From positions 62,001 to 126,000 of the forward strand of contig CACNWB010000001.1 in the NCBI GenBank assembly GCA_902624095.1: 64,000 nt of DNA, in the 5' to 3' direction. The notes under the pieces were generated by a model. That model saw only the letters and a program-made list of their open reading frames with translations, was not told where the DNA came from and made no database searches. Below, in pieces: positions 1 through 64,000 of the stretch. The translations under genes were made by a program, and so were the position numbers. Position 1 is the stretch's first letter; the number at the start of each line of letters is the position of its first letter. Source of the DNA: an uncultured PS1 clade bacterium. GTDB taxonomy: Bacteria > Pseudomonadota > Alphaproteobacteria > RS24.

Positions 1-1
1 G

Positions 2-862
2 GTCGCCGGCGCGCCCCAAACGCATATAACGGCAGAAGTTTTTCTGTTCATTACGGTGTTGTCTTTCGTCATCGGGTTCTTGATAATTATTCCGATTGGT
101 GGGGCCGATATGCCCGTGGTTGTATCCATGCTGAATTCCTATTCAGGCTGGGCGGCGGCCGGCATCGGCTTTACACTGTCCAATCTGGCACTGATCATCA
201 CTGGCTCGCTGGTCGGCTCTTCTGGTGCAATCCTGTCCTACATTATGTGCAAAGGCATGAACCGTTCATTTATCTCCGTCATCCTCGGTGGTTTCGGGGC
301 CGATGAAGCCGCCAGCGGACAAGATTATGTCGAGCAGCGCCCAGTCAAGCAGGGAAGTGCTGAGGATGCAGCCTTTATAATGAAAAATGCAGGTTCGGTC
401 ATTATCGTGCCTGGTTATGGCATGGCCGTCGCACAGGCCCAACATGCGCTGCGTGAAATGGTGGATGAACTAAAAAAGAACGGCGTCAAGGTTTCCTACG
501 CCATTCATCCGGTTGCCGGACGCATGCCGGGACACATGAATGTGCTGCTGGCTGAGGCCAATGTGCCTTATGACGAGGTGTTTGAACTGGAAGACATTAA
601 CAGCGAATTTGCCCAAGCCGATGTTGCCTTTGTGATCGGCGCAAATGATGTAACCAATCCATCCGCTAAAACCGATCCAGCAAGCCCGATTTATGGCATG
701 CCGATTCTGGATGTTGAACGCGCAGGCACTGTGCTGTTCATCAAACGTGGCATGGGGTCGGGTTATGCAGGCGTGGAGAATGAATTGTTCTTTCGCGACA
801 ACACCATGATGCTGTTTTCGGATGCTAAGAAAATGGTCGAGAACGTTATCAAGGCTTTCTAG
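2..862 (+). CDS. pntB: NAD(P) transhydrogenase subunit beta, 5'-truncated by window edge
   Basis: C-terminal ~286 residues of the membrane subunit of the proton-translocating transhydrogenase, which moves hydride between NADH and NADP+ using the proton gradient. Reading is open from base 2, so the first in-frame ATG (base 56) is internal. The last membrane helices hold the motif [19 protein letters not shown], followed by the NADP(H)-binding domain III with [45 protein letters not shown] and, near the end, [11 protein letters not shown]. The sequence follows the alphaproteobacterial (Rhodospirillum-type) form closely. pntA genes would lie upstream, outside the window. A strong hairpin terminator follows 30 bases after the stop. 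Confidence 0.97.
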
Positions 863-891
863 CAGCAGCGAACCCAAACATGAAAAACATA

Positions 892-917
892 AAAAAGCGC
901 ATTCGGGGCGCTTTTTC
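892..917. terminator. Bidirectional rho-independent terminator between pntB and rpsU
   Basis: A perfect 9-bp stem (AAAAAGCGC / GCGCTTTTT) closes a 7-base loop. The T-run on the plus strand ends pntB transcription, and the A-run gives the matching T-run on the minus strand for rpsU, which converges on it. Confidence 0.85.
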
Positions 918-949
918 ATTTGCCGGCAACAACCGTAAATTAATCGGGA

Positions 950-1174
950 CTAGTATTTGCGCTTTCCCAGAACCAGCCCTTCACGCTGTGCTGCCTTACG
1001 CGCCAGCTTGCGGACGCGGCGCACACTTTCAGCCTTTTCGCGGGCGCGCTTTTCGGAGGGCTTTTCGTAATGATTGCGCAGCTTCATTTCGCGGAAGACA
1101 CCTTCGCGCTGAAGTTTTTTCTTCAGAACCTTATAGGCCTGATCAACATTATTGTCCCGAACCGAAACTTGCAC
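950..1174 (-). CDS. rpsU: 30S ribosomal protein S21
   Basis: A 74-residue, strongly basic protein of the small ribosomal subunit, with the S21 signature [20 protein letters not shown] at the N-terminus and an Arg/Lys-rich C-terminal half ([19 protein letters not shown]). Length is normal for alphaproteobacteria. The start codon is GTG at 1174-1172, supported by an AAGGAG ribosome binding site 9 bases upstream. It is a single gene convergent with pntB; a hairpin (1205-1230) sits in its 5' leader. Confidence 0.97.
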
Positions 1175-1204
1175 GTTTCACCGCTCCTTAGAATAATAGG
1201 GCGC

Positions 1205-1230
1205 AAACGCCCCCGATTGAGGGGGTGTTT
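1205..1230 (-). other. Hairpin in the rpsU 5' leader
   Basis: Inverted repeat AAACGCCCCC / GGGGGTGTTT with a 6-base loop and one G-T pair, lying 31 bases upstream of the rpsU GTG. No T-run follows it on either strand, so it is unlikely to be a terminator. It could be a leader structure that affects rpsU translation or mRNA stability. Function is a guess. Confidence 0.4.
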
Positions 1231-1345
1231 AGCAAACCATGGGCTCAATGTCCACCCCTGTGTTGGCTTTTGCCTAGGAAGAAACATGTCCCTTATCCGG
1301 TAAAAACCGGTTGTATTAACAGCGCGTGCGACCCATATTCAACCC

Positions 1346-2017
1346 ATGGTTTTTGCTTATGACGATACTTATGACGACATTCGTAACGCGGTTCTAAACG
1401 CCGCGCTGCCCGAAATCGCCTTTGATGGCTGGTCGGAAGATGTTTTGGCCCGCGCCGGAAAAGCGGCGGGCATTGATGATAACAGCTTGCATCTGGCCTT
1501 TTCGGGTGGGGTAGGCGATCTGATTGCGGCGTTTTCAAAGTCGGGCGATGTGGCGATGCTGGCCGCGCTCGAGGCGCCCGGTGATATGAAAATTCGCGAC
1601 CGTATCCGCCATGGCGTACGGGTGCGTTTGGAAGCGGATGCCGACCACCGCGAAGCCGCGCGCCGTGCGGCGGGGTGGCTGAGCTTGCCCGGGCGACAGT
1701 TCTTGAGCGGGCGGTTGGCTTATGCCACGGCCGACCATATCTGGCACTGGGCTGGAGACACCGCCACCGATTATAATCACTACTCCAAGCGGCTGATTTT
1801 AAGCGGGGTTCTTGGCGCGACGCGGCTTGTATGGTTCGGCGATGAAAGCGACGGCAATGAAAAAAGCTGGGCGTTTCTTGACCGTCGCATTGAAAATGTC
1901 ATGCAATTTGAAAAAGCCAAAGCAAAATGGGAGGCCGCAACCGACGGCAAAACACCGTTTTCCGACTTTTTGGGCAAGCTGGCGAAACGGCGCTATAAAG
2001 CGCGCTCGGCCTCATAA
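1346..2017 (+). CDS. COQ9-family ubiquinone biosynthesis protein
   Basis: 223 residues. The C-terminal half carries the COQ9 signature: HIWHWAGDTATDYNHYSKR followed by LILSGVLGATRLVWFGDES, then an amphipathic helix. COQ9 proteins have a TetR-like fold, bind lipids and assist the di-iron hydroxylase COQ7 in ubiquinone synthesis; whether the bacterial homologue does the same is inferred. The N-terminal YDDIRNAVLNAALPEIAFDGWS is the helix-turn-helix-like start seen in the family. No strong ribosome binding site precedes the ATG. Convergent with purK, 11 bases apart. Confidence 0.9.
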   Translation: MVFAYDDTYDDIRNAVLNAALPEIAFDGWSEDVLARAGKAAGIDDNSLHLAFSGGVGDLIAAFSKSGDVAMLAALEAPGDMKIRDRIRHGVRVRLEADADHREAARRAAGWLSLPGRQFLSGRLAYATADHIWHWAGDTATDYNHYSKRLILSGVLGATRLVWFGDESDGNEKSWAFLDRRIENVMQFEKAKAKWEAATDGKTPFSDFLGKLAKRRYKARSAS

Positions 2018-2028
2018 GGCTTCAATTT

Positions 2029-3105
2029 TCAGTTTTTGGAAAGCGGTGACAAGCGCACAATGTGGCCCATTTTACGCTCTTTGCGCGCTTGCGGCTTGCC
2101 GTATAAATGCACGCATGTGTCGGGGCTGCCGACAAATTCGGTCCAATTGTCGATTTCATGGCCCAGAATATTTGTCATTTCACCATGGCTGTGCGGGGCG
2201 GTCGTGCCCAGCGGCCAGCCGGTAATAGCCCTGATATGCTGTTCGAACTGACCCACCGCGCAGGCATCTGCCGTGACATGGCCGGAATTGTGCACGCGCG
2301 GAGCAATTTCATTGATAATCAGACCCTCGGCCGTTTCGAATAATTCGACCCCCAAAATGCCGACATAATCGAGCCGCGCGACAAGGGTTTCGCCAATATG
2401 TCGGGCGGCTTCGGCCTGGCTTGCATCGACCTCGGCGGGCATGATTGAGCGGCGCAGAATATGGTTTTCGTGTTGGTTCTCGATCGGCGGATAGCAGGCG
2501 GTCTGCCCGTCTGCCCCGCGCGCGATAATGACGGATAATTCGCGGCTAAACGGAATAATGCGCTCCAAAATAGCCGGCTGTGCCAGCATTTCCATGCTTT
2601 TCTGACGAAAGTCCGTATCGGCATCAATGCGCCATTGGCCCTTGCCGTCATATCCAAAGCGCCGGGTTTTCACAATGCCGGTGCCGCCAAACATAGCTAG
2701 ACCTTCTTCCAACGCGTCTTGGTCGCCTAGGTCGACAAAATCGGCAACCGGCAGGCCCTGTTCGCGAATGAAGGTTTTTTCCGTGAGGCGGTCTCCCGAA
2801 ATGCGCAGAGCACTGACCGGTGGCAAAACACGGGCGGAAATCGTATCCAGAGCATCGGCAGGTATGTTTTCAAATTCGTAAGTGATGACATCCGTGGCCG
2901 CCACAAGCTCGCGCAGGCCCGCAATATCATTATATGCGGTGCAAATAAAGCGATTGCAAACTTGCGCGGCGGGGGCGTCTTCGTCAGGAGCCAGTACGAC
3001 CGTGCGAAGCCCCAATTTGGCGGCGGCCTGACACATCATCCGACCAAGTTGCCCGCCTCCGATGATGCCGATTGTGGCACCCGGTTTGCGCGGCTCACGC
3101 GTCAC
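2029..3105 (-). CDS. purK: 5-(carboxyamino)imidazole ribonucleotide synthase
   Basis: ATP-grasp enzyme of purine synthesis, about 358 residues. It carboxylates AIR with ATP and bicarbonate to N5-CAIR, the substrate of PurE. The N-terminal nucleotide-binding motif is [20 protein letters not shown]; further marks are [21 protein letters not shown] and the C-terminal [15 protein letters not shown]. The GTG at 3105 is preferred: it has an AGAGG site 6 bases upstream and overlaps the purE stop by 11 bases, giving translational coupling. A longer reading to 3153 would add a proline-rich tail absent from the family. Confidence 0.96.
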
Positions 3106-3586
3106 GTGGCACCTCTTCAACGGAGGCGGTGCGGGCCGCCCGCCAAGCCGCAAGGCGCACTTCTAAATCCGGGTCGAAACCGGCTAGCACCGCTGCGGCC
3201 AGTAATGCGGCATTGGTGGCACCGGCCTCGCCAATCGCCAGTGTTCCGACCGGTACACCAGCAGGCATTTGCACAATCGATAAAAGCGAGTCCTGTCCCG
3301 AAAGCGCCTTTGACTGCACTGGCACGCCGAAAACCGGCACGGTGGTCATGGCTGCAACCATGCCCGGCAAGTGTGCCGCGCCGCCGGCCCCGGCGATAAT
3401 GACCTTCAGCCCCCGCGCGCGCGCCGTTTTGGCATATTCTACCAACCGGTCGGGCGTGCGATGCGCCGACACGATTTGGCAGGCATGTGAAATTTCCAAT
3501 TGTTCCAGAATTTCGGCAGCGTGCTTCATCGTCGTCCAGTCAGACTGACTGCCCATTATCACCCCGACATCTACCTGTTCAGTCAT
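3095..3586 (-). CDS. purE: N5-carboxyaminoimidazole ribonucleotide mutase
   Basis: 163 residues, class I PurE. It moves the carboxyl group of N5-CAIR from N5 to C4 to give CAIR. Signature segments: [11 protein letters not shown] near the N-terminus, the SAHRTPDR loop holding the catalytic histidine, and [16 protein letters not shown]. First gene of a purE-purK operon with an 11-base overlap. DUF465 starts divergently about 130 bases away. Confidence 0.97.
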
Positions 3587-3716
3587 GGCTATACCCTTTC
3601 CCCCAGGTCAGGAAAGAGCGGAGTTAAGCCGATTTGATGGATCGTTTCAAGAACATTTCAAAAATTTATGGACTCGCGCCCGTCAGTTTGACAACATTGA
3701 AAGCACGGAGGTTTCC

Positions 3717-3887
3717 ATGACCACAGACGCACGGTTGGCCAGCTTGCATCGTTTGCATCAACAAGTTGAGCTGGAATTGGCGGAAGCACTTTCCCATAAA
3801 TCGACAGATGAGAGCGATATAAAAAAACTGAAATTACGGAAACTCGCAATCAAGCAGCAAATGGAAAAATTGCGGTTATCAGATTAG
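3717..3887 (+). CDS. DUF465 (YdcH-like) small coiled-coil protein
   Basis: A 56-residue charged helical protein with the DUF465 pattern: LASLHRLHQQVELELAEA followed by DIKKLKLRKLAIKQQMEKL. The ATG at 3717 is chosen over the upstream in-frame start because of a GGAGG site 6 bases before it and because the family begins here. Function of the family is not established. The stop overlaps the convergent trcR-like stop in a 4-base TTAG. Confidence 0.88.
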   Translation: MTTDARLASLHRLHQQVELELAEALSHKSTDESDIKKLKLRKLAIKQQMEKLRLSD

Positions 3888-4642
3888 TCTCCGAACACAT
3901 CTTCGGGGCGCAGATCGTCAAGATTGCGCGGTTCCGAGGCGGTGTCTGCCGCCTTTGACGCGGGTTCAACCGGCTCGGAGGTGGCGCCCAAATCACTGCT
4001 GCTGCCAGTAATCGGGCTAGCACTCGGCGTGGCGCCAATGGCGATTGTCTCGGCGGCATCTTTCAGCACCTCGCCGGTATTGCCCTGTTCCTTGGAAAGT
4101 TTGGCGAGACGGCGTTGTTCGCGCAAGGCCGCCTTCGCAACGACTTCATCGAGCTCAATCTGCGTGCACAGACCCAATGTCACTGGATCGGTTGGGGTAA
4201 TATTGCTAATATTCCAATGCGAGCGGTCGCGAATGCTTTGAATGGTCGGCTTTGTTGTGCCGACAAGTCTTGAGATTTCGGAATCGCGCAATTCGACATG
4301 GTTACGTACTAGCCAGGCAATGGCGTCGGGGCGCTCCTGGCGTTTTGACAGGGGAGTATATTTCGTCGTTTTGCGAGGTTTTCCGACCGGAATATCACGT
4401 TTGCTGTCGGCGATTTGCAATTCGCTTGTCGGGTCTTCTTGACAGCGTTCAATTTCGCTGCGCGTCAGCTGGCCACTGCTTATCGGGTCCATGCCCTTAA
4501 TGCCTTGTGCAACGTCACCATTGGCGATGCCCTTGACTTCGAGCGGATGCAAACCGCAGAAAAGAGCTATTTGGTCGAAGGTTAGGGCCGTATTGTCGAT
4601 CAACCATACGGCTGTGGCTTTGGGCATAAGAGGCGTGGTCAT
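3884..4642 (-). CDS. DUF1013 family cell-cycle transcriptional regulator (TrcR-like)
   Basis: 252 residues. The N-terminus (MPKATAVWLIDNTALTFDQI then FCGLHPLEVKGIADGD-like residues) and the central RPDAIAWLVRNHVELRDSEI plus VGTTKPTIQSIRDRSHWN are diagnostic for DUF1013, an alphaproteobacterial family with two helix-turn-helix-like regions. The Caulobacter member TrcR binds RNA polymerase and acts in cell-cycle transcription; that role is carried over by homology. The C-terminal ~60 residues are low-complexity (Ser/Ala/Glu). A sigma-70-like promoter is seen upstream (4723-4750). Confidence 0.9.
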   Translation of the reverse strand: MTTPLMPKATAVWLIDNTALTFDQIALFCGLHPLEVKGIANGDVAQGIKGMDPISSGQLTRSEIERCQEDPTSELQIADSKRDIPVGKPRKTTKYTPLSKRQERPDAIAWLVRNHVELRDSEISRLVGTTKPTIQSIRDRSHWNISNITPTDPVTLGLCTQIELDEVVAKAALREQRRLAKLSKEQGNTGEVLKDAAETIAIGATPSASPITGSSSDLGATSEPVEPASKAADTASEPRNLDDLRPEDVFGD

Positions 4643-4722
4643 GGGCTTCTCCGTTCACCGCAAGCGTTTTTGCAGCAAGGCTTTATGCATCCTGAAAACG
4701 CTATGACGGGATAAGCGAAGTA

Positions 4723-4750
4723 TATATAACGAACCACCTCCCTCTGCAAA
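4723..4750 (-). promoter_or_regulatory. Candidate sigma-70 promoter of the trcR-like gene
   Basis: On the minus strand TTTGCA (4750-4745), a 16-base spacer and TATATA (4728-4723), about 80 bases upstream of the start codon. Only the sequence match supports it. Confidence 0.45.
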
Positions 4751-4756
4751 GGTTTT

Positions 4757-5773
4757 TTAACCCTCGCAATCGAGTATGATTTTGCCAATGTGTCGGCTGG
4801 TTTCCATCAGGCTTTGCGCGGCACCGGCTTCGCCGAGCGGAAACACACTGTCGACAATCGGTTTTATCTCTTTGCCGACCAGCGGCCAGATTTTTTCTCT
4901 GATTATATCGGTCAGGCGGGTTTTTTCCGGAATGGGCCGAGCGCGCAAGGTGGAGCCAGTCAGGGTCAGGTTTTTGAGCATTACGGGCAGCATATCAATC
5001 TCGGCGCGCGCGCCCTCGAGATGGGCAATATTGACGATGCGCCCGCCGCGCGCCGCGGCTGCAATATTGCGCTGAAAATAGCTGCCGCCCACTATATCTA
5101 GGATGAGATTGGCCCCTTGACCGTCGGTCAGTGTGGCAATGGCGGCTTCAAAATCGCTGTTTTTGTAATTGATGGTGAGGTCGGCACCCAGTTTTTCACA
5201 AAAATCGCATTTTTCGTCCGTTCCGGCAGTGGAGGCTACAATCGCACCGAAATGTTTCGCCATTTGAATTGCGGTTGTGCCAATGCCGCTGGAGCCGCCA
5301 TGTATGAGCAGTGTTTGACCGGCGCTCAGTCCGCCCAGTTCAAACACATTAGCCCAGACCGTGTAAATGGTTTCGGGCAGGGCGGCAGCCTCGGTAAAGC
5401 TAATATTTTTGGGAATTTCGAGCGCATGGTCTTCATGCACAAGCCCGTATTCGGCATAGCCACCGCCGGCCACCAAAGCAGCCACGCGCGCGCCAACCTG
5501 CCAGCGCGTGACGCCCGACCCGCAGGCCACGATCGTTCCGGCAAGTTCCAGCCCCATAATATCCGATGCGCCGGTCGGCGGCGGATAAAACCCCATGCGC
5601 TGGTAACAATCGCCGCGATTGACACCGGCCGCACCGATTTTGACGAGAATTTCATGTGTATCGGGGCGTGGCATGTCATGCTCGGCAAGCGAGAGCGAAC
5701 CCGGACTTTTGTCTTCGCCAATACTGATTGCGCTCATTTTTTCGGGAATTTCATCTGCAATTTCTATTGTCAT
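4757..5773 (-). CDS. NAD(P)H-quinone oxidoreductase, zinc-independent MDR family (PIG3-like)
   Basis: 338 residues, medium-chain dehydrogenase/reductase fold. The N-terminal GroES-like domain has AAGVNRGDCYQRMGFYPPP and PGLELAG-like MGLELAGTIVACGSGV. The Rossmann domain has the NADPH-binding LIHGGSSGIGTTAIQMAKHF. No structural-zinc cysteine cluster is present, as expected for the quinone oxidoreductase branch. It probably reduces quinones or small carbonyls with NADPH. Same strand as the trcR-like gene, 114 bases upstream of it, so likely its own unit. Confidence 0.9.
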   Translation of the reverse strand: MTIEIADEIPEKMSAISIGEDKSPGSLSLAEHDMPRPDTHEILVKIGAAGVNRGDCYQRMGFYPPPTGASDIMGLELAGTIVACGSGVTRWQVGARVAALVAGGGYAEYGLVHEDHALEIPKNISFTEAAALPETIYTVWANVFELGGLSAGQTLLIHGGSSGIGTTAIQMAKHFGAIVASTAGTDEKCDFCEKLGADLTINYKNSDFEAAIATLTDGQGANLILDIVGGSYFQRNIAAAARGGRIVNIAHLEGARAEIDMLPVMLKNLTLTGSTLRARPIPEKTRLTDIIREKIWPLVGKEIKPIVDSVFPLGEAGAAQSLMETSRHIGKIILDCEG

Positions 5774-5830
5774 GATCTGCTCCTGATTGGCATAATCTTA
5801 TGTCGGACGTTACGGGAAAAAGGGTAGGGC

Positions 5831-6022
5831 ATGGAAGAAGAAACGCCAAATTCAGCTGGATCGCAGCTGGGCGATTTGCTGGCAGAAGATTTGAGCCCGA
5901 TGGGTCTGGAAGAATTGACCGCGCGTATCGACGCGCTGGAGAGCGAGATTGCGAGATGTCGCGCGATTATTGAAAGCAAAAAAAGCTTGCACAGCGATGC
6001 GGAAGCAATTTTTCAAAAATAA
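5831..6022 (+). CDS. DUF1192 family small protein
   Basis: 63 residues. The core LLAEDLSPMGLEELTARIDALESEIARCRAIIESK is the DUF1192 pattern: a Leu-Ser motif followed by a coiled-coil helix. An AGGG site precedes the ATG. The family is restricted largely to alphaproteobacteria and has no settled function. It converges on rpmE with an 8-base gap. Confidence 0.85.
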   Translation: MEEETPNSAGSQLGDLLAEDLSPMGLEELTARIDALESEIARCRAIIESKKSLHSDAEAIFQK

Positions 6023-6030
6023 GCGGGTGG

Positions 6031-6252
6031 TCAGCCGATAAAGCTGTCGAATTTCTTGTTGAATCTGCTCACTCGACCGCCACGGTCAACCAGCGTTTGC
6101 GACCCTTTAGTCCATGCTGGGTGGGTGGTCGGGTCAATGTCGAGCGTCAGCGTCGCGCCTTCTTCACCAAAAGTCGAGCGTGTCTGGTAGCTGGTTCCGT
6201 CAGTCATAGCAACGGTTATTATGTGGTATTCGGGATGAATATCTTTTTTCAT
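6031..6252 (-). CDS. rpmE: 50S ribosomal protein L31 (zinc-free type)
   Basis: 73 residues of the large ribosomal subunit. Family marks are [19 protein letters not shown], the [10 protein letters not shown] segment and [13 protein letters not shown] near the end. The cysteine pairs of the zinc-binding L31 are absent, as in most alphaproteobacteria. ATG at 6252 is chosen over the longer reading to 6339 because it has an AGAGGA site and fits the family start. Confidence 0.95.
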
Positions 6253-6422
6253 CACGCATTCCTCTAGTCTCTGACCAGTTCTATAACCGACATGGGGGCG
6301 ATGTGCAAGCCTGAAGACAAGAAAACCGACCTGGGCCATCGCGTCCTATGCGCGGAACATGGGCTGGAACCGATCCCGTGATAAAGCTATATAGAATGCA
6401 ATCGCAGCGTCAGGGAAAAACG

Positions 6423-8240
6423 GTGAGCCGCAACACCTCAGCAGATATAGTCGCTCAGCAGGAAGACGAAGCCGGACGTCGGCCACGGGCGCGCAAGGTC
6501 AGGCCGCTTCTGGCGCTTGTGCCGTTTATTGTTAAATTTCCGGGCATGATTGCCGGCGCGCTCATAGCGCTGGTCATGGCGACGCTGGCGACGCTGGTCA
6601 TGCCGATTGCCGTGCGCTTAATGATTGATAATGGGTTTTCGCGCGATGATGCGGGCTCGATAGACAGCTATTTTCTTGCCTTGCTGGTTGTCGCCATTGT
6701 TCTGGGCGTGGCCACCGCCACCCGCTTTTTTTTCGTATCTTGGATTGGCGAGCGCGTGACAGCCGATTTGCGCCAGGCCGTTTACGCCCATATCACGCGG
6801 CTGAGCCCGGTGTTTTTCGAGGTCACGCGCACCGGGGAGGTGCTGTCGCGGCTGACCGCCGATACCACGCTGATAAAATCGGTGGTTGGGTCTTCGGCCT
6901 CGATTGCCCTGCGCAATCTGTTCATGTTTATCGGTTCCGCCATCATGCTGGTTTATACAAGTCCGGCCTTGAGCGGCGTTGCAGCGCTCACACTGCCGGC
7001 GATCATTGTGCCGATGATTGTTTTTGGCCGAGTGGTGCGACGTTTGGCGCGCGCCAGCCAAGACAGAATTTCCGACACCAGCGCGCATGCCGCCGAAACC
7101 ATTTCCGCCATGCAGACCGTGCAGTCTTTCACCCATGAGGTCGAAGACCGACGCGTTTACGCAACAGCTGTTGAAAGGTCCTTCGATACCGCAAAATTGA
7201 GCATTCTCGCACGCTCCGGCATGACGGCGACTGCCGTTGTGCTGGTTTTCGCCGGTGTGGTAGGCATTTTATGGGTCGGCGCGCAAAATGTTGTACAGGG
7301 CACCATGACCGCCGGCACGCTGGGCCAGTTTATCATTTACGCGGTTTTGTGCGCCACCTCCATTGGTACGCTGTCGGAAGTGTGGGGCGAAGTGCAACTG
7401 GCCGCCGGCGCGACCGAGCGTCTGGTTGAAATTTTGCAGGTAACACCGCAAATCACAGCCCCAGCCAACCCTGTCGCAATCGCCCAGCCAGTGCGCGGGC
7501 TTATTGGTTTTGACAATGTAAGTTTTAGCTATCCGACCCGGCCCGAAATATCGGCCTTGAACGGGTTCTCGCTGCAGGTTTCTCCGGGCGAAACCTTGGC
7601 GCTGGTGGGCGCATCGGGCGCCGGCAAAAGTACGGTGTTTCAGCTTTTGTCTCGGTTTTACGACCCGCAGCACGGAGAAATCACACTAGACGGGGTTGCC
7701 CTGCAATCTGCAGAGCCGGCGGATGTGCGCGCGGCATTGGCCGTGGTGCCGCAGGAAACGGTTATTTTTGCCAAATCGGCATTTGAAAATATCCGCTTTG
7801 GCCGCCCTGACGCATCGCGGGCTGATGTGATTGCCGCCGCTCATGCCGCCCAGGCGCATGAATTTCTCGAACGCCTGCCGGAGGGCTATGACACCGAGCT
7901 TGGCGAGCGGGGGTTTACATTGTCGGGCGGGCAACGTCAGCGCATTGCCATTGCGCGTGCTATTTTGCGCGCCGCACCGGTATTATTGCTGGATGAGGCA
8001 ACAAGCGCGCTTGACGCGGAAAGCGAAGTGCTGGTGCAAAAGGCGCTTGCCAATCTGATGGTCGACAAGACAACGCTAGTCATCGCGCACAGTATGGCTA
8101 CGGTTTTGAAGGCCGACCGCATCGTTGTGATGGCTGAGGGTCAAATCATTGCCAGCGGACGCCACGACACCCTGCTTGCAGAGGACGGGCTTTATGCGCG
8201 TTTGGTCGAATTGCAATTCGGGCGTCTCGCGGCCGAATAA
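6423..8240 (+). CDS. ABC transporter, fused membrane and ATPase domains (lipid/multidrug exporter type)
   Basis: About 605 residues, a half-transporter that should work as a dimer in the inner membrane. The first ~330 residues hold six membrane helices. The ATPase domain has Walker [13 protein letters not shown], the signature [17 protein letters not shown], Walker [17 protein letters not shown] and the switch histidine in [10 protein letters not shown]. This is the MsbA/BmrA-like exporter architecture; the substrate cannot be told. GTG 6423 has a GGGA site; in-frame ATGs at 6348 and 6396 lack one but are possible. Divergent from rpmE. Confidence 0.92.
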
Positions 8241-8256
8241 GGCGCGCGCCAAAAAC

Positions 8257-9042
8257 TTAGGCCAAATTTTTCAACAAATCGCCGTGCAGGGCTTCATTGG
8301 CAACGACAATATTGCCCGTCTCGAAAATTTTGGAACCGTTTTTCAAATCCGAAACAAGCCCGCCCGCCTCGCGGCAGATAACAATGCCGGCGGCCATATC
8401 CCACGGCGCAAGCCCGCGTTCCCAAAACCCGTCAACGCGACCGGCGGCGACAAAAGCCAGATCCAGCGCGGCTGCTCCAAAGCGGCGAATACCTGAGACT
8501 TTTGGCAGGAGCGTTTCCATTTCGGTGATGAATTCGGCGCGTCCGGCGCGTTCGCCATGTGGGGCGCCGCAGGCAAAAACGGCGTCTGACAGGCGATTGC
8601 GGCCGCCGACACGCAGGCGGGTATTGTGTGAAAACGCGCCCTGTCCGCGCTCGGCAGAAAACATTTCATCCGTCACCGGATTATAAATCAGCCCGGCGAC
8701 GAGGCGACCTTCTCGCTCAAGCGCGATGGAAATGGCAAAATGGGGAATGCCATGCATGAAATTGGTGGTGCCGTCGAGAGGGTCAACAATCCAGCGATGA
8801 GTTTTGTCCGTGCCTTCTATCTCGCCGCTTTCTTCCATCAGCAAGCCATATCCGGGCCGGGCTTTTTTTAGCTCTTCGAGAATGATGCTTTCGGCTTTCA
8901 AATCGGCGTTTGTCACGAAATCGCCAGGGCCTTTTTGCGACACTTGCAATTTTTCAATTTCACCGAAATCTCGGCGCAGGGCACGGCCGGCTTTTTCGGC
9001 AGCCGCGCGCATGACATTCAAACTGGCTGATTGTATGCCCAT
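8257..9042 (-). CDS. suhB: Inositol monophosphatase family protein (SuhB-like)
   Basis: 261 residues, Mg-dependent, Li-sensitive phosphatase family acting on inositol-1-phosphate or similar sugar phosphates; SuhB homologues also take part in rRNA antitermination. Metal-site motifs are EESGEIEG (Glu), WIVDPLDGTTNFMHG (Asp-Asp) and APWDMAAGIVICREAGG near the end. It starts 3 bases after the efp stop, so the two form an operon. SuhB in the strict sense versus a general phosphatase cannot be separated by sequence alone. Confidence 0.92.
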   Translation of the reverse strand: MGIQSASLNVMRAAAEKAGRALRRDFGEIEKLQVSQKGPGDFVTNADLKAESIILEELKKARPGYGLLMEESGEIEGTDKTHRWIVDPLDGTTNFMHGIPHFAISIALEREGRLVAGLIYNPVTDEMFSAERGQGAFSHNTRLRVGGRNRLSDAVFACGAPHGERAGRAEFITEMETLLPKVSGIRRFGAAALDLAFVAAGRVDGFWERGLAPWDMAAGIVICREAGGLVSDLKNGSKIFETGNIVVANEALHGDLLKNLA

Positions 9043-9045
9043 GCC

Positions 9046-9609
9046 TTAATCAGCGCGCTTGATGTAGGTGACTTCGTTGGTGTCGACCACGATTTTGTCA
9101 CCGACTTCAACAAAAGGTGGCACCATAATCCGCACGCCGTTTTTAAGCATGGCCGGCTTGTTTGAGGAAGCCGCGGTCTGGCCTTTGACGACCGGTTCGG
9201 TCTCGCTGACCTGTAGCGTCACCTGATCAGGCAGGCGCACACCAATCGGGCGGCCTTCATGGCTTTCCACCACCACCATCATGCCATCTTGCAAAAAGGC
9301 AGCGCGCTCGCCGACAAAATCGCTCTGTAATTCAATCTGCTCGTAGCTGTCGGTATTCATAAATACTAGCATGCCGTCGGCTTCATAAAGAAACTGATAG
9401 TCGTTTTGCTCTAACCGCACGCGCTCAACTGTCTCGGATGAGCGAAAGCGCTCGTTCAATTTCGATCCATTCAGCAAGTTTTTCAGTTCGACCTGGGCAA
9501 AGGCACCACCCTTGCCCGGTTTTACATGCTGAAGTTTAGCGACCGCCCACAGGCTGCCATTGTGCTGGATAACATTTCCGGGGCGGATTTCATTGCCATT
9601 GATTTTCAC
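9046..9609 (-). CDS. efp: Elongation factor P
   Basis: 187 residues. EF-P relieves ribosome stalling at polyproline. The three-barrel protein starts [14 protein letters not shown]; the tip loop [11 protein letters not shown] presents Lys33, equivalent to the modified Lys34 of E. coli EF-P. The C-terminal oligonucleotide-binding-type domain ends [20 protein letters not shown]. The start is GTG (9609-9607) with GAGG ten bases upstream. No EpmA/EpmB modification genes are present in the window. Confidence 0.96.
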
Positions 9610-9694
9610 TGCTCAAACCTCAAAGCCACTTGGGCTCTGATAGCATGCGGAGGTCGATTGAAAAAGCAAATTTACGGTGTGTTTTGACATGCGC

Positions 9695-10345
9695 TTAGCG
9701 ATAGGCGTCAAAAATCCTGTTAAAGGCGTGCACGGCGGCAACCGGTCCCTCGGGGTGTTGCCACACGCCGCCGGAGACAGCCAGAAAATCGGCTCCGGCG
9801 GCGGCCAATGTATCACCATTTTCAGGCGTGATGCCGCCAATCGCCACGCAAGGCGGCTCCATGACCTCCTGCCACCAGGTCAAAATATCGGGTTTGGGTC
9901 GCGTGCTTGTGTCCTTGGTTGTGGTGTCGAAAAACGCCCCAAACGCCACATAATCGGCACCGGCATCGCCGGCGAGCATGGCTAGGTGACGCGAGGCATG
10001 ACACGTCACGCCGACAATCGCCTTGTCTCCCAGCAGCGTGCGGGCTTGTGCGTAGTCCATGTCATTTTGCCCGATATGCACGCCGTCGCACCCCAGTTCG
10101 CGGGCGAGATCAGGCCGGTCATTGAGCAAGACGGCAACATTATGTTGCTGGGCAAGCGGGCATAGAATTTCGACCGCGCGGCGGATGGTGTCATCCTTAA
10201 CGGGCGTGCCGTCAGGCTGTTTCAGCCGAATTTGCAAGCAGGCAATGTCACCAACATGCAGGGTTTCATCCAGCGTCGGCGCAAAAACATCAAGCTCAAA
10301 TTGCGGCGGTGTAATTAGGTAAAGGCGAGGGGCGGGTCGGCGCAT
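9695..10345 (-). CDS. thiE: Thiamine phosphate synthase
   Basis: 216 residues, TIM-barrel enzyme that joins HMP-pyrophosphate and thiazole phosphate to thiamine phosphate. Recognised by RLYLITPP at the N-terminus, [20 protein letters not shown], the diphosphate-binding ASRHL and [13 protein letters not shown] stretch, and AIGGITPEN followed by LAVSGGVW. Its ATG overlaps the aroC stop by one base (TAATG), so it is cotranslated with aroC. No TPP riboswitch is visible. The pairing with aroC is unusual; other thi genes are not in the window. Confidence 0.92.
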
Positions 10346-11442
10346 TAGGCTGGCGCGGCACTGGTTTGTCCGATATGGCGCAGTTTGTGGTCAGCCAGCA
10401 CGCAGGCCATCATTGCCTCCCCAACGGGTACGGCACGAATGCCAACGCACGGATCATGGCGGCCCTTGGTGACAATCTCGGTCTCCGCGCCGGAGCGGTC
10501 GACCGTGCGGCGCGGTGTCAAAATTGACGAGGTTGGCTTCACGGCAAAGCGCACGACAATATCCTGTCCGGTCGAAATGCCGCCTAGCACTCCGCCGGCG
10601 TGGTTGCTGGTGAAAGCCATATTGTCGCCATCGCGGGTCATTTCATCGGCATTTTCCTCGCCGCTCAATGCGGCGGCGGCAAAACCATTGCCAATCTCGA
10701 CGCCTTTTACGGCATTAATGCTCATCATTGCGGCGGCCAGCTCGGTATCCAGCTTGCCATAGACTGGTGCCCCCCAACCGACCGGCACACCACTGGCGAC
10801 AATCTCAATAATCGCACCACAGGACGAGCCGGCTTTGCGCACCCCGTCAAGATAGTCTTCCCATTCGGCGGCGGCCTGCTTGTCAGGGCACCAGAGCGGG
10901 TTTTCTTCAACCACATCCCAGTCCCAATTGTCCCGATTGATTGCATGCGGGCCCATTTGCACCAGCGCGCCGCGAATGGTGACTTCGGGCAACATGGCCC
11001 GCGCAATGGCGCCGGCTGCCACACGCGCAGCGGTTTCGCGCGCCGATTGACGCCCGCCACCGCGATAGTCGCGCACGCCATATTTTTCCATATAGGTGTA
11101 ATCGGCGTGACCGGGCCGGAATTTGTCCTTGATATCGCCATAGTCTTTTGACCGCTGATCGGTGTTTTCGATCATGAGCTGAATCGGCGTACCCGTTGTG
11201 ACTTGCACACCGGTTTCAGGATGCTCAAAAACGCCTGACAGAATTTTCACCGCATCGGCTTCGCGGCGCTGTGTGGTGAAGCGGCTTTGGCCGGGCTTGC
11301 GGCGGTCGAGCCAGTGCTGAATGTCGTTTTCGGTAATCGGCACGCGCGGCGGGGTGCCGTCTACCGTACAGCCCAGCGCGGGGCCGTGGCTTTCGCCCCA
11401 AGTAGTGACGCGGAACAGATGACCGAAGCTGTTATGCGACAT
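10345..11442 (-). CDS. aroC: Chorismate synthase
   Basis: 365 residues. Final shikimate-pathway enzyme: converts EPSP to chorismate with reduced FMN. Signatures: [20 protein letters not shown] at the N-terminus, [20 protein letters not shown] in the middle, [20 protein letters not shown], and a C-terminal [17 protein letters not shown]. Length is normal. It lies 9 bases after the fabI stop and overlaps thiE, giving fabI-aroC-thiE on the minus strand. Confidence 0.97.
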
Positions 11443-11451
11443 GGGTTTTTC

Positions 11452-12237
11452 CTAATCTACGTCTACGACGCCCATGCCGACCGTGTTGTAACCGGCATCG
11501 ACATGGTGGTTTTCGCCCGTCACGCCACTGCCCATATCCGACAGCAGATAAAGCGCAGCATTGCCGACCTCTTCGATCGACACGTTTTTGCGCAACGGCG
11601 CGTTTTCCTCATTCCATTTCAGCATCATCCGCATGCCGGAAATGCCGGCGGCGGCCAGTGTTTTTATCGGCCCGGCCGAAATGGAATTGACGCGAATATT
11701 TTTCGGCCCCAAATCGGCCGCGAGATAGCGCACGCTGGCTTCCAGAGCCGCTTTTGCTACGCCCATAACATTGTAATGCGGAATGACTTTTTCGGCCCCG
11801 AAATAGGAAAGCGTAATGAGTGACCCGCCATCGGTCATCAGTTTCTCGGCGCGCTGCGTGACGGCGGTGAAGCTGTAACAGGAGATGTTGAGGCTCATCT
11901 GGAAGTTTTGCGGGGAGGTGTCGACATAGCGGCCTGTCAACCCGTCCTTGTCTGCAAAGGCAATGGCATGCACCACAAAATCAAGCTTTCCCCAATCGCT
12001 TTTCAGCTTTTCGAAGACGGCGTCCAGGCTCGCGTCGTCGGTGACATCGCATGGCGTAATTTCAGCATTGACGCTTTCCGCCAGCGGGCGCACGCGGCGT
12101 TCAAGGGCCTCGCCCTGATAGGTGAAGGCCAATTTAGCGCCGGCATCGGCACATGCTTTGGCAATACCCCAGGCAATCGAGCGCTGATTGGCAACGCCCA
12201 TAATCAATCCCCGTTTTCCAGCCATCAAACCCTGCAT
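11452..12237 (-). CDS. fabI: Enoyl-[acyl-carrier-protein] reductase (NADH), FabI type
   Basis: 261 residues, SDR-fold enzyme that reduces trans-2-enoyl-ACP in the last step of each fatty-acid elongation cycle. The cofactor segment is GLIMGVANQRSIAWGIAKAC. The active site Y-x6-K is Tyr155/Lys162 with Tyr145 upstream (LSYFGAEKVIPHYNVMGVAK), the FabI spacing. VRVNSISAGPIKTLAAAGI-type sequence follows. First gene of the fabI-aroC-thiE run. Predicted target of triclosan-like inhibitors from family membership. Confidence 0.96.
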   Translation of the reverse strand: MQGLMAGKRGLIMGVANQRSIAWGIAKACADAGAKLAFTYQGEALERRVRPLAESVNAEITPCDVTDDASLDAVFEKLKSDWGKLDFVVHAIAFADKDGLTGRYVDTSPQNFQMSLNISCYSFTAVTQRAEKLMTDGGSLITLSYFGAEKVIPHYNVMGVAKAALEASVRYLAADLGPKNIRVNSISAGPIKTLAAAGISGMRMMLKWNEENAPLRKNVSIEEVGNAALYLLSDMGSGVTGENHHVDAGYNTVGMGVVDVD

Positions 12238-12310
12238 GTTGTACCTCGTCGAAATTATCTATGCTTCTGTATAGACTGCTCTGCCTGCAAAACCTAGTAC
12301 CCTGTAAATC

Positions 12311-12757
12311 CTAATCCGATACGCTAAGCCATTTGATCGCCGGCGCGTATCCAGCATTTGCCGCTCGTTGCGCCCAGTAACGTGCAGCTTTGCTGTCTGT
12401 TGGAATGCCAACGCCCTCGTGGAGCATTACCGCCAGATTCAACTGTGCCGGCGCAAAGCCCAATTCTGCAGCGCGGGTATAATAGCGGACGGCTTTTTCT
12501 CCATCGCGCGCCACGCCCTGTCCAAGCCGGTAAAGGTGGCCGATGTTACGCAGCGCGGCGAGGTCGTAATTATCCGCCAGCGGCTGCCAGAAGGCGCGCG
12601 CCGCGGTGTAATCACCGCGCTCATAAGAAACCAGCCCGCGTTGGAAATCATCGACAAATGTTTGAGCTTGCGGCGTCGGCGCGCACCCGCTCAGCCAGGC
12701 ACCGATAAGGGCGGCGGCAAGGGCGCCAACAGATTTATTTTGGAACCTGCGCGGCAT
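12311..12757 (-). CDS. Sel1-repeat lipoprotein
   Basis: 148 residues. The N-terminus MPRRFQNKSVGALAAALIG runs into the lipobox LSGC with the lipidated Cys25, so it should be exported and anchored in a membrane. Two Sel1-type 36-residue repeats follow: one around DLAALRNIGHLYRLGQGVA, one around APAQLNLAVMLHEGVGI. Such repeats bind proteins; partner unknown. The ATG at 12757 is preferred over a longer reading to 13093 that would run antisense through pdxH. Divergent from pdxH by 63 bases. Confidence 0.85.
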   Translation of the reverse strand: MPRRFQNKSVGALAAALIGAWLSGCAPTPQAQTFVDDFQRGLVSYERGDYTAARAFWQPLADNYDLAALRNIGHLYRLGQGVARDGEKAVRYYTRAAELGFAPAQLNLAVMLHEGVGIPTDSKAARYWAQRAANAGYAPAIKWLSVSD

Positions 12758-12820
12758 AGTCTTATATAACGTCCGAAGTTTAAGGAAAAAACCGAAAAAA
12801 CATGTTAAAACAATGCGCCG

Positions 12821-13426
12821 ATGACAATACTTGATAGCCCGCCCGAAGACCCTTTCGGACTGTTTGAAAGCTGGATGGCCGATGCAGCCCGGAGCGAAGT
12901 GAACGATCCTAACGCAATGGCACTTGCCACCGCGGATGAAGATGCACTGCCCAATGTGCGCATGGTGCTGTTGAAGGGGGTCGATGCGCGGGGGTTTGTG
13001 TTTTACACAAATCTCGAAAGCAGAAAAGGCAACGAGCTTCAAAGCCACCCTCAGGCGGCTTTGTGTTTCCATTGGAAGAGCCTGCAACGCCAAGTGCGCG
13101 TGCGCGGGCCGGTCAGCGCCGTAGATGATGAAGAGGCGGATGCCTATTATGCCTCACGCAGCCGCGAAAGCCGGTTGGGGGCATGGGCCTCGCAACAATC
13201 GCGCACACTGGCAGACAGGGCCGAACTCGATGCGGCCTATGCCGATATGGAGGTGCGCTTTGCGGGTCGAGATGACATTGCCCGCCCGCCGCACTGGTCT
13301 GGACGGCGTATAACGCCGCTCAGTATCGAGTTTTGGCAGGACGGCAACCACCGGCTGCACGACCGGCTGGTCTATACGCGGCCCGCGCCCGATGCAGCGT
13401 GGCGGACACAGCGCCTTTATCCTTAG
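12821..13426 (+). CDS. pdxH: Pyridoxamine 5'-phosphate oxidase
   Basis: 201 residues, FMN enzyme that oxidises PNP/PMP to pyridoxal 5'-phosphate. Motifs: [36 protein letters not shown] (FMN phosphate binding), [30 protein letters not shown], and the C-terminal WRTQRLYP that is invariant in the family. Slightly shorter than the E. coli enzyme at the N-terminus, as usual for alphaproteobacteria. Lies next to fabI-aroC, a neighbourhood common in this class. Confidence 0.96.
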
Positions 13427-13445
13427 GTTTTAATTCAAGACTTAC

Positions 13446-14900
13446 CTAGCCATAGGCTTCGGCGCGGACAAAGGCGAAGCCTGCCTGTTCCAGCATGCGC
13501 GCGGCGGCCATGGTTGTTCTGTCGCCATAGACCGGGCCGATAATTTGCATGCCGATTGGCAGACCGGATGAGTGCTTACCCAAGGGCACAGCTGTTGCCG
13601 GCAGCTCACATAATGATGCCAAACCCGCCCAAACAACATTGTCGGAATAGGGTCGTTGTATCCCATTAACGGTGATCTCGCGTTCACCAAACGGTTTGTC
13701 TTGCATGTGCGGCATGGCCGGGGTCGGAGCGGCGGGTGCTAGCAAAATGTCGATATTCTCAAAAAGCTCTGCCCATTTCGCGCCAAGGCGTGCCTTCATT
13801 TCGTGCCAGACCAGCCATTCGCGATGCGCCAGCAAAGCCCCGCGCGCCTGGATAATATTGGCGGCCTTATCGCCGGGCGCCGCGTTTTCAACCGTTTTTG
13901 CCAATTTTTCAATCTCGGCGGTCGGGAAACCTGTTGCAATGATGGGCGCCAAATTCATCAGATAAACCTCATGATGTTCGGCGAGTGTGAAATCCGGTCT
14001 GGCATCGACAATTGTTGCACCCTGTTCTTCAAGTGTTTTTGCTGCGCGGGCGATGCCGGCAGAAATCTCATCATCAACCGGACAATAGGCGTCGCCCGGC
14101 CAAAGCCCGACACGCAAATCCTTCGGCTTTGTCGCACGTGCTTCCGGCAGGGTGAGTTGTAGGGCGGCAGCGCTTGTTTTCTCGAGGCCCAAGGTCAGGT
14201 TGAAGGCTAACTCGATATCATCCACGCTGCGCGCCATCGGGCCGACCACGTTGAGAGCGCTTTCGGTCAATGCGCCATGGACGGGCGGCACATGACCGCG
14301 TGCGGGAATGATGCCATAGGTCGGCTTGTGACCGAAAAGACCGCAAAAATGCGCCGGTGTGCGGATCGAGCCGCCAATATCGCTGCCAAATTCCAACGGT
14401 GTGAACCCGGCCGCCAGCGCCGCCGCCGAGCCACCCGACGAGCCGCCCGGTGTATGCGCCGGATTATACGGATTATTGGTCGTGCCGTGCAGGTCATTAT
14501 AGCTTTGTAAATCCGCGCATAAAAGCGGCGTGTTGGTTTTGCCGATGATAATAGCGCCGGCCGCCTTCAAACGCTGTACGACCACCGCATCTGTTTGGGA
14601 AACCCTGCCCGCAAAGGCGGGATAGCCGACATCGCAGGTCAGGCCGACAACCTCAAAAGCGTCCTTAATGGTCATCGGAACCCCGTGCAACGGCCCGTCA
14701 ATGGTGCCGGCTTCGCGTTTTTCGTCAGCCAGCTTTGCTTCCGTGAGGGCCTTGTCAAAGCGCGTGTCAATGACGGCGTTTACGTCAAGATTGTGCTTTT
14801 CAATGCGCTCGATAAAAAATGCCGTTACTTCCGCTGATGTGAGCTCGCCGCGACTGATTTTGTCGCCAATCTGCGCGGCACTAAATTCGAGAATAGTCAT
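13446..14900 (-). CDS. Amidase-signature family hydrolase
   Basis: 484 residues. Carries the complete Ser-cisSer-Lys triad of the amidase signature family: Lys79 in GVPMTIKDAFE, Ser154 in TPGGSSGGSAAALAAG and Ser178 in FGSDIGGSIRTPAHFCG. It hydrolyses an amide bond. It is not GatA by context (no gatC/gatB near) and looks like a stand-alone catabolic amidase. Substrate unknown. Convergent with pdxH; divergent from the acyl-CoA synthetase. Confidence 0.9.
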   Translation of the reverse strand: MTILEFSAAQIGDKISRGELTSAEVTAFFIERIEKHNLDVNAVIDTRFDKALTEAKLADEKREAGTIDGPLHGVPMTIKDAFEVVGLTCDVGYPAFAGRVSQTDAVVVQRLKAAGAIIIGKTNTPLLCADLQSYNDLHGTTNNPYNPAHTPGGSSGGSAAALAAGFTPLEFGSDIGGSIRTPAHFCGLFGHKPTYGIIPARGHVPPVHGALTESALNVVGPMARSVDDIELAFNLTLGLEKTSAAALQLTLPEARATKPKDLRVGLWPGDAYCPVDDEISAGIARAAKTLEEQGATIVDARPDFTLAEHHEVYLMNLAPIIATGFPTAEIEKLAKTVENAAPGDKAANIIQARGALLAHREWLVWHEMKARLGAKWAELFENIDILLAPAAPTPAMPHMQDKPFGEREITVNGIQRPYSDNVVWAGLASLCELPATAVPLGKHSSGLPIGMQIIGPVYGDRTTMAAARMLEQAGFAFVRAEAYG

Positions 14901-14998
14901 ATTTTTCTTTCCCCTGCACTAGACTTTGACAGCCTCTTTACGGCAAGATTACGCGGAAGTTCTTAAAATGAACAAATAAATTTTTTGGGGGAAATATT

Positions 14999-16642
14999 AT
15001 GTTTGGAGCCATGCAGGATGTGCCGCTTCTGGTCAATCGCATATTGGACCATGCGCTTGTGAACCATCCGGAGCGCGAAATCGTCTCGCGCCTTGTTGAA
15101 GGCAATATTCATCGCGAAACTTATGCTGACGCACATTTGCGCAGTCGCAAGCTGTCGCAGGCCCTGCAAGCGCTGGGTTTCGGGCAGGGCGATGTTCTGG
15201 CGACGCTGGCGTGGAACACGCACCGCCACTTTGAAGCGTGGTATAGCATTACCGGCATTGGCGGGGTCTATCACACCTTGAACCCGCGCCTATTTGCCGA
15301 GCAATTAAGCTATATCATTAACCATGCCGGCGATAAGGTCATTTTTACTGACCTAACCTTCGTGCCTATCCTTGAGGGCATTGAAAAAGAAATTCCAAAC
15401 GTTAAAGGCTTCATCATTTTGACGGATGCAGCCCACATGCCGGAAACAACGCTTTCCAATGCACATTGCTATGAAGATTTGATCGATGGTCAATCTGGAG
15501 ATTTTAATTGGGTTGAGGTCGATGAGCGCGCGCCCTGCGGTATGTGCTACACCTCTGGTACAACCGGAAACCCCAAAGGCGTGTGTTATACCCACCGCTC
15601 AAACGTGTTGCACACGCTGGTTGGTAATTCTTCGGACGTTATGGGCCTCAGAAGCGTCGACAGCCTTTTGCCTGTTGTGCCGCTGTTTCACGCTAATGCT
15701 TGGGGGCTTGCTTTCGGTGCGCCGGCTGTTGGGGCAAAAATTGTCAATCCGGGCCCCAATATGGATGGTGAGAGCATCTATCAGCTTTTGACGGAAGAGA
15801 AGGTGACGTTCACGGCGGCTGTGCCGACGGTCTGGTTGATGTTAATGCAGCATTTGGAAACCAGTAACCTTGACCTTCCTGACCTTGAAACCGTGGTCAT
15901 TGGCGGGTCGGCTGTGCCGCGTGTCATGCTCGAGAAATTTGAACGCGACTATGGTGTGTCCGTTAAACATGCCTGGGGCATGACCGAAATGTCTCCGCTG
16001 GGTACGATTGCTGCCTTTAAGGCCGGCATGGAAAATATGACTTTTGACGAGCAGATGGACATTAAAGTTAAGCAGGGGCGTCCGCCTTATTTGATGGAAA
16101 TGAAAATTACCGATGATGACGGCAATGAACTGCCGCGCGATGGCAAGGCATTCGGGCACTTGATGGTGCGCGGGCCGTTTGTTGTCGGTGAATATATCAA
16201 GGGTGATGGGGGACAGATTCTTGACGAAGACGGGTTCTTCGACACAGGCGATGTCGCCACGATTGATCCATTGGGTTTCATGCAGATTACCGACCGCTCG
16301 AAAGATGTCATCAAGTCTGGCGGTGAGTGGATTTCTTCAATCGAGATTGAAAACATCGCGGTTGGTCACGAAAAGGTTCAAGAGGCCGCCGTTATCGGCA
16401 TCGCCCACCCGAAATGGGACGAACGCCCATTGCTGGTCGTTATCAAGAACGAGGGTGCGGAAGTCTCAAAGGAAGAAATCCTCGGTTATCTGGAAGGTAA
16501 AATCGCCAAATGGTGGATGCCGGATGATGTTGTTTTCGTCGATGAAATTCCGCATACAGCGACCGGCAAAATTCAGAAACTCACCTTGCGCCAGCAATTT
16601 GAAGACTACAAGTTGCCGACCGCTGAAGCCGTGGCTGAATAG
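14999..16642 (+). CDS. Medium/long-chain acyl-CoA synthetase (AMP-forming)
   Basis: 547 residues, ANL superfamily. Activates a fatty or aryl-alkyl acid to its CoA thioester through an acyl-adenylate. AMP-binding loop [19 protein letters not shown], motif [12 protein letters not shown], hinge [21 protein letters not shown] and the catalytic lysine in [17 protein letters not shown]. The GGGGGAA site 8 bases before the ATG is strong. The form resembles AlkK/LcfB enzymes that take medium chains. The DUF1499 gene begins 2 bases after its stop, so they are cotranscribed. Confidence 0.92.
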
Positions 16643-16644
16643 TC

Positions 16645-17382
16645 ATGGGCAACAGGATTGTAGGTCATCTCGCGGTCTGGGGGCTTCGCCTCGCATTGAT
16701 TACGCCGGTGATAATGGTTATTGCAGGCGGCCTCTACCGCCTGCGGTTTGTTGATTTCCAAATTGCACTGCTGGCCTTTGCCATAGCGGTGCTGCTTGCA
16801 GGACTGGGCGCGCTATTTGGGCTGGTAGGGGCGGTTCTTGGCGCGCTTGGAGGTCATGGCAAAACCACACGGGCGGTGACCGCTCTGGTGTTGGCTTTGC
16901 TTGTTCTTGTCGCGCCGTTGAATACGGTGCGTCAAGGTGCCGGCGCGCCGATGATTCATGACATCACTACCGATTTGGAAGATCCGCCTATTTTTGTCGA
17001 AGTGCCGCGAAAGCGATCAATTTCAGATAATAGTCTGGATATTGATGCCGAGGTTCTGGCCGCCCAGAAAGCCTATTACAACGATATTGGGCCGACCATG
17101 CTGCCAATGGCGAAAACGGAAGCTTTTGCGCTGGTGCGTGAGGCGGTTGACGCTTTTGATTGGGTTGTACACGCGGAAAACGCCAATCTCGGCTACATTG
17201 AGGCAACCGCTTCAACGCCGTTTTTCGGATTTCGTGATGATGTGATTATCCGCGTAACAGAAGAAACCGGCCGTGCGCGGGTGGATATGCGTTCGGCCTC
17301 GCGGGTCGGTCTTTCCGATCTCGGCGTGAATGCCGGTCGCATTCGTGATTTCATGGCGATGGTGGCGCAAAAAGCCAATTAA
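16645..17382 (+). CDS. DUF1499 family membrane protein
   Basis: 245 residues. The first ~100 residues contain three hydrophobic helices (roughly 12-30, 37-66 and 77-93). The soluble remainder has the DUF1499 pattern: VPRKRSISDNSLDID, AFDWVVHAENANLGYIEAT and FFGFRDDVIIRVTE. Function of the family is unknown. It is cotranscribed with the acyl-CoA synthetase. Its TAA shares a 4-base TTAA with the stop of the convergent metallo-hydrolase. Confidence 0.85.
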   Translation: MGNRIVGHLAVWGLRLALITPVIMVIAGGLYRLRFVDFQIALLAFAIAVLLAGLGALFGLVGAVLGALGGHGKTTRAVTALVLALLVLVAPLNTVRQGAGAPMIHDITTDLEDPPIFVEVPRKRSISDNSLDIDAEVLAAQKAYYNDIGPTMLPMAKTEAFALVREAVDAFDWVVHAENANLGYIEATASTPFFGFRDDVIIRVTEETGRARVDMRSASRVGLSDLGVNAGRIRDFMAMVAQKAN

Positions 17383-18272
17383 ACAAGCGTGAACTCGCTG
17401 TCGAGAGCTGGTTTGCCGGAACAAGACACACGGTCGCGCTCGACTAAATCCTGCATATGCGCAAAAACCGACAAAGCAGCTGCGGGATGTAGTTTTTTGT
17501 CGACATCGGCATACATCACTTCGACCATGGCTGTAATGCGCGTGTCGCCCGCAGCAAGGCGAGTCAGCACTTGTTTTTCGCGGTTCTGTCGATGCTGGAT
17601 ATAGCCTTCAACAAACTCTTTCGGATTTGGAATGCACGGCCCGTGCGTGGGCCAGTAAAGCTCATCATCGCGGGTTAGGAGACGCGCGAGCGAAGCCATA
17701 TAGTCCTGCATATTGCCGTCGGGCGGCGCGATAATGCTGGTTGACCAACCCATCACATGGTCTCCAGTAAACAGCGTTTTTTCTTCCCTCAAAGCATAAC
17801 AAACATGATTTGCCATATGGCCAGGGGTGGCAACGGCTTCAAGCGTCCAGTCTGCACCATTGATAATGTCGCCATCGGCCACAATATGGTCGGGATTAAA
17901 GGCGTCATCAGCGTCTTCTTCAAGGCGCGGCGCGTCAAAAGTTTCCGGCTTGGGCGGAGGGCATCCGTAAATGGGGGCATTTGTGCGTGCCCCCAAAGGG
18001 GTGCAGGCAGGCGAATGGTCAAGATGGGTATGCGTGACCAGAATATGACTGACGCGCTCATCGGGTTCCAGCGCGTCCAGAATCGCCTCGACATGCTCGT
18101 CTAGCAGCGGGCCTGGATCAATGACAGCTACATTGCCGTTGCCAATTATATAAGTGCCGGTGCCGGTGAAAGTGAAGGGGCTCGGATTATTCGCAATGAC
18201 GCGGCGAATGAGTGGTGACAGCCGGTCCACAACGCCATATTCGAATTCAATGTCCGTATGCAAGTTCAACAT
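17379..18272 (-). CDS. Metallo-beta-lactamase-fold hydrolase
   Basis: 297 residues. The dinuclear metal signature is ILVTHTHLDHSPACTPLG, with further ligands in ATPGHMANHVCYAL and LFTGDHVMGWS, and a C-terminal winged-helix-like region (QHRQNREKQVLTRLAAGD) seen in LACTB2/glyoxalase II-like proteins. Probable thioester or nuclease-type hydrolase; substrate not predictable. ATG at 18272 is chosen because of GTGGAG 7 bases upstream; a start at 18323 would extend it by 17 residues without a better site. Confidence 0.88.
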   Translation of the reverse strand: MLNLHTDIEFEYGVVDRLSPLIRRVIANNPSPFTFTGTGTYIIGNGNVAVIDPGPLLDEHVEAILDALEPDERVSHILVTHTHLDHSPACTPLGARTNAPIYGCPPPKPETFDAPRLEEDADDAFNPDHIVADGDIINGADWTLEAVATPGHMANHVCYALREEKTLFTGDHVMGWSTSIIAPPDGNMQDYMASLARLLTRDDELYWPTHGPCIPNPKEFVEGYIQHRQNREKQVLTRLAAGDTRITAMVEVMYADVDKKLHPAAALSVFAHMQDLVERDRVSCSGKPALDSEFTLV

Positions 18273-18347
18273 CCAAAATCTCCACTGGTCTGCTTGCGCG
18301 ATAGACTTTACAATATTTGCCAAGGTTTGAACACGAAAGGTCTGGAC

Positions 18348-18625
18348 ATGTATAAAATAATAACAAGCGTGTCGGTGGTTCTGGGGATGGTCTGTAGCAG
18401 TGTCATTGTTACGGCAGAGGCGTAGCGCGGTGAAAAGGCGCAGCGTTTTTTTTTGATCGCACCGATACAGATGGCGGCGGTTTCATTTCGGAAGAAGAGT
18501 TCACGACATCGCCGCTGAATCGTTTCAAGAAGATGGATACGGATAAACACGGCAAAGAGTCGTTTGAAGAGAATAAGGAAGCCATTGAGAAAATGCCGAT
18601 ACGCCTTGAGCGTTTTAGCAAATGA
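18348..18625 (+). pseudogene. Broken EF-hand (calcium-binding) exported protein
   Basis: An ATG at 18348 begins a signal-peptide-like stretch (MYKIITSVSVVLGMVCSSVI then VTAEA) that ends at an in-frame TAG (18423). After a run of nine T (18446-18454), another frame encodes two EF-hand-like loops: DRTDTDGGGFISEEEF and, after a linker, KKMDTDKHGKESFEE, ending at TGA 18623-18625. The intact protein would be a short periplasmic calcium-binding protein. Two lesions (a nonsense codon and a frame change near the T-run) argue for decay, though sequencing error in the T-run could explain one of them. Confidence 0.6.
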
Positions 18626-18645
18626 GCCGCAACGAGGTTTGACGC

Positions 18646-18722
18646 TGGTCGGAGTGGCAGGATTTGAACCTGCGACCCCCTCGTCCCGAACGAGGTGCGC
18701 TACCAGGCTGCGCCACACTCCG
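18646..18722 (-). tRNA. tRNA-Pro (anticodon CGG)
   Basis: A full cloverleaf on the minus strand. Acceptor stem CGGAGTG/CACTCCG, anticodon stem CCTCG/CGAGG around the loop TTCGGGA, T-arm GCAGG-TTCAAAT-CCTGC. The discriminator A and a genome-encoded CCA follow. 77 nt including CCA. Confidence 0.96.
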
Positions 18723-18812
18723 AAGTGAGGAGGTATAAACGAGGAAAAAGTGTGCCGCAATTGATAATTGGAGCGGTGCGGCATTGATAGAAAAGCACCA
18801 AGGGAGTTTAAA

Positions 18813-19922
18813 ATGACACATTCCGGTTCGTCTAACACGCAAGCAAACGCAAACCTCATAGGCGCCTTGCGGCGGGTTTTTGCGCTGCTTGTCATGCTGT
18901 TCGGTGTGTTTTTGTCCTATCTTTTTTTCTGGCCCGTCCCAATTGATCCGGTAGCGAATGAACCGTTTCCGCCCAATCCGGCCGGGCAGGGGGTTTTTGC
19001 CGCCAATCAGAAACTGGATGCGGCCGAGCTGATGACGCTGGGGCCGGGGCCGGAGGGCATAGCTTTTGATGCCGCCGGAAATCTGTATACCGGATTGGTC
19101 GACGGACGCATTTTGCGGGCTGACCCAAACGGTAATATTGCCACTTTCGCTGATACCGGCGGGCGACCGCTGGGCATGAATTTCGATGCGGGCGGCAATT
19201 TGATTGTGGCCGACGCCAAAAAAGGTCTGTTGTCAATTGACGCAGGCGGTACGGTGAAAATTCTGACCGACAGCGTCGACGGCGAGCGCATGATTTTTGT
19301 CGATGACCTCGCTATTGCCCGTGACGGCATGATTTATTTTTCCGATGCGTCGACACGCCACGCCTATGGCACTGACCTGCTCGAAATTTATGAGGGGCGC
19401 CCGACGGGTCGACTGGTGTCATACAATCCGGCGACAAACGAGACCCGTGTCCTGCTGGACAAGCTCTATTTTGCAAATGGGGTGGCGCTGAGCCGGGATG
19501 AGGATTTTATTCTGGTCAATGAAACGTTCCGACCCCGCATCACGCGCTATTGGTTGAGCGGAGAAAAGGCCGGTACGCATGAAGTGTTTATCGACCGGTT
19601 GCCCGGTTTTCCCGACAATATTACCGAGGCACCCGATGGTGGTTTCTGGTTGGCTTTGCCGGGTCCGCGCACTGAGCAAATCGATGCGCTTATTCCGAGC
19701 CCGCTTGCCCGCAAAATCGCGTGGCGCATTTTCAATCTGGGTATTTCCCCGGTTGAACAGCACAGCTGGGTGGTTAAATTGACGGCCGACGGCAAGCCCG
19801 TTGCTTCGTTGGAGGATGCCAGTGGCCGGATTTACATGGTGACAAGCGTCATTGAGCAAGACGGCAAACTTTATCTCGGCAGTTTGGCGACGGATTATAT
19901 CGGCATAATTGACGCACCCTAA
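18813..19922 (+). CDS. SMP-30/gluconolactonase-like beta-propeller protein, membrane-anchored
   Basis: 369 residues. One membrane helix near residues 20-40 (FALLVMLFGVFLSYLFFW) puts the rest in the periplasm. Propeller repeats include GPEGIAFDAAGNLYTGLVDG, GMNFDAGGNLIVADAKKGLL and FVDDLAIARDGMIYFSDAST, typical of the strictosidine synthase/SMP-30 family. The central part matches APMAP-like hydrolases (PTGRLVSYNPATNETRVLLD, NGVALSRDEDFILVNET). A lactonase or arylesterase role is inferred. The start at 18813 has a GGGAG site. It sits alone between two tRNA genes. Confidence 0.88.
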   Translation: MTHSGSSNTQANANLIGALRRVFALLVMLFGVFLSYLFFWPVPIDPVANEPFPPNPAGQGVFAANQKLDAAELMTLGPGPEGIAFDAAGNLYTGLVDGRILRADPNGNIATFADTGGRPLGMNFDAGGNLIVADAKKGLLSIDAGGTVKILTDSVDGERMIFVDDLAIARDGMIYFSDASTRHAYGTDLLEIYEGRPTGRLVSYNPATNETRVLLDKLYFANGVALSRDEDFILVNETFRPRITRYWLSGEKAGTHEVFIDRLPGFPDNITEAPDGGFWLALPGPRTEQIDALIPSPLARKIAWRIFNLGISPVEQHSWVVKLTADGKPVASLEDASGRIYMVTSVIEQDGKLYLGSLATDYIGIIDAP

Positions 19923-19975
19923 GGTTAAAAGAGGGCTAGACCGGAAGGGCATTGCCTTGTATTTTCGCCAACAGT

Positions 19976-20050
<75 letters not shown>

Positions 20051-20078
20051 TCATAACACAGCAATTGCGCGCCTCAAC

Positions 20079-20696
20079 TTATGGGTCTGAGGGCATTTCT
20101 TTCAAAATGAGATAGCTGCTGGCGACCCGCCCGATTACGGACACATATACTATGCCTGCATAGACAAGAGCCGCCGGAATAAATATGCCTGGCCAGATAA
20201 TGACAATGGCGAAAAACGCTATTGTCTCAGTGCCCTCGGCAAGGCCGGCAATATAAAAAAAGTTTTTATATCCCTGTGTGTTGGTTTCCAGCCCGCGTTT
20301 TTCGGCCATAATCGCGAAAGCGAGAAAAACGGTCATTGACATTGAAAAGCTCGAAAGCAGAACAGCGGCAGCGATCGCATTATTGCTATCGAGAATGATA
20401 AACCCAATAGGCAACAGACCCCATAGCACGAAATCCGAAACGATATCGAGATATGCACCCAGATCGCTGGGGGTCTGAGCACGGGCCACGGCACCATCCA
20501 GCCCGTCTGCAAGGCGGTTGAGCGCGAGCAATATGAGTGCCGCCGTCATAGTGTTTATGGTAATTGCCAGGAAACAGGCGACGCCCAGCACAAGACCAAA
20601 AATAGTGACTTGGTTGGCGCTAATTTTGCGCGGCAAGATCGCCGCCACCCCGTTAAGGGGTGGGTCGATCAAACGGCGCATGAAGGGGTCAAGCAT
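20079..20696 (-). CDS. CDP-alcohol phosphatidyltransferase family membrane protein
   Basis: 205 residues, integral membrane enzyme that moves a phosphatidyl group from a CDP-alcohol to an acceptor alcohol. The catalytic motif D-x2-DG-x2-AR-x7-G-x3-D-x3-D is seen in ADGLDGAVARAQTPSDLGAY followed by LDIVSD; the AR-to-G gap is one residue shorter than the usual eight. Five to six membrane helices. The acceptor is unknown. Last gene of the minus-strand run that starts at the acyl-CoA synthetase; 8 bases after the nitronate monooxygenase stop. Confidence 0.88.
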   Translation of the reverse strand: MLDPFMRRLIDPPLNGVAAILPRKISANQVTIFGLVLGVACFLAITINTMTAALILLALNRLADGLDGAVARAQTPSDLGAYLDIVSDFVLWGLLPIGFIILDSNNAIAAAVLLSSFSMSMTVFLAFAIMAEKRGLETNTQGYKNFFYIAGLAEGTETIAFFAIVIIWPGIFIPAALVYAGIVYVSVIGRVASSYLILKEMPSDP

Positions 20697-20704
20697 TGGT
20701 TGCG

Positions 20705-21676
20705 TTAAGAAGAACGCTGAACAAGACTGTCAATCGCCGTGCGATATTCTGTTTCCAATCGGCTGACGACGGCCTCGACAGGCTCGACATTTTGAATTGC
20801 GCCAATGCCCTGGCCGGAACCCCAAATATCTTTCCACGCTTTCGATTTCATGTTGCCTCCGGAACCGAAATTCATTTTGGACTTGTCGGCTTCGGGCAGA
20901 TTATTCGGGTCAAGACCGGCTGCGGCAATGGATGGTTTGAGGTAGTTGCCCATTACGCCGGTGAAGAGCGATGAGTAGACAATATCGTCAGCTGCTGATT
21001 GGATGAGCATATCTTTGTAGCCCTGGTCGGCATTGGCTTCCTCGGTAGCGATGAAGCGTGTTCCCATATACGCGAGGTCGGCTCCCATGGCGAGAGCAGA
21101 CGCGACGCAGAAACCGTCTCCAATTGCGCCTGACAGCAAGATTGTCCCGTCGAACCATTCCTTTACTTCACGCAACAGTGCAAAGGGGCTTAGCGCACCT
21201 GCATGACCGCCGGCACCAGCGCATACGAGAATAAGCCCGTCCACACCTTCCTCGACTGCCTTTCGGGCGTGTTTAACATTGATAACATCGTGATAAACGA
21301 CACCACCATAAGAATGTGCCGCTTCGACAATCGCCGCCGGCGGGCGCAGGCTGGTGATAATAATCGGCACTTTGTGTCTTACACATGTTTCCATATCCAC
21401 CATCAGCCGATCGTTTGAAGCGTGGCAGATTTGATTGACGGCGTAAGGCGCAACGATGGCATCCGGATTGGCCGCTTTATATTCTTCGAGCTCTGTATTG
21501 ATGCGCGTGAGCCATTCGTCGAGAACTTCGGCCGGGCGCGCATTGAGCGCGGGAAAAGATCCTATAATGCCGGCTTTACACTGGGCAATTACCAATTCGG
21601 GGCCCGATACAAGGAACAGCGGTGATCCGACGACGGGCACGCGAAGATTATTCTTTAAAAAATCGGGTAAAGCCAT
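20705..21676 (-). CDS. Nitronate monooxygenase (2-nitropropane dioxygenase family)
   Basis: 323 residues, FMN-dependent TIM barrel. It starts with the usual LPVVGSPLFLVSGPELVIAQ-like substrate-phosphate segment (here RVPVVGSPLFLVSGPELVI), has LILVCAGAGGHAGALSPFAL with the catalytic-position histidine, and the FMN phosphate loop GAIGDGFCVASALAMGADLA. Oxidises alkyl nitronates, including propionate-3-nitronate, in characterised members; some homologues are enoyl reductases, so the substrate here is open. Confidence 0.9.
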   Translation of the reverse strand: MALPDFLKNNLRVPVVGSPLFLVSGPELVIAQCKAGIIGSFPALNARPAEVLDEWLTRINTELEEYKAANPDAIVAPYAVNQICHASNDRLMVDMETCVRHKVPIIITSLRPPAAIVEAAHSYGGVVYHDVINVKHARKAVEEGVDGLILVCAGAGGHAGALSPFALLREVKEWFDGTILLSGAIGDGFCVASALAMGADLAYMGTRFIATEEANADQGYKDMLIQSAADDIVYSSLFTGVMGNYLKPSIAAAGLDPNNLPEADKSKMNFGSGGNMKSKAWKDIWGSGQGIGAIQNVEPVEAVVSRLETEYRTAIDSLVQRSS

Positions 21677-21768
21677 TTAAAACCTCCATGAACTTCTGAT
21701 CGGATATAGTGTCGCAACATCCCGAAAGCAAGCGGAATGGCGCAGTTTTCGTGTGTACGGCAAACAAA

Positions 21769-23004
21769 TTATTGCAGGGCGGCGTATACAAGCTGTTGCA
21801 GTTGAGGGCGCAGCGGATAGGTGCCCGACGGCATGATTTGCGTCATGAAAATAACGACCATTTCCTCTTCCGGGTCGACCCAGAACAATGTACTTGCCAT
21901 CCCGCCCCATGAATATACGCCGCGTGATGTGACAGTGGGGGCGTATTGCGGGTCGACGACGACTGAAAAGCCGAGGCCAAAGCCGGTGCCACCATAGCTC
22001 ACTTCTGAAAAACTGCCTGATGCGCGATCCATCAGTGTTTCGCTATCGGGCAGGTGGTTGCTTGTCATATAGGCGACGGTTTTGCGCCCCAATATGCGCG
22101 CACCGTTCAAAACACCGTGGCGTCGCACCATTTCGCAAAATTTCAAATAGTCGCCCATGGTCGACAAAAGCCCGCCGCCGCCGGATAGAAACTTGCGACC
22201 GGGAGCATAAATTGTTTTTTCCGGTGAATCGGCGAGGCTGGTTGCACCGCTTACCGGGTCGCGCGAATAATTATGTGCAAGGCGCGCGCGCTTGGCGTCG
22301 TCAATGGTAAAGCTTGTATCGTTCATGCCAAGCGGTATGAAAATATTTTCGGCCAGAAAAACATCAAGTGTCTGGCCGGACACCACTTCAATGATGCGCC
22401 CCAGCACATCGGTCGATACCGAATAATTCCACTGCTGACCGGGTGAGAATTGCAACGGCAATTCAACAAGCTGGTCGATAAATTCTTCCAGTGTGAATTT
22501 TTCAGACCGCGCACCGTTGATCCGCCTGTTGCGATAAAGTGCGTCTACGGGATGGGCGAGCATGAAATCATAGGTCAGGCCGGATTGATGGGTCATCAGA
22601 TCATGCACGGTAATCATGCGTTCGGGTTCGCGTGTGGTGAATTCGCGCGGTGTGCCTTTTTCGAACACACGTATATCGGCAAATTGCGGCAGATATTTTG
22701 TAACTGGATCTTGCAGCATGATTTTGCCGCGTTCGGCCAGCATCATGATGGCGACGCTGGTGATCGGTTTGGTCATTGAATAGATTCGGAAAATCGTGTC
22801 CATGTCCAATTCATGCCCGCCATCAAAAGCACTGCGCCCGCGTTGTGATTGCATGGCAATTTTGCCGTCGCGAGCGACCAATATGCTGAACCCGGACATT
22901 TTTTCCCGTGCAATATAGCTTTCAAAGAAATCCGGAATACCGGCGAGGCGGGCCGGATCAAAACCAAGTGCGTCGGCGTCTTCAATCTTGAAATCAATTG
23001 TCAT
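21769..23004 (-). CDS. Serine hydrolase, class C beta-lactamase/esterase family
   Basis: 411 residues. SxxK motif Ser76-Met-Thr-Lys79 (IFRIYSMTKPITSVA), and the second catalytic motif Tyr194-Ser-Val in QQWNYSVSTDVLGR. No signal peptide is evident, so it is probably cytoplasmic. This is the EstB-like esterase/DD-peptidase branch, which usually hydrolyses esters and not antibiotics. It starts 2 bases after the S9 peptidase stop and is cotranscribed with it; the following gap of 92 bases leads to the nitronate monooxygenase. Confidence 0.9.
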   Translation of the reverse strand: MTIDFKIEDADALGFDPARLAGIPDFFESYIAREKMSGFSILVARDGKIAMQSQRGRSAFDGGHELDMDTIFRIYSMTKPITSVAIMMLAERGKIMLQDPVTKYLPQFADIRVFEKGTPREFTTREPERMITVHDLMTHQSGLTYDFMLAHPVDALYRNRRINGARSEKFTLEEFIDQLVELPLQFSPGQQWNYSVSTDVLGRIIEVVSGQTLDVFLAENIFIPLGMNDTSFTIDDAKRARLAHNYSRDPVSGATSLADSPEKTIYAPGRKFLSGGGGLLSTMGDYLKFCEMVRRHGVLNGARILGRKTVAYMTSNHLPDSETLMDRASGSFSEVSYGGTGFGLGFSVVVDPQYAPTVTSRGVYSWGGMASTLFWVDPEEEMVVIFMTQIMPSGTYPLRPQLQQLVYAALQ

Positions 23005-23006
23005 TG

Positions 23007-25133
23007 TTATTGCTCCTTCACGACAGTGTGAACAAAAATCACGAAGGCGTAAACAAATGCAACTTCGTGTAACTGGTTGAACCTGCCAGCCTTGCCACCG
23101 TGCCCAGCGGTCATTTCGGTACGCAGTAAAGTCAAACCGTCATCGGTGCGCCGCGCGCGCAGGCGCGCAATCCACTTTGCCGGTTCCCAATAGGTGACGC
23201 GCGGGTCTGTCAACCCGCCGGTCGCCAGAATATGCGGATAGTCAATCTCTCGGATATTCTCATAAGGTGCATAGGCTTTGATGGTGGCGTAGTCGGTTGC
23301 GCTCTCAATAGGATTCCCCCATTCGGGCCATTCCGGAGGTGTCAACGGCAATGTGTCGTCCAGCATGGTTGTAAGTACATCAACAAACGGCACTTCAGCG
23401 ATGGCGGCACGAAACAGCTCAGGTGCCAAATTTACTGTGGCACCTACCAGTAACCCGCCGGCACTACCGCCGTGAATGGTAATATTGCCGGGTGTCGTCC
23501 AACCACGTGCGATAAGGGCGCGGGCGGCGGCGGCAAAATCTTTAAAGCTGTTTGGTTTCTTGGCTCCACGACCTTGCATGAACCAATTATGCCCCAGCGC
23601 CTTGCCGCCGCGTATATGTGCGATGGCATAGATGAATCCGCGTGTAACGAGGCTCAGACGGGTTACCGAAAAACCGGCCGGAATGGTGATGCCATAGGCG
23701 CCATAACCATAAAGCAAAACCGGGGCCGAGCCGTCCAGCGGCGTGTCGCGGTGATAAACAATCGAGACAGGCACTTCTGCACCGTCATGGCTGGTTGCTG
23801 TGATGCGGCGGGTCACATATTCGGCGGGGTCGTGGCCGCTGGGCACATTTTGGCTTTTGCGCAGATTACGCGCGCCTGTGCCCATGTCGTAATCAGTGGT
23901 TTGCATCGGCGTGGTCATGGAAGCGTAAGTAAAGCGTAAGCGAGTGGTGTCGTATTCACCCATTGCGCCCAGAGCTAGGTCATAGGCCTCCTCGTCAAAT
24001 TCAATGGCCGCAGTTTCGCCGGTAGCTTGTGTCTCGACGAGTATGCGGGGCAGGGCATTTTCGCGCAGCAAATATACCATGTGTCCTGAAAAAGGCACCG
24101 CATCCAGCACCAGACAGCCGGGTACGTGCGGGCGAATGACCTGCCATGATGAACGATCCGCATGTTTGGTCGGCACCGGTGCTTGGGCGACCAGAAAATC
24201 GTCTGCTTGCCCATCGGGCGCCCAATTGGTGACCAGCACCAGGCGGTCACGGGCGGCATCGTCATCAAGTTCATACTCTATGCCGGTTGCGCGCGGTGCC
24301 ACGCATATGGGCGCGGTTTCGGGCGCATGGGTGGGTATCAGCCAGCATTCGGAGGTCTCATGGTCATGAGCCGATATGACGATAAAGCGGCCGCTTCGCG
24401 TATGATCAAGTGAAACAAAAAATCCGGAATCGGATTCTGTATAAACGCATACATCATCACTTTGTTGTGTACCCAGCCGGTGGCGCATGACCTTATCCGG
24501 ACGATGATTTTCATCGACAGCCACATAAAACAGAAATTTGTTGTCGGCTGACCAGTGGCCCGTGCCGGTTGTGTCCAGAAGTTGTGTGTCACCATCTTTA
24601 CCATCGGCAAGTAAGCGCACGCGGATTGTGAAATATTCCGAACCCTTGTCGTCATAACTCCATGCCAGCATCGATCCGTCAGGTGATGGTGTATAGGCGG
24701 CCAGTTTGAAATAATCACGGCCTGCGGCTTCGATGTTTCCATCAAGCGCGACCTGCATGTCTTCGACATGCGTGTCGGGTTGACCCCAGCAAACCAACAC
24801 ATGCTCGCCATCTTTGCGATAGCGCGTGGCCCAGCCCTGATTTCCGATGGTGACGGGCACCGAGGCATCATCTTCTTCAATACGCCCGCGCATTTCTTCA
24901 AAAAGCGCGTCTTGAAGCTCCTGCGTCGGCTGCATAATCGTGTCGGTATAGACGTTTTCGGCTTCCAGATGCGCGCGAATGTCACCCGCGAGTGCATCGG
25001 GATTCTTCATTACGGCCTGCCAATTGTCATCACGCAGCCAGGCATATTCGTCCTCGCGCGTATCGCCATGATACGACACGGCCCGGGGCACAATGGCGGC
25101 CTGCGGTGCAGGCGGTTTACCGGAGGATGTCAC
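23007..25133 (-). CDS. ptrB: S9A prolyl-oligopeptidase family peptidase (oligopeptidase B-like)
   Basis: 708 residues: N-terminal seven-bladed propeller (~75-430) and C-terminal alpha/beta hydrolase domain. Nucleophile Ser557 lies in ITIHGGSAGGLLVGA; the acid and histidine of the triad fit GGLTDPRVTYWEP and MTAGHGGKAGRF. The VAVDENHRPDKVMRHRLGT and GFFVSLDHTRSGRF segments match oligopeptidase B, which cuts short peptides after Arg/Lys in the cytoplasm. GTG start, 2 bases after the msrB stop and without a clear ribosome site, so probably coupled to msrB. Confidence 0.92.
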   Translation of the reverse strand: MTSSGKPPAPQAAIVPRAVSYHGDTREDEYAWLRDDNWQAVMKNPDALAGDIRAHLEAENVYTDTIMQPTQELQDALFEEMRGRIEEDDASVPVTIGNQGWATRYRKDGEHVLVCWGQPDTHVEDMQVALDGNIEAAGRDYFKLAAYTPSPDGSMLAWSYDDKGSEYFTIRVRLLADGKDGDTQLLDTTGTGHWSADNKFLFYVAVDENHRPDKVMRHRLGTQQSDDVCVYTESDSGFFVSLDHTRSGRFIVISAHDHETSECWLIPTHAPETAPICVAPRATGIEYELDDDAARDRLVLVTNWAPDGQADDFLVAQAPVPTKHADRSSWQVIRPHVPGCLVLDAVPFSGHMVYLLRENALPRILVETQATGETAAIEFDEEAYDLALGAMGEYDTTRLRFTYASMTTPMQTTDYDMGTGARNLRKSQNVPSGHDPAEYVTRRITATSHDGAEVPVSIVYHRDTPLDGSAPVLLYGYGAYGITIPAGFSVTRLSLVTRGFIYAIAHIRGGKALGHNWFMQGRGAKKPNSFKDFAAAARALIARGWTTPGNITIHGGSAGGLLVGATVNLAPELFRAAIAEVPFVDVLTTMLDDTLPLTPPEWPEWGNPIESATDYATIKAYAPYENIREIDYPHILATGGLTDPRVTYWEPAKWIARLRARRTDDGLTLLRTEMTAGHGGKAGRFNQLHEVAFVYAFVIFVHTVVKEQ

Positions 25134-25135
25134 GA

Positions 25136-25585
25136 CTAGTTTTCGGCTTGCGTGTCGGCTGGTTCGGGGGTGGTAGGCTCAAGCCGCATGGCTGTGCCGT
25201 TCATGCAATAGCGTTGGCCGGTCGGGGGCGGGCCGTCCGGAAACACATGGCCCAAATGCGCGCCGCAATTGCTACATACGACCTCCGTGCGTTTCATGAA
25301 CAGTGAATTGTCAGCGCGTTCAGCAACCGCTTCCGGCGTGATTGGCTGAAAAAAGCTCGGCCACCCAGTGCCGCTGTCATATTTCGTGTCCGAAACAAAC
25401 AGCGGCTCGTTGCAACAAATACAGTGATAGGTGCCCGGCGTTTTGGCGTCCCAATTGGGTCCGGAAAACGCGCGTTCCGTTCCTGCCTCGCGGGTTACGT
25501 GATATTGCTTAGGCGTCAACTGGTTGCGCCATTCGGCATCATCCTTGGTCACCGGCCAAACAGTATCGTCTTTCTTTTTTCCCAT
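25136..25585 (-). CDS. msrB: Peptide-methionine (R)-S-oxide reductase
   Basis: 149 residues. Repairs methionine-R-sulfoxide in proteins. Zinc is held by Cys55/Cys58 ([11 protein letters not shown]) and Cys104/Cys107 ([14 protein letters not shown]). The catalytic cysteine is Cys127 in [11 protein letters not shown]. The [12 protein letters not shown] motif is present. A short acidic C-terminal tail is added. Part of the minus-strand run; the S9 peptidase follows by 2 bases. Confidence 0.97.
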
Positions 25586-25600
25586 AAACGCGCCTCGCGT

Positions 25601-26053
25601 CTATTCAAAAAGCAGGGTCAGCGATTCTGCCACCAATGCTGGCATTTCCTGACCTTCAACTTCAATTTTCACCTCGCTGGTGAAAAGCGTGCCGCCGGCT
25701 TTGGGTTCGGCGGATTTCAGCGTGTTGCGGAGGCGGATGCGCGAGTCGACCGGCACCATATTGGTAAAGCGCACTTTATTTGAGCCATAATTTATGCCAC
25801 GGGTTACACTTTTGATAGCAGAAATTTGCAAATCCTGGGAGGCCAGCAGCGAAAGAGTCAAAAAACCATGGGCAATGGTGGGCATGCCCAGCTCACGCTG
25901 CGTGCGTTCGCCGTCAAGATGAATCCATTGGTGGTCGCCAGTTGCTTCGGCAAATTTGTTGATCCGATCCTGATCAATTACCATCCACTCGCTGACACCA
26001 ATCTCATTTCCAACTTCTGCGGCATAGGCTTCCAGATTATCAAAAACTTTCAT
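25601..26053 (-). CDS. MaoC-like (R)-specific enoyl-CoA hydratase
   Basis: 150 residues, single hot-dog domain. The hydratase-2 motif is WMVIDQDRINKFAEATGDHQ followed by WIHLD, with catalytic Asp and His, and PTIAHGFLTLSLL downstream. It hydrates trans-2-enoyl-CoA to the (R)-3-hydroxy form and may link to beta-oxidation or polyhydroxyalkanoate supply. The ATG at 26053 is supported by AGGAG; a longer reading runs antisense over ChaC. Lies between chaC and msrB on the same strand. Confidence 0.92.
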   Translation of the reverse strand: MKVFDNLEAYAAEVGNEIGVSEWMVIDQDRINKFAEATGDHQWIHLDGERTQRELGMPTIAHGFLTLSLLASQDLQISAIKSVTRGINYGSNKVRFTNMVPVDSRIRLRNTLKSAEPKAGGTLFTSEVKIEVEGQEMPALVAESLTLLFE

Positions 26054-26105
26054 GACGAAACTCCTCGTTTGATTTAGCCAAATGTGACCGCATGGTTGCT
26101 TGGCG

Positions 26106-26858
26106 TCAAGCCATCTTGTCCATATATTCGCGCACTTTGTCGGCCAATGTTTCAACTTGTTTGTCCGGCATGTTGTGCGCGGCCAAATGTTCGCAAAGGT
26201 TGAATACATAATCGGCATTCTTGCCCATGGGGCCCTGTGCGCGGGCAATACCAGCAATAAGGGTGGCGTCATCGGGTTGGCCGACATAGCGTGGACTGTC
26301 CTCATTGACTATGAAAGCAAGCGCGCGTTGTGCCCCTTGCGGAGTTTCAACTTGCGTCCAAATGCTGCGATAGCCGGTGCCGAGCATTTCGCGGCGCCAT
26401 AAAATACATGTCTCGCTGTCTATTTTTTCGGACTGAATGCGATGAATAACGCCGCGACAAGTGCCGCCTTCCTCGAGCGCCAGCATATAGCCGGGCATTT
26501 GCGGCGTGCCGCGCCCGATGACCAGGCTCAGGCAAAATGACCGATGGTATCCCTCCAGGGTCGCGGCACGCGTTTCTTCAATCAAGACAGCGGGATTCCA
26601 GATCAGTGAGCCATAGCCGAAGAACCATAAATCTTCACCCTCCGGATGGTCTTCCAAAAGTGCCGCCCTGTCAGCCTCGCGTGCTTTGTCGCTGCGAAAT
26701 TCAAAATCACTGTCTTCGGCCTGCGAAACCTCGCGCATGAAGTCGACAAATTCTTCCCCGAACATATCCCGCGTCAGGTTCCCATCTGAGGATAGGGCAA
26801 TGCCGCGGGCACGTGCCAGTGCTTCGGTTGTCTTTGAATCAGACGATTTTTGAGTCAC
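26106..26858 (-). CDS. chaC: ChaC-like gamma-glutamylcyclotransferase
   Basis: 250 residues. The ligand-binding loop is DLWFFGYGSLIWNPAVLIEE, followed by HRSFCLSLVIGRGTPQMPGY and LEEGGTCRGVIHRI, the ChaC pattern. Members cleave glutathione to 5-oxoproline and Cys-Gly in the cytoplasm. About 60 residues precede the core domain, more than in E. coli ChaC. GTG start with a GGGGGA site; it overlaps the end of the acyl-CoA synthetase gene by 20 bases, so both are on one transcript. Confidence 0.92.
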   Translation of the reverse strand: MTQKSSDSKTTEALARARGIALSSDGNLTRDMFGEEFVDFMREVSQAEDSDFEFRSDKAREADRAALLEDHPEGEDLWFFGYGSLIWNPAVLIEETRAATLEGYHRSFCLSLVIGRGTPQMPGYMLALEEGGTCRGVIHRIQSEKIDSETCILWRREMLGTGYRSIWTQVETPQGAQRALAFIVNEDSPRYVGQPDDATLIAGIARAQGPMGKNADYVFNLCEHLAAHNMPDKQVETLADKVREYMDKMA

Positions 26859-28419
26859 TCTTCCCCCAATATCTGTCGCGCACGAGACGCTTGTACAACT
26901 TACCTGTCGGATGGCGCGGCAGTTCCTTGTCGAAATCTACGGAGCGCGGACACTTAATGGCCGATAGCTGGCTGCGGCAAAATTCGATAAGTTCGGCCTC
27001 AAGCTCCGGGCCAGCCTCTGACCAATTCAGCGGTTGCACAACGGCTTTGACCTCTTCGCCAAATTCTTCATTGGGCACACCGATCACGGCGACATCGGCC
27101 ACTTTCGGGTGCGTGACCAGCGCGTTTTCGGCCTCTTGGGGATAAATGTTCACGCCACCGGAAATGATCATGAAGGCCTTGCGGTCGGTCAGGTATAAAA
27201 ACCCTTCATCATCAACCCGGCCGACATCGCCCAGCGTTGACCAATGCGCGTGAACCGGATGCCGGCTCTCGGATGTTTTTTGGGGATCATTGTAATATTC
27301 AAAGCTCGGTGCGTCGGCGTCGGCAGCCTCGAAGAAAATCGTGCCGGCTTCGCCGACAGGCAATTCATTGCCTTCATCGTCGCAAATGCGAATTGTGCCC
27401 AGCAACGCCCGCCCGACAGAACCTTCATGGGCCAGCCATTCTTCAGAATTAATCGCTGTGAAACCATTGCCTTCGCTGCCGGCGTAATATTCGTAAATCA
27501 CCGGGCCCCACCATTCGATCATCTGATGTTTAATCGGTATCGGGCACGGTGCTGCGGCGTGAATGGCCGTGGTCAGGGAAGACAAATCATATTTTGTGCG
27601 CACGTCTTCGGGGAGTTTCAGCATGCGCACGAACATGGTCGGTACCCATTGGCTGTGCGAGATTTTGTGTTTCTCGATCAAGGCCAGGGCGGTTTCCGGA
27701 TCGAAGTTTTCCATGATAATGCATGTGCCGCCCAATTGTTGCACAGCCATATTGTAGCGCAAGGGTGCCGCATGATAGAGCGGTGCCGGCGACAGATAGC
27801 TGGTTTTGTCGTCAAACTGATAAACAAGGCTGACCAGACTGAGTAAAGCATCGGTAGTGTCAATGGCGTCTCCCGGCAATGGGCGTCGAATGCCTTTCGG
27901 TCGCCCGGTTGTGCCGGATGAATAGAGCATGTCGAGGCCACGCGATTCATCTGCAATTGGCGTAGTCGGCTGACCATCGCGTAAAGGCAGATAATCTTCA
28001 TAGCCGTCAATGGCACCGTCAATCATGATCATGGCATCAAGGGCGGGCAGTATCGACACAAGTTCTGCCGCAACATCTTTAACGAGATCGGAGGTGAAAA
28101 ACGCCCGCGCTTTGCAGTCGCGCACAATATAGTCAACTTCCGGTGCCGTGAGCCGGTATGAAATACAGGTGAAGTAGAGACCCGCGCGCTGAGCGGCCCA
28201 GCAAATTTCAAAATATTGCGCGTTGTTTTCCATGTAAATGGCGATGCCGTCACCTTGTTTAAGCCCGCGCGCGCGTAGCAAATTGGCAATCTGATTGGAG
28301 CGTTCGTTCAGTTGTTTATAGGTTATTACTTCTTCCGACCCGGCCATGATATAAGCGGGTTTTTCCGGATTATTTTCAGCATGGATGTAAGGATGCATAA
28401 GAAACGATCTCCCCAACAA
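26839..28419 (-). CDS. Acyl-CoA synthetase (AMP-forming)
   Basis: 526 residues, ANL superfamily. AMP-binding loop LDMLYSSGTTGRPKGIRRPL, AGSEGNGFTAI in place of the usual G-x-TE motif, hinge LTDRKAFMIISGGVNIYPQE and terminal lysine region PRHPTGKLYKRLVRDRYW. It belongs to the fadD13/caiC-like branch acting on short, aromatic or cyclic acids, but the substrate is unknown. First gene of the minus-strand run; a crotonase is divergent 75 bases away, as in a catabolic module. Confidence 0.9.
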   Translation of the reverse strand: MLGRSFLMHPYIHAENNPEKPAYIMAGSEEVITYKQLNERSNQIANLLRARGLKQGDGIAIYMENNAQYFEICWAAQRAGLYFTCISYRLTAPEVDYIVRDCKARAFFTSDLVKDVAAELVSILPALDAMIMIDGAIDGYEDYLPLRDGQPTTPIADESRGLDMLYSSGTTGRPKGIRRPLPGDAIDTTDALLSLVSLVYQFDDKTSYLSPAPLYHAAPLRYNMAVQQLGGTCIIMENFDPETALALIEKHKISHSQWVPTMFVRMLKLPEDVRTKYDLSSLTTAIHAAAPCPIPIKHQMIEWWGPVIYEYYAGSEGNGFTAINSEEWLAHEGSVGRALLGTIRICDDEGNELPVGEAGTIFFEAADADAPSFEYYNDPQKTSESRHPVHAHWSTLGDVGRVDDEGFLYLTDRKAFMIISGGVNIYPQEAENALVTHPKVADVAVIGVPNEEFGEEVKAVVQPLNWSEAGPELEAELIEFCRSQLSAIKCPRSVDFDKELPRHPTGKLYKRLVRDRYWGKSDSKIV

Positions 28420-28494
28420 TGAAATTCTCAGCTTGAAGAAACTATAGGGATATGGAAATTTTGAGCAAGTCCAAGCAGATGGAGGGACACTTCA

Positions 28495-29406
28495 ATGACC
28501 GACTATCAAACAATCCAAACACAAAAAGAAGAGGATGGCCTGCTGACCATTACGCTGTCACGAGCTGATGTGATGAACGCGTTCAATGCGCGCATGATGC
28601 ATGAAATGGTCGATGCCCTTGATCATGCCGACGCCGATGACAAGGTGCGCGCCATTATCGTAACCGGTTCGGGCGAGCGGGCATTTTGTGCTGGCGCCGA
28701 TCTTTCCGAAGGCGACAAAACTTTCGATTATGCCAAACGTCAGGGCGAGGCGTCCAAGCGTTCGGCGGTGAATGAAGATGGCTCAATTGATTGGAATAGT
28801 GAGGTTTTGCGCGACTCGGGCGGTTTGCTGACATTGCGTATTTTTAATTCTATCAAGCCGGTTATCGGGGCTATTAACGGCGCCGCTGTTGGCGTTGGAG
28901 CGACCATGCTGCTGCCGATGGATGTGCGTATTGCCTCGGAAAATGCACGCTTTGGCTTTGTCTTTACGCGCCGGGGTATCGTACCCGAAGCGTGTTCGAG
29001 CTGGTTTCTGCCGCGCATTGTGGGCATTTCAAAAGCCCTTCAATGGTGTTATGCTGGTGAGGTGTTTCCAGCCGATGAAGCCCTACAGAGCGGCTTGGTA
29101 AATGAAGTGGTGCCGCAAAAGGAATTGCTGGATCGTGCACGTGCGATAGCCCGCAACATGACGCAAATGAGTGCGCCGGTTTCGGTATCACTCACCCGCC
29201 AGATGTTGTGGCGCATGCTGGGTGCTGATCATCCGATGGCCGCCCACCGTGTTGACAGCCGCGCCGTTTATGGGCGCGGCCGCCAGAGTGATGCCAAAGA
29301 GGGGGTAAACTCATTTCTTGAAAAGCGTCCGCCTGAGTTTAGCGATAGCCCCAGCGCAGACATGCCTGGTTTTTACCCTTGGTGGGAAGAGCCCGACTTC
29401 AACTGA
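28495..29406 (+). CDS. Enoyl-CoA hydratase/isomerase (crotonase) family protein
   Basis: 303 residues. The oxyanion-hole segments are ERAFCAGADLSEGD and AINGAAVGVGATMLLPMDVR; the catalytic-Glu region is FTRRGIVPEACSSWFLPRIV. The insert between them and the C-terminal tail (PEFSDSPSADMPGFYPWW) make it longer than FadB-type hydratases. It probably hydrates an enoyl-CoA produced from the acid activated by the divergent synthetase. GGAGGGA site before the ATG. Confidence 0.92.
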   Translation: MTDYQTIQTQKEEDGLLTITLSRADVMNAFNARMMHEMVDALDHADADDKVRAIIVTGSGERAFCAGADLSEGDKTFDYAKRQGEASKRSAVNEDGSIDWNSEVLRDSGGLLTLRIFNSIKPVIGAINGAAVGVGATMLLPMDVRIASENARFGFVFTRRGIVPEACSSWFLPRIVGISKALQWCYAGEVFPADEALQSGLVNEVVPQKELLDRARAIARNMTQMSAPVSVSLTRQMLWRMLGADHPMAAHRVDSRAVYGRGRQSDAKEGVNSFLEKRPPEFSDSPSADMPGFYPWWEEPDFN

Positions 29407-29422
29407 CGCGGAGGGGGCGGGT

Positions 29423-30655
29423 TTAAACCTCGCTGCGATGGCGCCGGATGTTTAAAACCGGCGTGAACATGATAAACCACACGGTGAACACCAGCATCAT
29501 GCCTGCAAAAAGGCCGGTCGCCATCTGTGGGCCGACCCATTCGGCGGCGAGCCCGGTCAACATGGCGCCAATCGGGGCGGCACCCAGAAACCCCATATTG
29601 TAAATTGCCAGCACCCGCGCCCGCGCATGTTCCGGTGCTTCAATTTGCACGACTGTCCGCCCCATTGCCATATTGACGCCTGCGGCCAATCCCCAGCAGG
29701 TGATGAGCGCGCATAAGGTGACGAAATTGGGCGCAAATACCACAAGGATAAGCGATATTGAGCCGGCAAATTGTGCGAAGGCCATGGCGCGCCCGCGACG
29801 CTCAATTGGTCGACTGCGCAAAAGCATAAGTGATGTAAATATTGTGCCGCCCCAAAAGCAGAAATTCATAATGCTGATTTCCATCTGCCCACCGCCGAAC
29901 ACGTTGCGCACGATAAGCGGCAAAGCAACCATAAATATGCCGATGAAAAAAATCCCAACCGAGATGGTCGACAAAATTACCGGATAGAGTGTCGGCGACC
30001 GGATAACGGCGTCAACGCCTGTGCGCCATCCGCGATCGGGGGTGTCAAGCTTTTGCTTGGGCGCTTTGGGTGGCAGTGACGGTAACGCGAGTGCACAGAC
30101 CAGCCCGAACGCCATTACCACAACTTGCATTGCGAGCAATGCCCAGGGCCCGGCAACCGGTGCAGCGAGCCCGGCCAAAGAAAAGCCTATGAGCTGGGCA
30201 GCAAATTGTGTGATGAGTGCCATCATCACGGCGCTTTGCACGCTGGTGCGGGCAACGCGCGTCAACATGGCATCACGCGTTGGCGCGGAAAATGAAGATA
30301 TGACCCCCGCCGACAGCGCATAAACAATCAGATGCCAGTACTCCAAATCGCCGCTCCAAACCAGCCAGCCCAAAATTATCGGCGGGATGGTGGCAATCAA
30401 ATGGATATTCACAAGTACGCTGCGTCCATTGGTACGATCGGCCAGCGCGCCGGCGAAAAGCAACAAAAGAATTTGCGGGACGGAAAGACAGATTTGCACC
30501 AGCGCAAGTTTGGTCGCCGTGGTTTCTAGATAGATAACAGCCAGCGTCGGTATCATCACAAATTGTAGGCCCATATTGGCGAACCAGCTGGCGACACCTC
30601 CAAGATAGGCGTAAAAAGGATTGATCAACCTCTCGGTTGCCGATGATTGCGACAC
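29423..30655 (-). CDS. MFS transporter (EntS/DUF894-like)
   Basis: 410 residues with about 12 membrane helices. The loop ADRTNGRSVLVNIHLIATIP between helices 2 and 3 is the MFS signature region, and SFSAPTRDAMLTRVART after helix 4 is typical of the MFS_3/EntS exporter branch. Likely an inner-membrane efflux protein for a small molecule; substrate unknown. GTG start with GGGGA upstream. It converges on the crotonase (16-base gap), so shared function is not implied. Confidence 0.88.
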   Translation of the reverse strand: MSQSSATERLINPFYAYLGGVASWFANMGLQFVMIPTLAVIYLETTATKLALVQICLSVPQILLLLFAGALADRTNGRSVLVNIHLIATIPPIILGWLVWSGDLEYWHLIVYALSAGVISSFSAPTRDAMLTRVARTSVQSAVMMALITQFAAQLIGFSLAGLAAPVAGPWALLAMQVVVMAFGLVCALALPSLPPKAPKQKLDTPDRGWRTGVDAVIRSPTLYPVILSTISVGIFFIGIFMVALPLIVRNVFGGGQMEISIMNFCFWGGTIFTSLMLLRSRPIERRGRAMAFAQFAGSISLILVVFAPNFVTLCALITCWGLAAGVNMAMGRTVVQIEAPEHARARVLAIYNMGFLGAAPIGAMLTGLAAEWVGPQMATGLFAGMMLVFTVWFIMFTPVLNIRRHRSEV

Positions 30656-30964
30656 TGATTTCCCCGTATAAAGTGACCGGACTATACCGTCTGGTGTCGG
30701 AGAAGGCTATTGGCTTTCTTTTGGATTTCTAGGCAGTATCTATGACGCGGGCCGATTGATTTCTGACCTTTGGAATACGCGGCCAGAATTTTTTGGAGAA
30801 GTTGTTTACAGCCCGCTTCATAGCAGGTGTCGGCACATAAAGCTCCGACCGCCCGATGCGTTGATTGGGCTCGAAGGGCATGAAAATGTTTTTAACCTGC
30901 CGCGCCGATCAGGTCGGCTGGGTCTTAAACTGGGTCTGTCGCGCTTGGCGGTTTTTTATGATCT
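30656..30964. other. 309-base gap between the MFS gene and sufE
   Basis: No RNA gene or family is recognised here. The left part should contain the promoter of the MFS gene. A short minus-strand reading frame (30729-30881) is the only coding candidate of note; a plus-strand frame of 70 codons (30756-30968) overlaps it and has no supported start. Confidence 0.5.
30729..30881 (-). CDS. Small hypothetical basic protein (uncertain)
   Basis: A 50-codon reading frame downstream of sufE on the same strand. Translation includes RIGRSELYVPTPAMKRAVNN and FWPRIPKVRNQSARVID, which reads like real protein composition rather than shadow sequence. No ribosome site is visible before the ATG and a stop lies 8 codons upstream. 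It could be a small gene, a remnant, or chance. No family recognised. Confidence 0.25.
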   Translation of the reverse strand: MPFEPNQRIGRSELYVPTPAMKRAVNNFSKKFWPRIPKVRNQSARVIDTA

Positions 30965-31372
30965 TTAAACGTCGAGCGAAGCCGTTGCATCGTCTCGGAT
31001 GCGCTGAACCATAGCGTAAAACCCGTTTGAGCGTTGAGGCGTCAAATGCTCGCCCAGGCCCAATTGTTCAAATGCCGCACGCGCGTCAAGAGCAAGAATG
31101 TCCGCGGGCGAGCGGTCTGAATAAAGGTCCAGCAATATGGCGATCAAGCCGCGCACGATATGGGCGTCGCTGTCGCCGCGAAAGCTCAAAATATCGGTCT
31201 GTTTTTCAGTCACAAGCCAAACCTGGCTGACGCATCCCGGCACCTTGTTGTCGTCGCAATGCTCCGATGCGCTCAGCGGTTTCAATGCGTTGCCAAGCTC
31301 AATGATATATTTGTACCGGTCTTCCCAGTCGTCAAAGAGGTCAAAATCAGCCCGCAATGTTTCCAGCGACAT
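30965..31372 (-). CDS. sufE: Cysteine desulfuration protein SufE
   Basis: 135 residues. SufE accepts sulfur from the cysteine desulfurase SufS during Fe-S cluster assembly. The acceptor cysteine is Cys47 in NKVPGCVSQVWLV; the fold continues with HIVRGLIAILLDLYSDRSPADI and ends LTPQRSNGFYAMVQRIR. No other suf genes are nearby, which is common for sufE in alphaproteobacteria. Divergent from DUF1491. Confidence 0.96.
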   Translation of the reverse strand: MSLETLRADFDLFDDWEDRYKYIIELGNALKPLSASEHCDDNKVPGCVSQVWLVTEKQTDILSFRGDSDAHIVRGLIAILLDLYSDRSPADILALDARAAFEQLGLGEHLTPQRSNGFYAMVQRIRDDATASLDV

Positions 31373-31517
31373 GCCATTTCCTCATATATTTCTTATCGGG
31401 CCCAAATTAGGCCGCCTCGCGACGCGCCGCAAGACGCGCGCGTGATATATTTTGCCGCGGCTAAGCTTGAAGGGGCGGGCTTTGCGAGACTTGTCGCTTC
31501 ATGGTAACCCTCGTCCC

Positions 31518-31859
31518 ATGTGGCGCATCAAAACGGAAATTTATGTGCAGGCGCTGGTACGCCGGGTGAATGCGGACTGCGTTGGCGTCATCGCGCGTCG
31601 GGGAGACACTGATGCCGGTGGCATTTATGTTCGGGTCAACCGGTTGGACGGTCGGTCGGGGCTATTGGTCGCGTTTACGGATATGAATGGCGAGCGCCGC
31701 TGGCGGGTGCTTGCATCGCATTTGACACCGGATGGCGAGATAGACGATATGTTAACGCGCGAAATTGCTCGCGACCCGGATATGTGGGTTGTGGAAATCG
31801 AGGACAAACAGGGGCGTCACTTCCTCGAAGAAGCGGTCGAAGGAGACTGGCAATCATGA
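31518..31859 (+). CDS. DUF1491 family protein
   Basis: 113 residues. Begins MWRIKTEIYVQALVRRVNAD and continues ARRGDTDAGGIYVRVNRLDG and ERRWRVLASHLTPDGEIDDM, matching the alphaproteobacterial DUF1491 family of unknown function. The ATG at 31518 is the family start; a longer reading to 31452 would add a basic leader. Its TGA overlaps the ATG of the mechanosensitive channel gene (ATGA), indicating coupled translation. Confidence 0.87.
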   Translation: MWRIKTEIYVQALVRRVNADCVGVIARRGDTDAGGIYVRVNRLDGRSGLLVAFTDMNGERRWRVLASHLTPDGEIDDMLTREIARDPDMWVVEIEDKQGRHFLEEAVEGDWQS

Positions 31860-32989
31860 CGGAGACGGTTCAGGGCTTTTATTCTATGCTGACGCAGGTC
31901 TGGCGCGACGGAGTGCTGGATATAAGCATCACTCGGCTCATGCTTGCACTGGGTGTTTTTCTTTTTTTTGCAGCCTTGCGCGGGCTGTTCACCCGCTTTG
32001 TGTTGCGCCGCCTTGAGCGCATTACCGAACGCACCGAAACCGAGTTTGATGACCTTTTGCGCGATGCCATTGAAGAGCCGCTCAAATTGTTGTTTTTGGT
32101 CATGGGCGCATTTTTTGCCGAACGCACGCTGGGGCTTACCGGCCTGCCGGCGGAAATTGCCGATAAAATTTTACGTAGCCTGCTCGCCATTGGCATTTTT
32201 TCCACGTTGTATTCGGCTCTGCCACCGGTTTTTTTCGGGTTGCGGCGTATCGAGGAATTGCTGTCGAAGGAAATCGTGCGCTGGCTGATGACAATTGCGC
32301 GCTGGGGGATCATCCTCACCGGCGCGGCCACGGTGTTGCAAATCTGGGGTATTCAGATTGGGCCGATTATTGCCGGCTTTGGGCTGTTTGGTGTGGCCGT
32401 TGCGCTTGGCGCGCAGGATTTGTTCAAAAATCTGCTGGGGGGTGTCTCCATTCTGATCGAGCGCCGGTTTAAAATCGGTGATTGGGTGCGCGTGGAAAGT
32501 GTTGTCGAGGGTACGGTCGAAGATATCGGTTTCCGCTCAACCCGCATTCGGCGTTTTGACCAGGTGCCGGTGGTTGTACCGAATAATTTCTTTGCCGATT
32601 ACGCGCTGATTAATTTTTCCGAGATGAATTACCGCCGTATTTTCTGGCAGATCGGGGTGGAGTATCAAACGAGTTCTGACCAACTGCGTGATATTTGCGG
32701 CAAAATCAAAAATTGGTTGGACGAAAATCCGAACTTCATCAGCGATGACCGTGTGCCGCGTCTGATTTTTGTCGACGGGTTCAATGACAGTTCTATCGAT
32801 ATTATGGTCTATTGCTTCACAGAAACCACTGACTGGCAGGAATGGCTGACGCAAAAGCAAGACCTTGCCTATGCAATCAAAGAAATCGTGGAGGGCGTAG
32901 GCACCGGTTTTGCGTTTCCCAGCCGCACGATTTATCATGAGCAGGGCAGTTTGCCGCTTGCCGAAATTTTCGAGCCGCCCGAAGGATAA
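31856..32989 (+). CDS. MscS-family mechanosensitive ion channel
   Basis: 377 residues. About four to five membrane helices, then the pore-lining helix region GPIIAGFGLFGVAVALGAQD followed by LFKNLLGGVSILIERRFKIG, the beta domain starting DWVRVESVVEGTVEDIGFRS, and VVVPNNFFADYALINFSE before the C-terminal domain. It should release solutes on hypo-osmotic shock in the inner membrane. Coupled to DUF1491 by a 4-base overlap; a FAD dehydrogenase follows 4 bases after the stop. Confidence 0.93.
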   Translation: MTETVQGFYSMLTQVWRDGVLDISITRLMLALGVFLFFAALRGLFTRFVLRRLERITERTETEFDDLLRDAIEEPLKLLFLVMGAFFAERTLGLTGLPAEIADKILRSLLAIGIFSTLYSALPPVFFGLRRIEELLSKEIVRWLMTIARWGIILTGAATVLQIWGIQIGPIIAGFGLFGVAVALGAQDLFKNLLGGVSILIERRFKIGDWVRVESVVEGTVEDIGFRSTRIRRFDQVPVVVPNNFFADYALINFSEMNYRRIFWQIGVEYQTSSDQLRDICGKIKNWLDENPNFISDDRVPRLIFVDGFNDSSIDIMVYCFTETTDWQEWLTQKQDLAYAIKEIVEGVGTGFAFPSRTIYHEQGSLPLAEIFEPPEG

Positions 32990-32993
32990 GCGC

Positions 32994-34283
32994 ATGCACA
33001 TTATTGTGGTCGGCGGCGGCATTATCGGTGCAACGACAGCACATGCCTGCCTGCGTCACGGCCATGAGGTGACATTGCTGGAAGCCGGCGACGTGCTGGT
33101 CGGCGCTACAAGTTTTGCCAATGGCGGGCAGATCGCGGTGAGCGAAAGCGCGCCATGGTCACAACCGGGCCTGCCGATGAAAATGCTGGCGCGCAGCTGG
33201 CGGGCGGATGCGCCCTTTCGTCTGCGTTTGCGGGCTGACCCGGCGCAATGGCGCTGGCTTTTGGCTTTTTTGGCAAACAGCCGCGCGAGCACACACCATG
33301 CAGCCCGGATGCGCAATCTGATGCTGGGGCGTTACAGTCTGACCTGTCTGCAACGCACCCGTGCCCAGCTTGGTAATGAATTTGCCTATGACGACTCGCA
33401 GAAGGGAATTTTGCAACTGGTACCGGCTGGGGGCAGCATTGACCTCGATCATATACGCGACCAGACGGCGCGCGGCGTGCCGGTGTCATGGCTTGGCCCG
33501 CAAGAAATTGCGGCGGTAGAGCCCGCACTGGCCGCAGCAGTGGAAAACGGGCTTTTTGCGGGCGCTGTCTGGGGCAAGGCGGATGAGAGCGGCGACGCGC
33601 ATTTGTTTGCACAACGCCTTGTCGAGACATTTCCGCGGGCGCGCTTTTCGCAACACCGCAATATGCCGGTGACGCGCATCATCAGTGCAGACGGGCAGGT
33701 GAGCGGTGTTTTGAGCGCAGAGCGGCGCTTTGATGCCGATGCTGTTATTGTGGCGGCTGGGGTGCACACGCGCGACCTGCTTGCCCCGCTGGGGGTCAAA
33801 CTGCCGATTTATGGCGTTAAGGGCTACTCGATCACCGTGCCGCTTGATGCGGGCGCGCCTGCGCCGGAAATATCGCTGACGGACTTGAAAAACCGGCTGG
33901 TATTTTCGCGGCTGGGCAACCGCCTGCGCGTGGCCGGATTTGCAGAGATTGGTGCGCGTGCCGATATTGCACCGGCCCGGGTGGCCGCCATCCGCGCGCG
34001 GGTGGGCGAATTGTTCCCCGGCTTGCCATTGGTTGATGAATTGTCGCCTTGGGTTGGTTTCCGGCCAATGACGCCGGACGGCGCGCCATTAATCGGACCG
34101 GTACCGCATATTGCCGGACTTTATGTCAATAGCGGCCATGGCCCCCTGGGATGGACGTTCAGCCATGGTGCCGCGCAGATAATTGCCGACCTCGCCTCCG
34201 GCATTACGCCTGAAATTGATATTGGGGGTTTGGGTGTGACGCGTGCTATGGCGCGTCTGTTTTCCAAACGCAGCCTGACCTAA
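32994..34283 (+). CDS. FAD-dependent D-amino-acid dehydrogenase-like oxidoreductase (DadA family)
   Basis: 429 residues, DAO fold. FAD-binding motif IIVVGGGIIGATTAHACLRH, then LEAGDVLVGATSFANGGQIA, and the C-terminal PWVGFRPMTPDGAPLIGPVP with YVNSGHGPLGWTFSHGAAQI, all typical of DadA. It would oxidise D-amino acids to keto acids and pass electrons to quinone. Exact substrate (D-amino acid, sarcosine or proline-type) is not fixed by sequence. It is 4 bases after mscS and its stop overlaps that of convergent DUF934 in CTAA. Confidence 0.9.
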   Translation: MHIIVVGGGIIGATTAHACLRHGHEVTLLEAGDVLVGATSFANGGQIAVSESAPWSQPGLPMKMLARSWRADAPFRLRLRADPAQWRWLLAFLANSRASTHHAARMRNLMLGRYSLTCLQRTRAQLGNEFAYDDSQKGILQLVPAGGSIDLDHIRDQTARGVPVSWLGPQEIAAVEPALAAAVENGLFAGAVWGKADESGDAHLFAQRLVETFPRARFSQHRNMPVTRIISADGQVSGVLSAERRFDADAVIVAAGVHTRDLLAPLGVKLPIYGVKGYSITVPLDAGAPAPEISLTDLKNRLVFSRLGNRLRVAGFAEIGARADIAPARVAAIRARVGELFPGLPLVDELSPWVGFRPMTPDGAPLIGPVPHIAGLYVNSGHGPLGWTFSHGAAQIIADLASGITPEIDIGGLGVTRAMARLFSKRSLT

Positions 34284-34789
34284 TTATGCCGCCGCCATAA
34301 AATGCCGCGTTGCGGGTCGGCGGCGGGCTGATAGGCGGCGCTCAATTCATCCAGAGCCTCCTGAAATGCTTCGAGCGAGACATCGGCATCGACTTCAAAA
34401 GCGTTGATGCCACAACGATGCATGAACTGCCACTGATCAAACAGCACTTCGCCGACAGCACGAATTTCGCCCCGAAATCCCATTTGTTCGCGTAAAATAC
34501 GCGCGGCCGAGTAACCTCGGCCATTGCGATAGACCGGAAACTCAATGGCGACGACTGCCAAATTGTCGAGAAAAGGTTTTAGTGCATGTACGTCTTCGCC
34601 CTGCTTTTCGCCCGCGCGCAAAATGACGCCCAGCTTCTTGCCGGCGGCAACAAGTTCTGCGCCTTCGTCTTGCAAACGCGCCAGCGAAATAATGGCCGGT
34701 GCTTCGGCCAGCGGTGTTTCGTCATCAAAGCAGTGCCAGATGTTGGAGCTTTCGGCGCCGTCGATAATCAGTTTTTTGCTATTCGGCAT
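34280..34789 (-). CDS. DUF934 sulfite-reduction accessory protein
   Basis: 169 residues. Contains IISLARLQDEGAELVAAGKK, the GVILRAGE pattern, and FPVYRNGRGYSAARILREQM with GEVLFDQWQFMHRCGINAFE, all diagnostic for DUF934, which is consistently encoded beside sulfite reductase and PAPS reductase. Its biochemical task is unproven. The ATG at 34789 overlaps the cysI stop by 11 bases; the ORF can be read further upstream but the family begins here. cysH, often the next gene, is absent: the convergent FAD dehydrogenase ends here instead. Confidence 0.9.
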   Translation of the reverse strand: MPNSKKLIIDGAESSNIWHCFDDETPLAEAPAIISLARLQDEGAELVAAGKKLGVILRAGEKQGEDVHALKPFLDNLAVVAIEFPVYRNGRGYSAARILREQMGFRGEIRAVGEVLFDQWQFMHRCGINAFEVDADVSLEAFQEALDELSAAYQPAADPQRGILWRRHN

Positions 34790-36434
34790 AAAGACGTTCC
34801 TTGAACGGGGTAAGCCCGACGCGACGATAAGTTTCGATGAAGCGTTCGTCGGCGTGACGCAAACCGACATATGTTTCGACCAGCGTTTCAATGGCATCGA
34901 CGATTGTGTCTTCGGTGAAAGCCCGACCGGTAATATCGCCCAGGCTGGCGTGTTCGTCAGCTGATCCGCCCAGCGAGACTTGATAAAATTCAGTGCCTTT
35001 TTTGTCTACGCCCAAAATACCGATATGTCCGACATGGTGGTGGCCGCAAGCATTGATGCAACCGGAGATTTTGATTTTTAGTTCGCCGATATCATATTGC
35101 CGGTCGAGATCGGCAAACCGATTGGAAATTTCCTGCGCCAGCGGTATTGAGCGAGCATTTGCAAGATTGCAGTAATCGAGGCCCGGGCAGGCAATGGCGT
35201 CGCTGATGAGGCCAAGATTGGGCGTGGCAAGTTCATGCGTCACCAGCCGGTCGTAAACGGCCTTCAAATCATCGAGGCGAATATGGGGCAAAACAAGGTT
35301 TTGTTCATGCGTCACGCGCAATTCGTCAAATGAATAGACTTCGGCAAGCTCGGCAATGGCCTCCATCTGCACATCCGTTGCGTCGCCCGGCACGCCGCCA
35401 ATGGGTTTCAGAGAAATATTAACGATGGAATAACCCAATTGCCTGTGTGCCACCACATTGGTGCGGCACCATTGCGCAAAGCCCGCATCATCGGCTTGGG
35501 CTTTGTTGAATGCGGCGCTTTCGGCCGGAAGGGTTTCGAATGCCGGTGGTTCAAAATACCGGGTGATGCGGTCAATCTCGGCTTGCGGCACTTCCAGCAT
35601 TTTGCTGGCGTCGATTTGAGCAAATTCAGCCTCGACCAGTTTTCGCATTTCTTCTTCGCCGGTCTCATGTACCAGGATCTTGATCCGCGCCTTGTACGAG
35701 TTGTCGCGCCGCCCCAGCATGTTATAGACGCGCATTACCGCTTCCAGATAAGCCAGAAGTTTGTCTTTCGGCACAAATTCGGCGAGCTTTTTGGCAATGA
35801 AGGGCGTGCGCCCCTGACCGCCGCCGACATGAACCTCATAACCAATCTCACCGGCTTCATTGCGCACAATGACAATGCCGATATCGTGCAGTTTGATGGC
35901 TGCGCGGTCATGCGCATGGCCAGTCACCGCAATTTTAAACTTGCGCGGCAGATAAGAAAATTCCGGATGGAAGGTCGACCACTGCCGGATAATTTCGGAA
36001 ATAATGCGCGGGTCTTCAATCTCGTCGGCAATAGCACCGGCATATTGGTCTGAAGTGACATTGCGGATGCAATTGCCGGAAGTCTGGATAGCGTGCATCT
36101 CGACTTCTGCAAGCTCGGCCAACAAATCCGGAATGCGCGCCAAAGCCGGCCAGTTATATTGAATGTTCTGGCGCGTGGTGAAATGTCCGTAACCGCGATC
36201 ATATTCGCGCGCAATATGAGCCAGCTTGCGAAGCTGGCGCGATGACAGCGTGCCATAGGGAATGGCAACGCGCAGCATATAGGCGTGCAGTTGCAGATAG
36301 ACCCCGTTCATCAAACGCAGCGGCTTAAAGGCGTCTTCGCTCAGCTCACCACTGACGCGGCGTTCGACCTGTCCGCGAAACTGTTCAACCCGTTCGGCGA
36401 CAAGTTGATGATCGAATTCGTCATAGCGATACAT
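34779..36434 (-). CDS. cysI: Sulfite (or nitrite) reductase, siroheme/4Fe-4S hemoprotein
   Basis: 551 residues. Two ferredoxin-like plus siroheme/4Fe-4S repeats. The N-terminal repeat has YGHFTTRQNIQYNWPALARI and TSGNCIRNVTSDQYAG; the cluster ligands are C-x5-C in IACPGLDYCNLANARS and C-x3-C in KISGCINACGHHHVGHIGIL. Assimilatory reduction of sulfite to sulfide is favoured over nitrite because DUF2849 and DUF934 flank it. Siroheme would need CobA (55157-56026). Electron donor (ferredoxin or a CysJ-like partner) is not in the window. Confidence 0.93.
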   Translation of the reverse strand: MYRYDEFDHQLVAERVEQFRGQVERRVSGELSEDAFKPLRLMNGVYLQLHAYMLRVAIPYGTLSSRQLRKLAHIAREYDRGYGHFTTRQNIQYNWPALARIPDLLAELAEVEMHAIQTSGNCIRNVTSDQYAGAIADEIEDPRIISEIIRQWSTFHPEFSYLPRKFKIAVTGHAHDRAAIKLHDIGIVIVRNEAGEIGYEVHVGGGQGRTPFIAKKLAEFVPKDKLLAYLEAVMRVYNMLGRRDNSYKARIKILVHETGEEEMRKLVEAEFAQIDASKMLEVPQAEIDRITRYFEPPAFETLPAESAAFNKAQADDAGFAQWCRTNVVAHRQLGYSIVNISLKPIGGVPGDATDVQMEAIAELAEVYSFDELRVTHEQNLVLPHIRLDDLKAVYDRLVTHELATPNLGLISDAIACPGLDYCNLANARSIPLAQEISNRFADLDRQYDIGELKIKISGCINACGHHHVGHIGILGVDKKGTEFYQVSLGGSADEHASLGDITGRAFTEDTIVDAIETLVETYVGLRHADERFIETYRRVGLTPFKERLYAE

Positions 36435-36448
36435 GTTTCTTCCCGTTC

Positions 36449-36784
36449 CTAACCTTGTGCTTGCCTGCGTGCCTGTTTGCCAAGGTCAAGACGCACTGTC
36501 GGCCCCTTGGCGCGAATGATTTCGCGCACGCTTACGGGACGAAAACCCGTGTTTTCATCTTCAATCGCCTCAAACAAATAGGGCTCAAGTACCTGCTTTT
36601 CAAAACCATCTGGCACAGCGCGCGCAAGCAGAGCTTCACCGGCTTCTGGCCCTTCTGCTATTTCGGCCTTACTGAAAACTTCCGTCCAGCTATTGTCTGC
36701 GGCAAGATAGACCACTTCGCCGTCAAGCAGGCGGTTGGCGGTGACGGCTTGAAAACGCGCGCCTTTTGAACTGTGTTGTGCCAT
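36449..36784 (-). CDS. DUF2849 protein, first gene of the sulfite reductase operon
   Basis: 111 residues. Contains QAVTANRLLDGEVVYLAADN, WTEVFSKAEIA and LEPYLFEAIEDENTGFRPVS followed by VREIIRAKGPTVR, matching DUF2849, which is almost always upstream of a sulfite reductase in alphaproteobacteria. Function unknown. ATG at 36784 preferred (AGAGAAG upstream). It lies 14 bases before cysI, with a good promoter candidate upstream (36810-36838). Confidence 0.88.
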   Translation of the reverse strand: MAQHSSKGARFQAVTANRLLDGEVVYLAADNSWTEVFSKAEIAEGPEAGEALLARAVPDGFEKQVLEPYLFEAIEDENTGFRPVSVREIIRAKGPTVRLDLGKQARRQAQG

Positions 36785-36809
36785 AAAAAACTTCTCTGAA
36801 TTTGAGCCG

Positions 36810-36838
36810 ATAATGCCGTTTTTCATTAATTCCGTCAA
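36810..36838 (-). promoter_or_regulatory. Candidate sigma-70 promoter of the DUF2849-cysI-DUF934 operon
   Basis: On the minus strand TTGACG (36838-36833), a 17-base spacer and CATTAT (36815-36810), 26 bases before the DUF2849 ATG. A palindrome ATTAATTAAT (36849-36858) lies about 10 bases upstream of the -35 box and could bind an activator. The region is markedly AT-rich compared with its surroundings. Confidence 0.55.
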
Positions 36839-36870
36839 CTGGATGTAGATTAATTAATAATACAAAAAAA

Positions 36871-37647
36871 TCATGTGGATTTTGGCTGAAAACTTTCATG
36901 CCAGCGCCGTAGCGCCAGCCATTCAACAATGCTAAGGGCATAGAAAATGAAAATGCCCAGAAGTGACAGCAAAACGAGCGCGGCAAACATGGTGGCTATC
37001 TCAAGGCGGTTGCCGGCTTCAATAATGCGCCAAGCCAGCCCGGTGCCTGTTCCGGAACCTGCAACAAATTCGGCCACCACTGCACCAATTAAAGCCAGCC
37101 CGCCGGAAACTTTTGCCCCTGTGAGGATTGACGGTAATGCTGCGGGCAGTTCCAGATAAATCAGGCGCTGCCGCCAGCTCGCGCGTGACAGTGTCATCAG
37201 CTCGTGCAGGCTCGCTTCGGTTGCGCGCAAGCCTTGCACGGTGTTGGTCAGCATCGGGAAAAACGCCACAATCCAAGCGATTAAAATGAGCGCGCGGTCG
37301 ACATTGCCGAAGCCGACCCAAATCAGAATAAGGGGGGCAATCGCTACCACCGGCGTCACTTGCAACGTCACGACATAAGGGTAGAAGGCCATCTCGATAA
37401 TGCGCGCGCGGGTAAATATCACAGCCAGAGCGATGCCCGAAATAACGGCCCAGAAAAAGGCCAGTGTGGTAATGTAAAGCGTCACTGCAAGCGCGCTGAA
37501 CAGCGTATTGGCATTTTCCAGAAGGGCATCGAATATTGACGTTGGTGCGGGTAAGACGAAAGGGGGTATATTTGCCAGGGTTACCCAGATTTCCCAAATG
37601 CCGAGCGTCAAAATACCGATAAAGGCAGGCAGAAAATAGCGCATCAT
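36871..37647 (-). CDS. ABC transporter permease (NitT/TauT/SsuC type)
   Basis: 258 residues with about six membrane helices. The ATPase-contact loop is ELMTLSRASWRQRLIYLELP followed by AALPSILTGAKVSGGLALIG, typical of the BPD_transp_1 permeases of the taurine/nitrate/sulfonate/HMP family. Starts inside the ATPase gene end by a 4-base overlap. The three genes SBP-ATPase-permease form one operon, followed 86 bases later by the sulfite reductase operon on the same strand. Confidence 0.92.
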   Translation of the reverse strand: MMRYFLPAFIGILTLGIWEIWVTLANIPPFVLPAPTSIFDALLENANTLFSALAVTLYITTLAFFWAVISGIALAVIFTRARIIEMAFYPYVVTLQVTPVVAIAPLILIWVGFGNVDRALILIAWIVAFFPMLTNTVQGLRATEASLHELMTLSRASWRQRLIYLELPAALPSILTGAKVSGGLALIGAVVAEFVAGSGTGTGLAWRIIEAGNRLEIATMFAALVLLSLLGIFIFYALSIVEWLALRRWHESFQPKST

Positions 37648-38420
37648 GACGCACTCCCCCGGCCTGCAGAAAGGTTCTCTCCGAAATCATGGTTCAAATC
37701 ATGACCCAGCGCGGCGGCAATATTGCCCATTGCTCGGTGATAGGCGGACGCGCTTCGAAAGCCTTCGCGCGTTGCAGGCGGCGATATATTTTCAATATGC
37801 GCCAATTGGCCAGCGTTCGTCAGTACGGCCACACGCTCAGCAAGATAAGCGCTCTCGGAAATGCTGTGGGTAACGAATACCACGGTGCACTTGCTCTGCT
37901 GCCAGATGTGCAACAAGTCATCATCAAGGCGCAGGCGGGTTAACTCATCAAGTGCGGCAAAAGGCTCATCCAGAAGCAAAATGCGCGGCTCCGACGCCAG
38001 CGCGCGGGCCAGCGATACGCGCATTTTCATGCCGCCGGAAAGCTCGCGCGGCAGTGCTGCGCCGCGCCCCGAAAGGCCAACCAAATCGAGCGCATAGCCA
38101 ACACGCTGGTTGATGTCAGCCCGGGTGTGGCCGGCAATTTTGAGAGGGAGCGCGATATTGTCATAGGCTGACTTCCAGGCAAGCAAGGTCGGGTCTTGAA
38201 ATACGAAACCGATCTGGTCGCGCGTGGGCATGGTCACGTTGCCGCCGGTCGGTGCCAACAGCCCTGCCAGCAGACGTAGCGCCGTGCTTTTGCCGCATCC
38301 TGACGGGCCGACAAGGGCGGTGAAACTGGCGCTGGGGAAATCGAGGGACAAGCCGTCGAGCGCCCTTGTGCCATCGCCATATCGCATCTGTGCCTTATCG
38401 AGGGAGAGGATCTCGTTCAT
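37644..38420 (-). CDS. ABC transporter ATPase (NitT/TauT/SsuB type)
   Basis: 258 residues. Walker A LVGPSGCGKSTALRLLAGLL, Q-loop IGFVFQDPTLLAWKSAYDNI, signature LSGGMKMRVSLARALA, Walker B ILLLDEPFAALDELTR and switch histidine VVFVTHSISESAYLAERV. It powers the neighbouring permease. The ATG at 38420, 14 bases after the substrate-binding protein stop, gives the family's normal N-terminus; a longer reading to 38570 would run over the SBP gene. Confidence 0.93.
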   Translation of the reverse strand: MNEILSLDKAQMRYGDGTRALDGLSLDFPSASFTALVGPSGCGKSTALRLLAGLLAPTGGNVTMPTRDQIGFVFQDPTLLAWKSAYDNIALPLKIAGHTRADINQRVGYALDLVGLSGRGAALPRELSGGMKMRVSLARALASEPRILLLDEPFAALDELTRLRLDDDLLHIWQQSKCTVVFVTHSISESAYLAERVAVLTNAGQLAHIENISPPATREGFRSASAYHRAMGNIAAALGHDLNHDFGENLSAGRGSAS

Positions 38421-38434
38421 GCCCGCGTCCAGTA

Positions 38435-39451
38435 TTAGCGGTTCGCCCGCGGTGTTGCCGGCTGCGGGGCTTGTGCCTGATTGACAAACCGCGTGGTAAA
38501 CGCCTGGCGCCAGTCGAGGGCCGGGGCATAAACGCCATGCGCCGACATGATGTCGAAAAATTTTTGCCATCTTTCGTCTGTCATTGTGCCAATGCCATGG
38601 GCTTCGGTATCCGATGACTGCAACATGGCGCGACGGCGCATCTGCTCAATGGCTTGTTCAATAATCTCCGGCGTCATGTCGGGGTTGGCGGCGAGAATTA
38701 GCCGGTTGCCCGGCGCCGGGTCTCCGTAAACATAAGAACGCCAGCCTTCGATTGTTGCATTGACGAAATCCTGTACATGCTCAGAGCGGTTTTCAATCCA
38801 GTCGGTGCGCGCCAGCACCATGGCCGCATAGCTTGGATAGCCGTAATCGGACAATAGAAAAACCTGTGGCTTAAACCCGCCGCGCGTTTCGATGGTGTGG
38901 GGTTCGGAGGTGACATAGCCCTGCTGGATGGCCTCTTTGTCGACCAGAAACGGTGCAAGGTTGAAGGTATATTTGCGAATTTGGCGGTCGGAAAACCCGT
39001 ATTCGGCACGAAGCCAAACCCAAAAGGCGTTGATTGTCGCGTCCGCAATCATGATCGGCTTGCCCTTCATATCTTCCAGCGAACGCACATCATCGCGCGG
39101 GTGCGTGATCAGCACTTGAGGGTCTTTCTGGAAAGCCGCCATCACGGCCTTAGCCGGCACACCGGCCTTTACAATATTAAGCGGAATGAAGCTGTTCGAA
39201 CCCATGCCAAATTCAATCGCGCCGGCGCCCAGAAGTTGCGGGATGTTGATGCCTGGGCCGCCGCCGTGTATCTCGACATCAAGCCCGGCCTTTTCATATA
39301 GGCCCAGGGCTTTGGCCTGATAAAATCCCCCTTGTTCGGCCTGCGCTTTCCAGTCTGTGGCGAAGCGGACTTTGAGAAGGGCGTCTTGAGCACCAGCAAC
39401 ACCATGTGACCCCATCATCGCGACCATCAGCATTAGTCGTAAATAAACCAT
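38435..39451 (-). CDS. ABC transporter periplasmic substrate-binding protein (NMT1/ThiY-like)
   Basis: 338 residues. A signal peptide (MVYLRLMLMVAMMGSHGVAGA) is cut around residue 21. The mature start KVRFATDWKAQAEQGGFYQA and GLYEKAGLDVEIHGGGPGI match the NMT1/THI5-like group, whose best-known members bind thiamine pyrimidine precursors; taurine, nitrate and sulfonate binders share the fold. The substrate is therefore open. First gene of the importer operon. A near-palindromic site sits upstream at 39498-39517. Confidence 0.88.
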   Translation of the reverse strand: MVYLRLMLMVAMMGSHGVAGAQDALLKVRFATDWKAQAEQGGFYQAKALGLYEKAGLDVEIHGGGPGINIPQLLGAGAIEFGMGSNSFIPLNIVKAGVPAKAVMAAFQKDPQVLITHPRDDVRSLEDMKGKPIMIADATINAFWVWLRAEYGFSDRQIRKYTFNLAPFLVDKEAIQQGYVTSEPHTIETRGGFKPQVFLLSDYGYPSYAAMVLARTDWIENRSEHVQDFVNATIEGWRSYVYGDPAPGNRLILAANPDMTPEIIEQAIEQMRRRAMLQSSDTEAHGIGTMTDERWQKFFDIMSAHGVYAPALDWRQAFTTRFVNQAQAPQPATPRANR

Positions 39452-39709
39452 AATTGCATCACCCCTAACCACCTTTCCAAACTGGCAGAGGCGTTGTTTC
39501 AGGTCAATATGCCTGAATGCTCGAGGCTTTGTGTGTCATGTGTTCGCTGACTTCCGGACGGATCGCATTTGCTGTGTTCAGGCTTCACATGCCGGTGCCG
39601 GAGGTAAGCTAGTTCAAAAGAAACCGCCTGCGGGGTAATCCACAAGGAGCCGTTCCACTGGTTATCTTGCGGCGTTATGATATGCTCCGGCAATTCTGGA
39701 GGTTTTGAC
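39452..39709. other. Divergent intergenic region between importer and nitroreductase
   Basis: 258 bases with no gene. It must hold promoters for both directions. The only structure I see is the inverted repeat TTCAGG-N8-CCTGAA at 39498-39517, 47 bases from the substrate-binding protein start; a TTGACC that could be a -35 box on the minus strand overlaps it. No TPP riboswitch was found. Confidence 0.5.
39498..39517. promoter_or_regulatory. Inverted repeat TTCAGG-N8-CCTGAA, candidate operator
   Basis: Perfect 6-base arms separated by 8 bases, upstream of the importer operon and overlapping a possible -35 box. The size fits a dimeric repressor or activator. A further TTCAGG half-site lies downstream toward the nitroreductase (around 39577). 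No regulator gene is adjacent. Confidence 0.4.
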
Positions 39710-40411
39710 ATGTCCCGACTTACAAGCCAGGCACTCTCGGTCAGCAATGCGCTTGAAACACGGTTTTCTTGCCGCGCATTTCTAGATAAATCGGTGCCGG
39801 AAGACGACATCCGCTACATTTTACAAACCGCACTGCGCGCGCCCTCCGGCGGCAATCTTCAACCCTGGCATGTCTGGGTGGTGAAAGGTGCGCAACTCGC
39901 AAGTTTTGTCGACGAAATTAAGGGGAAAATGACCGATAATCCGGGTGGCGAAGGCTCGGAATATCACATTTATCCCCCCGATCTGGCTGATCCGTATAAC
40001 ACGCGCCGCCGCGATATTGGTGAGCGTATGTATGCGACGATTGGGGTGGCGCGTGAAGACAAGTTGGGCCGTTTGGCGCAGATGGCCCGCAATTTCGAAT
40101 TTTTCGGTGCGCCCTGCGCCATGTTCTTCGCGCTTGATAAATCCATGCAGGAAGGGCAGTGGTCGGATATGGGTATGATTATCCAGTCCATCATGCTCTT
40201 GGCCCGCGAGCGCGGTTTGCATTCATGCCCGCAGGAAGCTTGGGCAATCTGGGCGCCCTCGGTGAAAAAATTCCTCGACATTCCCGACACAATGACATTT
40301 TTCTGCGGACTGGCCTTGGGCTATGCTGACCCCGACGCCCCGATCAATATGCTGGAAACGCCGCGCGCGCCGATTGAGGAAATGGTGCGTTTTGTCGGCT
40401 TTTCGGACTGA
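39710..40411 (+). CDS. Nitroreductase family FMN oxidoreductase
   Basis: 233 residues. The FMN-binding N-terminus is LETRFSCRAFLDKSVPEDDI, then LRAPSGGNLQPWHVWVVK; the C-terminal GLHSCPQEAWAIW and FCGLALGYADPDAPINMLET complete the fold. NAD(P)H-dependent reduction of nitro compounds, quinones or similar. ATG at 39710 with TGGAGG 7 bases upstream. ccmI begins 18 bases after its stop; cotranscription is possible but function looks unrelated. Confidence 0.92.
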   Translation: MSRLTSQALSVSNALETRFSCRAFLDKSVPEDDIRYILQTALRAPSGGNLQPWHVWVVKGAQLASFVDEIKGKMTDNPGGEGSEYHIYPPDLADPYNTRRRDIGERMYATIGVAREDKLGRLAQMARNFEFFGAPCAMFFALDKSMQEGQWSDMGMIIQSIMLLARERGLHSCPQEAWAIWAPSVKKFLDIPDTMTFFCGLALGYADPDAPINMLETPRAPIEEMVRFVGFSD

Positions 40412-40429
40412 TGGTAGGGTCTCAGGGTT

Positions 40430-41089
40430 GTGAGCATCTGGTTATTCTGGTCTACAGCCGCAGTGCTCGCCATGGGCACGGTCTGGTATTTGGTCGCGCC
40501 GTTGCGCGCCGCAGGTAGCCGGCAGTTGGCGTCCGGCTTGCTGGTTGGCTTTCCGCTTCTTGCCGTGCTGTTCTATCTTGCTTTGGGGCGCCCCGATTTG
40601 CCGGATGCGCCGCTTGCCGCGCGTTTGGCGGGGCCGGTGGAAAATCTGCCACCGGATGCGGTGCTTGCCCGCCTTGAGGCCGAATTGCGTGCCCGCCCCA
40701 ATGATGCGCAAGGGTGGCGCCTGCTGGCGCGTTTGAGGCAGGGAGTTGGTGACCATGCAAAGGCCGCCGATGCATGGCAACGCCTCATCGCGCTGGGCGA
40801 AGATGATACGCAAGTCGATACCGAAGCTTTAACCGGGCTGGCTGTTGCGTTGATCGAACAGGATGGCGGGGTTGTCAGTCCGGCCGCTTTTGAGCTGCTG
40901 GAGCGCGTGCTTGCGGTCGCGCCCGAAAATTTACAGGCCGGTTTCTGGTATGCAATTGCTTTGCGCCAACAAGGGGCAAAAGAGGAAGCGCGTACCGCAT
41001 TTATCGCATTGCGCGCGGGCCTCCCTGACGGCCTGCCATTAGCTGCGATGCTTGAGCGTGAGATTGAGGCTTTGAATATTGAGCCTTGA
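40430..41089 (+). CDS. ccmI: Cytochrome c maturation protein CcmI (CycH), short form
   Basis: 219 residues. CcmI holds apocytochrome c for the CcmFH ligase. The N-terminus has two membrane helices (IWLFWSTAAVLAMGTVWYLV and SGLLVGFPLLAVLFYLALG) flanking a cytoplasmic loop, then TPR-like repeats (AVLARLEAELRARPNDAQGW, LLARLRQGVGDHAKAADAWQ). Many family members are 350-400 residues; this one keeps one TPR block and lacks the larger C-terminal domain. The start is GTG with an AGGG site. ccmE follows after 120 bases. Confidence 0.87.
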   Translation: MSIWLFWSTAAVLAMGTVWYLVAPLRAAGSRQLASGLLVGFPLLAVLFYLALGRPDLPDAPLAARLAGPVENLPPDAVLARLEAELRARPNDAQGWRLLARLRQGVGDHAKAADAWQRLIALGEDDTQVDTEALTGLAVALIEQDGGVVSPAAFELLERVLAVAPENLQAGFWYAIALRQQGAKEEARTAFIALRAGLPDGLPLAAMLEREIEALNIEP

Positions 41090-41149
41090 ATTTCGAGCCC
41101 GTTTCCGGCGCGTGACAACCCCGATATCGGATGCGGCTTTATGGACGTA

Positions 41150-41177
41150 TTCATGTCGGGCGTTTAGCGCCTATACT
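41150..41177 (+). promoter_or_regulatory. Weak promoter candidate upstream of ccmE
   Basis: TTCATG (41150-41155), 16 bases, then TATACT (41172-41177), 32 bases before the ccmE ATG. The -10 is good, the -35 poor. The 120-base gap before ccmE gives room for a separate promoter. Confidence 0.3.
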
Positions 41178-41209
41178 GATGAAATTCTGAAAATGTTTTT
41201 GAGAAAATA

Positions 41210-41719
41210 ATGACACCCAAAAACGCGCGCGCGATGATGATATTTGCAGGACTTGGGTTCCTCGCATTAGCGGCAAGTCTCGCCCTGACCGCGCTGGAAG
41301 ACAATATCGTGTTTTTCCGCGCTCCCAGCGAACTGGCCGAAAAGCCTGTTGCCGCAGGCGTTGCATTGCGTGTGGGCGGGCTTGTCAGTGAAGGCAGTGT
41401 GCAACGCGATGGGCTTAATGTTCGCTTTGAGATTACCGATTTGGCACATCAGGTTGATGTGCGCTTCACCGGTATGTTGCCGGATTTGTTCCGCGAGGGC
41501 CAAGGCGTTGTTGCCGAAGGCCGGTTCAACGCCTCCGGCATTTTTTTGGCTGATACGGTTCTGGCGAAACATGACGAAACCTACATGCCGCCGGAAGTTG
41601 CAGATGCGTTAAAAGCTTCAGGGCGCTGGCAGGCCGATGCCGCCCATCCGGGCAGGGATTATTCCGATACGGCTTATCCCGATGTAGCCGACCGCAAAAC
41701 GGGAGCAGAGGTTAAATGA
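41210..41719 (+). CDS. ccmE: Heme chaperone CcmE (CycJ)
   Basis: 169 residues, membrane-anchored periplasmic protein that carries heme covalently from CcmC to CcmF. One N-terminal helix (MMIFAGLGFLALAASLALTA), a beta-barrel core with RVGGLVSEGSVQRDGLNVRF and LPDLFREGQGVVAEG, and the heme-binding His121 with the following Tyr in VLAKHDETYMPPE. The C-terminal tail is long and flexible. ccmF overlaps its stop by 4 bases. Confidence 0.96.
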   Translation: MTPKNARAMMIFAGLGFLALAASLALTALEDNIVFFRAPSELAEKPVAAGVALRVGGLVSEGSVQRDGLNVRFEITDLAHQVDVRFTGMLPDLFREGQGVVAEGRFNASGIFLADTVLAKHDETYMPPEVADALKASGRWQADAAHPGRDYSDTAYPDVADRKTGAEVK

Positions 41720-43641
41720 TTGCAGAGTTTGGCCATTTCGCGCTGGTGTGCGCCCTTTGCGTTTGCCTGGTGCAAGCAGGCGCGGGACTGGCGGGCGCAA
41801 ACTTGACTTCGGCCGGCTTTTTACGCATCGCAGATATGAGCGCACGCGCGCAATTTGGACTGGTTCTCATCGCATTTGGCGCACTCACCTACAGTTTTGT
41901 TGTCTCCGACTTCTCGCTTGCCGTGGTCCATGCCAACAGCCACATCGCCAAGCCATTGGTCTATAAGATTGCAGGCGTTTGGGGCAATCATGAAGGTTCC
42001 ATGTTGCTCTGGGTTTTGATTTTGGCACTCTACGGTGCCGCCTTTTCATGGGGTGAGCGCGCCATGCCATCCTCCTTACACGCGCGTATTCTTGGCGTCC
42101 AAGGGTTGATGGGCATTGCTTTTCTTGTGTTTTTGGTGCTGACCTCCAACCCGTTTGCCCGTCTCGATACTGCTCCGTTTGAGGGTCGTGGCCTGACCCC
42201 GATTTTGCAAGACCCGGCACTGGCCGCCCATCCGCCACTGCTATATGCGGGTTATGTTGGCTTCTCCATTACCTTTTCATTTGCCATTGCCGCACTTTTG
42301 GAAGGCAAGGTGGACCGCGCGTGGGCACGCTGGATGCGACCATGGACGCTGTTGGCTTGGGTGTTTTTGACCCTTGGTATCGCGCTTGGCTCTTATTGGG
42401 CGTATTACGAGCTGGGCTGGGGCGGTTTCTGGTTCTGGGATCCGGTGGAAAACGCATCGCTTATGCCGTGGCTGGCCGGTACCGCACTGCTGCATTCGGC
42501 GCTCGTCGCTGAGCGACGCGGCACATTGATCAACTGGACATTGCTTTTGGCAATTCTGACTTTCGCCTTGTCATTGGCTGGCACGTTTCTGGTGCGTTCC
42601 GGCGTGCTGACCTCAGTCCATGCTTTTGCCAATGATCCGGCACGTGGGCTTTTTATTTTGGCAATCCTTGCCCTTTTCACAGGCGGCGGCTTGGCGCTTT
42701 TTGGCTGGCGTGCACCGGCCTCATCAAATGATAAATTCCAACCGGTCAGTCGCGAGGCTTTGTTGGTGGCGAATAATATTTTTCTGGCCACCGCGACCGT
42801 CACCGTTTTTATCGGTACGATTTATCCGTTGGCGCTGGACGCGATTGGCGGCCCCAAAATTTCCGTTGGCGCGCCCTATTTCAATGCCGTATTTGCGCCG
42901 CTTACCATTCCCTTTCTTATCATGTTGCCTTTGGGGCCGCTTCTGGCGTGGCGCAATGACAGCTTGTCGCCGCTTGTCACGCGTTTGGCACCCGCCGCGC
43001 TTGCTGCGATATTGATCACTTTGGGATTGGCCATGACGCGAAACGGCACACCGCTTTTGGCTTTAGTGTTGCTGGGTGGAGCGTTCTGGCTTATTGGCGG
43101 CGCGCTGACGGACATGGGGCAACGCTTGAGGCGGCTTCAAAATCTCACACAAACACCGCTTTTGTCGGCACCCGTCGCCCATGCTGGGCTGGGGGTGATG
43201 ATTATCGGCATTATCACGGCAACGGCATGGCGCCAGGAGCTTGTAGTGGCGGCCACCCCCGGCGATGTGTTGCAAATTGGCGAAAAGACTTTGCGCTTTG
43301 ACGGAGTGCGCGAGCGCGCCGGGCCGAACTACACATCCGAGCAAGGCAGTCTTGTTTATATCGGCGGGGCGCACGAAGGCAACGCTTTGTTGCCAGAACG
43401 CCGCTTCTACGAAGCCGAGCGCAGCCAGACCACCGAGGCGGCCATCACTACAAAGCTGGCCGGCCATCTTTATGCCGTTATTGGTGAACCGGTTGATGAC
43501 AAGCGGGTGGTGCGTATTTGGTATCATCCGTTCGTGGCGTTTATCTGGATAGGCGCTTTGTTGATGGCGCTAGGCGGTGCGTTGGGTCTTGCAGGGCGCG
43601 TCGGTCGCCGTTCTCACGCTGTCAGTGGAGTGCGCGCATGA
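41716..43641 (+). CDS. ccmF: Cytochrome c heme lyase subunit CcmF (CycK)
   Basis: 641 residues, inner-membrane protein with about 14-15 helices that joins heme from CcmE to apocytochrome c. The WWD domain is WGGFWFWDPVENASLMPWLA; GNHEGSMLLWVLILALYGAA is the other conserved loop. The C-terminal periplasmic part (about 510-610) is normal length. Starts by a 4-base overlap with ccmE and ends overlapping ccmH. ccmG (thioredoxin-like), which usually sits between F and H, is absent. Confidence 0.97.
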   Translation: MIAEFGHFALVCALCVCLVQAGAGLAGANLTSAGFLRIADMSARAQFGLVLIAFGALTYSFVVSDFSLAVVHANSHIAKPLVYKIAGVWGNHEGSMLLWVLILALYGAAFSWGERAMPSSLHARILGVQGLMGIAFLVFLVLTSNPFARLDTAPFEGRGLTPILQDPALAAHPPLLYAGYVGFSITFSFAIAALLEGKVDRAWARWMRPWTLLAWVFLTLGIALGSYWAYYELGWGGFWFWDPVENASLMPWLAGTALLHSALVAERRGTLINWTLLLAILTFALSLAGTFLVRSGVLTSVHAFANDPARGLFILAILALFTGGGLALFGWRAPASSNDKFQPVSREALLVANNIFLATATVTVFIGTIYPLALDAIGGPKISVGAPYFNAVFAPLTIPFLIMLPLGPLLAWRNDSLSPLVTRLAPAALAAILITLGLAMTRNGTPLLALVLLGGAFWLIGGALTDMGQRLRRLQNLTQTPLLSAPVAHAGLGVMIIGIITATAWRQELVVAATPGDVLQIGEKTLRFDGVRERAGPNYTSEQGSLVYIGGAHEGNALLPERRFYEAERSQTTEAAITTKLAGHLYAVIGEPVDDKRVVRIWYHPFVAFIWIGALLMALGGALGLAGRVGRRSHAVSGVRA

Positions 43642-44039
43642 TGCGGGTTCTGATCGTGTTGCTTGTCGGTACATTGCTGGTACCAGCCTATGCCATCGAT
43701 CCCGGCGAAGCCCTTGGCGATCCTGCGCTTGAGGCGCGCGCGCGTGCGCTATCGGTCGAGTTTCGCTGTCTTGTCTGTCAAAACCAGTCGATCGATGACA
43801 GCGACGCGCCGCTGGCGCGCGACCTGCGTGCGATGGTCCGCGCCCGCCTTTTGGCCGGGGACAGCGACCGAGATATTCGTGCTGCCGTCACCGAACGCTA
43901 TGGCGAATTTGTTTTGTTCCGCCCCCGGTTTGGCGGGGCCACGGCAATTTTATGGTTAATGCCTGTTTTTTTGCTCGGCATTGCCGGCTGGTTTGTGACC
44001 CGCATGTTTTCAAGCACCACTTCATCTGAGGTTGAATAA
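43638..44039 (+). CDS. ccmH: Cytochrome c maturation protein CcmH (CycL)
   Basis: 133 residues. Signal peptide (MMRVLIVLLVGTLLVPAYA), then the redox motif CxxC in FRCLVCQNQSIDDSDAPLA, which reduces apocytochrome c thiols, and a C-terminal membrane helix (TAILWLMPVFLLGIAGWFV). The start overlaps the ccmF stop (ATGA). The two-component pair follows 16 bases later. Confidence 0.96.
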   Translation: MMRVLIVLLVGTLLVPAYAIDPGEALGDPALEARARALSVEFRCLVCQNQSIDDSDAPLARDLRAMVRARLLAGDSDRDIRAAVTERYGEFVLFRPRFGGATAILWLMPVFLLGIAGWFVTRMFSSTTSSEVE

Positions 44040-44055
44040 GCGTTAGAGTTGCGCC

Positions 44056-44751
44056 ATGGACGCAACCGAAAAAATCAACGTGCTTCTGGTGGAAGACGAT
44101 GATGCCGCTACCGCGCTGATAGAAGAAACCCTGTCGGGTATCGGATATCGGGTCTCATGCGCGCAGGACGGCGTCACCGGTTTCGACATGGCGCAAGCGG
44201 GAAATTATGACATTCTTATTGTCGATCGCATGTTGCCCAAACGCGACGGGCTGACCATGGTTCAGCAATTGCGCGCAGCGGGCCAAAACGCGCCGGTGCT
44301 TTTTCTGTCCGCGCTGGGCGAGGTCGAAGACCGCGTGGCAGGTTTGCGGGCAGGGGGTGATGATTATCTCGTCAAGCCCTACGCCATTTCCGAGTTGACA
44401 GCGCGGCTTGAAGCCTTGGCGCGGCGGCAAGCCGGTAAGAACGAGACCTCACTGACGCTGGCAGACCTTAGCGTGGATCTGGTGGCGCGCACCGTAATGC
44501 GCGCCGGTGAACCGATCGACATGCAGCCGCGTGAGTTCGTGTTGCTGGAATATTTGCTGCGCAATCAAGGCCAAATCGTCACCCGTCGTATGCTGCTCGA
44601 AAACGTCTGGAACTATCAATTCGACCCCCAGACCAATGTAATCGACGTGCATATATCGCGCTTGCGTGCCAAAATTGACCGCGATTTTACGTCCCCGCTT
44701 CTACATACAATTCGCGGGGCTGGATATATGATGCGGGCCGAAGATGGCTAG
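44056..44751 (+). CDS. OmpR-family response regulator
   Basis: 231 residues. Receiver domain: acidic pocket VLLVEDDDAATALIEE, phospho-acceptor Asp57 in ILIVDRMLPKRDG, and LVKPYAISELTARLEAL with the conserved Lys. The C-terminal winged helix has DMQPREFVLLEYLLRNQGQI and DVHISRLRAKIDRDF with HTIRGAGYMMR. Partner of the kinase that overlaps it by 8 bases. In Rhizobium-type genomes the same pair sits between the ccm genes and glnE; its stimulus is not known. Confidence 0.95.
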   Translation: MDATEKINVLLVEDDDAATALIEETLSGIGYRVSCAQDGVTGFDMAQAGNYDILIVDRMLPKRDGLTMVQQLRAAGQNAPVLFLSALGEVEDRVAGLRAGGDDYLVKPYAISELTARLEALARRQAGKNETSLTLADLSVDLVARTVMRAGEPIDMQPREFVLLEYLLRNQGQIVTRRMLLENVWNYQFDPQTNVIDVHISRLRAKIDRDFTSPLLHTIRGAGYMMRAEDG

Positions 44752-46171
44752 AGAACGCTCCCTGTTTCAGACCTCGGCGTTTCGTGGCGCGCTGGTCTAT
44801 CTCGTTCTGTTTCTGGCTGTCACCGGCGCCACGCTCGGATTTTTATATAATGAGATGGCGCGTGCACTCAGCCGCAGCGGTGATGCGCTGATCTGGCAGG
44901 AGGCAGCGATTGTCTCGCGGCTGCATGCCACGCAAGGGCTCGACACACTGAAAGATTTTGTGACCGCACGCGGCGACGCCGGCGGCGAGGTGGTGTATTT
45001 TCTGGCCGATGGTTTGGGCGCGCGGCTTGCGGGCAATCTGTCGGCCTTTCCGGCGCCCGACGAGACGAGCCGCACGAGTGATGACTGGATTACCTTTAAC
45101 GTGCCTCTCGATTCTGCCCTGAACAAGACGGATGCCCTTCCGGTGCGTGGGCGCGTTATCGTGCTGGACAATGATCTTGCTTTGCTGGTGGCGCGCGATA
45201 TCGAGCCTGAAAGGGCACAGCTTCTTACAATGGCGCGCATGTTCGGCAGCGCGATGCTGGTGCTGGTTTTGATCGGACTGGCGGGCAGTGTTTTTATGGC
45301 GCGACGCGCGCTGGCGCGGGTCGATATTATTTCCGACAGTCTGCAGGACATCATGCAGGGGCGGTTTGAAACGCGCGTGACACTCACGGGTCGGGGCGAT
45401 GAAATGACCCTGCTGGCCGATCGGCTGAACGATATGACCACCCGCATCAAAAAGCTGATGTCGGCCATGCGCGAGGTGACCGACAATATTGCCCATGATT
45501 TGCGTACCCCTTTGAACCGCCTGCGCGGGCAGTTGGAAAACACACGCGTGCAAATTTCAAAGACCGATATATCCGGCACGGCTGCCGAGGCGATGGGCGA
45601 CCAGCTTACGCAAAGCATTCATGATATCGACATGCTTTTGGAGAACTTCGCCGCGATTTTGTCGCTTTCCCGACTTGAAAGCGGCGCGGTCGCGCGGAGC
45701 GATGTTGAGGTCGATTTGGCGATGGTGGTCGCAGATATTGCCGAGCTTTATGAACCGGTTGTTCAAGACACCGGCGCGCGTCTAGATGTCTTAGTGCATG
45801 GTAAATCGGCGTGCGTATCCGGTGAACGTACCCTGATCAGCCAGGCCATCGCGAATTTGCTGGAAAATGCACTGAAATATGGAGCTACCGGCGAAAATAT
45901 CGGGCTTGAACTGTCGCGCCGCCAAGCACCGGACGGCGTATTTTATGATATTGCCGTGCGTGATTGCGGGCCGGGTATTGCTGCTGCCGACAGGGAACGC
46001 GCTATGGCGCGCTTCGTGCGGCTGGAACCAAGCCGTCATTTGCCCGGTTCGGGCATTGGCCTGTCGCTGGTGCAAGCAATCGCGCAAGTACATGGCGGCG
46101 GGTTGGTGCTGTCGGGCAATCTTCCGCACGGGCTGGTTGCCACGCTGAGCGTGTCTGCCGGAAAACGTTAA
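44744..46171 (+). CDS. Sensor histidine kinase
   Basis: 475 residues. Membrane helices near 16-37 and 165-187 flank a ~125-residue periplasmic sensor region. HAMP domain ~190-245, H-box with His251 in DNIAHDLRTPLNRLRGQLE, N-box SQAIANLLENALKYGATGE, G-boxes DCGPGIAAADRERAMAR and GSGIGLSLVQAIAQVHGGG. Phosphorylates the overlapping response regulator. Cotranscribed with it; glnE starts 4 bases downstream. Confidence 0.95.
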   Translation: MARERSLFQTSAFRGALVYLVLFLAVTGATLGFLYNEMARALSRSGDALIWQEAAIVSRLHATQGLDTLKDFVTARGDAGGEVVYFLADGLGARLAGNLSAFPAPDETSRTSDDWITFNVPLDSALNKTDALPVRGRVIVLDNDLALLVARDIEPERAQLLTMARMFGSAMLVLVLIGLAGSVFMARRALARVDIISDSLQDIMQGRFETRVTLTGRGDEMTLLADRLNDMTTRIKKLMSAMREVTDNIAHDLRTPLNRLRGQLENTRVQISKTDISGTAAEAMGDQLTQSIHDIDMLLENFAAILSLSRLESGAVARSDVEVDLAMVVADIAELYEPVVQDTGARLDVLVHGKSACVSGERTLISQAIANLLENALKYGATGENIGLELSRRQAPDGVFYDIAVRDCGPGIAAADRERAMARFVRLEPSRHLPGSGIGLSLVQAIAQVHGGGLVLSGNLPHGLVATLSVSAGKR

Positions 46172-46175
46172 GGTA

Positions 46176-49094
46176 ATGGGCGGCAAGGCGATGTGCGGTG
46201 AGGTGATGCCCGAAAGTTTTTTCGCTTCCATGGCCGATGCGATCCTGCCCGATATCGCGCCTTTTGACGACGCCCACGCCCGCGCGCGGCTGGATGATGT
46301 CGTTGCGGCTTATCCCACTGAGGCGGCTCACATATTTGACACGCATGAGGCGCTGTTTTTGCGCATTAGTGAAGGCAGTTCGTTTCTTGCCTCACTTTTG
46401 CGGCGTTATCCGGAGGTTGTGACCGCCTTGAGCGAGAATTCGGCTGAAGCTCATGCCGACAATCTTTTAAATAACCTGCCCGCTGCTGTCGCCGCCTGCA
46501 AAACGCGCGATGAGGTGATGTCGGCTTTGCGTCATACGCGCAACCAAATAGCGCTCGTATCGGCACTCGCTGACCTTTCCGGCATCTGGGATGTTGCAGC
46601 TGTTACGGGCTGTCTCACGCGGCTTGCCGATATTTGCGTTTCAGCTTCATTTGATTGGCTGGTGGGGGAAGCGGTCGCAGACGGAAAATTGGCGCATGCC
46701 TCCCAAGCCGGACTGATTGTGCTGGCCATGGGCAAACTTGGCGGGTGTGAGTTGAACTATTCGTCCGATATCGACTTGATAGTTTTTTACACAACCGATG
46801 CCATGCCCGTGACGGAAGGCGTCGACACGCGCAAGTTTTTCATCACACTGGTGCGAGATATGGCGGCCCTTTTGCAAACTCCCACGGCAGATGGTTTCGC
46901 TTTTCGGGTGGATTTGCGTTTGCGGCCAGATCCCGGCGCCACGCAAGTGGCCATTTCGGTGTCCGCCGCTCTGTCCTATTACGAAACTGTCGGGCAAAAC
47001 TGGGAGCGTGCGGTCTATATCAAGGCTCGCCCGATTGCGGGCGATCTGGAGGCGGGCGAAAATTTTCTGTTGGAAATCGGCCCGTTTGTGTGGCGCCGCT
47101 ATTACGACTTTGCCGCCATTGAAGACGTGCATTCGATGAAGCGGCAAATCCATGCAGTGCGCGGGCACGGTGAAATTGCCGTGCGCGGCCATAATATTAA
47201 ATTGGGGCGCGGCGGCATTCGCGAGATTGAATTTTTCGTCCAGACCCAACAATTGATCGCGGGCGGACGCGATCCGGTTTTGCGCGGGCGCACCACGGTC
47301 GGCATGCTTGACGGGTTAAGCGCGGCGGGGTGGATTTCATCTGAGACGGCCGCAGGCATGACCGAGGCTTATGCGTTTTTGCGCCGGCTTGAACATTGTT
47401 TGCAAATGCGCCTTGACGAACAAACCCACACGCTGCCCGAAGATGACGCGACGCTTGAAGTTTTTGCGCGCTTTGCTGGTTTTCAAAATGCCGCCGCATT
47501 AACCGCAACTGTGACCGACACATTGAAATATGTCGCCAGTGAATATGCGCTTTTGTTCGAGCATGCCGAAAGCCTGTCCACGGAAAGCGGTAATCTTGTG
47601 TTCACCGGCAATGATGATGACCCTGATACGCTAGAAAATCTGACGGTGATGGGCTTCAAGCGTCCGCGCGATGTGTCGGCCATTATTCGCGGTTGGCACG
47701 CCGGGCGCGTGCCGCCGACCAAATCACCGCGCGCGCGTGAAATTCTCACCCGCCTGATGCCATCTTTGCTGGAGGCGCTGGCGCGCGCCAACGACCCTGA
47801 TGAAGCACTCATCCGGTTCAACCAATTTTTGGAGAAGCTTCCCGCGGGGGTGCAATTTTTCTCGTTGCTCCAGTCAAATGACAATTCGCTCAAACTTCTT
47901 GTCGATATTGTCGGCGTGGCCCCGCGCCTGTCGGCTTGGTTGTCGCGCAATGCCCAGCTTGTCGACATTTTGATTGAAACGCGCCCCACAAGTGATGACG
48001 GAGACGGTTTTGAGGCCGACGAGGGGGTGGATTTTGCCGATATTTTGGATGCCTTGCGCCTCGATGTGCATCACAGCCAGTTCCGCACAGGCGTTTTCCT
48101 GCTTGCCAATCCGACAAATTATCAAACTACGGGCATACAATTTGCCGATATTGCACGGCGCAGCATTTCGCGGCTTTTGCCCGCCGCCCAGCGCGATATT
48201 GCCGCGCGTCACGGAAGCCTTGAACAGGTGGAAATGGCTGTTATCGGCATGGGCAAGCTGGGCAGTGGCGAGATGAGTTTGCAGTCCGACCTTGATCTGG
48301 TCATTGTGTGTGACAGTTCCGATTTTGCCGAAACTTCTGATGGTGAAAAGCCGCTGGCGGGCGATGTCTGGATGGCGCGCGCCGCGCGTCGCCTCATTAG
48401 TGGCCTGACAGTACCGACACAGGAAGGCAGCCTGTATAATGTCGATATGCGCTTGCGGCCATCGGGCAATGCCGGGCCGCTTGTCACAAAAATGTCGAGC
48501 TTTACGACCTATCAGCAAAATGATGCATGGACATGGGAACATATGGCGCTGACGCAAGCCAGCGTGATCGCTGGGTCGCCCGATTTTGTGGCGCGTTTGA
48601 ACGCGGTCATGGCCGATGTGATTTGTCGCCAACGCAACAAAAGCGTTCTGGCCGATGATGTGGAAGCCATGCGCCAACGCCTGTTTGAACACCAAAAAAT
48701 CCGAGGCCCTCTGGATGTCAAAAATGGGCCCGGCGGCCTCATCGACATCGAATTCGTGGTCCAGGGACTCATTTTGGCGTATGCGGCAGATTGTCCCGCG
48801 ATTGCATCGCCGCGCGGGTTGGCTGCCGCGCTGGGAAAATTGCACGCCGCCGAGCTGGTGTCGCGCAGCGATTATGAATTGTTGCTCGAGGCGGGAAGTT
48901 ATTACGCTGCTTTGCGGCAGATTTCCGGCCTTTGTCTGGAGCCCGACAGTGATGCCATAGGGCAGGGTGCAACAGAAATGGTGCTCAATGCCGTTCACGC
49001 GCCCGATCCGGCCCGCCTGCAGGCACAGCTTGGGCAATTTCGTGATGACGTTTCGGCCACCTTCACAAGGGTTATGGCGGGTCTGCGAGACTAA
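46176..49094 (+). CDS. glnE: Bifunctional glutamine synthetase adenylyltransferase/adenylyl-removing enzyme
   Basis: 972 residues. It adenylylates and deadenylylates glutamine synthetase under control of PII. Two nucleotidyltransferase domains show the paired motifs: MGKLGGCELNYSSDIDLIVF from residue ~185 (de-adenylylating half) and MGKLGSGEMSLQSDLDLVIV from ~692 (adenylylating half). GlnD-like C-terminal helices follow each (RGGIREIEFFVQTQQLIAGG; GPGGLIDIEFVVQGLILAYA). ATG at 46176 or 46206. Likely in one transcript with the two-component genes. Confidence 0.96.
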   Translation: MGGKAMCGEVMPESFFASMADAILPDIAPFDDAHARARLDDVVAAYPTEAAHIFDTHEALFLRISEGSSFLASLLRRYPEVVTALSENSAEAHADNLLNNLPAAVAACKTRDEVMSALRHTRNQIALVSALADLSGIWDVAAVTGCLTRLADICVSASFDWLVGEAVADGKLAHASQAGLIVLAMGKLGGCELNYSSDIDLIVFYTTDAMPVTEGVDTRKFFITLVRDMAALLQTPTADGFAFRVDLRLRPDPGATQVAISVSAALSYYETVGQNWERAVYIKARPIAGDLEAGENFLLEIGPFVWRRYYDFAAIEDVHSMKRQIHAVRGHGEIAVRGHNIKLGRGGIREIEFFVQTQQLIAGGRDPVLRGRTTVGMLDGLSAAGWISSETAAGMTEAYAFLRRLEHCLQMRLDEQTHTLPEDDATLEVFARFAGFQNAAALTATVTDTLKYVASEYALLFEHAESLSTESGNLVFTGNDDDPDTLENLTVMGFKRPRDVSAIIRGWHAGRVPPTKSPRAREILTRLMPSLLEALARANDPDEALIRFNQFLEKLPAGVQFFSLLQSNDNSLKLLVDIVGVAPRLSAWLSRNAQLVDILIETRPTSDDGDGFEADEGVDFADILDALRLDVHHSQFRTGVFLLANPTNYQTTGIQFADIARRSISRLLPAAQRDIAARHGSLEQVEMAVIGMGKLGSGEMSLQSDLDLVIVCDSSDFAETSDGEKPLAGDVWMARAARRLISGLTVPTQEGSLYNVDMRLRPSGNAGPLVTKMSSFTTYQQNDAWTWEHMALTQASVIAGSPDFVARLNAVMADVICRQRNKSVLADDVEAMRQRLFEHQKIRGPLDVKNGPGGLIDIEFVVQGLILAYAADCPAIASPRGLAAALGKLHAAELVSRSDYELLLEAGSYYAALRQISGLCLEPDSDAIGQGATEMVLNAVHAPDPARLQAQLGQFRDDVSATFTRVMAGLRD

Positions 49095-49163
49095 CCGACG
49101 CATTGACGGTTTGTTGGGTGGGGGCTAGCGTAGCGTCTAAGAAATTAATGGAGTGATGGAAAG

Positions 49164-50288
49164 ATGAATTTCGATTTTTCCGATGATCAAAAAATGCTCA
49201 AGGATCAGGCACGCAAGTTTCTGGACGACACGTGCACGCTTGACCATGTGCGAAAAATTCTCGAAGGCGATGCCAGCCATGATGATGCCGTGTGGAAGGG
49301 CTTGTGCGATCTGGGATTTGCCGGGGCCGCCATTCCGGAGGAGTTTGGCGGGCTGGGTCTTGGCCCGCTGGAACTATGCGTGTTGGCTGAGGAATTGGGC
49401 CGCTGCGTGGCGCCTGTTCCGTTCAGTTCATCCATTTATCTGGCTGCTGAAGCGCTGAAAAATTTTGGCAATCAGACACAAAAAGAAACATGGCTGCCGC
49501 AACTGGCAACCGGCGCTTGTATTGGCACACTTTCGGCTTCGGAAGGCACCCAGCCGCCGTCACCGGCGACTGTTAAAACTACTTTTGCCGATGGCAAGCT
49601 GAACGGTACAAAAATTCCGGTTGCCGATGCCATGATTGCTGGGCTCGCCATTGTGCTGGCAAATACCGGTGGCAAGGGCGAACGCGCATTGTCTCTGGTC
49701 GCTGTGGATCTGAGTGCCGAGGGCATCAATCGCCGCGAGGTTGAAACCATTGACCCAACGCGCGGGCATGGCGAAATAGTTTTTGAAAACGCACCCGCCA
49801 CGCTTGTTGGCAAGGAAGGTGATGGCTGGGACAATTACCGGCGTATTGAAGCCGGCGCTGCTGTGCTTGTTGCCTTCGAGCAGGTTGGCGGGGCGGAAGC
49901 TGCCATGAATATGGCAAAAGAATATGCGTTGGAGCGCTATGCTTTCGGGCGCCAGATTGGGTCGTATCAGGCAATCAAACACAAAATTGCCGACATGTAT
50001 GTCAAACTGGAATTGGCTCGCTCTAACGCTTATTATGGAGCTATGGCATTTGCTGAAGATGCCGGTGATTTGGAACTTGCGGCCGCTGCCGCTCGCATTT
50101 CTGCAACGGAAGCCTATCGCTTTGCGGCGCAGGAAAGTATTCAGGTGCATGGCGGCATTGGTTTTACCTGGGAAGCCAATACGCAGTTTCATTATCGCCG
50201 TTCGAAATTGCTGGCTCTGTCACTTGGCAGTGCCAGTCGCTGGAAAGACCGTCTGGTCAGTGAACTTGAAAAAAGCAATGTGGCCTGA
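49164..50288 (+). CDS. Acyl-CoA dehydrogenase, first of a pair (small-subunit type)
   Basis: 374 residues, FAD flavoprotein fold. Recognised by AAIPEEFGGLGLGPLELCVL, GTLSASEGTQPPSPATVK at the FAD site, YAFGRQIGSYQAIKHKIADM and ESIQVHGGIGFTWEANTQFH. It lacks the usual IYEGTSEIQR-type motif that carries the catalytic Glu in short-chain enzymes. It resembles the small subunits of heteromeric acyl-CoA dehydrogenases from steroid-type side-chain degradation. The partner gene follows 60 bases later. Confidence 0.88.
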   Translation: MNFDFSDDQKMLKDQARKFLDDTCTLDHVRKILEGDASHDDAVWKGLCDLGFAGAAIPEEFGGLGLGPLELCVLAEELGRCVAPVPFSSSIYLAAEALKNFGNQTQKETWLPQLATGACIGTLSASEGTQPPSPATVKTTFADGKLNGTKIPVADAMIAGLAIVLANTGGKGERALSLVAVDLSAEGINRREVETIDPTRGHGEIVFENAPATLVGKEGDGWDNYRRIEAGAAVLVAFEQVGGAEAAMNMAKEYALERYAFGRQIGSYQAIKHKIADMYVKLELARSNAYYGAMAFAEDAGDLELAAAAARISATEAYRFAAQESIQVHGGIGFTWEANTQFHYRRSKLLALSLGSASRWKDRLVSELEKSNVA

Positions 50289-50348
50289 TGCTGCTCACCT
50301 GCATCAGCCAGCATAAAACGCACCTGTAGTTTAGGAAGGAAAGTTAAA

Positions 50349-51587
50349 ATGGACTTTAACGATACCCCCGAAGAAGCAAAGTTTCGTGTCGAGGTGAGGG
50401 CATGGCTGGAAGCCAATGCCAAGCCGAAAGATCCGAACAAGGCGCGGGCTGGCCGCTCGAATAAGGCTGAGGCCGACCGTCTGGCAAGCGCGCGCGTCTG
50501 GCAGGCCAAAAAAGCCGAAGCCGGCTACGCCGCGATCACCTGGCCGACAGAGTTTGGCGGTTTGGGCGGCTCATCAATACAATCGGTCATTTATTCGCAG
50601 GAAGAATCGAATTTCGAAGTACCCGGCGGGTTTTTCGATATCGGGCTGGGCATGTGCATTCCCACCATGATGGCGTGGGCCACGAAGGAGCAAAATGAAC
50701 GCTTTGTGAAGCCGGCGCTTTATGGCGAAGAAATCTGGTGCCAATTGTTTTCGGAGCCATCCGCCGGTTCGGACGTTGCGGGCTTGCGTACCAAGGCCGA
50801 ACGCGACGGCGATGACTGGGTAATCAACGGACAAAAAGTCTGGACGTCGGGTGCGCATTATTGCGATTACGGCATTATCGTTACGCGCTCGGATCCGACC
50901 GCGCCGAAGCATAAGGGGCTCACATTTTTCTTCCTCGACATGAAGTCGCCGGGAATTGAAGTGCGACCGATCAAGCAAATATCGGGTGAGTCAAACTTCA
51001 ATGAAGTATTCTTTACCGATGTGCGCGTGCCCGACAGCCAGCGTCTTGGTGATGTGGGCGAGGGCTGGAAAGTTGCGCTGACAACTTTGATGAATGAGCG
51101 TCTTGCCATTGGTCAGGGCAGTGGCGTTGACTATACCGAATTGTTGAAGCTGGCGCGCCAAACCGAACTGGAAACTGGCCCGGCCATCAAAGACGCCAAT
51201 GTGCGCGAGCATCTGGCAGACTGGTATGTCGAAACACAAGGTCTGAAATACACCAAATTCAGAACGCTGACGGCGCTTTCCAAAGGCGAAACGCCGGGCC
51301 CAGAAAGCTCGATTGGCAAAATAGTCTCCGGTCCCAAAATGCAGGACTTGGCCTCTTTCGCTATGGATTTGCAGGGACAAGGCGGCATTTTGCAAGGCGA
51401 TGAAGATGCTGAAATGAACGCGGCGTTTCAAAACCAGTGGATGTGGGGTGCCGGCTATCGCATTGCCGGTGGCACGGATGAAATCTTGCGCAATATTGTC
51501 TCCGAGCAGGTGCTTGGCCTGCCGCAAGATATTCGTGTCGATAAAAAAGTGCCGTTTAACGAATTGCCGGGGAGTGGCCGCAAATAA
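50349..51587 (+). CDS. Acyl-CoA dehydrogenase, second of a pair (large-subunit type)
   Basis: 412 residues. FAD/substrate motifs LFSEPSAGSDVAGLRTKAER, VINGQKVWTSGAHYCDYGII, and the C-terminal YRIAGGTDEILRNIVSEQVL. Instead of the usual Tyr-Glu-Gly catalytic segment it has AGGT. The paired arrangement with the preceding gene suggests an alpha2-beta2 enzyme oxidising an unknown, perhaps bulky, acyl-CoA. A GGAAGGAAAG-rich site precedes the ATG. A strong terminator follows. Confidence 0.88.
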   Translation: MDFNDTPEEAKFRVEVRAWLEANAKPKDPNKARAGRSNKAEADRLASARVWQAKKAEAGYAAITWPTEFGGLGGSSIQSVIYSQEESNFEVPGGFFDIGLGMCIPTMMAWATKEQNERFVKPALYGEEIWCQLFSEPSAGSDVAGLRTKAERDGDDWVINGQKVWTSGAHYCDYGIIVTRSDPTAPKHKGLTFFFLDMKSPGIEVRPIKQISGESNFNEVFFTDVRVPDSQRLGDVGEGWKVALTTLMNERLAIGQGSGVDYTELLKLARQTELETGPAIKDANVREHLADWYVETQGLKYTKFRTLTALSKGETPGPESSIGKIVSGPKMQDLASFAMDLQGQGGILQGDEDAEMNAAFQNQWMWGAGYRIAGGTDEILRNIVSEQVLGLPQDIRVDKKVPFNELPGSGRK

Positions 51588-51612
51588 ATTGCGGCTTGCG
51601 CGTTAAAACACG

Positions 51613-51650
51613 AGGCCGTCTGCCCGAGACCGGGTGGGCGGCCTTTTTGT
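51613..51650 (+). terminator. Rho-independent terminator after the acyl-CoA dehydrogenase pair
   Basis: AGGCCG-TCTGCCCG pairs with CGGGTGGG-CGGCCT (14 bp with three G-T pairs) around the loop AGAC, followed by a T-run. Confidence 0.85.
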
Positions 51651-51721
51651 TATTTGGCTTGTTGTCTGCCATGTTTTGATGCCGGCCTTGAAGCTTGTGG
51701 CAAAACGCGCCAAAAAGGGGC

Positions 51722-52717
51722 ATGGACGCCTCGCATCAGTTTTGTGTCGCCCCGATGATGGACTGGACAGATCGGCATGACCGGTTTTTTCTGCGTCTCA
51801 TTACGCGGCATGCGCGCCTTTATACCGAAATGGTGACGGCGGATGCCATTCGCTTTGGCGACCGCGCGCGCCTGTTGGATTTTGATGCCGCCGAGCATCC
51901 GCTGGCTTTGCAATTGGGTGGCAGTGACCCGGTGACATTGGCCGAAGCCGCCAAAATTGGCGAAGACTGGGGCTATGACGAAATAAATCTCAATGTCGGT
52001 TGCCCGTCTGACCGCGTGCAATCGGGCGCGTTTGGTGCGTGTCTGATGCGCGAGCCCGATTTGGTGGCCGAGTGCATGGCGGCCATGCGCGAAGCCGTGA
52101 ACATACCGGTAACCGTGAAATGCCGCATCGGGGTTGACGACCAAGACCCGGAAACCGCCCTGCCACAATTGGTCACAAGCTGTCGTGAGGCTGGTGTTGA
52201 GGTGTTTATCATTCATGCCCGCAAAGCCTGGTTGGAGGGATTGAGCCCCAAAGAAAACCGCGAAATTCCGCTGCTTGATTATCCTTTGGTTTACAGGCTG
52301 AAACAGCAATTTCCGGATATCAGCATTATAATAAATGGTGGCATTGAAACGCTTGATCAGACACAAAAACATCTCGCGCAGGTCGACGGCGTGATGGTCG
52401 GGCGCGCGGCTTATAAGACCCCATATTTTATGGCCGATATTGACCGGCTGATATTCGGCGCCGGCGAAGCGCCCCTGTCGCGCGACGAAATTGTCGAACG
52501 GCTCATTCCCTATGCCGAGAAACTGGTCGCGCAAAATATACCCTTGCATGCCCTCACACGGCACTTGATTGGGCTGTATCAGGGCTGCCCGGGCGGGCGT
52601 TTGTGGCGACGTTATTTGAGTGAAAATGCGGTCGGTGCAAATGTGCCCGCCACGGTTTTGCAAGGCGCGCTGGATGTGGTGCGGACCCAACGCGAACGCG
52701 CCGCTCTGGCGTCGTAA
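51722..52717 (+). CDS. dusA: tRNA-dihydrouridine synthase A
   Basis: 331 residues, FMN TIM barrel that reduces uridine in the tRNA D-loop. N-terminal FCVAPMMDWTDRHDRFFLRL, the catalytic cysteine in NLNVGCPSDRVQSGAFGACL, FIIHARKAWLEGLSPKENRE and the FMN-phosphate region DGVMVGRAAYKTPYF. The ATG at 51722 has an AAGGGG site; a TTG 27 bases earlier is weaker. Its TAA overlaps the next ATG (TAATG). Confidence 0.95.
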   Translation: MDASHQFCVAPMMDWTDRHDRFFLRLITRHARLYTEMVTADAIRFGDRARLLDFDAAEHPLALQLGGSDPVTLAEAAKIGEDWGYDEINLNVGCPSDRVQSGAFGACLMREPDLVAECMAAMREAVNIPVTVKCRIGVDDQDPETALPQLVTSCREAGVEVFIIHARKAWLEGLSPKENREIPLLDYPLVYRLKQQFPDISIIINGGIETLDQTQKHLAQVDGVMVGRAAYKTPYFMADIDRLIFGAGEAPLSRDEIVERLIPYAEKLVAQNIPLHALTRHLIGLYQGCPGGRLWRRYLSENAVGANVPATVLQGALDVVRTQRERAALAS

Positions 52718-53541
52718 TGGACACGCTTTTGACAGCCGATATGGTTTTGTCGACGCTCGGCCTGCTGGCATCGGGCTATGTTTCCGGCATTATTGCCGGC
52801 CTGTTGGGGGTTGGCGGCGGCATTATTCTGGTGCCGGTGCTGTTTCAGACATTCGTCTGGTTCGACTTTCCGGCACATTTGCACATTCATATGGCTGTCG
52901 GCACATCGCTTGCCATTATTTGTTTTACAGGTGGGCAGTCGGCGCGCAGTCATTTGAAGCGCGGGGCTGTCGATATTGAAATCTTGAAAAGTTGGGGCAT
53001 GTTTGTCGGGCTGGGCGCTTTATTGGGGGCACTCTTGGCACGCCTGATTGTTCCCGACGGGTTGAAGTTGATTTTCGCCACGCTTGCGTTGGTTCTGGGC
53101 GCGCGCATGTTGCGCGGGGCAAAACGACTGGGCGGCACCGGCCCGACACTCTCATCGCGCTTGCAAAAACTGCTGGCCGGCATCACTGGTTTTTTGTCGG
53201 CGCTCATGGGTATTGGTGGTGGCACATTATCCGTGCCGCTCTTGGGTGCCGCCGGGCGCGACATGCACCGCGCCGTGGCAACTTCGGCCTGTCTGAGTGT
53301 AATCATCGCGGTGCCCGCCGCGGTCGGCTTTATGATCGGCGGCTGGTCGATACCGGACTTGCCACCCTTTACGCTTGGCTATGTGCATTTATTGGCGCTG
53401 GCGGTGATGATACCAGCCAGCATGCTGGGTGCACCCACCGGCGCGCGGTTTGCCCATTTGATGAGTGCCCGCCAGTTGGAACTGGTTTTCGCAGGGTTTC
53501 TTCTGCTCAGCGCCACCCGCATGGTGCTCGCGCTGGTCTAG
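52717..53541 (+). CDS. TauE/SafE family sulfite/anion exporter-like membrane protein
   Basis: 274 residues with about eight membrane helices in two homologous halves. Each half starts with the family's glycine-rich motif: AGLLGVGGGIILVPVLFQTF in the first and SALMGIGGGTLSVPLLGAAG in the second. Family members export sulfite, sulfoacetate or other organic anions. Substrate here is unknown, but a sulfur role is plausible given the sulfite reductase elsewhere in the window. Translationally coupled to dusA; converges on the phosphomannomutase with a 6-base gap. Confidence 0.9.
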   Translation: MDTLLTADMVLSTLGLLASGYVSGIIAGLLGVGGGIILVPVLFQTFVWFDFPAHLHIHMAVGTSLAIICFTGGQSARSHLKRGAVDIEILKSWGMFVGLGALLGALLARLIVPDGLKLIFATLALVLGARMLRGAKRLGGTGPTLSSRLQKLLAGITGFLSALMGIGGGTLSVPLLGAAGRDMHRAVATSACLSVIIAVPAAVGFMIGGWSIPDLPPFTLGYVHLLALAVMIPASMLGAPTGARFAHLMSARQLELVFAGFLLLSATRMVLALV

Positions 53542-53547
53542 GCGGGG

Positions 53548-55056
53548 TTAGAGCTTTTGGTCGTATTCACCGACCTCTTCAAAAGACGACAATAATCCGT
53601 CAATTGCCGCAAACATGGCGTGCATATTCTCATCTGAAACCGGACTTTCCACCACGACAACCAACCCCGGCTTGTTCGATGAGGCGCGCACCAGTCCCCA
53701 TGTGCCGTCTTCAACCGTCACGCGCACGCCATTAACCGTCACAAGGTCGCGAATTTTCTGGCCAATCAATTCTTCGCCTTGCGCGGCCATCACTTCAAAA
53801 TGGGCGACCACCCGATCCACAACTTCATATTTTTCGGTGTCCGCGCAATAGGGCGACATGGTGGGCGAACTGAAGACCTGCGGCAGCGCGTTGCGCAAAT
53901 CGGCCATTGAACGGCCTTCAGCATTTTCCAGCATGTCGCAAATCGCAATGGCCGTCACAATGCCGTCATCATAGCCGCGCCCTACAGGTGGGTTGAAAAA
54001 ATAGTGGCCGCTCTTTTCAAAGCCTGCCAGCGCGCCGGTTTCGACCGTGTGGCGCTTCATATAGCTGTGACCGGTTTTCCAGTAATGTGTAGAGGCACCG
54101 GCCGCTTGCAGGTCGGGGTCGGTGGCAAATAAACTGGTTGATTTTACATCCGCGACGAACACGGCATTTTCATGCTTGCCGGCGAGGTCGCGGGCAACAA
54201 GCACGCCCATTTTATCGGCAAAAATCTCAACCCCTTCGTTGTCGACCACGCCGCAGCGATCGCCATCGCCGTCAAAAGCAAAGCCGATATCGGCCTGATG
54301 CGCCAGCACCGTATCGCGCAAAGCATGCAACATTGCCATGTCTTCCGGGTTCGGATTGTGATTGGGAAAGCTGTGGTCCAGATCGCAGTCCAGCGGTATC
54401 ACCTCAACACCGATTGCCGACAGTACATCGGGCGCAAATGCGCCTGCCGTGCCATTGCCGCAGGCGACGACGGCTTTAATTTTTCGGCTCAAGGGCGCTC
54501 GCGCACTGAGGTCGGCCTTGTAGCGTTCTGCCATGCCGGGCACGAAGCGATAGCTACCGCCATCGCGCGTAACACCTTTATTTGTCAGCACCATGTCGCG
54601 CAATTTGTTCATTTCATCGGGACCGAAGGTCAGCGGGCGCGCTGCCCCCATTTTTACCCCCGTCCAGCCATTTTCATTGTGACTCGCTGTCACCATGGCT
54701 ACGGCCGGAATATCCAGATCAAACTGTGCAAAATAGGCCGTCGGAGACAGTGCCAGTCCAATATCGTGAACCTCCACACCGGCGCTTATCAGCCCATTGA
54801 TGAGAGCGAGCTTAATTGATTGCGAATAAGAGCGATAATCATGCCCGACTACAATGGCGGGTGTTTTGCCCGTATCCAGTAACTCTTGAAGAACATTGCC
54901 TAACCCGAAGCCCAGCGCCTGAATGCCCATCAGGTTGATTTCTTGGGGAAACAGCCAGCGCGCATCATATTCGCGAAAGCCTGTTGGCTTCACCAAAGGC
55001 GTGGTTTCAAATTCCGGTGCGGTAATATCAATCTGGTCTCTGGGAGGCGGAAACAT
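53548..55056 (-). CDS. Phosphomannomutase/phosphoglucomutase (AlgC/ManB-type)
   Basis: 502 residues, alpha-D-phosphohexomutase. Active-site phosphoserine Ser125 in MVTASHNENGWTGVKMG, Mg-binding loop DGDGDR (Asp262, 264, 266), sugar-binding GFEKSGHYFFNPP and a C-terminal phosphate-binding region GTWGLVRASSNKPGLVVVVE. Interconverts mannose-1-P/mannose-6-P or the glucose equivalents for envelope sugars. Single gene on the minus strand, divergent from cobA by 100 bases. Confidence 0.93.
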   Translation of the reverse strand: MFPPPRDQIDITAPEFETTPLVKPTGFREYDARWLFPQEINLMGIQALGFGLGNVLQELLDTGKTPAIVVGHDYRSYSQSIKLALINGLISAGVEVHDIGLALSPTAYFAQFDLDIPAVAMVTASHNENGWTGVKMGAARPLTFGPDEMNKLRDMVLTNKGVTRDGGSYRFVPGMAERYKADLSARAPLSRKIKAVVACGNGTAGAFAPDVLSAIGVEVIPLDCDLDHSFPNHNPNPEDMAMLHALRDTVLAHQADIGFAFDGDGDRCGVVDNEGVEIFADKMGVLVARDLAGKHENAVFVADVKSTSLFATDPDLQAAGASTHYWKTGHSYMKRHTVETGALAGFEKSGHYFFNPPVGRGYDDGIVTAIAICDMLENAEGRSMADLRNALPQVFSSPTMSPYCADTEKYEVVDRVVAHFEVMAAQGEELIGQKIRDLVTVNGVRVTVEDGTWGLVRASSNKPGLVVVVESPVSDENMHAMFAAIDGLLSSFEEVGEYDQKL

Positions 55057-55156
55057 GGGCGACCTTTCGAAGTGGGCTAAAATACATAAACCAAAGGGTG
55101 CATAACACGATTATATGCATATTTGTAACCCGACACACGCTCCTCTATAAGGGCTT

Positions 55157-56026
55157 ATGGCCGATGAAGACGGAAGCAAAACACATCCGAAAAAACAGGA
55201 AATTGTGCGTCTGGAGCGCACCGACCGGCCTGCGCCCGAAATTTCATTGCACGGGCTGCCGGAATTTCTGCCCGGTTGGGTGTGGCTGACAGGCGCCGGG
55301 CCCGGTGATCCGGGGTTATTGACGCTTCACGCGGTCAATGCGCTTCAGCAAGCCGACTGCGTGGTGTATGACGCGCTGGTGAGCGAGGATATTTTATCGC
55401 TGACGCGCACTGAGGCCGAGCTTGTTTATTCGGGCAAGCGCGGCGGCAAACCCTCGTTGCGTCAGGAAGATATTTCGCGCCAACTTGTATCGCTGGCGCA
55501 AGAAAAAAAGCGCGTTTTGCGCTTGAAAGGCGGCGATCCGTTTGTTTTCGGGCGCGGCGGCGAAGAAGCTCAAGTTCTGGTGCAGGCGCAAATCCCGTTT
55601 CGCCTTATTCCCGGCATTTCCGCCGGCGTTGGCGGGTTGGGCTATGCAGGCATTCCGGTTACCCATCGTGAGGTCAACCATGCCGTAACTTTTGTGACAG
55701 GTCACTTGGCCGGCAAGGACGCGCCCGAATTGCTCGATTGGGGCGCAATTGCCAAAGCAACCCCCGTTATCGTCATCTATATGGGCATGAGCCGTTTGGA
55801 AGCCATCGCCGATTTGCTGATGGAGGCCGGCCGTGACAGGGGAGAAAAAATCGCCATTGTGACCCAAGCCACCATGCCCGAACAGCGCGTAGTAACTGGC
55901 ACGCTTGGCTCGGCGGCGGCGTTAGCGGCTAAACATAATTTGCAACCGCCATCAATTATTGTAATTGGCGATGTAGTCGACCTGCATGGTGAATTATCTT
56001 GGTTTGGTACCGCTTTTGAAGGCTAA
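55157..56026 (+). CDS. cobA: Uroporphyrinogen-III C-methyltransferase
   Basis: 289 residues, single-domain SUMT without the CysG dehydrogenase/ferrochelatase part. About 45 extra residues precede the core. Motifs: WLTGAGPGDPGLLTLHAVNA, DALVSEDIL, GKRGGKPSLRQEDI, RLKGGDPFVFGRGGEEAQVL and PVTHREVNHAVTFVTGH. It makes precorrin-2, the route to siroheme (for CysI) and cobalamin. In many relatives it is beside the sulfite reductase operon; here it is ~18 kb away. Its stop shares CTAA with convergent DUF1289. Confidence 0.94.
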   Translation: MADEDGSKTHPKKQEIVRLERTDRPAPEISLHGLPEFLPGWVWLTGAGPGDPGLLTLHAVNALQQADCVVYDALVSEDILSLTRTEAELVYSGKRGGKPSLRQEDISRQLVSLAQEKKRVLRLKGGDPFVFGRGGEEAQVLVQAQIPFRLIPGISAGVGGLGYAGIPVTHREVNHAVTFVTGHLAGKDAPELLDWGAIAKATPVIVIYMGMSRLEAIADLLMEAGRDRGEKIAIVTQATMPEQRVVTGTLGSAAALAAKHNLQPPSIIVIGDVVDLHGELSWFGTAFEG

Positions 56027-56220
56027 GGCTGAGCAATTTTCTTGGAATTTTCCAAGCGCGCCGGCAATTCGGCAATAATGGCCTGTTTTTCGGCATTAGT
56101 GAATTTTTGCCAACCGCCGATTTCTCCAAGTTTGCGTCCACAGCCAATGCAAAAACCGCTGCGCGCCGAAACGGCACACACTCGGATACATGGTGACGGA
56201 ATGTCTGGCGGTGCGTTCAT
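56023..56220 (-). CDS. DUF1289 family small Cys-rich protein
   Basis: 65 residues. The cysteine arrangement PCIRVCAVSARSGFCIGCGR followed by LGEIGGWQKFTNAEKQ is the DUF1289 signature (C-x3-C ... C-x2-C). It may bind a metal or Fe-S cluster; function unknown. ATG at 56220 is preferred over a TTG at 56256. No clear ribosome site is seen for either. Confidence 0.85.
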   Translation of the reverse strand: MNAPPDIPSPCIRVCAVSARSGFCIGCGRKLGEIGGWQKFTNAEKQAIIAELPARLENSKKIAQP

Positions 56221-56386
56221 GCGCGCTAGTCTAGGCGTTTGATCGTGATTTGGCAATTTTGTGTGTTTCGCAAACGATTATTTTCGGCCAAAAATAAACA
56301 ATAACTGCGTCATTTTATCTCTATTGGCGGATTGATTTGCCCCCGCTTTTGGGTCATCTTTCAGGCAATCATCAAGGAGTGTTATT

Positions 56387-57574
56387 ATGGATGTAGATTT
56401 TACGCCAGAAGACATAGCTTTCCGCGAGGAAGTGCGGAGCTTTATTGAAGAAAACTACCCAAAGCATTTGGGCTCGTTGGATCGCGGTGACATGACCAAG
56501 GAAGATCTGCTTGCTTGGCACAAAATCTTGCATACCAAAGGCTGGGTTGCACCAAGTTGGCCGGCAGAATTCGGCGGCACGGATTGGACAGTGACGCAGC
56601 GCTATATTTTTAATGAAGAAAGCGCCCGACACGGCACTATTCCTCCCATGCCGTTCGGCGTGCAAATGCTTGGACCGGTGATTTACACCTTTGGCAATCA
56701 AGAGCAAAAAGACTGGGTTTTGCCCGGTATTTTGTCCGGTAAGGACTGGTGGTGTCAGGGCTATTCAGAGCCCGGCGCGGGTTCCGACCTTGCCGCTTTG
56801 AAAACTAAAGCTGTGCTTGAAGACGACGAATATGTCGTCAATGGCCATAAAATCTGGACAACTTTGGCCCAACATGCCGATTGGATGTTCTGCCTCGTGC
56901 GCACGACATCGGGCGAAAAGCGCCAAGACGGGATATCCTTCCTGCTCATCGACATGAAAACGCCGGGCATTACCGTGCGCCCGATCATCACCATTGATGG
57001 CGGCCATGAAGTTAACGAAGTGTTTCTGGAGGATGTGCGTGTACCAGCGAGAAATTTGGTCGGCGAACGAGACAAAGGCTGGACTATTGCAAAGTTTTTG
57101 CTAGGGAATGAGCGTTCCGGCATTGCTGGCGTTGCGCGGTCGAAAAAAGCCATTGACCGGTTGCGCGAGATTGCGCGCGGCGAGTTGGAAAATGGAGGCC
57201 CGCTGCTATCATCGGCTGATTTCTCACGCAAAATTGCCGAATTGGAAGTCGACCTGACTGCGCTTGAATATACTGAATTGCGGACGCTGGCGGCTGAAAG
57301 CCAAGGGCAGGGGCCGGGGCCGGAAAGCTCGATCCTCAAAATCAAAGGTACTGAAATTCAGCAACGCATCACCGAGCTGACAATGGAAGCCGTGGGCAAT
57401 TATGCCGCGCCATGGGTGCCGCAATTGGATGTCGGCGACAATTATCTGGCGATTGGGCCGGAACAAAGTCACGGTGTTTCGCAAACATATTTTAATACGC
57501 GCAAAACATCGATTTATGGTGGATCAAACGAGATCCAACGTAATATCATTGCAAAAATGGTGCTTGGCCTGTAA
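56387..57574 (+). CDS. Acyl-CoA dehydrogenase, large-subunit type (first of second pair)
   Basis: 395 residues. WCQGYSEPGAGSDLAALKTK (FAD), VNGHKIWTTLAQHADWMFCL, and C-terminal IYGGSNEIQRNIIAKMVLGL. The glycine in IYGGS replaces the catalytic-position Glu of short-chain enzymes. Clearly a paralogue of the gene at 59887-61098 (same WCQGYSEPG and SNEIQRNIIAK motifs). AAGGAG precedes the ATG. First gene of a five-gene run: two dehydrogenases, crotonase, monooxygenase-fold protein, dehydrogenase. Confidence 0.9.
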   Translation: MDVDFTPEDIAFREEVRSFIEENYPKHLGSLDRGDMTKEDLLAWHKILHTKGWVAPSWPAEFGGTDWTVTQRYIFNEESARHGTIPPMPFGVQMLGPVIYTFGNQEQKDWVLPGILSGKDWWCQGYSEPGAGSDLAALKTKAVLEDDEYVVNGHKIWTTLAQHADWMFCLVRTTSGEKRQDGISFLLIDMKTPGITVRPIITIDGGHEVNEVFLEDVRVPARNLVGERDKGWTIAKFLLGNERSGIAGVARSKKAIDRLREIARGELENGGPLLSSADFSRKIAELEVDLTALEYTELRTLAAESQGQGPGPESSILKIKGTEIQQRITELTMEAVGNYAAPWVPQLDVGDNYLAIGPEQSHGVSQTYFNTRKTSIYGGSNEIQRNIIAKMVLGL

Positions 57575-57633
57575 GGCCAAGAGCGACTAATTACAGGGCT
57601 TGAACATTAGACCTTAAGCACGGGGGAGTAATC

Positions 57634-58761
57634 GTGGATTTCAGTTTTACCGAGGAACAGACGCTGCTGCGCAACATGGTGCAGAGCTTCGTATCCGACA
57701 ATTATGATTTTGACATGCGGATGAAAATTGTTCGCAGCGAAGACGGCATGGATCGTGCGATCTGGCAGCAATTTGCCGAATTGGGTCTGCTGGCCGCGCC
57801 ATTTTCGGAAGAAATGGGCGGGCTGGATGGTGGCCCTGTCGAAACCATGGTGATTATGGAAGAGCTGGGTCGCGGTTTGGTAGTCGAGCCTTATTTACCG
57901 ACCATCGTGCTGTGCGGTGGTATTTTGAACCGTCACGGGTCGGCGGCACAAAAAGAAGGTCATCTGCCGGGCATTATTGCTGGTGAAAATATCTGGGCTC
58001 TCGCGTTCAACGAGCCGCAGGGCCGGTTTAACCTCGCCGATATTGTAACCTCGGCGCGTGCCGAGGGTGACGGTTATGTGCTGAACGGCGCCAAGGCCGT
58101 GGTTCTGGGCGGCCCGTGGGCAGACAAGCTGATTGTTTCGGCCCGCATTTCCGGCGATCAGCGCGACCGCGACGGTGTTGGCCTGTTTATCGTCGATAAA
58201 TCGGCTGACGGCGTGAGCACGCAAGATTATCCGACCGTTGATGGAGGACGCGCCAGCGAAGTGACGCTGGAAAATGTCACCGTCAGTGGCGATGCAATGA
58301 TTGGCGACGCTGGGTCCGGTCTCGACATTCTCGAAGAGGCGGTTGATTACGGCATTGCCGCCATATGCGCTGAAGCCATTGGGCACATGAAAATGCTCAA
58401 TGATGCGACAGTTGAATATTGCCGCACGCGTAAGCAATTTGGTGTGCCGATTGGCAGCTTCCAGGTCTTGCAACACCGCATGGTTGATATGTTCATGGAA
58501 TATGAGCAGTCGGTTTCCATGACCTATATGGTGAATATGAAGCTGAATGAAGACGCCGCCGCACGCGCTAAGGCCGCCGCTGGTGCAAAAGTGCAGATCG
58601 GCAAATCCGGTCGGTTCGTCGGTCAGCAAGCGGTGCAGTTGCATGGTGGCATGGGCATGACAGAAGAGCTGAATGTCGGCCACTTCTTTAAGCGGCTGAC
58701 CATGATCGACACACAGTTCGGTAATGTGGACCACCATCTGAAACGCTTTGCGGCCGCATAA
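57634..58761 (+). CDS. Acyl-CoA dehydrogenase, small-subunit type (second of second pair)
   Basis: 375 residues. Motifs: APFSEEMGGLDGGPVETMVI, ALAFNEPQGRFNLADI, EYCRTRKQFGVPIGSFQVLQ, VQLHGGMGMTEELNVGHFFK. The C-terminus has no YEGT/GGSNEIQR-type loop. The adjacent large-type gene suggests a heteromeric enzyme. GTG start with a GGGGGAG site. The crotonase follows 9 bases after its stop. Confidence 0.9.
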   Translation: MDFSFTEEQTLLRNMVQSFVSDNYDFDMRMKIVRSEDGMDRAIWQQFAELGLLAAPFSEEMGGLDGGPVETMVIMEELGRGLVVEPYLPTIVLCGGILNRHGSAAQKEGHLPGIIAGENIWALAFNEPQGRFNLADIVTSARAEGDGYVLNGAKAVVLGGPWADKLIVSARISGDQRDRDGVGLFIVDKSADGVSTQDYPTVDGGRASEVTLENVTVSGDAMIGDAGSGLDILEEAVDYGIAAICAEAIGHMKMLNDATVEYCRTRKQFGVPIGSFQVLQHRMVDMFMEYEQSVSMTYMVNMKLNEDAAARAKAAAGAKVQIGKSGRFVGQQAVQLHGGMGMTEELNVGHFFKRLTMIDTQFGNVDHHLKRFAAA

Positions 58762-58770
58762 GGCTGGCTT

Positions 58771-59562
58771 GTGCTTGATTACGATAAGCAGGGGCACTGT
58801 GTCACGCTGACTATCAATCGGCCGGACATGCGCAATGCGCTGGGCGAACCGGGTGACGGCGATGTTTTTGCCGAGGCTTGCGCGCGCATCAATCAAGACC
58901 GCTCTGCGCGATGCGTTATTCTGACAGGTGCGGGCTCGGCGTTTTCGGCTGGTGGCAATATCAAAGCCATGCAGGAAGGCCGCGCGCCCTTTGGCGGGCC
59001 GGGTGTGCATATTGCAGACAGCTACCGGCAGGGTATTCACCGCATTATTCGCAGTCTTTGGCAGCTTGAAGTGCCTGCAATTGCCGCGGTCAACGGCCCA
59101 GCAATCGGGCTGGGCAATGATGTCGCCAGCCTATGCGATATCCGCATTGCGGCAAAAAGCGCCATTTTTGGCGCGACTTTTTTAAAAATCGGGCTGATCC
59201 CCGGAGATGGCGGTGCATGGTTGCTGCCGCGTCAAATCGGTTTGTCGCGCGCCAGCGAATTGCTGTTTACCGGTAAGACAATTCCGGCCAAAACCGCAGC
59301 CGAATGGGGTCTTGTGTCTGAGGTCGTTGACGAGGACTCGCTCATGGAAACTGCACGCGCCTTGGCCGATGAAATTTGCGCGCAGAGTCCCGAAGCTTTG
59401 CGTGCCGCCAAACGGCTTCTACGCAGCGGGCAGAGCGCGTCTTTTGATACGGTGATGGAAATGTCGGCTACCACACAAGCCCTAATGCACCAAATGTCTG
59501 ACCACCAGGCAGCAATTAGAGCGATGCTTGACAAGGTTGAGGCTGATTACAAAGATGAATAA
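58771..59562 (+). CDS. Enoyl-CoA hydratase/isomerase (crotonase) family protein
   Basis: 263 residues. Oxyanion-hole segments VILTGAGSAFSAGGNIKAMQ and AVNGPAIGLGNDVASLCDIR; active-site region FLKIGLIPGDGGAWLLPRQI, in which GDGG replaces the common G-x-GG/Glu arrangement, as in several side-chain-degradation crotonases. Likely hydrates the product of the dehydrogenase pair before it. GTG start, 9 bases downstream of that pair. Confidence 0.9.
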   Translation: MLDYDKQGHCVTLTINRPDMRNALGEPGDGDVFAEACARINQDRSARCVILTGAGSAFSAGGNIKAMQEGRAPFGGPGVHIADSYRQGIHRIIRSLWQLEVPAIAAVNGPAIGLGNDVASLCDIRIAAKSAIFGATFLKIGLIPGDGGAWLLPRQIGLSRASELLFTGKTIPAKTAAEWGLVSEVVDEDSLMETARALADEICAQSPEALRAAKRLLRSGQSASFDTVMEMSATTQALMHQMSDHQAAIRAMLDKVEADYKDE

Positions 59563-59583
59563 TCAAGCGAGAAAGAGGGCAAA

Positions 59584-59877
59584 ATGGCAGTAGGAATTAT
59601 TGCAACATTGCGTGTTGTTGACGGCAAGCAAGCGGAATTTGAAACGGGCTTTGCCAAAATGCAGGAAGTAGTTAAGGCCGAGGAGACAGGGTGTTTGCTC
59701 TATGATCTGTGTCAAGACAAAGCTGACGCCACAACCTATCGGGTTATGGAACAATATACAGATGAAGATGCGCGACAGAGCCACGGCACATCGGATGCGT
59801 TCAAGGCGGCGGCTGGCGGTCTGGGCGGATGTCTGGCCGGAGCACCGGAACTAGTTGAAGTGAATATTATCAGTTAG
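59584..59877 (+). CDS. Antibiotic biosynthesis monooxygenase (ABM) fold protein
   Basis: 97 residues. Ferredoxin-like alpha+beta barrel of the ABM/quinol-monooxygenase group, seen in GIIATLRVVDGKQAEFETGF, VKAEETGCLLYDLCQDKA and YRVMEQYTDEDARQSHGTSD. Members act on quinones, heme or aldehydes, or are non-catalytic. Placed inside an acyl-CoA catabolic run, it may handle a side product, but this is a guess. Fits 21 bases after the crotonase stop. Confidence 0.85.
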   Translation: MAVGIIATLRVVDGKQAEFETGFAKMQEVVKAEETGCLLYDLCQDKADATTYRVMEQYTDEDARQSHGTSDAFKAAAGGLGGCLAGAPELVEVNIIS

Positions 59878-59886
59878 GAGCCATTC

Positions 59887-61098
59887 ATGGATTTAAAATA
59901 TACACAGGACGATTTGCTCTTCAGAGAAGAGGTTCGCGCGTTTATCAGCGAGGCATATACCCCTGATCTGCAACAACAAATGTCACGGTCTAAAAATGGG
60001 TATATGGGAAAAGATGCTCATGTATCTTGGCAAAAAAGGCTTTATGAAAAAGGCTGGGCGGCCCCGAATTGGCCAGTTGAACATGGCGGTGCCGGCTTTA
60101 GTCCAACGCAGAAATTTATTTTTACGCAGGAGATGGACTCTGCTGGCGCCCCTCATCCAATTGCGTTTGGCCTTGCTATGGTAGCCCCAGTTATTATGGC
60201 GTTCGGCTCCGATGAACAAAAGCAGCGTTTTCTTCCTGATATTCTAGCTTCGAACGTTTGGTGGTGTCAGGGATATTCAGAGCCAGGCTCGGGTTCTGAC
60301 TTGGCATCGTTGCAAATGAAGGCGGAAGACAAGGGTGATCACTATTTGTGTAATGGTTCAAAAATCTGGACGACCATGGCACAACATGCTGACTGGATCT
60401 TCTGCCTTGTGCGAACAGCAAAGACCGAAAAACGCCAGGAGGGTATTTCGTTTCTATTGATTGAGATGGATTCGCCAGGTGTAAAAGTTGCGCCATTGGT
60501 CACATTAGATGGTCCTGCTAAGGGCCAGCAAGAGATTAATCAGGTATTTTTCGAAGATGTCAAAGTGCCGAAAGAAAACCTGATCGGTGAAGAAAACAAA
60601 GGATGGACCTACGCTAAATACCTCCTCGAATTTGAGCGCGGCAATCCGTATTCGGCGGGGTTAAATCGCGCTTTGTCAAAGGTACGCAAGCTTGCAAATT
60701 CGGTTGCATCTGATGGAGAGACACTGGCTGATGATCCGGATTTTCAGCGCAAGGCTAATGATCTTGAGCGTCAAATTATGGCAATGGAGGCAACCGAGTT
60801 ACGTATTTTCTCCGAGATCAGCGCCGGTCAAAATATTGGTTCAGGATCTTCCTCGCTTCTCAAAACGCGCGGTACGGAAATCAAGCAGGATGTCGCTCAA
60901 CTGGCGGTTGAAGCTATTGGGCAATACGGGTTTCCATTTGTTTCGGATACGCAAAGTTCGGCCAATACGCCGGATGTTGGTCTTGACGGTGCGCCGATTA
61001 TAGTTCCATCTTACCTAAATAAGCGCAAAGAAACGATTTACGCTGGTTCAAATGAGATTCAGCGCAATATCATTGCAAAGGCTGTACTAGGGCTCTAA
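59887..61098 (+). CDS. Acyl-CoA dehydrogenase, large-subunit type, unpaired
   Basis: 403 residues. WWCQGYSEPGSGSDLASLQM, CNGSKIWTTMAQHADWIFCL, and IYAGSNEIQRNIIAKAVLGL. Paralogue of the gene at 56387. By eye its codons are more AT-ending than those of its neighbours (for example many TTA, CAA and AAA), hinting at a separate origin, though this is not measured. AGGAG precedes the ATG. A small-subunit partner is not adjacent. Followed by a terminator. Confidence 0.9.
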   Translation: MDLKYTQDDLLFREEVRAFISEAYTPDLQQQMSRSKNGYMGKDAHVSWQKRLYEKGWAAPNWPVEHGGAGFSPTQKFIFTQEMDSAGAPHPIAFGLAMVAPVIMAFGSDEQKQRFLPDILASNVWWCQGYSEPGSGSDLASLQMKAEDKGDHYLCNGSKIWTTMAQHADWIFCLVRTAKTEKRQEGISFLLIEMDSPGVKVAPLVTLDGPAKGQQEINQVFFEDVKVPKENLIGEENKGWTYAKYLLEFERGNPYSAGLNRALSKVRKLANSVASDGETLADDPDFQRKANDLERQIMAMEATELRIFSEISAGQNIGSGSSSLLKTRGTEIKQDVAQLAVEAIGQYGFPFVSDTQSSANTPDVGLDGAPIIVPSYLNKRKETIYAGSNEIQRNIIAKAVLGL

Positions 61099-61126
61099 TC
61101 CCATTCGCCTGCCTGCTAAGGTTTTT

Positions 61127-61155
61127 AAAGGGCACCGGAGATGGTGCCCTTTTTA
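61127..61155 (+). terminator. Rho-independent terminator after the acyl-CoA dehydrogenase run
   Basis: AAAGGGCACC / GGTGCCCTTT, a 10-bp stem with a 6-base loop, followed by T residues on the plus strand. The minus-strand antiporter-subunit gene ends inside its T-run. Confidence 0.85.
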
Positions 61156-62847
61156 CATCATGTAGCGGAGTCCGAGCAGTAGCGCGAATATGGCCAGAAA
61201 CAGACTGGCGGCGGCTCCGATGGTTGCCGTGCCCGAAATCAGATAATTATTGCGGCTGATATGCGTGCCCCGATCCACCGCCACCTTAATTTGGTGGGTG
61301 GTGCTGGCGAGGCCGGCGTGCCAAAGCCGCATAATGGGGTTTGCCACCATGCGCCAGAGGGCCGGAGCAGCCTTGCGGAACAACCAGTCCGTGTTCAAAA
61401 CCGTGCTGTCAATTTCCGGCGGATAAAGCCCGCGTACCATTAGGAAGGCAAAGGCCAGCACCGCGAATAACAGAAGTTGCAATTCGCCGAGCACATGGCC
61501 GGCATCCCACACCTTATAGGTCACCTCATACGGCAGAAGCGCATAGAGCATTTCCGGCGCGATACCAATGGCTACGCATAAGCCCGCGGCAATGCCCATG
61601 GCAATCAGCATGTTCAAAGGTGCTTCGTTAACCTTGAACCCGCGATCGTGTCCGAAGAAAGCGAAATAGGGGATTTTGATGCCGGAATGTTCCAGTACAC
61701 CAGCGGAAGCAAAAATCAACGCCATCCATACCCAGAAATATCCTTCATAGGCCGCGCTGCCAATGGTCAGTGATTTGGTCACAAAGCCGCTGAATAGCGG
61801 GAATGACGAGATCGACACCGCGCCGATGATGCAGAAGATGGTGGTCAGCGGCATGCGCTTCCATAAGCCGCCCAATTCGCTTGCCTTGGCCGTGCCGGTC
61901 CGAAAGAGAACCGCACCCATGCTCATGAATAAGAGCGATTTGTAGATAATATGCGCAAAGGCGTGTGCCACTGTGCCATTAAGTGCCAATTCGGTGCCAA
62001 TGCCGATGCCGACAACCATGAAACCGAGCTGGTTGTTGAGCGAAAACGCCAGCACGCGGCGCAAATCATTTTCGATGACAGCGAAAAATACCGGGAACAG
62101 GGTCATCACCACGCCGAACCAGATCAACATATGGGTGCTGGCAAAACAGAGCGCCAGCATGTAAATGGCGAGCTTCGTGGTAAACGCGCTCAGGATAACG
62201 GTGCCAGTGACGCTTGCTTCGGGATAAGCATCCTGCAACCAGCCATTGACGAATGGAAAAGCGGCTTTGATGGCGAAAGCCAAAAGCACAAGTGCACCGC
62301 CCAAGGTTTCCGCCGATAGGGAGGTGATGACGATGCCGCTGCCCGAGCTGACCAGCACCACTGCACCAGCCAGTAAAATCACTCCTGAGGTGACTTGTGT
62401 CAGTAAATAGCGCATGGCGGCCGCAAAACTGCGGGGGTTGCGTCCAGCGAGAATGAGGAAGACCGAGGTAAACGCCGTTAGCTCCCAATAGATGAACAGC
62501 GTTATGAAATCACCAGCAAAAAGAGCAGCAATGGCAGCGCCCGCGTAAGCGAGCCCCGAGGCCGCGGTCATGCGGCTGTCTTCGTGCATGGCGTATATGA
62601 CATTGAGTGCGGCCGCGATGTGAAAAACCAGCGCAAAGGGGCGCGTGATTGCCTCGGCGCGCACGAGAATAAGGTCAAAGCCGATAACACTGGATGTGAG
62701 ATGCACGCCGGGGTCAATGTGCCAGCACTGGTAGGTCGATGCCGCAATCAGCACAAGCATCCATATCTGCCGAATCGTATGGGGCAGAACCGGTACTAGA
62801 GCTGCACCGAGGATCATCATAAGGCCGGGTAGCAAAAGCTCAGGCAT
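61153..62847 (-). CDS. Proton/cation antiporter subunit D-like membrane protein (MrpD/NuoL superfamily)
   Basis: 564 residues, about 14-16 membrane helices. The proton-pathway residues of the family are present: Glu in GDFITLFIYWELTAFTSVF and Lys in LLAFAIKAAFPFVNGWLQDA; the usual His after PF is replaced by Val-Asn. AHIIYKSLLFMSMGAVLFRT is the second lysine helix. ATG at 62847 overlaps the preceding gene by 8 bases with GGAGGA upstream. Subunit of an Mrp-type antiporter or a related ion pump. Confidence 0.88.
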   Translation of the reverse strand: MPELLLPGLMMILGAALVPVLPHTIRQIWMLVLIAASTYQCWHIDPGVHLTSSVIGFDLILVRAEAITRPFALVFHIAAALNVIYAMHEDSRMTAASGLAYAGAAIAALFAGDFITLFIYWELTAFTSVFLILAGRNPRSFAAAMRYLLTQVTSGVILLAGAVVLVSSGSGIVITSLSAETLGGALVLLAFAIKAAFPFVNGWLQDAYPEASVTGTVILSAFTTKLAIYMLALCFASTHMLIWFGVVMTLFPVFFAVIENDLRRVLAFSLNNQLGFMVVGIGIGTELALNGTVAHAFAHIIYKSLLFMSMGAVLFRTGTAKASELGGLWKRMPLTTIFCIIGAVSISSFPLFSGFVTKSLTIGSAAYEGYFWVWMALIFASAGVLEHSGIKIPYFAFFGHDRGFKVNEAPLNMLIAMGIAAGLCVAIGIAPEMLYALLPYEVTYKVWDAGHVLGELQLLLFAVLAFAFLMVRGLYPPEIDSTVLNTDWLFRKAAPALWRMVANPIMRLWHAGLASTTHQIKVAVDRGTHISRNNYLISGTATIGAAASLFLAIFALLLGLRYMM

Positions 62848-63106
62848 CTTTGTCCTCCCGCGTGTCATAATAATCCGGCGCGCGCATGACCAGTTTGCGC
62901 AACAGCACTCCGCCGCCCACGACAATCAAGAATGCGGCGAACCCATAAACAGCAAAAAACAACGGACGCCCCTCAGTTTCGAAATAGGCATGTCGGTGAA
63001 TGACAAACTCAAGCGCCGTGAGAGCTAAACATGACACGACCAAAACTCTCAGAGCATTGCGAGCAAGCAGTGTCATTTTAGAGCCGGTTTTTTCTGGATC
63101 CGACAT
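62840..63106 (-). CDS. Small two-helix membrane protein in antiporter operon
   Basis: 88 residues. Two membrane helices (about 19-38 and 48-70) with a short loop (HRHAYFETEGRP) and a charged tail (APDYYDTREDKDA). No family with known function recognised. Its ATG overlaps the upstream stop (TGATG) and its stop overlaps the next gene, so it is certainly part of this operon and likely a small subunit of the membrane complex. Confidence 0.8.
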   Translation of the reverse strand: MSDPEKTGSKMTLLARNALRVLVVSCLALTALEFVIHRHAYFETEGRPLFFAVYGFAAFLIVVGGGVLLRKLVMRAPDYYDTREDKDA

Positions 63107-63999
63107 CACTTACCTCCAAATTCAAGAACGAAATTGTCGACGGCGAAAAATAGCCCCAAGGACATGAGAGCGGTAACAACCAGCGGCACGATGCACGCCC
63201 AAGGCGCTTCGGCCATTGCCCCCTCGCTGTGCGCGCCCGATTTGAAAAAGGCGCGCAGCACAATTTCACCCAGATAGACAAGGTTTAAGAGCGACGAGAC
63301 AGCCAGTAGAAAAATAATAATTAAAAATTCCGACTGCATGGCCCCGCCCATCAGCATGAGCTTCGACCACGCACCGGCCAGCGGCGGCACACCGATAATC
63401 GACAGTGCGCCCAGCGCAAAGGCCGAGAAAGTAATTGGCATGCGCCGGCCCAACCCGTCCATGTCGCGAATGTCTGACAAGTGATGCGCGACATAAATAG
63501 CTCCGGCGCAGAAAAACAATGTAATTTTACCGGCGGCGTGCGTTGCAATGTGCAAGGCCGCGCCAGAGGCCGCCAACGGCGAGGCAAGCGCGGCGCCCAA
63601 AACAATATAACCAAGCTGGCTGATGGTTGAATAAGCCAGACGTGCCTTCAGATTGGTTTTGCTGAGCGCGACAATGGAAGCGGCGAGAATGGAAAATGCC
63701 GCCACCCAGACCAACCAGTCACTGGCGTTGGTGGCGGCGAGAAAATCAATGCCAAAAATATAAATGCTGATTTTCAACATGCTGAAGACACCGGCTTTCA
63801 CCACTGCAACGGCATGCAAAAGCGCACTCACGGGTGTCGGCGCGACCATTGCCGCTGGCAACCAGCGATGCAAGGGCATGAGCGCCGCCTTGCCGATGCC
63901 AAAGGCGAACAGCCCAAGCAGCAGCGGCACATAGGCAGGATTCATGCGGTCTGCCAAAATGCCGCCTGATGCAAAATCGAGCGTACCCGCGAGCATCCA
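63106..63999 (-). CDS. Proton-conducting antiporter subunit (NuoL/MrpA-D superfamily), N-terminus outside window
   Basis: C-terminal ~297 residues visible. Shows the family's KAALMPLHRWLPAAMVAPTP followed by VSALLHAVAVVKAGVFSML, closer to NuoL/MrpD than the neighbouring subunit, then LAYSTISQLGYIVLGAALAS and HIATHAAGKITLFFCAGAIY with the conserved lysines. The reading frame stays open to the window end. More subunits may be encoded beyond base 64000. Confidence 0.88.
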   Translation of the reverse strand, partial: WMLAGTLDFASGGILADRMNPAYVPLLLGLFAFGIGKAALMPLHRWLPAAMVAPTPVSALLHAVAVVKAGVFSMLKISIYIFGIDFLAATNASDWLVWVAAFSILAASIVALSKTNLKARLAYSTISQLGYIVLGAALASPLAASGAALHIATHAAGKITLFFCAGAIYVAHHLSDIRDMDGLGRRMPITFSAFALGALSIIGVPPLAGAWSKLMLMGGAMQSEFLIIIFLLAVSSLLNLVYLGEIVLRAFFKSGAHSEGAMAEAPWACIVPLVVTALMSLGLFFAVDNFVLEFGGK

Positions 64000-64000
64000 A

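Follow-up and report, generated by a model that had tools for sequence, protein, structure and literature searches.

Gene content of the run

The locus described here raises the question of whether three acyl-CoA dehydrogenase (ACAD) genes, a crotonase gene and a gene for a small ABM-fold protein belong to one oxidation cluster, and what a third dehydrogenase and an ABM-fold protein would contribute to it. The genes lie in a window of 64,000 nucleotides from an uncultured PS1 clade bacterium (contig CACNWB010000001.1, positions 62,001 to 126,000), and the host has a small alphaproteobacterial genome. The ORF list of the window confirmed five ORFs on the same strand with gaps of 59, 9, 21 and 9 bases, and Pfam identified three full ACADs, one crotonase and one ABM-fold protein with scores far beyond chance. 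This agrees with a previous sequence-only reading, which had described a large/small dehydrogenase pair, a crotonase with a GDGG site, a 97-residue ABM-fold protein and a further large-type dehydrogenase.

56387..57574, + strand: ACAD1, predicted large (alpha) subunit of a PimC-type heteromeric acyl-CoA dehydrogenase, 395 aa (Pfam ACAD N/M/C; TIGR03204; motifs)
57634..58761, + strand: ACAD2, predicted small (beta) subunit, PimD-type, 375 aa, GTG start (TIGR03203; motifs)
58771..59562, + strand: crotonase (ECH), PRK09245 subfamily, 263 aa, GTG start (PF00378, 2.6e-51; NF006699)
59584..59877, + strand: ABM-fold protein, 97 aa (PF03992, 1.2e-17; PDB 3bm7, 5.1e-20)
59887..61098, + strand: ACAD3, predicted second alpha subunit without its own beta gene, 403 aa (TIGR03204, 424 bits; alpha motifs only)

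Between positions 55900 and 61300, a scan found 5 promoter-like sites where 5.3 were expected, which is no excess. Terminator-like sites were in excess in the same scan (17 against 7.2 expected, sd 2.3), and most of them were intragenic.

Conservation of the gene set

The gene-neighbourhood comparison that the sequence-only reading had proposed showed that the set recurs beyond this genome: all five genes, with order and strand kept, were found in 14 of 80 fetched loci, and the crotonase alone in 47/80. The conservation counts are based on tblastn; automatic gene calls in the high-GC loci were often antisense ORFs and served as a guide only. A nearby ABM gene was present in 19 of the 28 genomes of the family, and ACAD3 adjoined it in all 19 loci. 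The ABM gene was absent between ECH and ACAD3 in five loci (L047, L050, L057, L058 and L063) and ECH was absent in one (L016), so neither is indispensable. We read the five-gene run as an ancient, conserved cluster for oxidation of the fatty-acid type.

Extra genes were identified by Pfam in other lineages, namely a histidine kinase between ACAD2 and ECH in L048, a reverse transcriptase-TIR protein between ACAD1 and ACAD2 in L063, and, in L083, an Ada/AlkA protein at a locus in which no ACAD2 was found close by. These genes differ from lineage to lineage and were therefore excluded as members of the set.

The crotonase and the ABM-fold protein

The sequence-only reading was right about a conserved module, but neither of the two oddities that it pointed out, the GDGG site and the presence of an ABM-fold protein in an acyl-CoA context, turned out to be one. 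The crotonase, which holds I-P-G-D-G-G, matched NF006699 (PRK09245) with 382.7 bits, above the cut-off of 354, and its nearest solved structure was 7mcm. D117, F137 and GDGG were common to all 81 aligned members of the subfamily, a count biased by the use of IPGDGGAW as one of six search patterns, and GDGG thus reads as a subfamily signature; the crotonase is an ordinary PRK09245 member. Asp117 and Phe137 occupy both hydratase Glu positions, and the Glu pair of a classical enoyl-CoA hydratase, which we take to be Glu144 and Glu164 of the rat enzyme, is absent; two other crotonases of genome G000, on C23 and C15, have Glu/Glu.

The ABM protein scored 64.3 bits against PF03992 (gathering score 23.1), a membership by fold which says nothing of oxygenase activity. 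Residues F19, V30, E34, G36, Y40, E56, Y58, H67 and P88 were invariant in 40/40 aligned rows, near-duplicates included. In 16 of the 22 ABM-bearing genomes of the 30-genome test, the ABM gene preceded ACAD3 by no more than 470 bases, which makes it a regular partner rather than an intruder; in the remaining six, it was distant from ACAD3 or ACAD3 was absent. The adjacency persists where ACAD1-ACAD2 sits on another contig. In a Caulobacter genome (G066), the ABM gene stands directly before ACAD3. The homologous structure 3bm7, presumably CC_2132 of Caulobacter crescentus, is the closest solved relative of the ABM-fold protein and is listed with function unknown; the linkage to ACAD3 is a lead to the protein's role that can be tested. 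Searches of the open-licence literature found no pimeloyl-CoA dehydrogenase together with ABM, no ABM with ACAD and Caulobacter, and no PS1 clade with ACAD, and, among the matches to CC_2130-2132, those listed looked unrelated by title and abstract start.

The ACAD1-ACAD2 pair

In the alignment, read by eye, ACAD1 has SEPGAGSD and the helix-G Glu and lacks R-x-x-F and H-G-G, and ACAD2 has RKQFG...Q and QLHGGMG and lacks SEPxxGSD and the helix-G Glu. The roles of the alpha and beta motifs in ACAD1-ACAD3 are presumed, the one-Glu rule excepted. Adjacent large and small genes with the motifs split between the subunits are what characterizes alpha2beta2 ACADs of the ChsE/PimCD type, and ACAD1-ACAD2 is, on these motifs, predicted to be such a complementary pair. 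Excerpts of PMC8399759 give the one-Glu rule for alpha2beta2 ACADs and one FAD per heterodimer. ACAD1 reached 488 bits against TIGR03204 pimC (cut-off 623.85) and ACAD2 456 bits against TIGR03203 pimD (cut-off 652.7), and in six of six genomes the best pimC match was the ACAD1 orthologue, in none of them over the pimC cut-off; the substrate may therefore differ from that of PimC/PimD.

ACAD3 and the sharing of a beta subunit

ACAD3 carries the alpha motif set only, and by this measure is a putative second alpha without a beta of its own. It had been called a paralogous dehydrogenase and reads here as an alpha subunit lacking a beta; its clade lies near ACAD1. Among 30 genomes picked for a PRK09245 locus from the 80 loci, with kinship ignored, ACAD3 was present in 22 and ACAD2 in 24; ACAD3 never occurred without ACAD2 (0/22), and two genomes had ACAD2 without ACAD3. 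Alphas outnumber betas in the two genomes that were counted by eye from motifs, with 8 alphas and 5 betas in the relative G007 (estimated 100 percent complete) and 7 alphas and 6 betas in Caulobacter G066. Each beta of G066 stands beside one alpha, five adjacent and one about 3.2 kb off, and the sole leftover alpha is ACAD3, which has no beta closer than about 44 kb. Automatic sorting had given 7 alpha/6 beta/8 canonical/3 other in G007 and 6/10/5/5 in G066 and was rejected because proteins with unusual motifs were mis-sorted: g7_L144 and g66_L175 were moved to alpha and g66_L180_+1717 to beta, and g7_L139, g66_L178, L159, L163, L161 and L162 were struck from beta.

One beta, ACAD2, may thus serve two alphas, ACAD1 and ACAD3. 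A possible pairing of one FadE with two partners, reportedly described by Wipperman in 2013, is not counted as evidence here. Alternatively, only ACAD1 and ACAD2 form a heterotetramer, ACAD3 acts alone or with another beta, and the linkage reflects a shared promoter and history. We regard this as a possibility of clearly less than even chance. Several points would suit an independent ACAD3: its gene is far from that of ACAD2, or on a separate contig, in Caulobacter G066 and Sneathiella G086; G007 and G066 have other betas; and the ACAD3 clade includes further alphas without their own beta. However, the beta-side motifs are absent from ACAD3, every beta in G007 and G066 lies beside an alpha other than ACAD3 (ACAD2 being beside ACAD1), and the lack of any ACAD3 without ACAD2 argues for dependence on that beta.

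Downstream genes and the substrate

The five-gene run contains neither thiolase nor ligase, as the sequence-only reading had stated, but its view that the pathway is incomplete here holds only in part, since two further genes follow ACAD3 beyond the window end, one for a short-chain dehydrogenase (SDR) about 7.6 kb and one for a CoA ligase about 9.9 kb downstream (the ligase at window coordinate 71029). In 10/27 ACAD3-bearing loci the SDR gene follows ACAD3 but is on the other strand; in G000 and G007 it lies beyond the mrp genes. The thiolases that were found sit on other contigs.

A steroid side-chain or C/D-ring module is an unlikely identity for the set. The best PDB sequence match of both ACAD1 and ACAD3 is 4x28 chain A, which we take to be the steroid ACAD subunit of ChsE4-ChsE5, and the best NCBIfam match of the ligase is steroid-24-oyl-CoA synthetase; yet the ligase score of 440 bits is far under the cut-off of 750, and pimC/pimD are the top family matches for all three dehydrogenases. 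Least probable is a catalytically dead or regulatory ACAD3, which the missing beta and second motif set would fit, but ACAD3 keeps the helix-G Glu and SEPGSGSD in the window, G007 and Caulobacter G066 and shares 55-74 percent identity with 21 full-length orthologues.

Proposed function

The reading that we prefer, and to which we give an even chance, is a conserved beta-oxidation-type cluster in which ACAD1 pairs with ACAD2 in a PimCD/ChsE-like alpha2beta2 dehydrogenase and ACAD3 is an alternative alpha on the same beta. The catalytic Glu would come from the alpha, which would also form part of an FAD site completed by the beta, and a swap of alphas would change the substrate range. By analogy with PimCD, the cluster with its exchangeable alpha would likely act on medium-chain acyl- or dicarboxylyl-CoA. 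The crotonase most likely moves the new double bond, or acts on it in some way other than simple hydration, because both classical hydratase Glu are lacking. The downstream SDR would oxidise 3-hydroxyacyl-CoA and the ligase would feed the pathway, and thiolysis and classical hydration would be carried out by unlinked enzymes. The ABM protein would work with the ACAD3 branch, perhaps on the ACAD3 product. A fuller version, in which two alphas that differ in substrate share ACAD2 and the ACAD3-tied ABM protein acts on or protects the product, is tentative and falls somewhat short of an even chance. If true, such subunit swapping would divide the work among ACADs in a new way and would give the structural-genomics orphan 3bm7 its first context. 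If the beta is shared, ACAD3-type proteins assayed alone would fail, and loss of one beta would mean loss of two activities.

Comparison with known systems

The PaaG 1,2-epoxyphenylacetyl-CoA isomerase (4fzw chain C) shares Phe at the second Glu position with the crotonase, but differs in that its Asp comes one position sooner (IPDCGG; IPGDGG in the crotonase) and in having Thr instead of Asp at the first Glu position. Like PimC/PimD (TIGR03204/TIGR03203), to which the matches are full-length, the run has adjacent large and small ACADs, but it lies below both equivalog cut-offs. It also differs from the pim operon in having no thiolase and in carrying the extra alpha ACAD3 and the ABM gene. 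Complementary motif loss is shared with the mycobacterial alpha2beta2 ACADs ChsE4-ChsE5 and ChsE1-ChsE2 and with Tcur3483/3481 (6wy8), whereas the run has two alphas per beta. Nor do these chains give the top PDB match of ACAD2: isovaleryl-CoA dehydrogenases score 153 bits, against 132 for 6wy8 chain A and 101 for 4x28 chain D. In Ralstonia, a PimCD-like pair, which may be a heterotetramer, was needed on C8-C12 dicarboxylic acids by RB-TnSeq, according to excerpts of PMC12543098.

Results

The five open reading frames of the sequence-only reading (window 56387-61098) were confirmed in position, all on the plus strand with intergenic gaps of 9-59 bases. In order, Pfam assigned them to two complete acyl-CoA dehydrogenases (ACAD1 and ACAD2), a crotonase, an ABM protein and a third complete dehydrogenase (ACAD3). 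The source assembly (G000), in which the window spans C1:62001-126000, was 1.55 Mb with an estimated completeness of 73 percent. Among the records found, from which very near ones were possibly omitted by the search output, the nearest named record of the crotonase was Rhodobiaceae bacterium UBA7378 (93 percent), followed by PS1-clade and Rhodobiaceae MAGs.

In the alignment, ACAD1 and ACAD3 kept SEPGxGSD and the helix-G Glu (alpha type) and lacked R-x-x-F...Q and Q-x-H-G-G, and ACAD2 showed the reverse (beta type). This is the partition that an excerpt of PMC8399759 describes for alpha2beta2 acyl-CoA dehydrogenases, in which only one subunit carries the catalytic Glu and FAD sits between the two. 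The best PDB match of both alphas was 4x28 chain A, and those of ACAD2 were isovaleryl-CoA dehydrogenases (4kto, 153 bits), with 6wy8 chain A (132 bits) and 4x28 chain D (101 bits) among the lower matches. The best match of the pimC profile (TIGR03204) was the ACAD1 orthologue in all six genomes, in none of which it exceeded the cut-off, and ACAD2 matched pimD (TIGR03203) under cut-off. ACAD1 and ACAD2 very probably assemble as a heterotetramer. The first dehydrogenase pair of the window (49164-51587) is likewise beta-alpha, with the beta gene leading; its beta is IpdE2-like (163 bits) and its alpha pimC-like (227 bits), both under cut-off. The relative G007 also carries both pairs, separated by a few kb.

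ACAD3 is of alpha type and has no beta of its own. Inspection of the 24 PF00441 matches of G007, a genome of estimated 100 percent completeness, gave eight alphas and five betas. The betas adjoin five of the alphas and leave ACAD3, C2:13752 and C2:247587 unpaired, of which C2:13752 itself adjoins an alpha-beta pair. That stretch (G007:C2:13074-16716, loci L152 and L153) forms a second alpha-alpha-beta triple, its first alpha lying within the ACAD3 clade. Caulobacter G066, again by inspection, has seven alphas and six betas among 26 matches, ACAD3 being the sole alpha left over. In a 24-row tree, C2:13752 grouped in one clade (95/94) with the ACAD3 orthologues and with a G000 alpha from contig C8 that has no beta beside it. 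This clade is nested in a ten-row group (99/97) of open internal branching order, which takes in C2:247587, the ACAD1 clade and a Caulobacter alpha with a beta partner as well. The ACAD-fold proteins of L155 (best match Acyl-CoA_dh_2), L130 and L131 lack both motif sets by eye and are perhaps flavin monooxygenases.

Co-occurrence was counted, ignoring kinship, in 30 genomes reached via 30 of the 80 crotonase loci described below, with cut-offs of our choice (E up to 1e-130 for ACAD2 and 1e-145 for ACAD3). ACAD2 orthologues were present in 24 genomes and ACAD3 in 22, including a partial copy in G068; six genomes had neither, two (G067 and G079) had ACAD2 only, and none had ACAD3 without ACAD2. 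This fits a shared beta, and we consider the chance that ACAD2 also serves ACAD3 to be about even.

The ABM protein was matched in 22 of the 30 genomes, and in 16 of these it precedes ACAD3 in the same orientation, at a distance of at most 45 bases in 14, about 400 in G078 and about 470 in G076. A second, weak ABM match stands between the two genes in G078 (L096). The linkage is kept in G066, G069 and G073 despite the location of ACAD1-ACAD2 on another contig. The search for ACAD3 found none in the ABM-bearing G067 and G079, and the ABM match is away from ACAD3 in G062, G064, G082 and G068, where ACAD3 is truncated by the contig end. Of 61 genomes searched (G000 and 60 relatives), 28 belong to the family, and 19 of those 28 have a close ABM (at least 56 percent identity); ACAD3 adjoins it in all 19 loci (L009-L027). 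In L016, from a different genus within the family, ACAD2, ABM and ACAD3 keep their order and the intervening crotonase is missing. Nine ABM residues were invariant over 40 rows (L009 being the window's own copy), a figure inflated by near-identical family members. Among solved structures, 3bm7 (function unknown) is the closest, and 1x7v and LsrG are distant. The ABM protein probably acts with ACAD3 or with its product.

The crotonase scored over the PRK09245 subfamily cut-off, and Asp117 and Phe137 were present in 81 of 81 aligned members; conservation of GDGG was partly selected for, as IPGDGGAW was among the six search patterns. Asp117 and Phe137 occupy the positions of the two Glu in classical hydratases. 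PaaG has the Phe in common with this crotonase, but its Asp is one residue earlier. The chemistry is thus probably isomerase-like or otherwise non-classical. The enzyme may still carry out hydration; two other crotonases of the genome (L188 and L196) have Glu/Glu, so ordinary hydration is possible elsewhere. Thiolase matches of G000 were located on contigs C5, C7, C12 and C26.

The sequence-only reading had taken the run for a dedicated module, and its neighbourhood does recur. Among 80 loci reached via the crotonase (the best 80 of 548 confirmed), all five genes kept order and strand in 14 (L040-L044, L046, L048, L049, L051, L052, L056, L072, L096 and L103), counting L043, L049 and L052 with one gene partial at a contig end. 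Four genes without ABM were found in five loci (L047, L050, L057, L058 and L063) and two to four of the five genes in 14 further loci, several truncated at contig ends. The crotonase stood alone in 47 (flank examined up to 8 kb), and some of those genomes have the remaining genes elsewhere. The dusA gene (Pfam Dus) precedes ACAD1 in L041, L064, L072, L097 and the window. Between ACAD1 and ACAD2 of L063 (2797-4525) lies a reverse transcriptase-TIR fusion (RVT_1 and TIR_2), perhaps a defence-type insertion.

Downstream, the minus strand carries Mrp-type antiporter genes (Proton_antipo_M in three, MNHE in one) that begin at 61153 and extend past the window end. Behind them are:

G000:C1:130748-131659, minus strand, short-chain dehydrogenase (SDR)
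G000:C1:131843-132955, minus strand, luciferase-like monooxygenase (TIGR03558, over cut-off)
G000:C1:133029-134726, plus strand, CoA ligase, after which the contig ends

The arrangement is the same in G007. The monooxygenase and ligase are divergently oriented (L182:7344-10227, beyond the window), and a monooxygenase homologue is also near the cluster in L048. In 10 of 27 ACAD3-bearing loci the SDR stands 0.7 to 4.8 kb beyond ACAD3, encoded on the opposite strand; in the other 17 it was not in the stretch examined. It lies within about 1 kb in L048, L056 and L082, and the Mrp-type genes (61153-64000 and beyond, L182) separate it from ACAD3 in G000 and G007.

Discussion

The run represents a known type of gene cluster that has been conserved, and its real twist lies in a second alpha that has no beta partner and is tied to an ABM protein. 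Its recurrence marks the cluster as old, and its inheritance was probably mostly vertical. By analogy, medium-chain acyl- or dicarboxylyl-CoA is tentatively suggested as the substrate class. The best experimental analogy for the function of the cluster is a PimCD-like pair of beta-proteobacteria which, according to an excerpt of PMC12543098, was required on C8-C12 dicarboxylic acids in RB-TnSeq.
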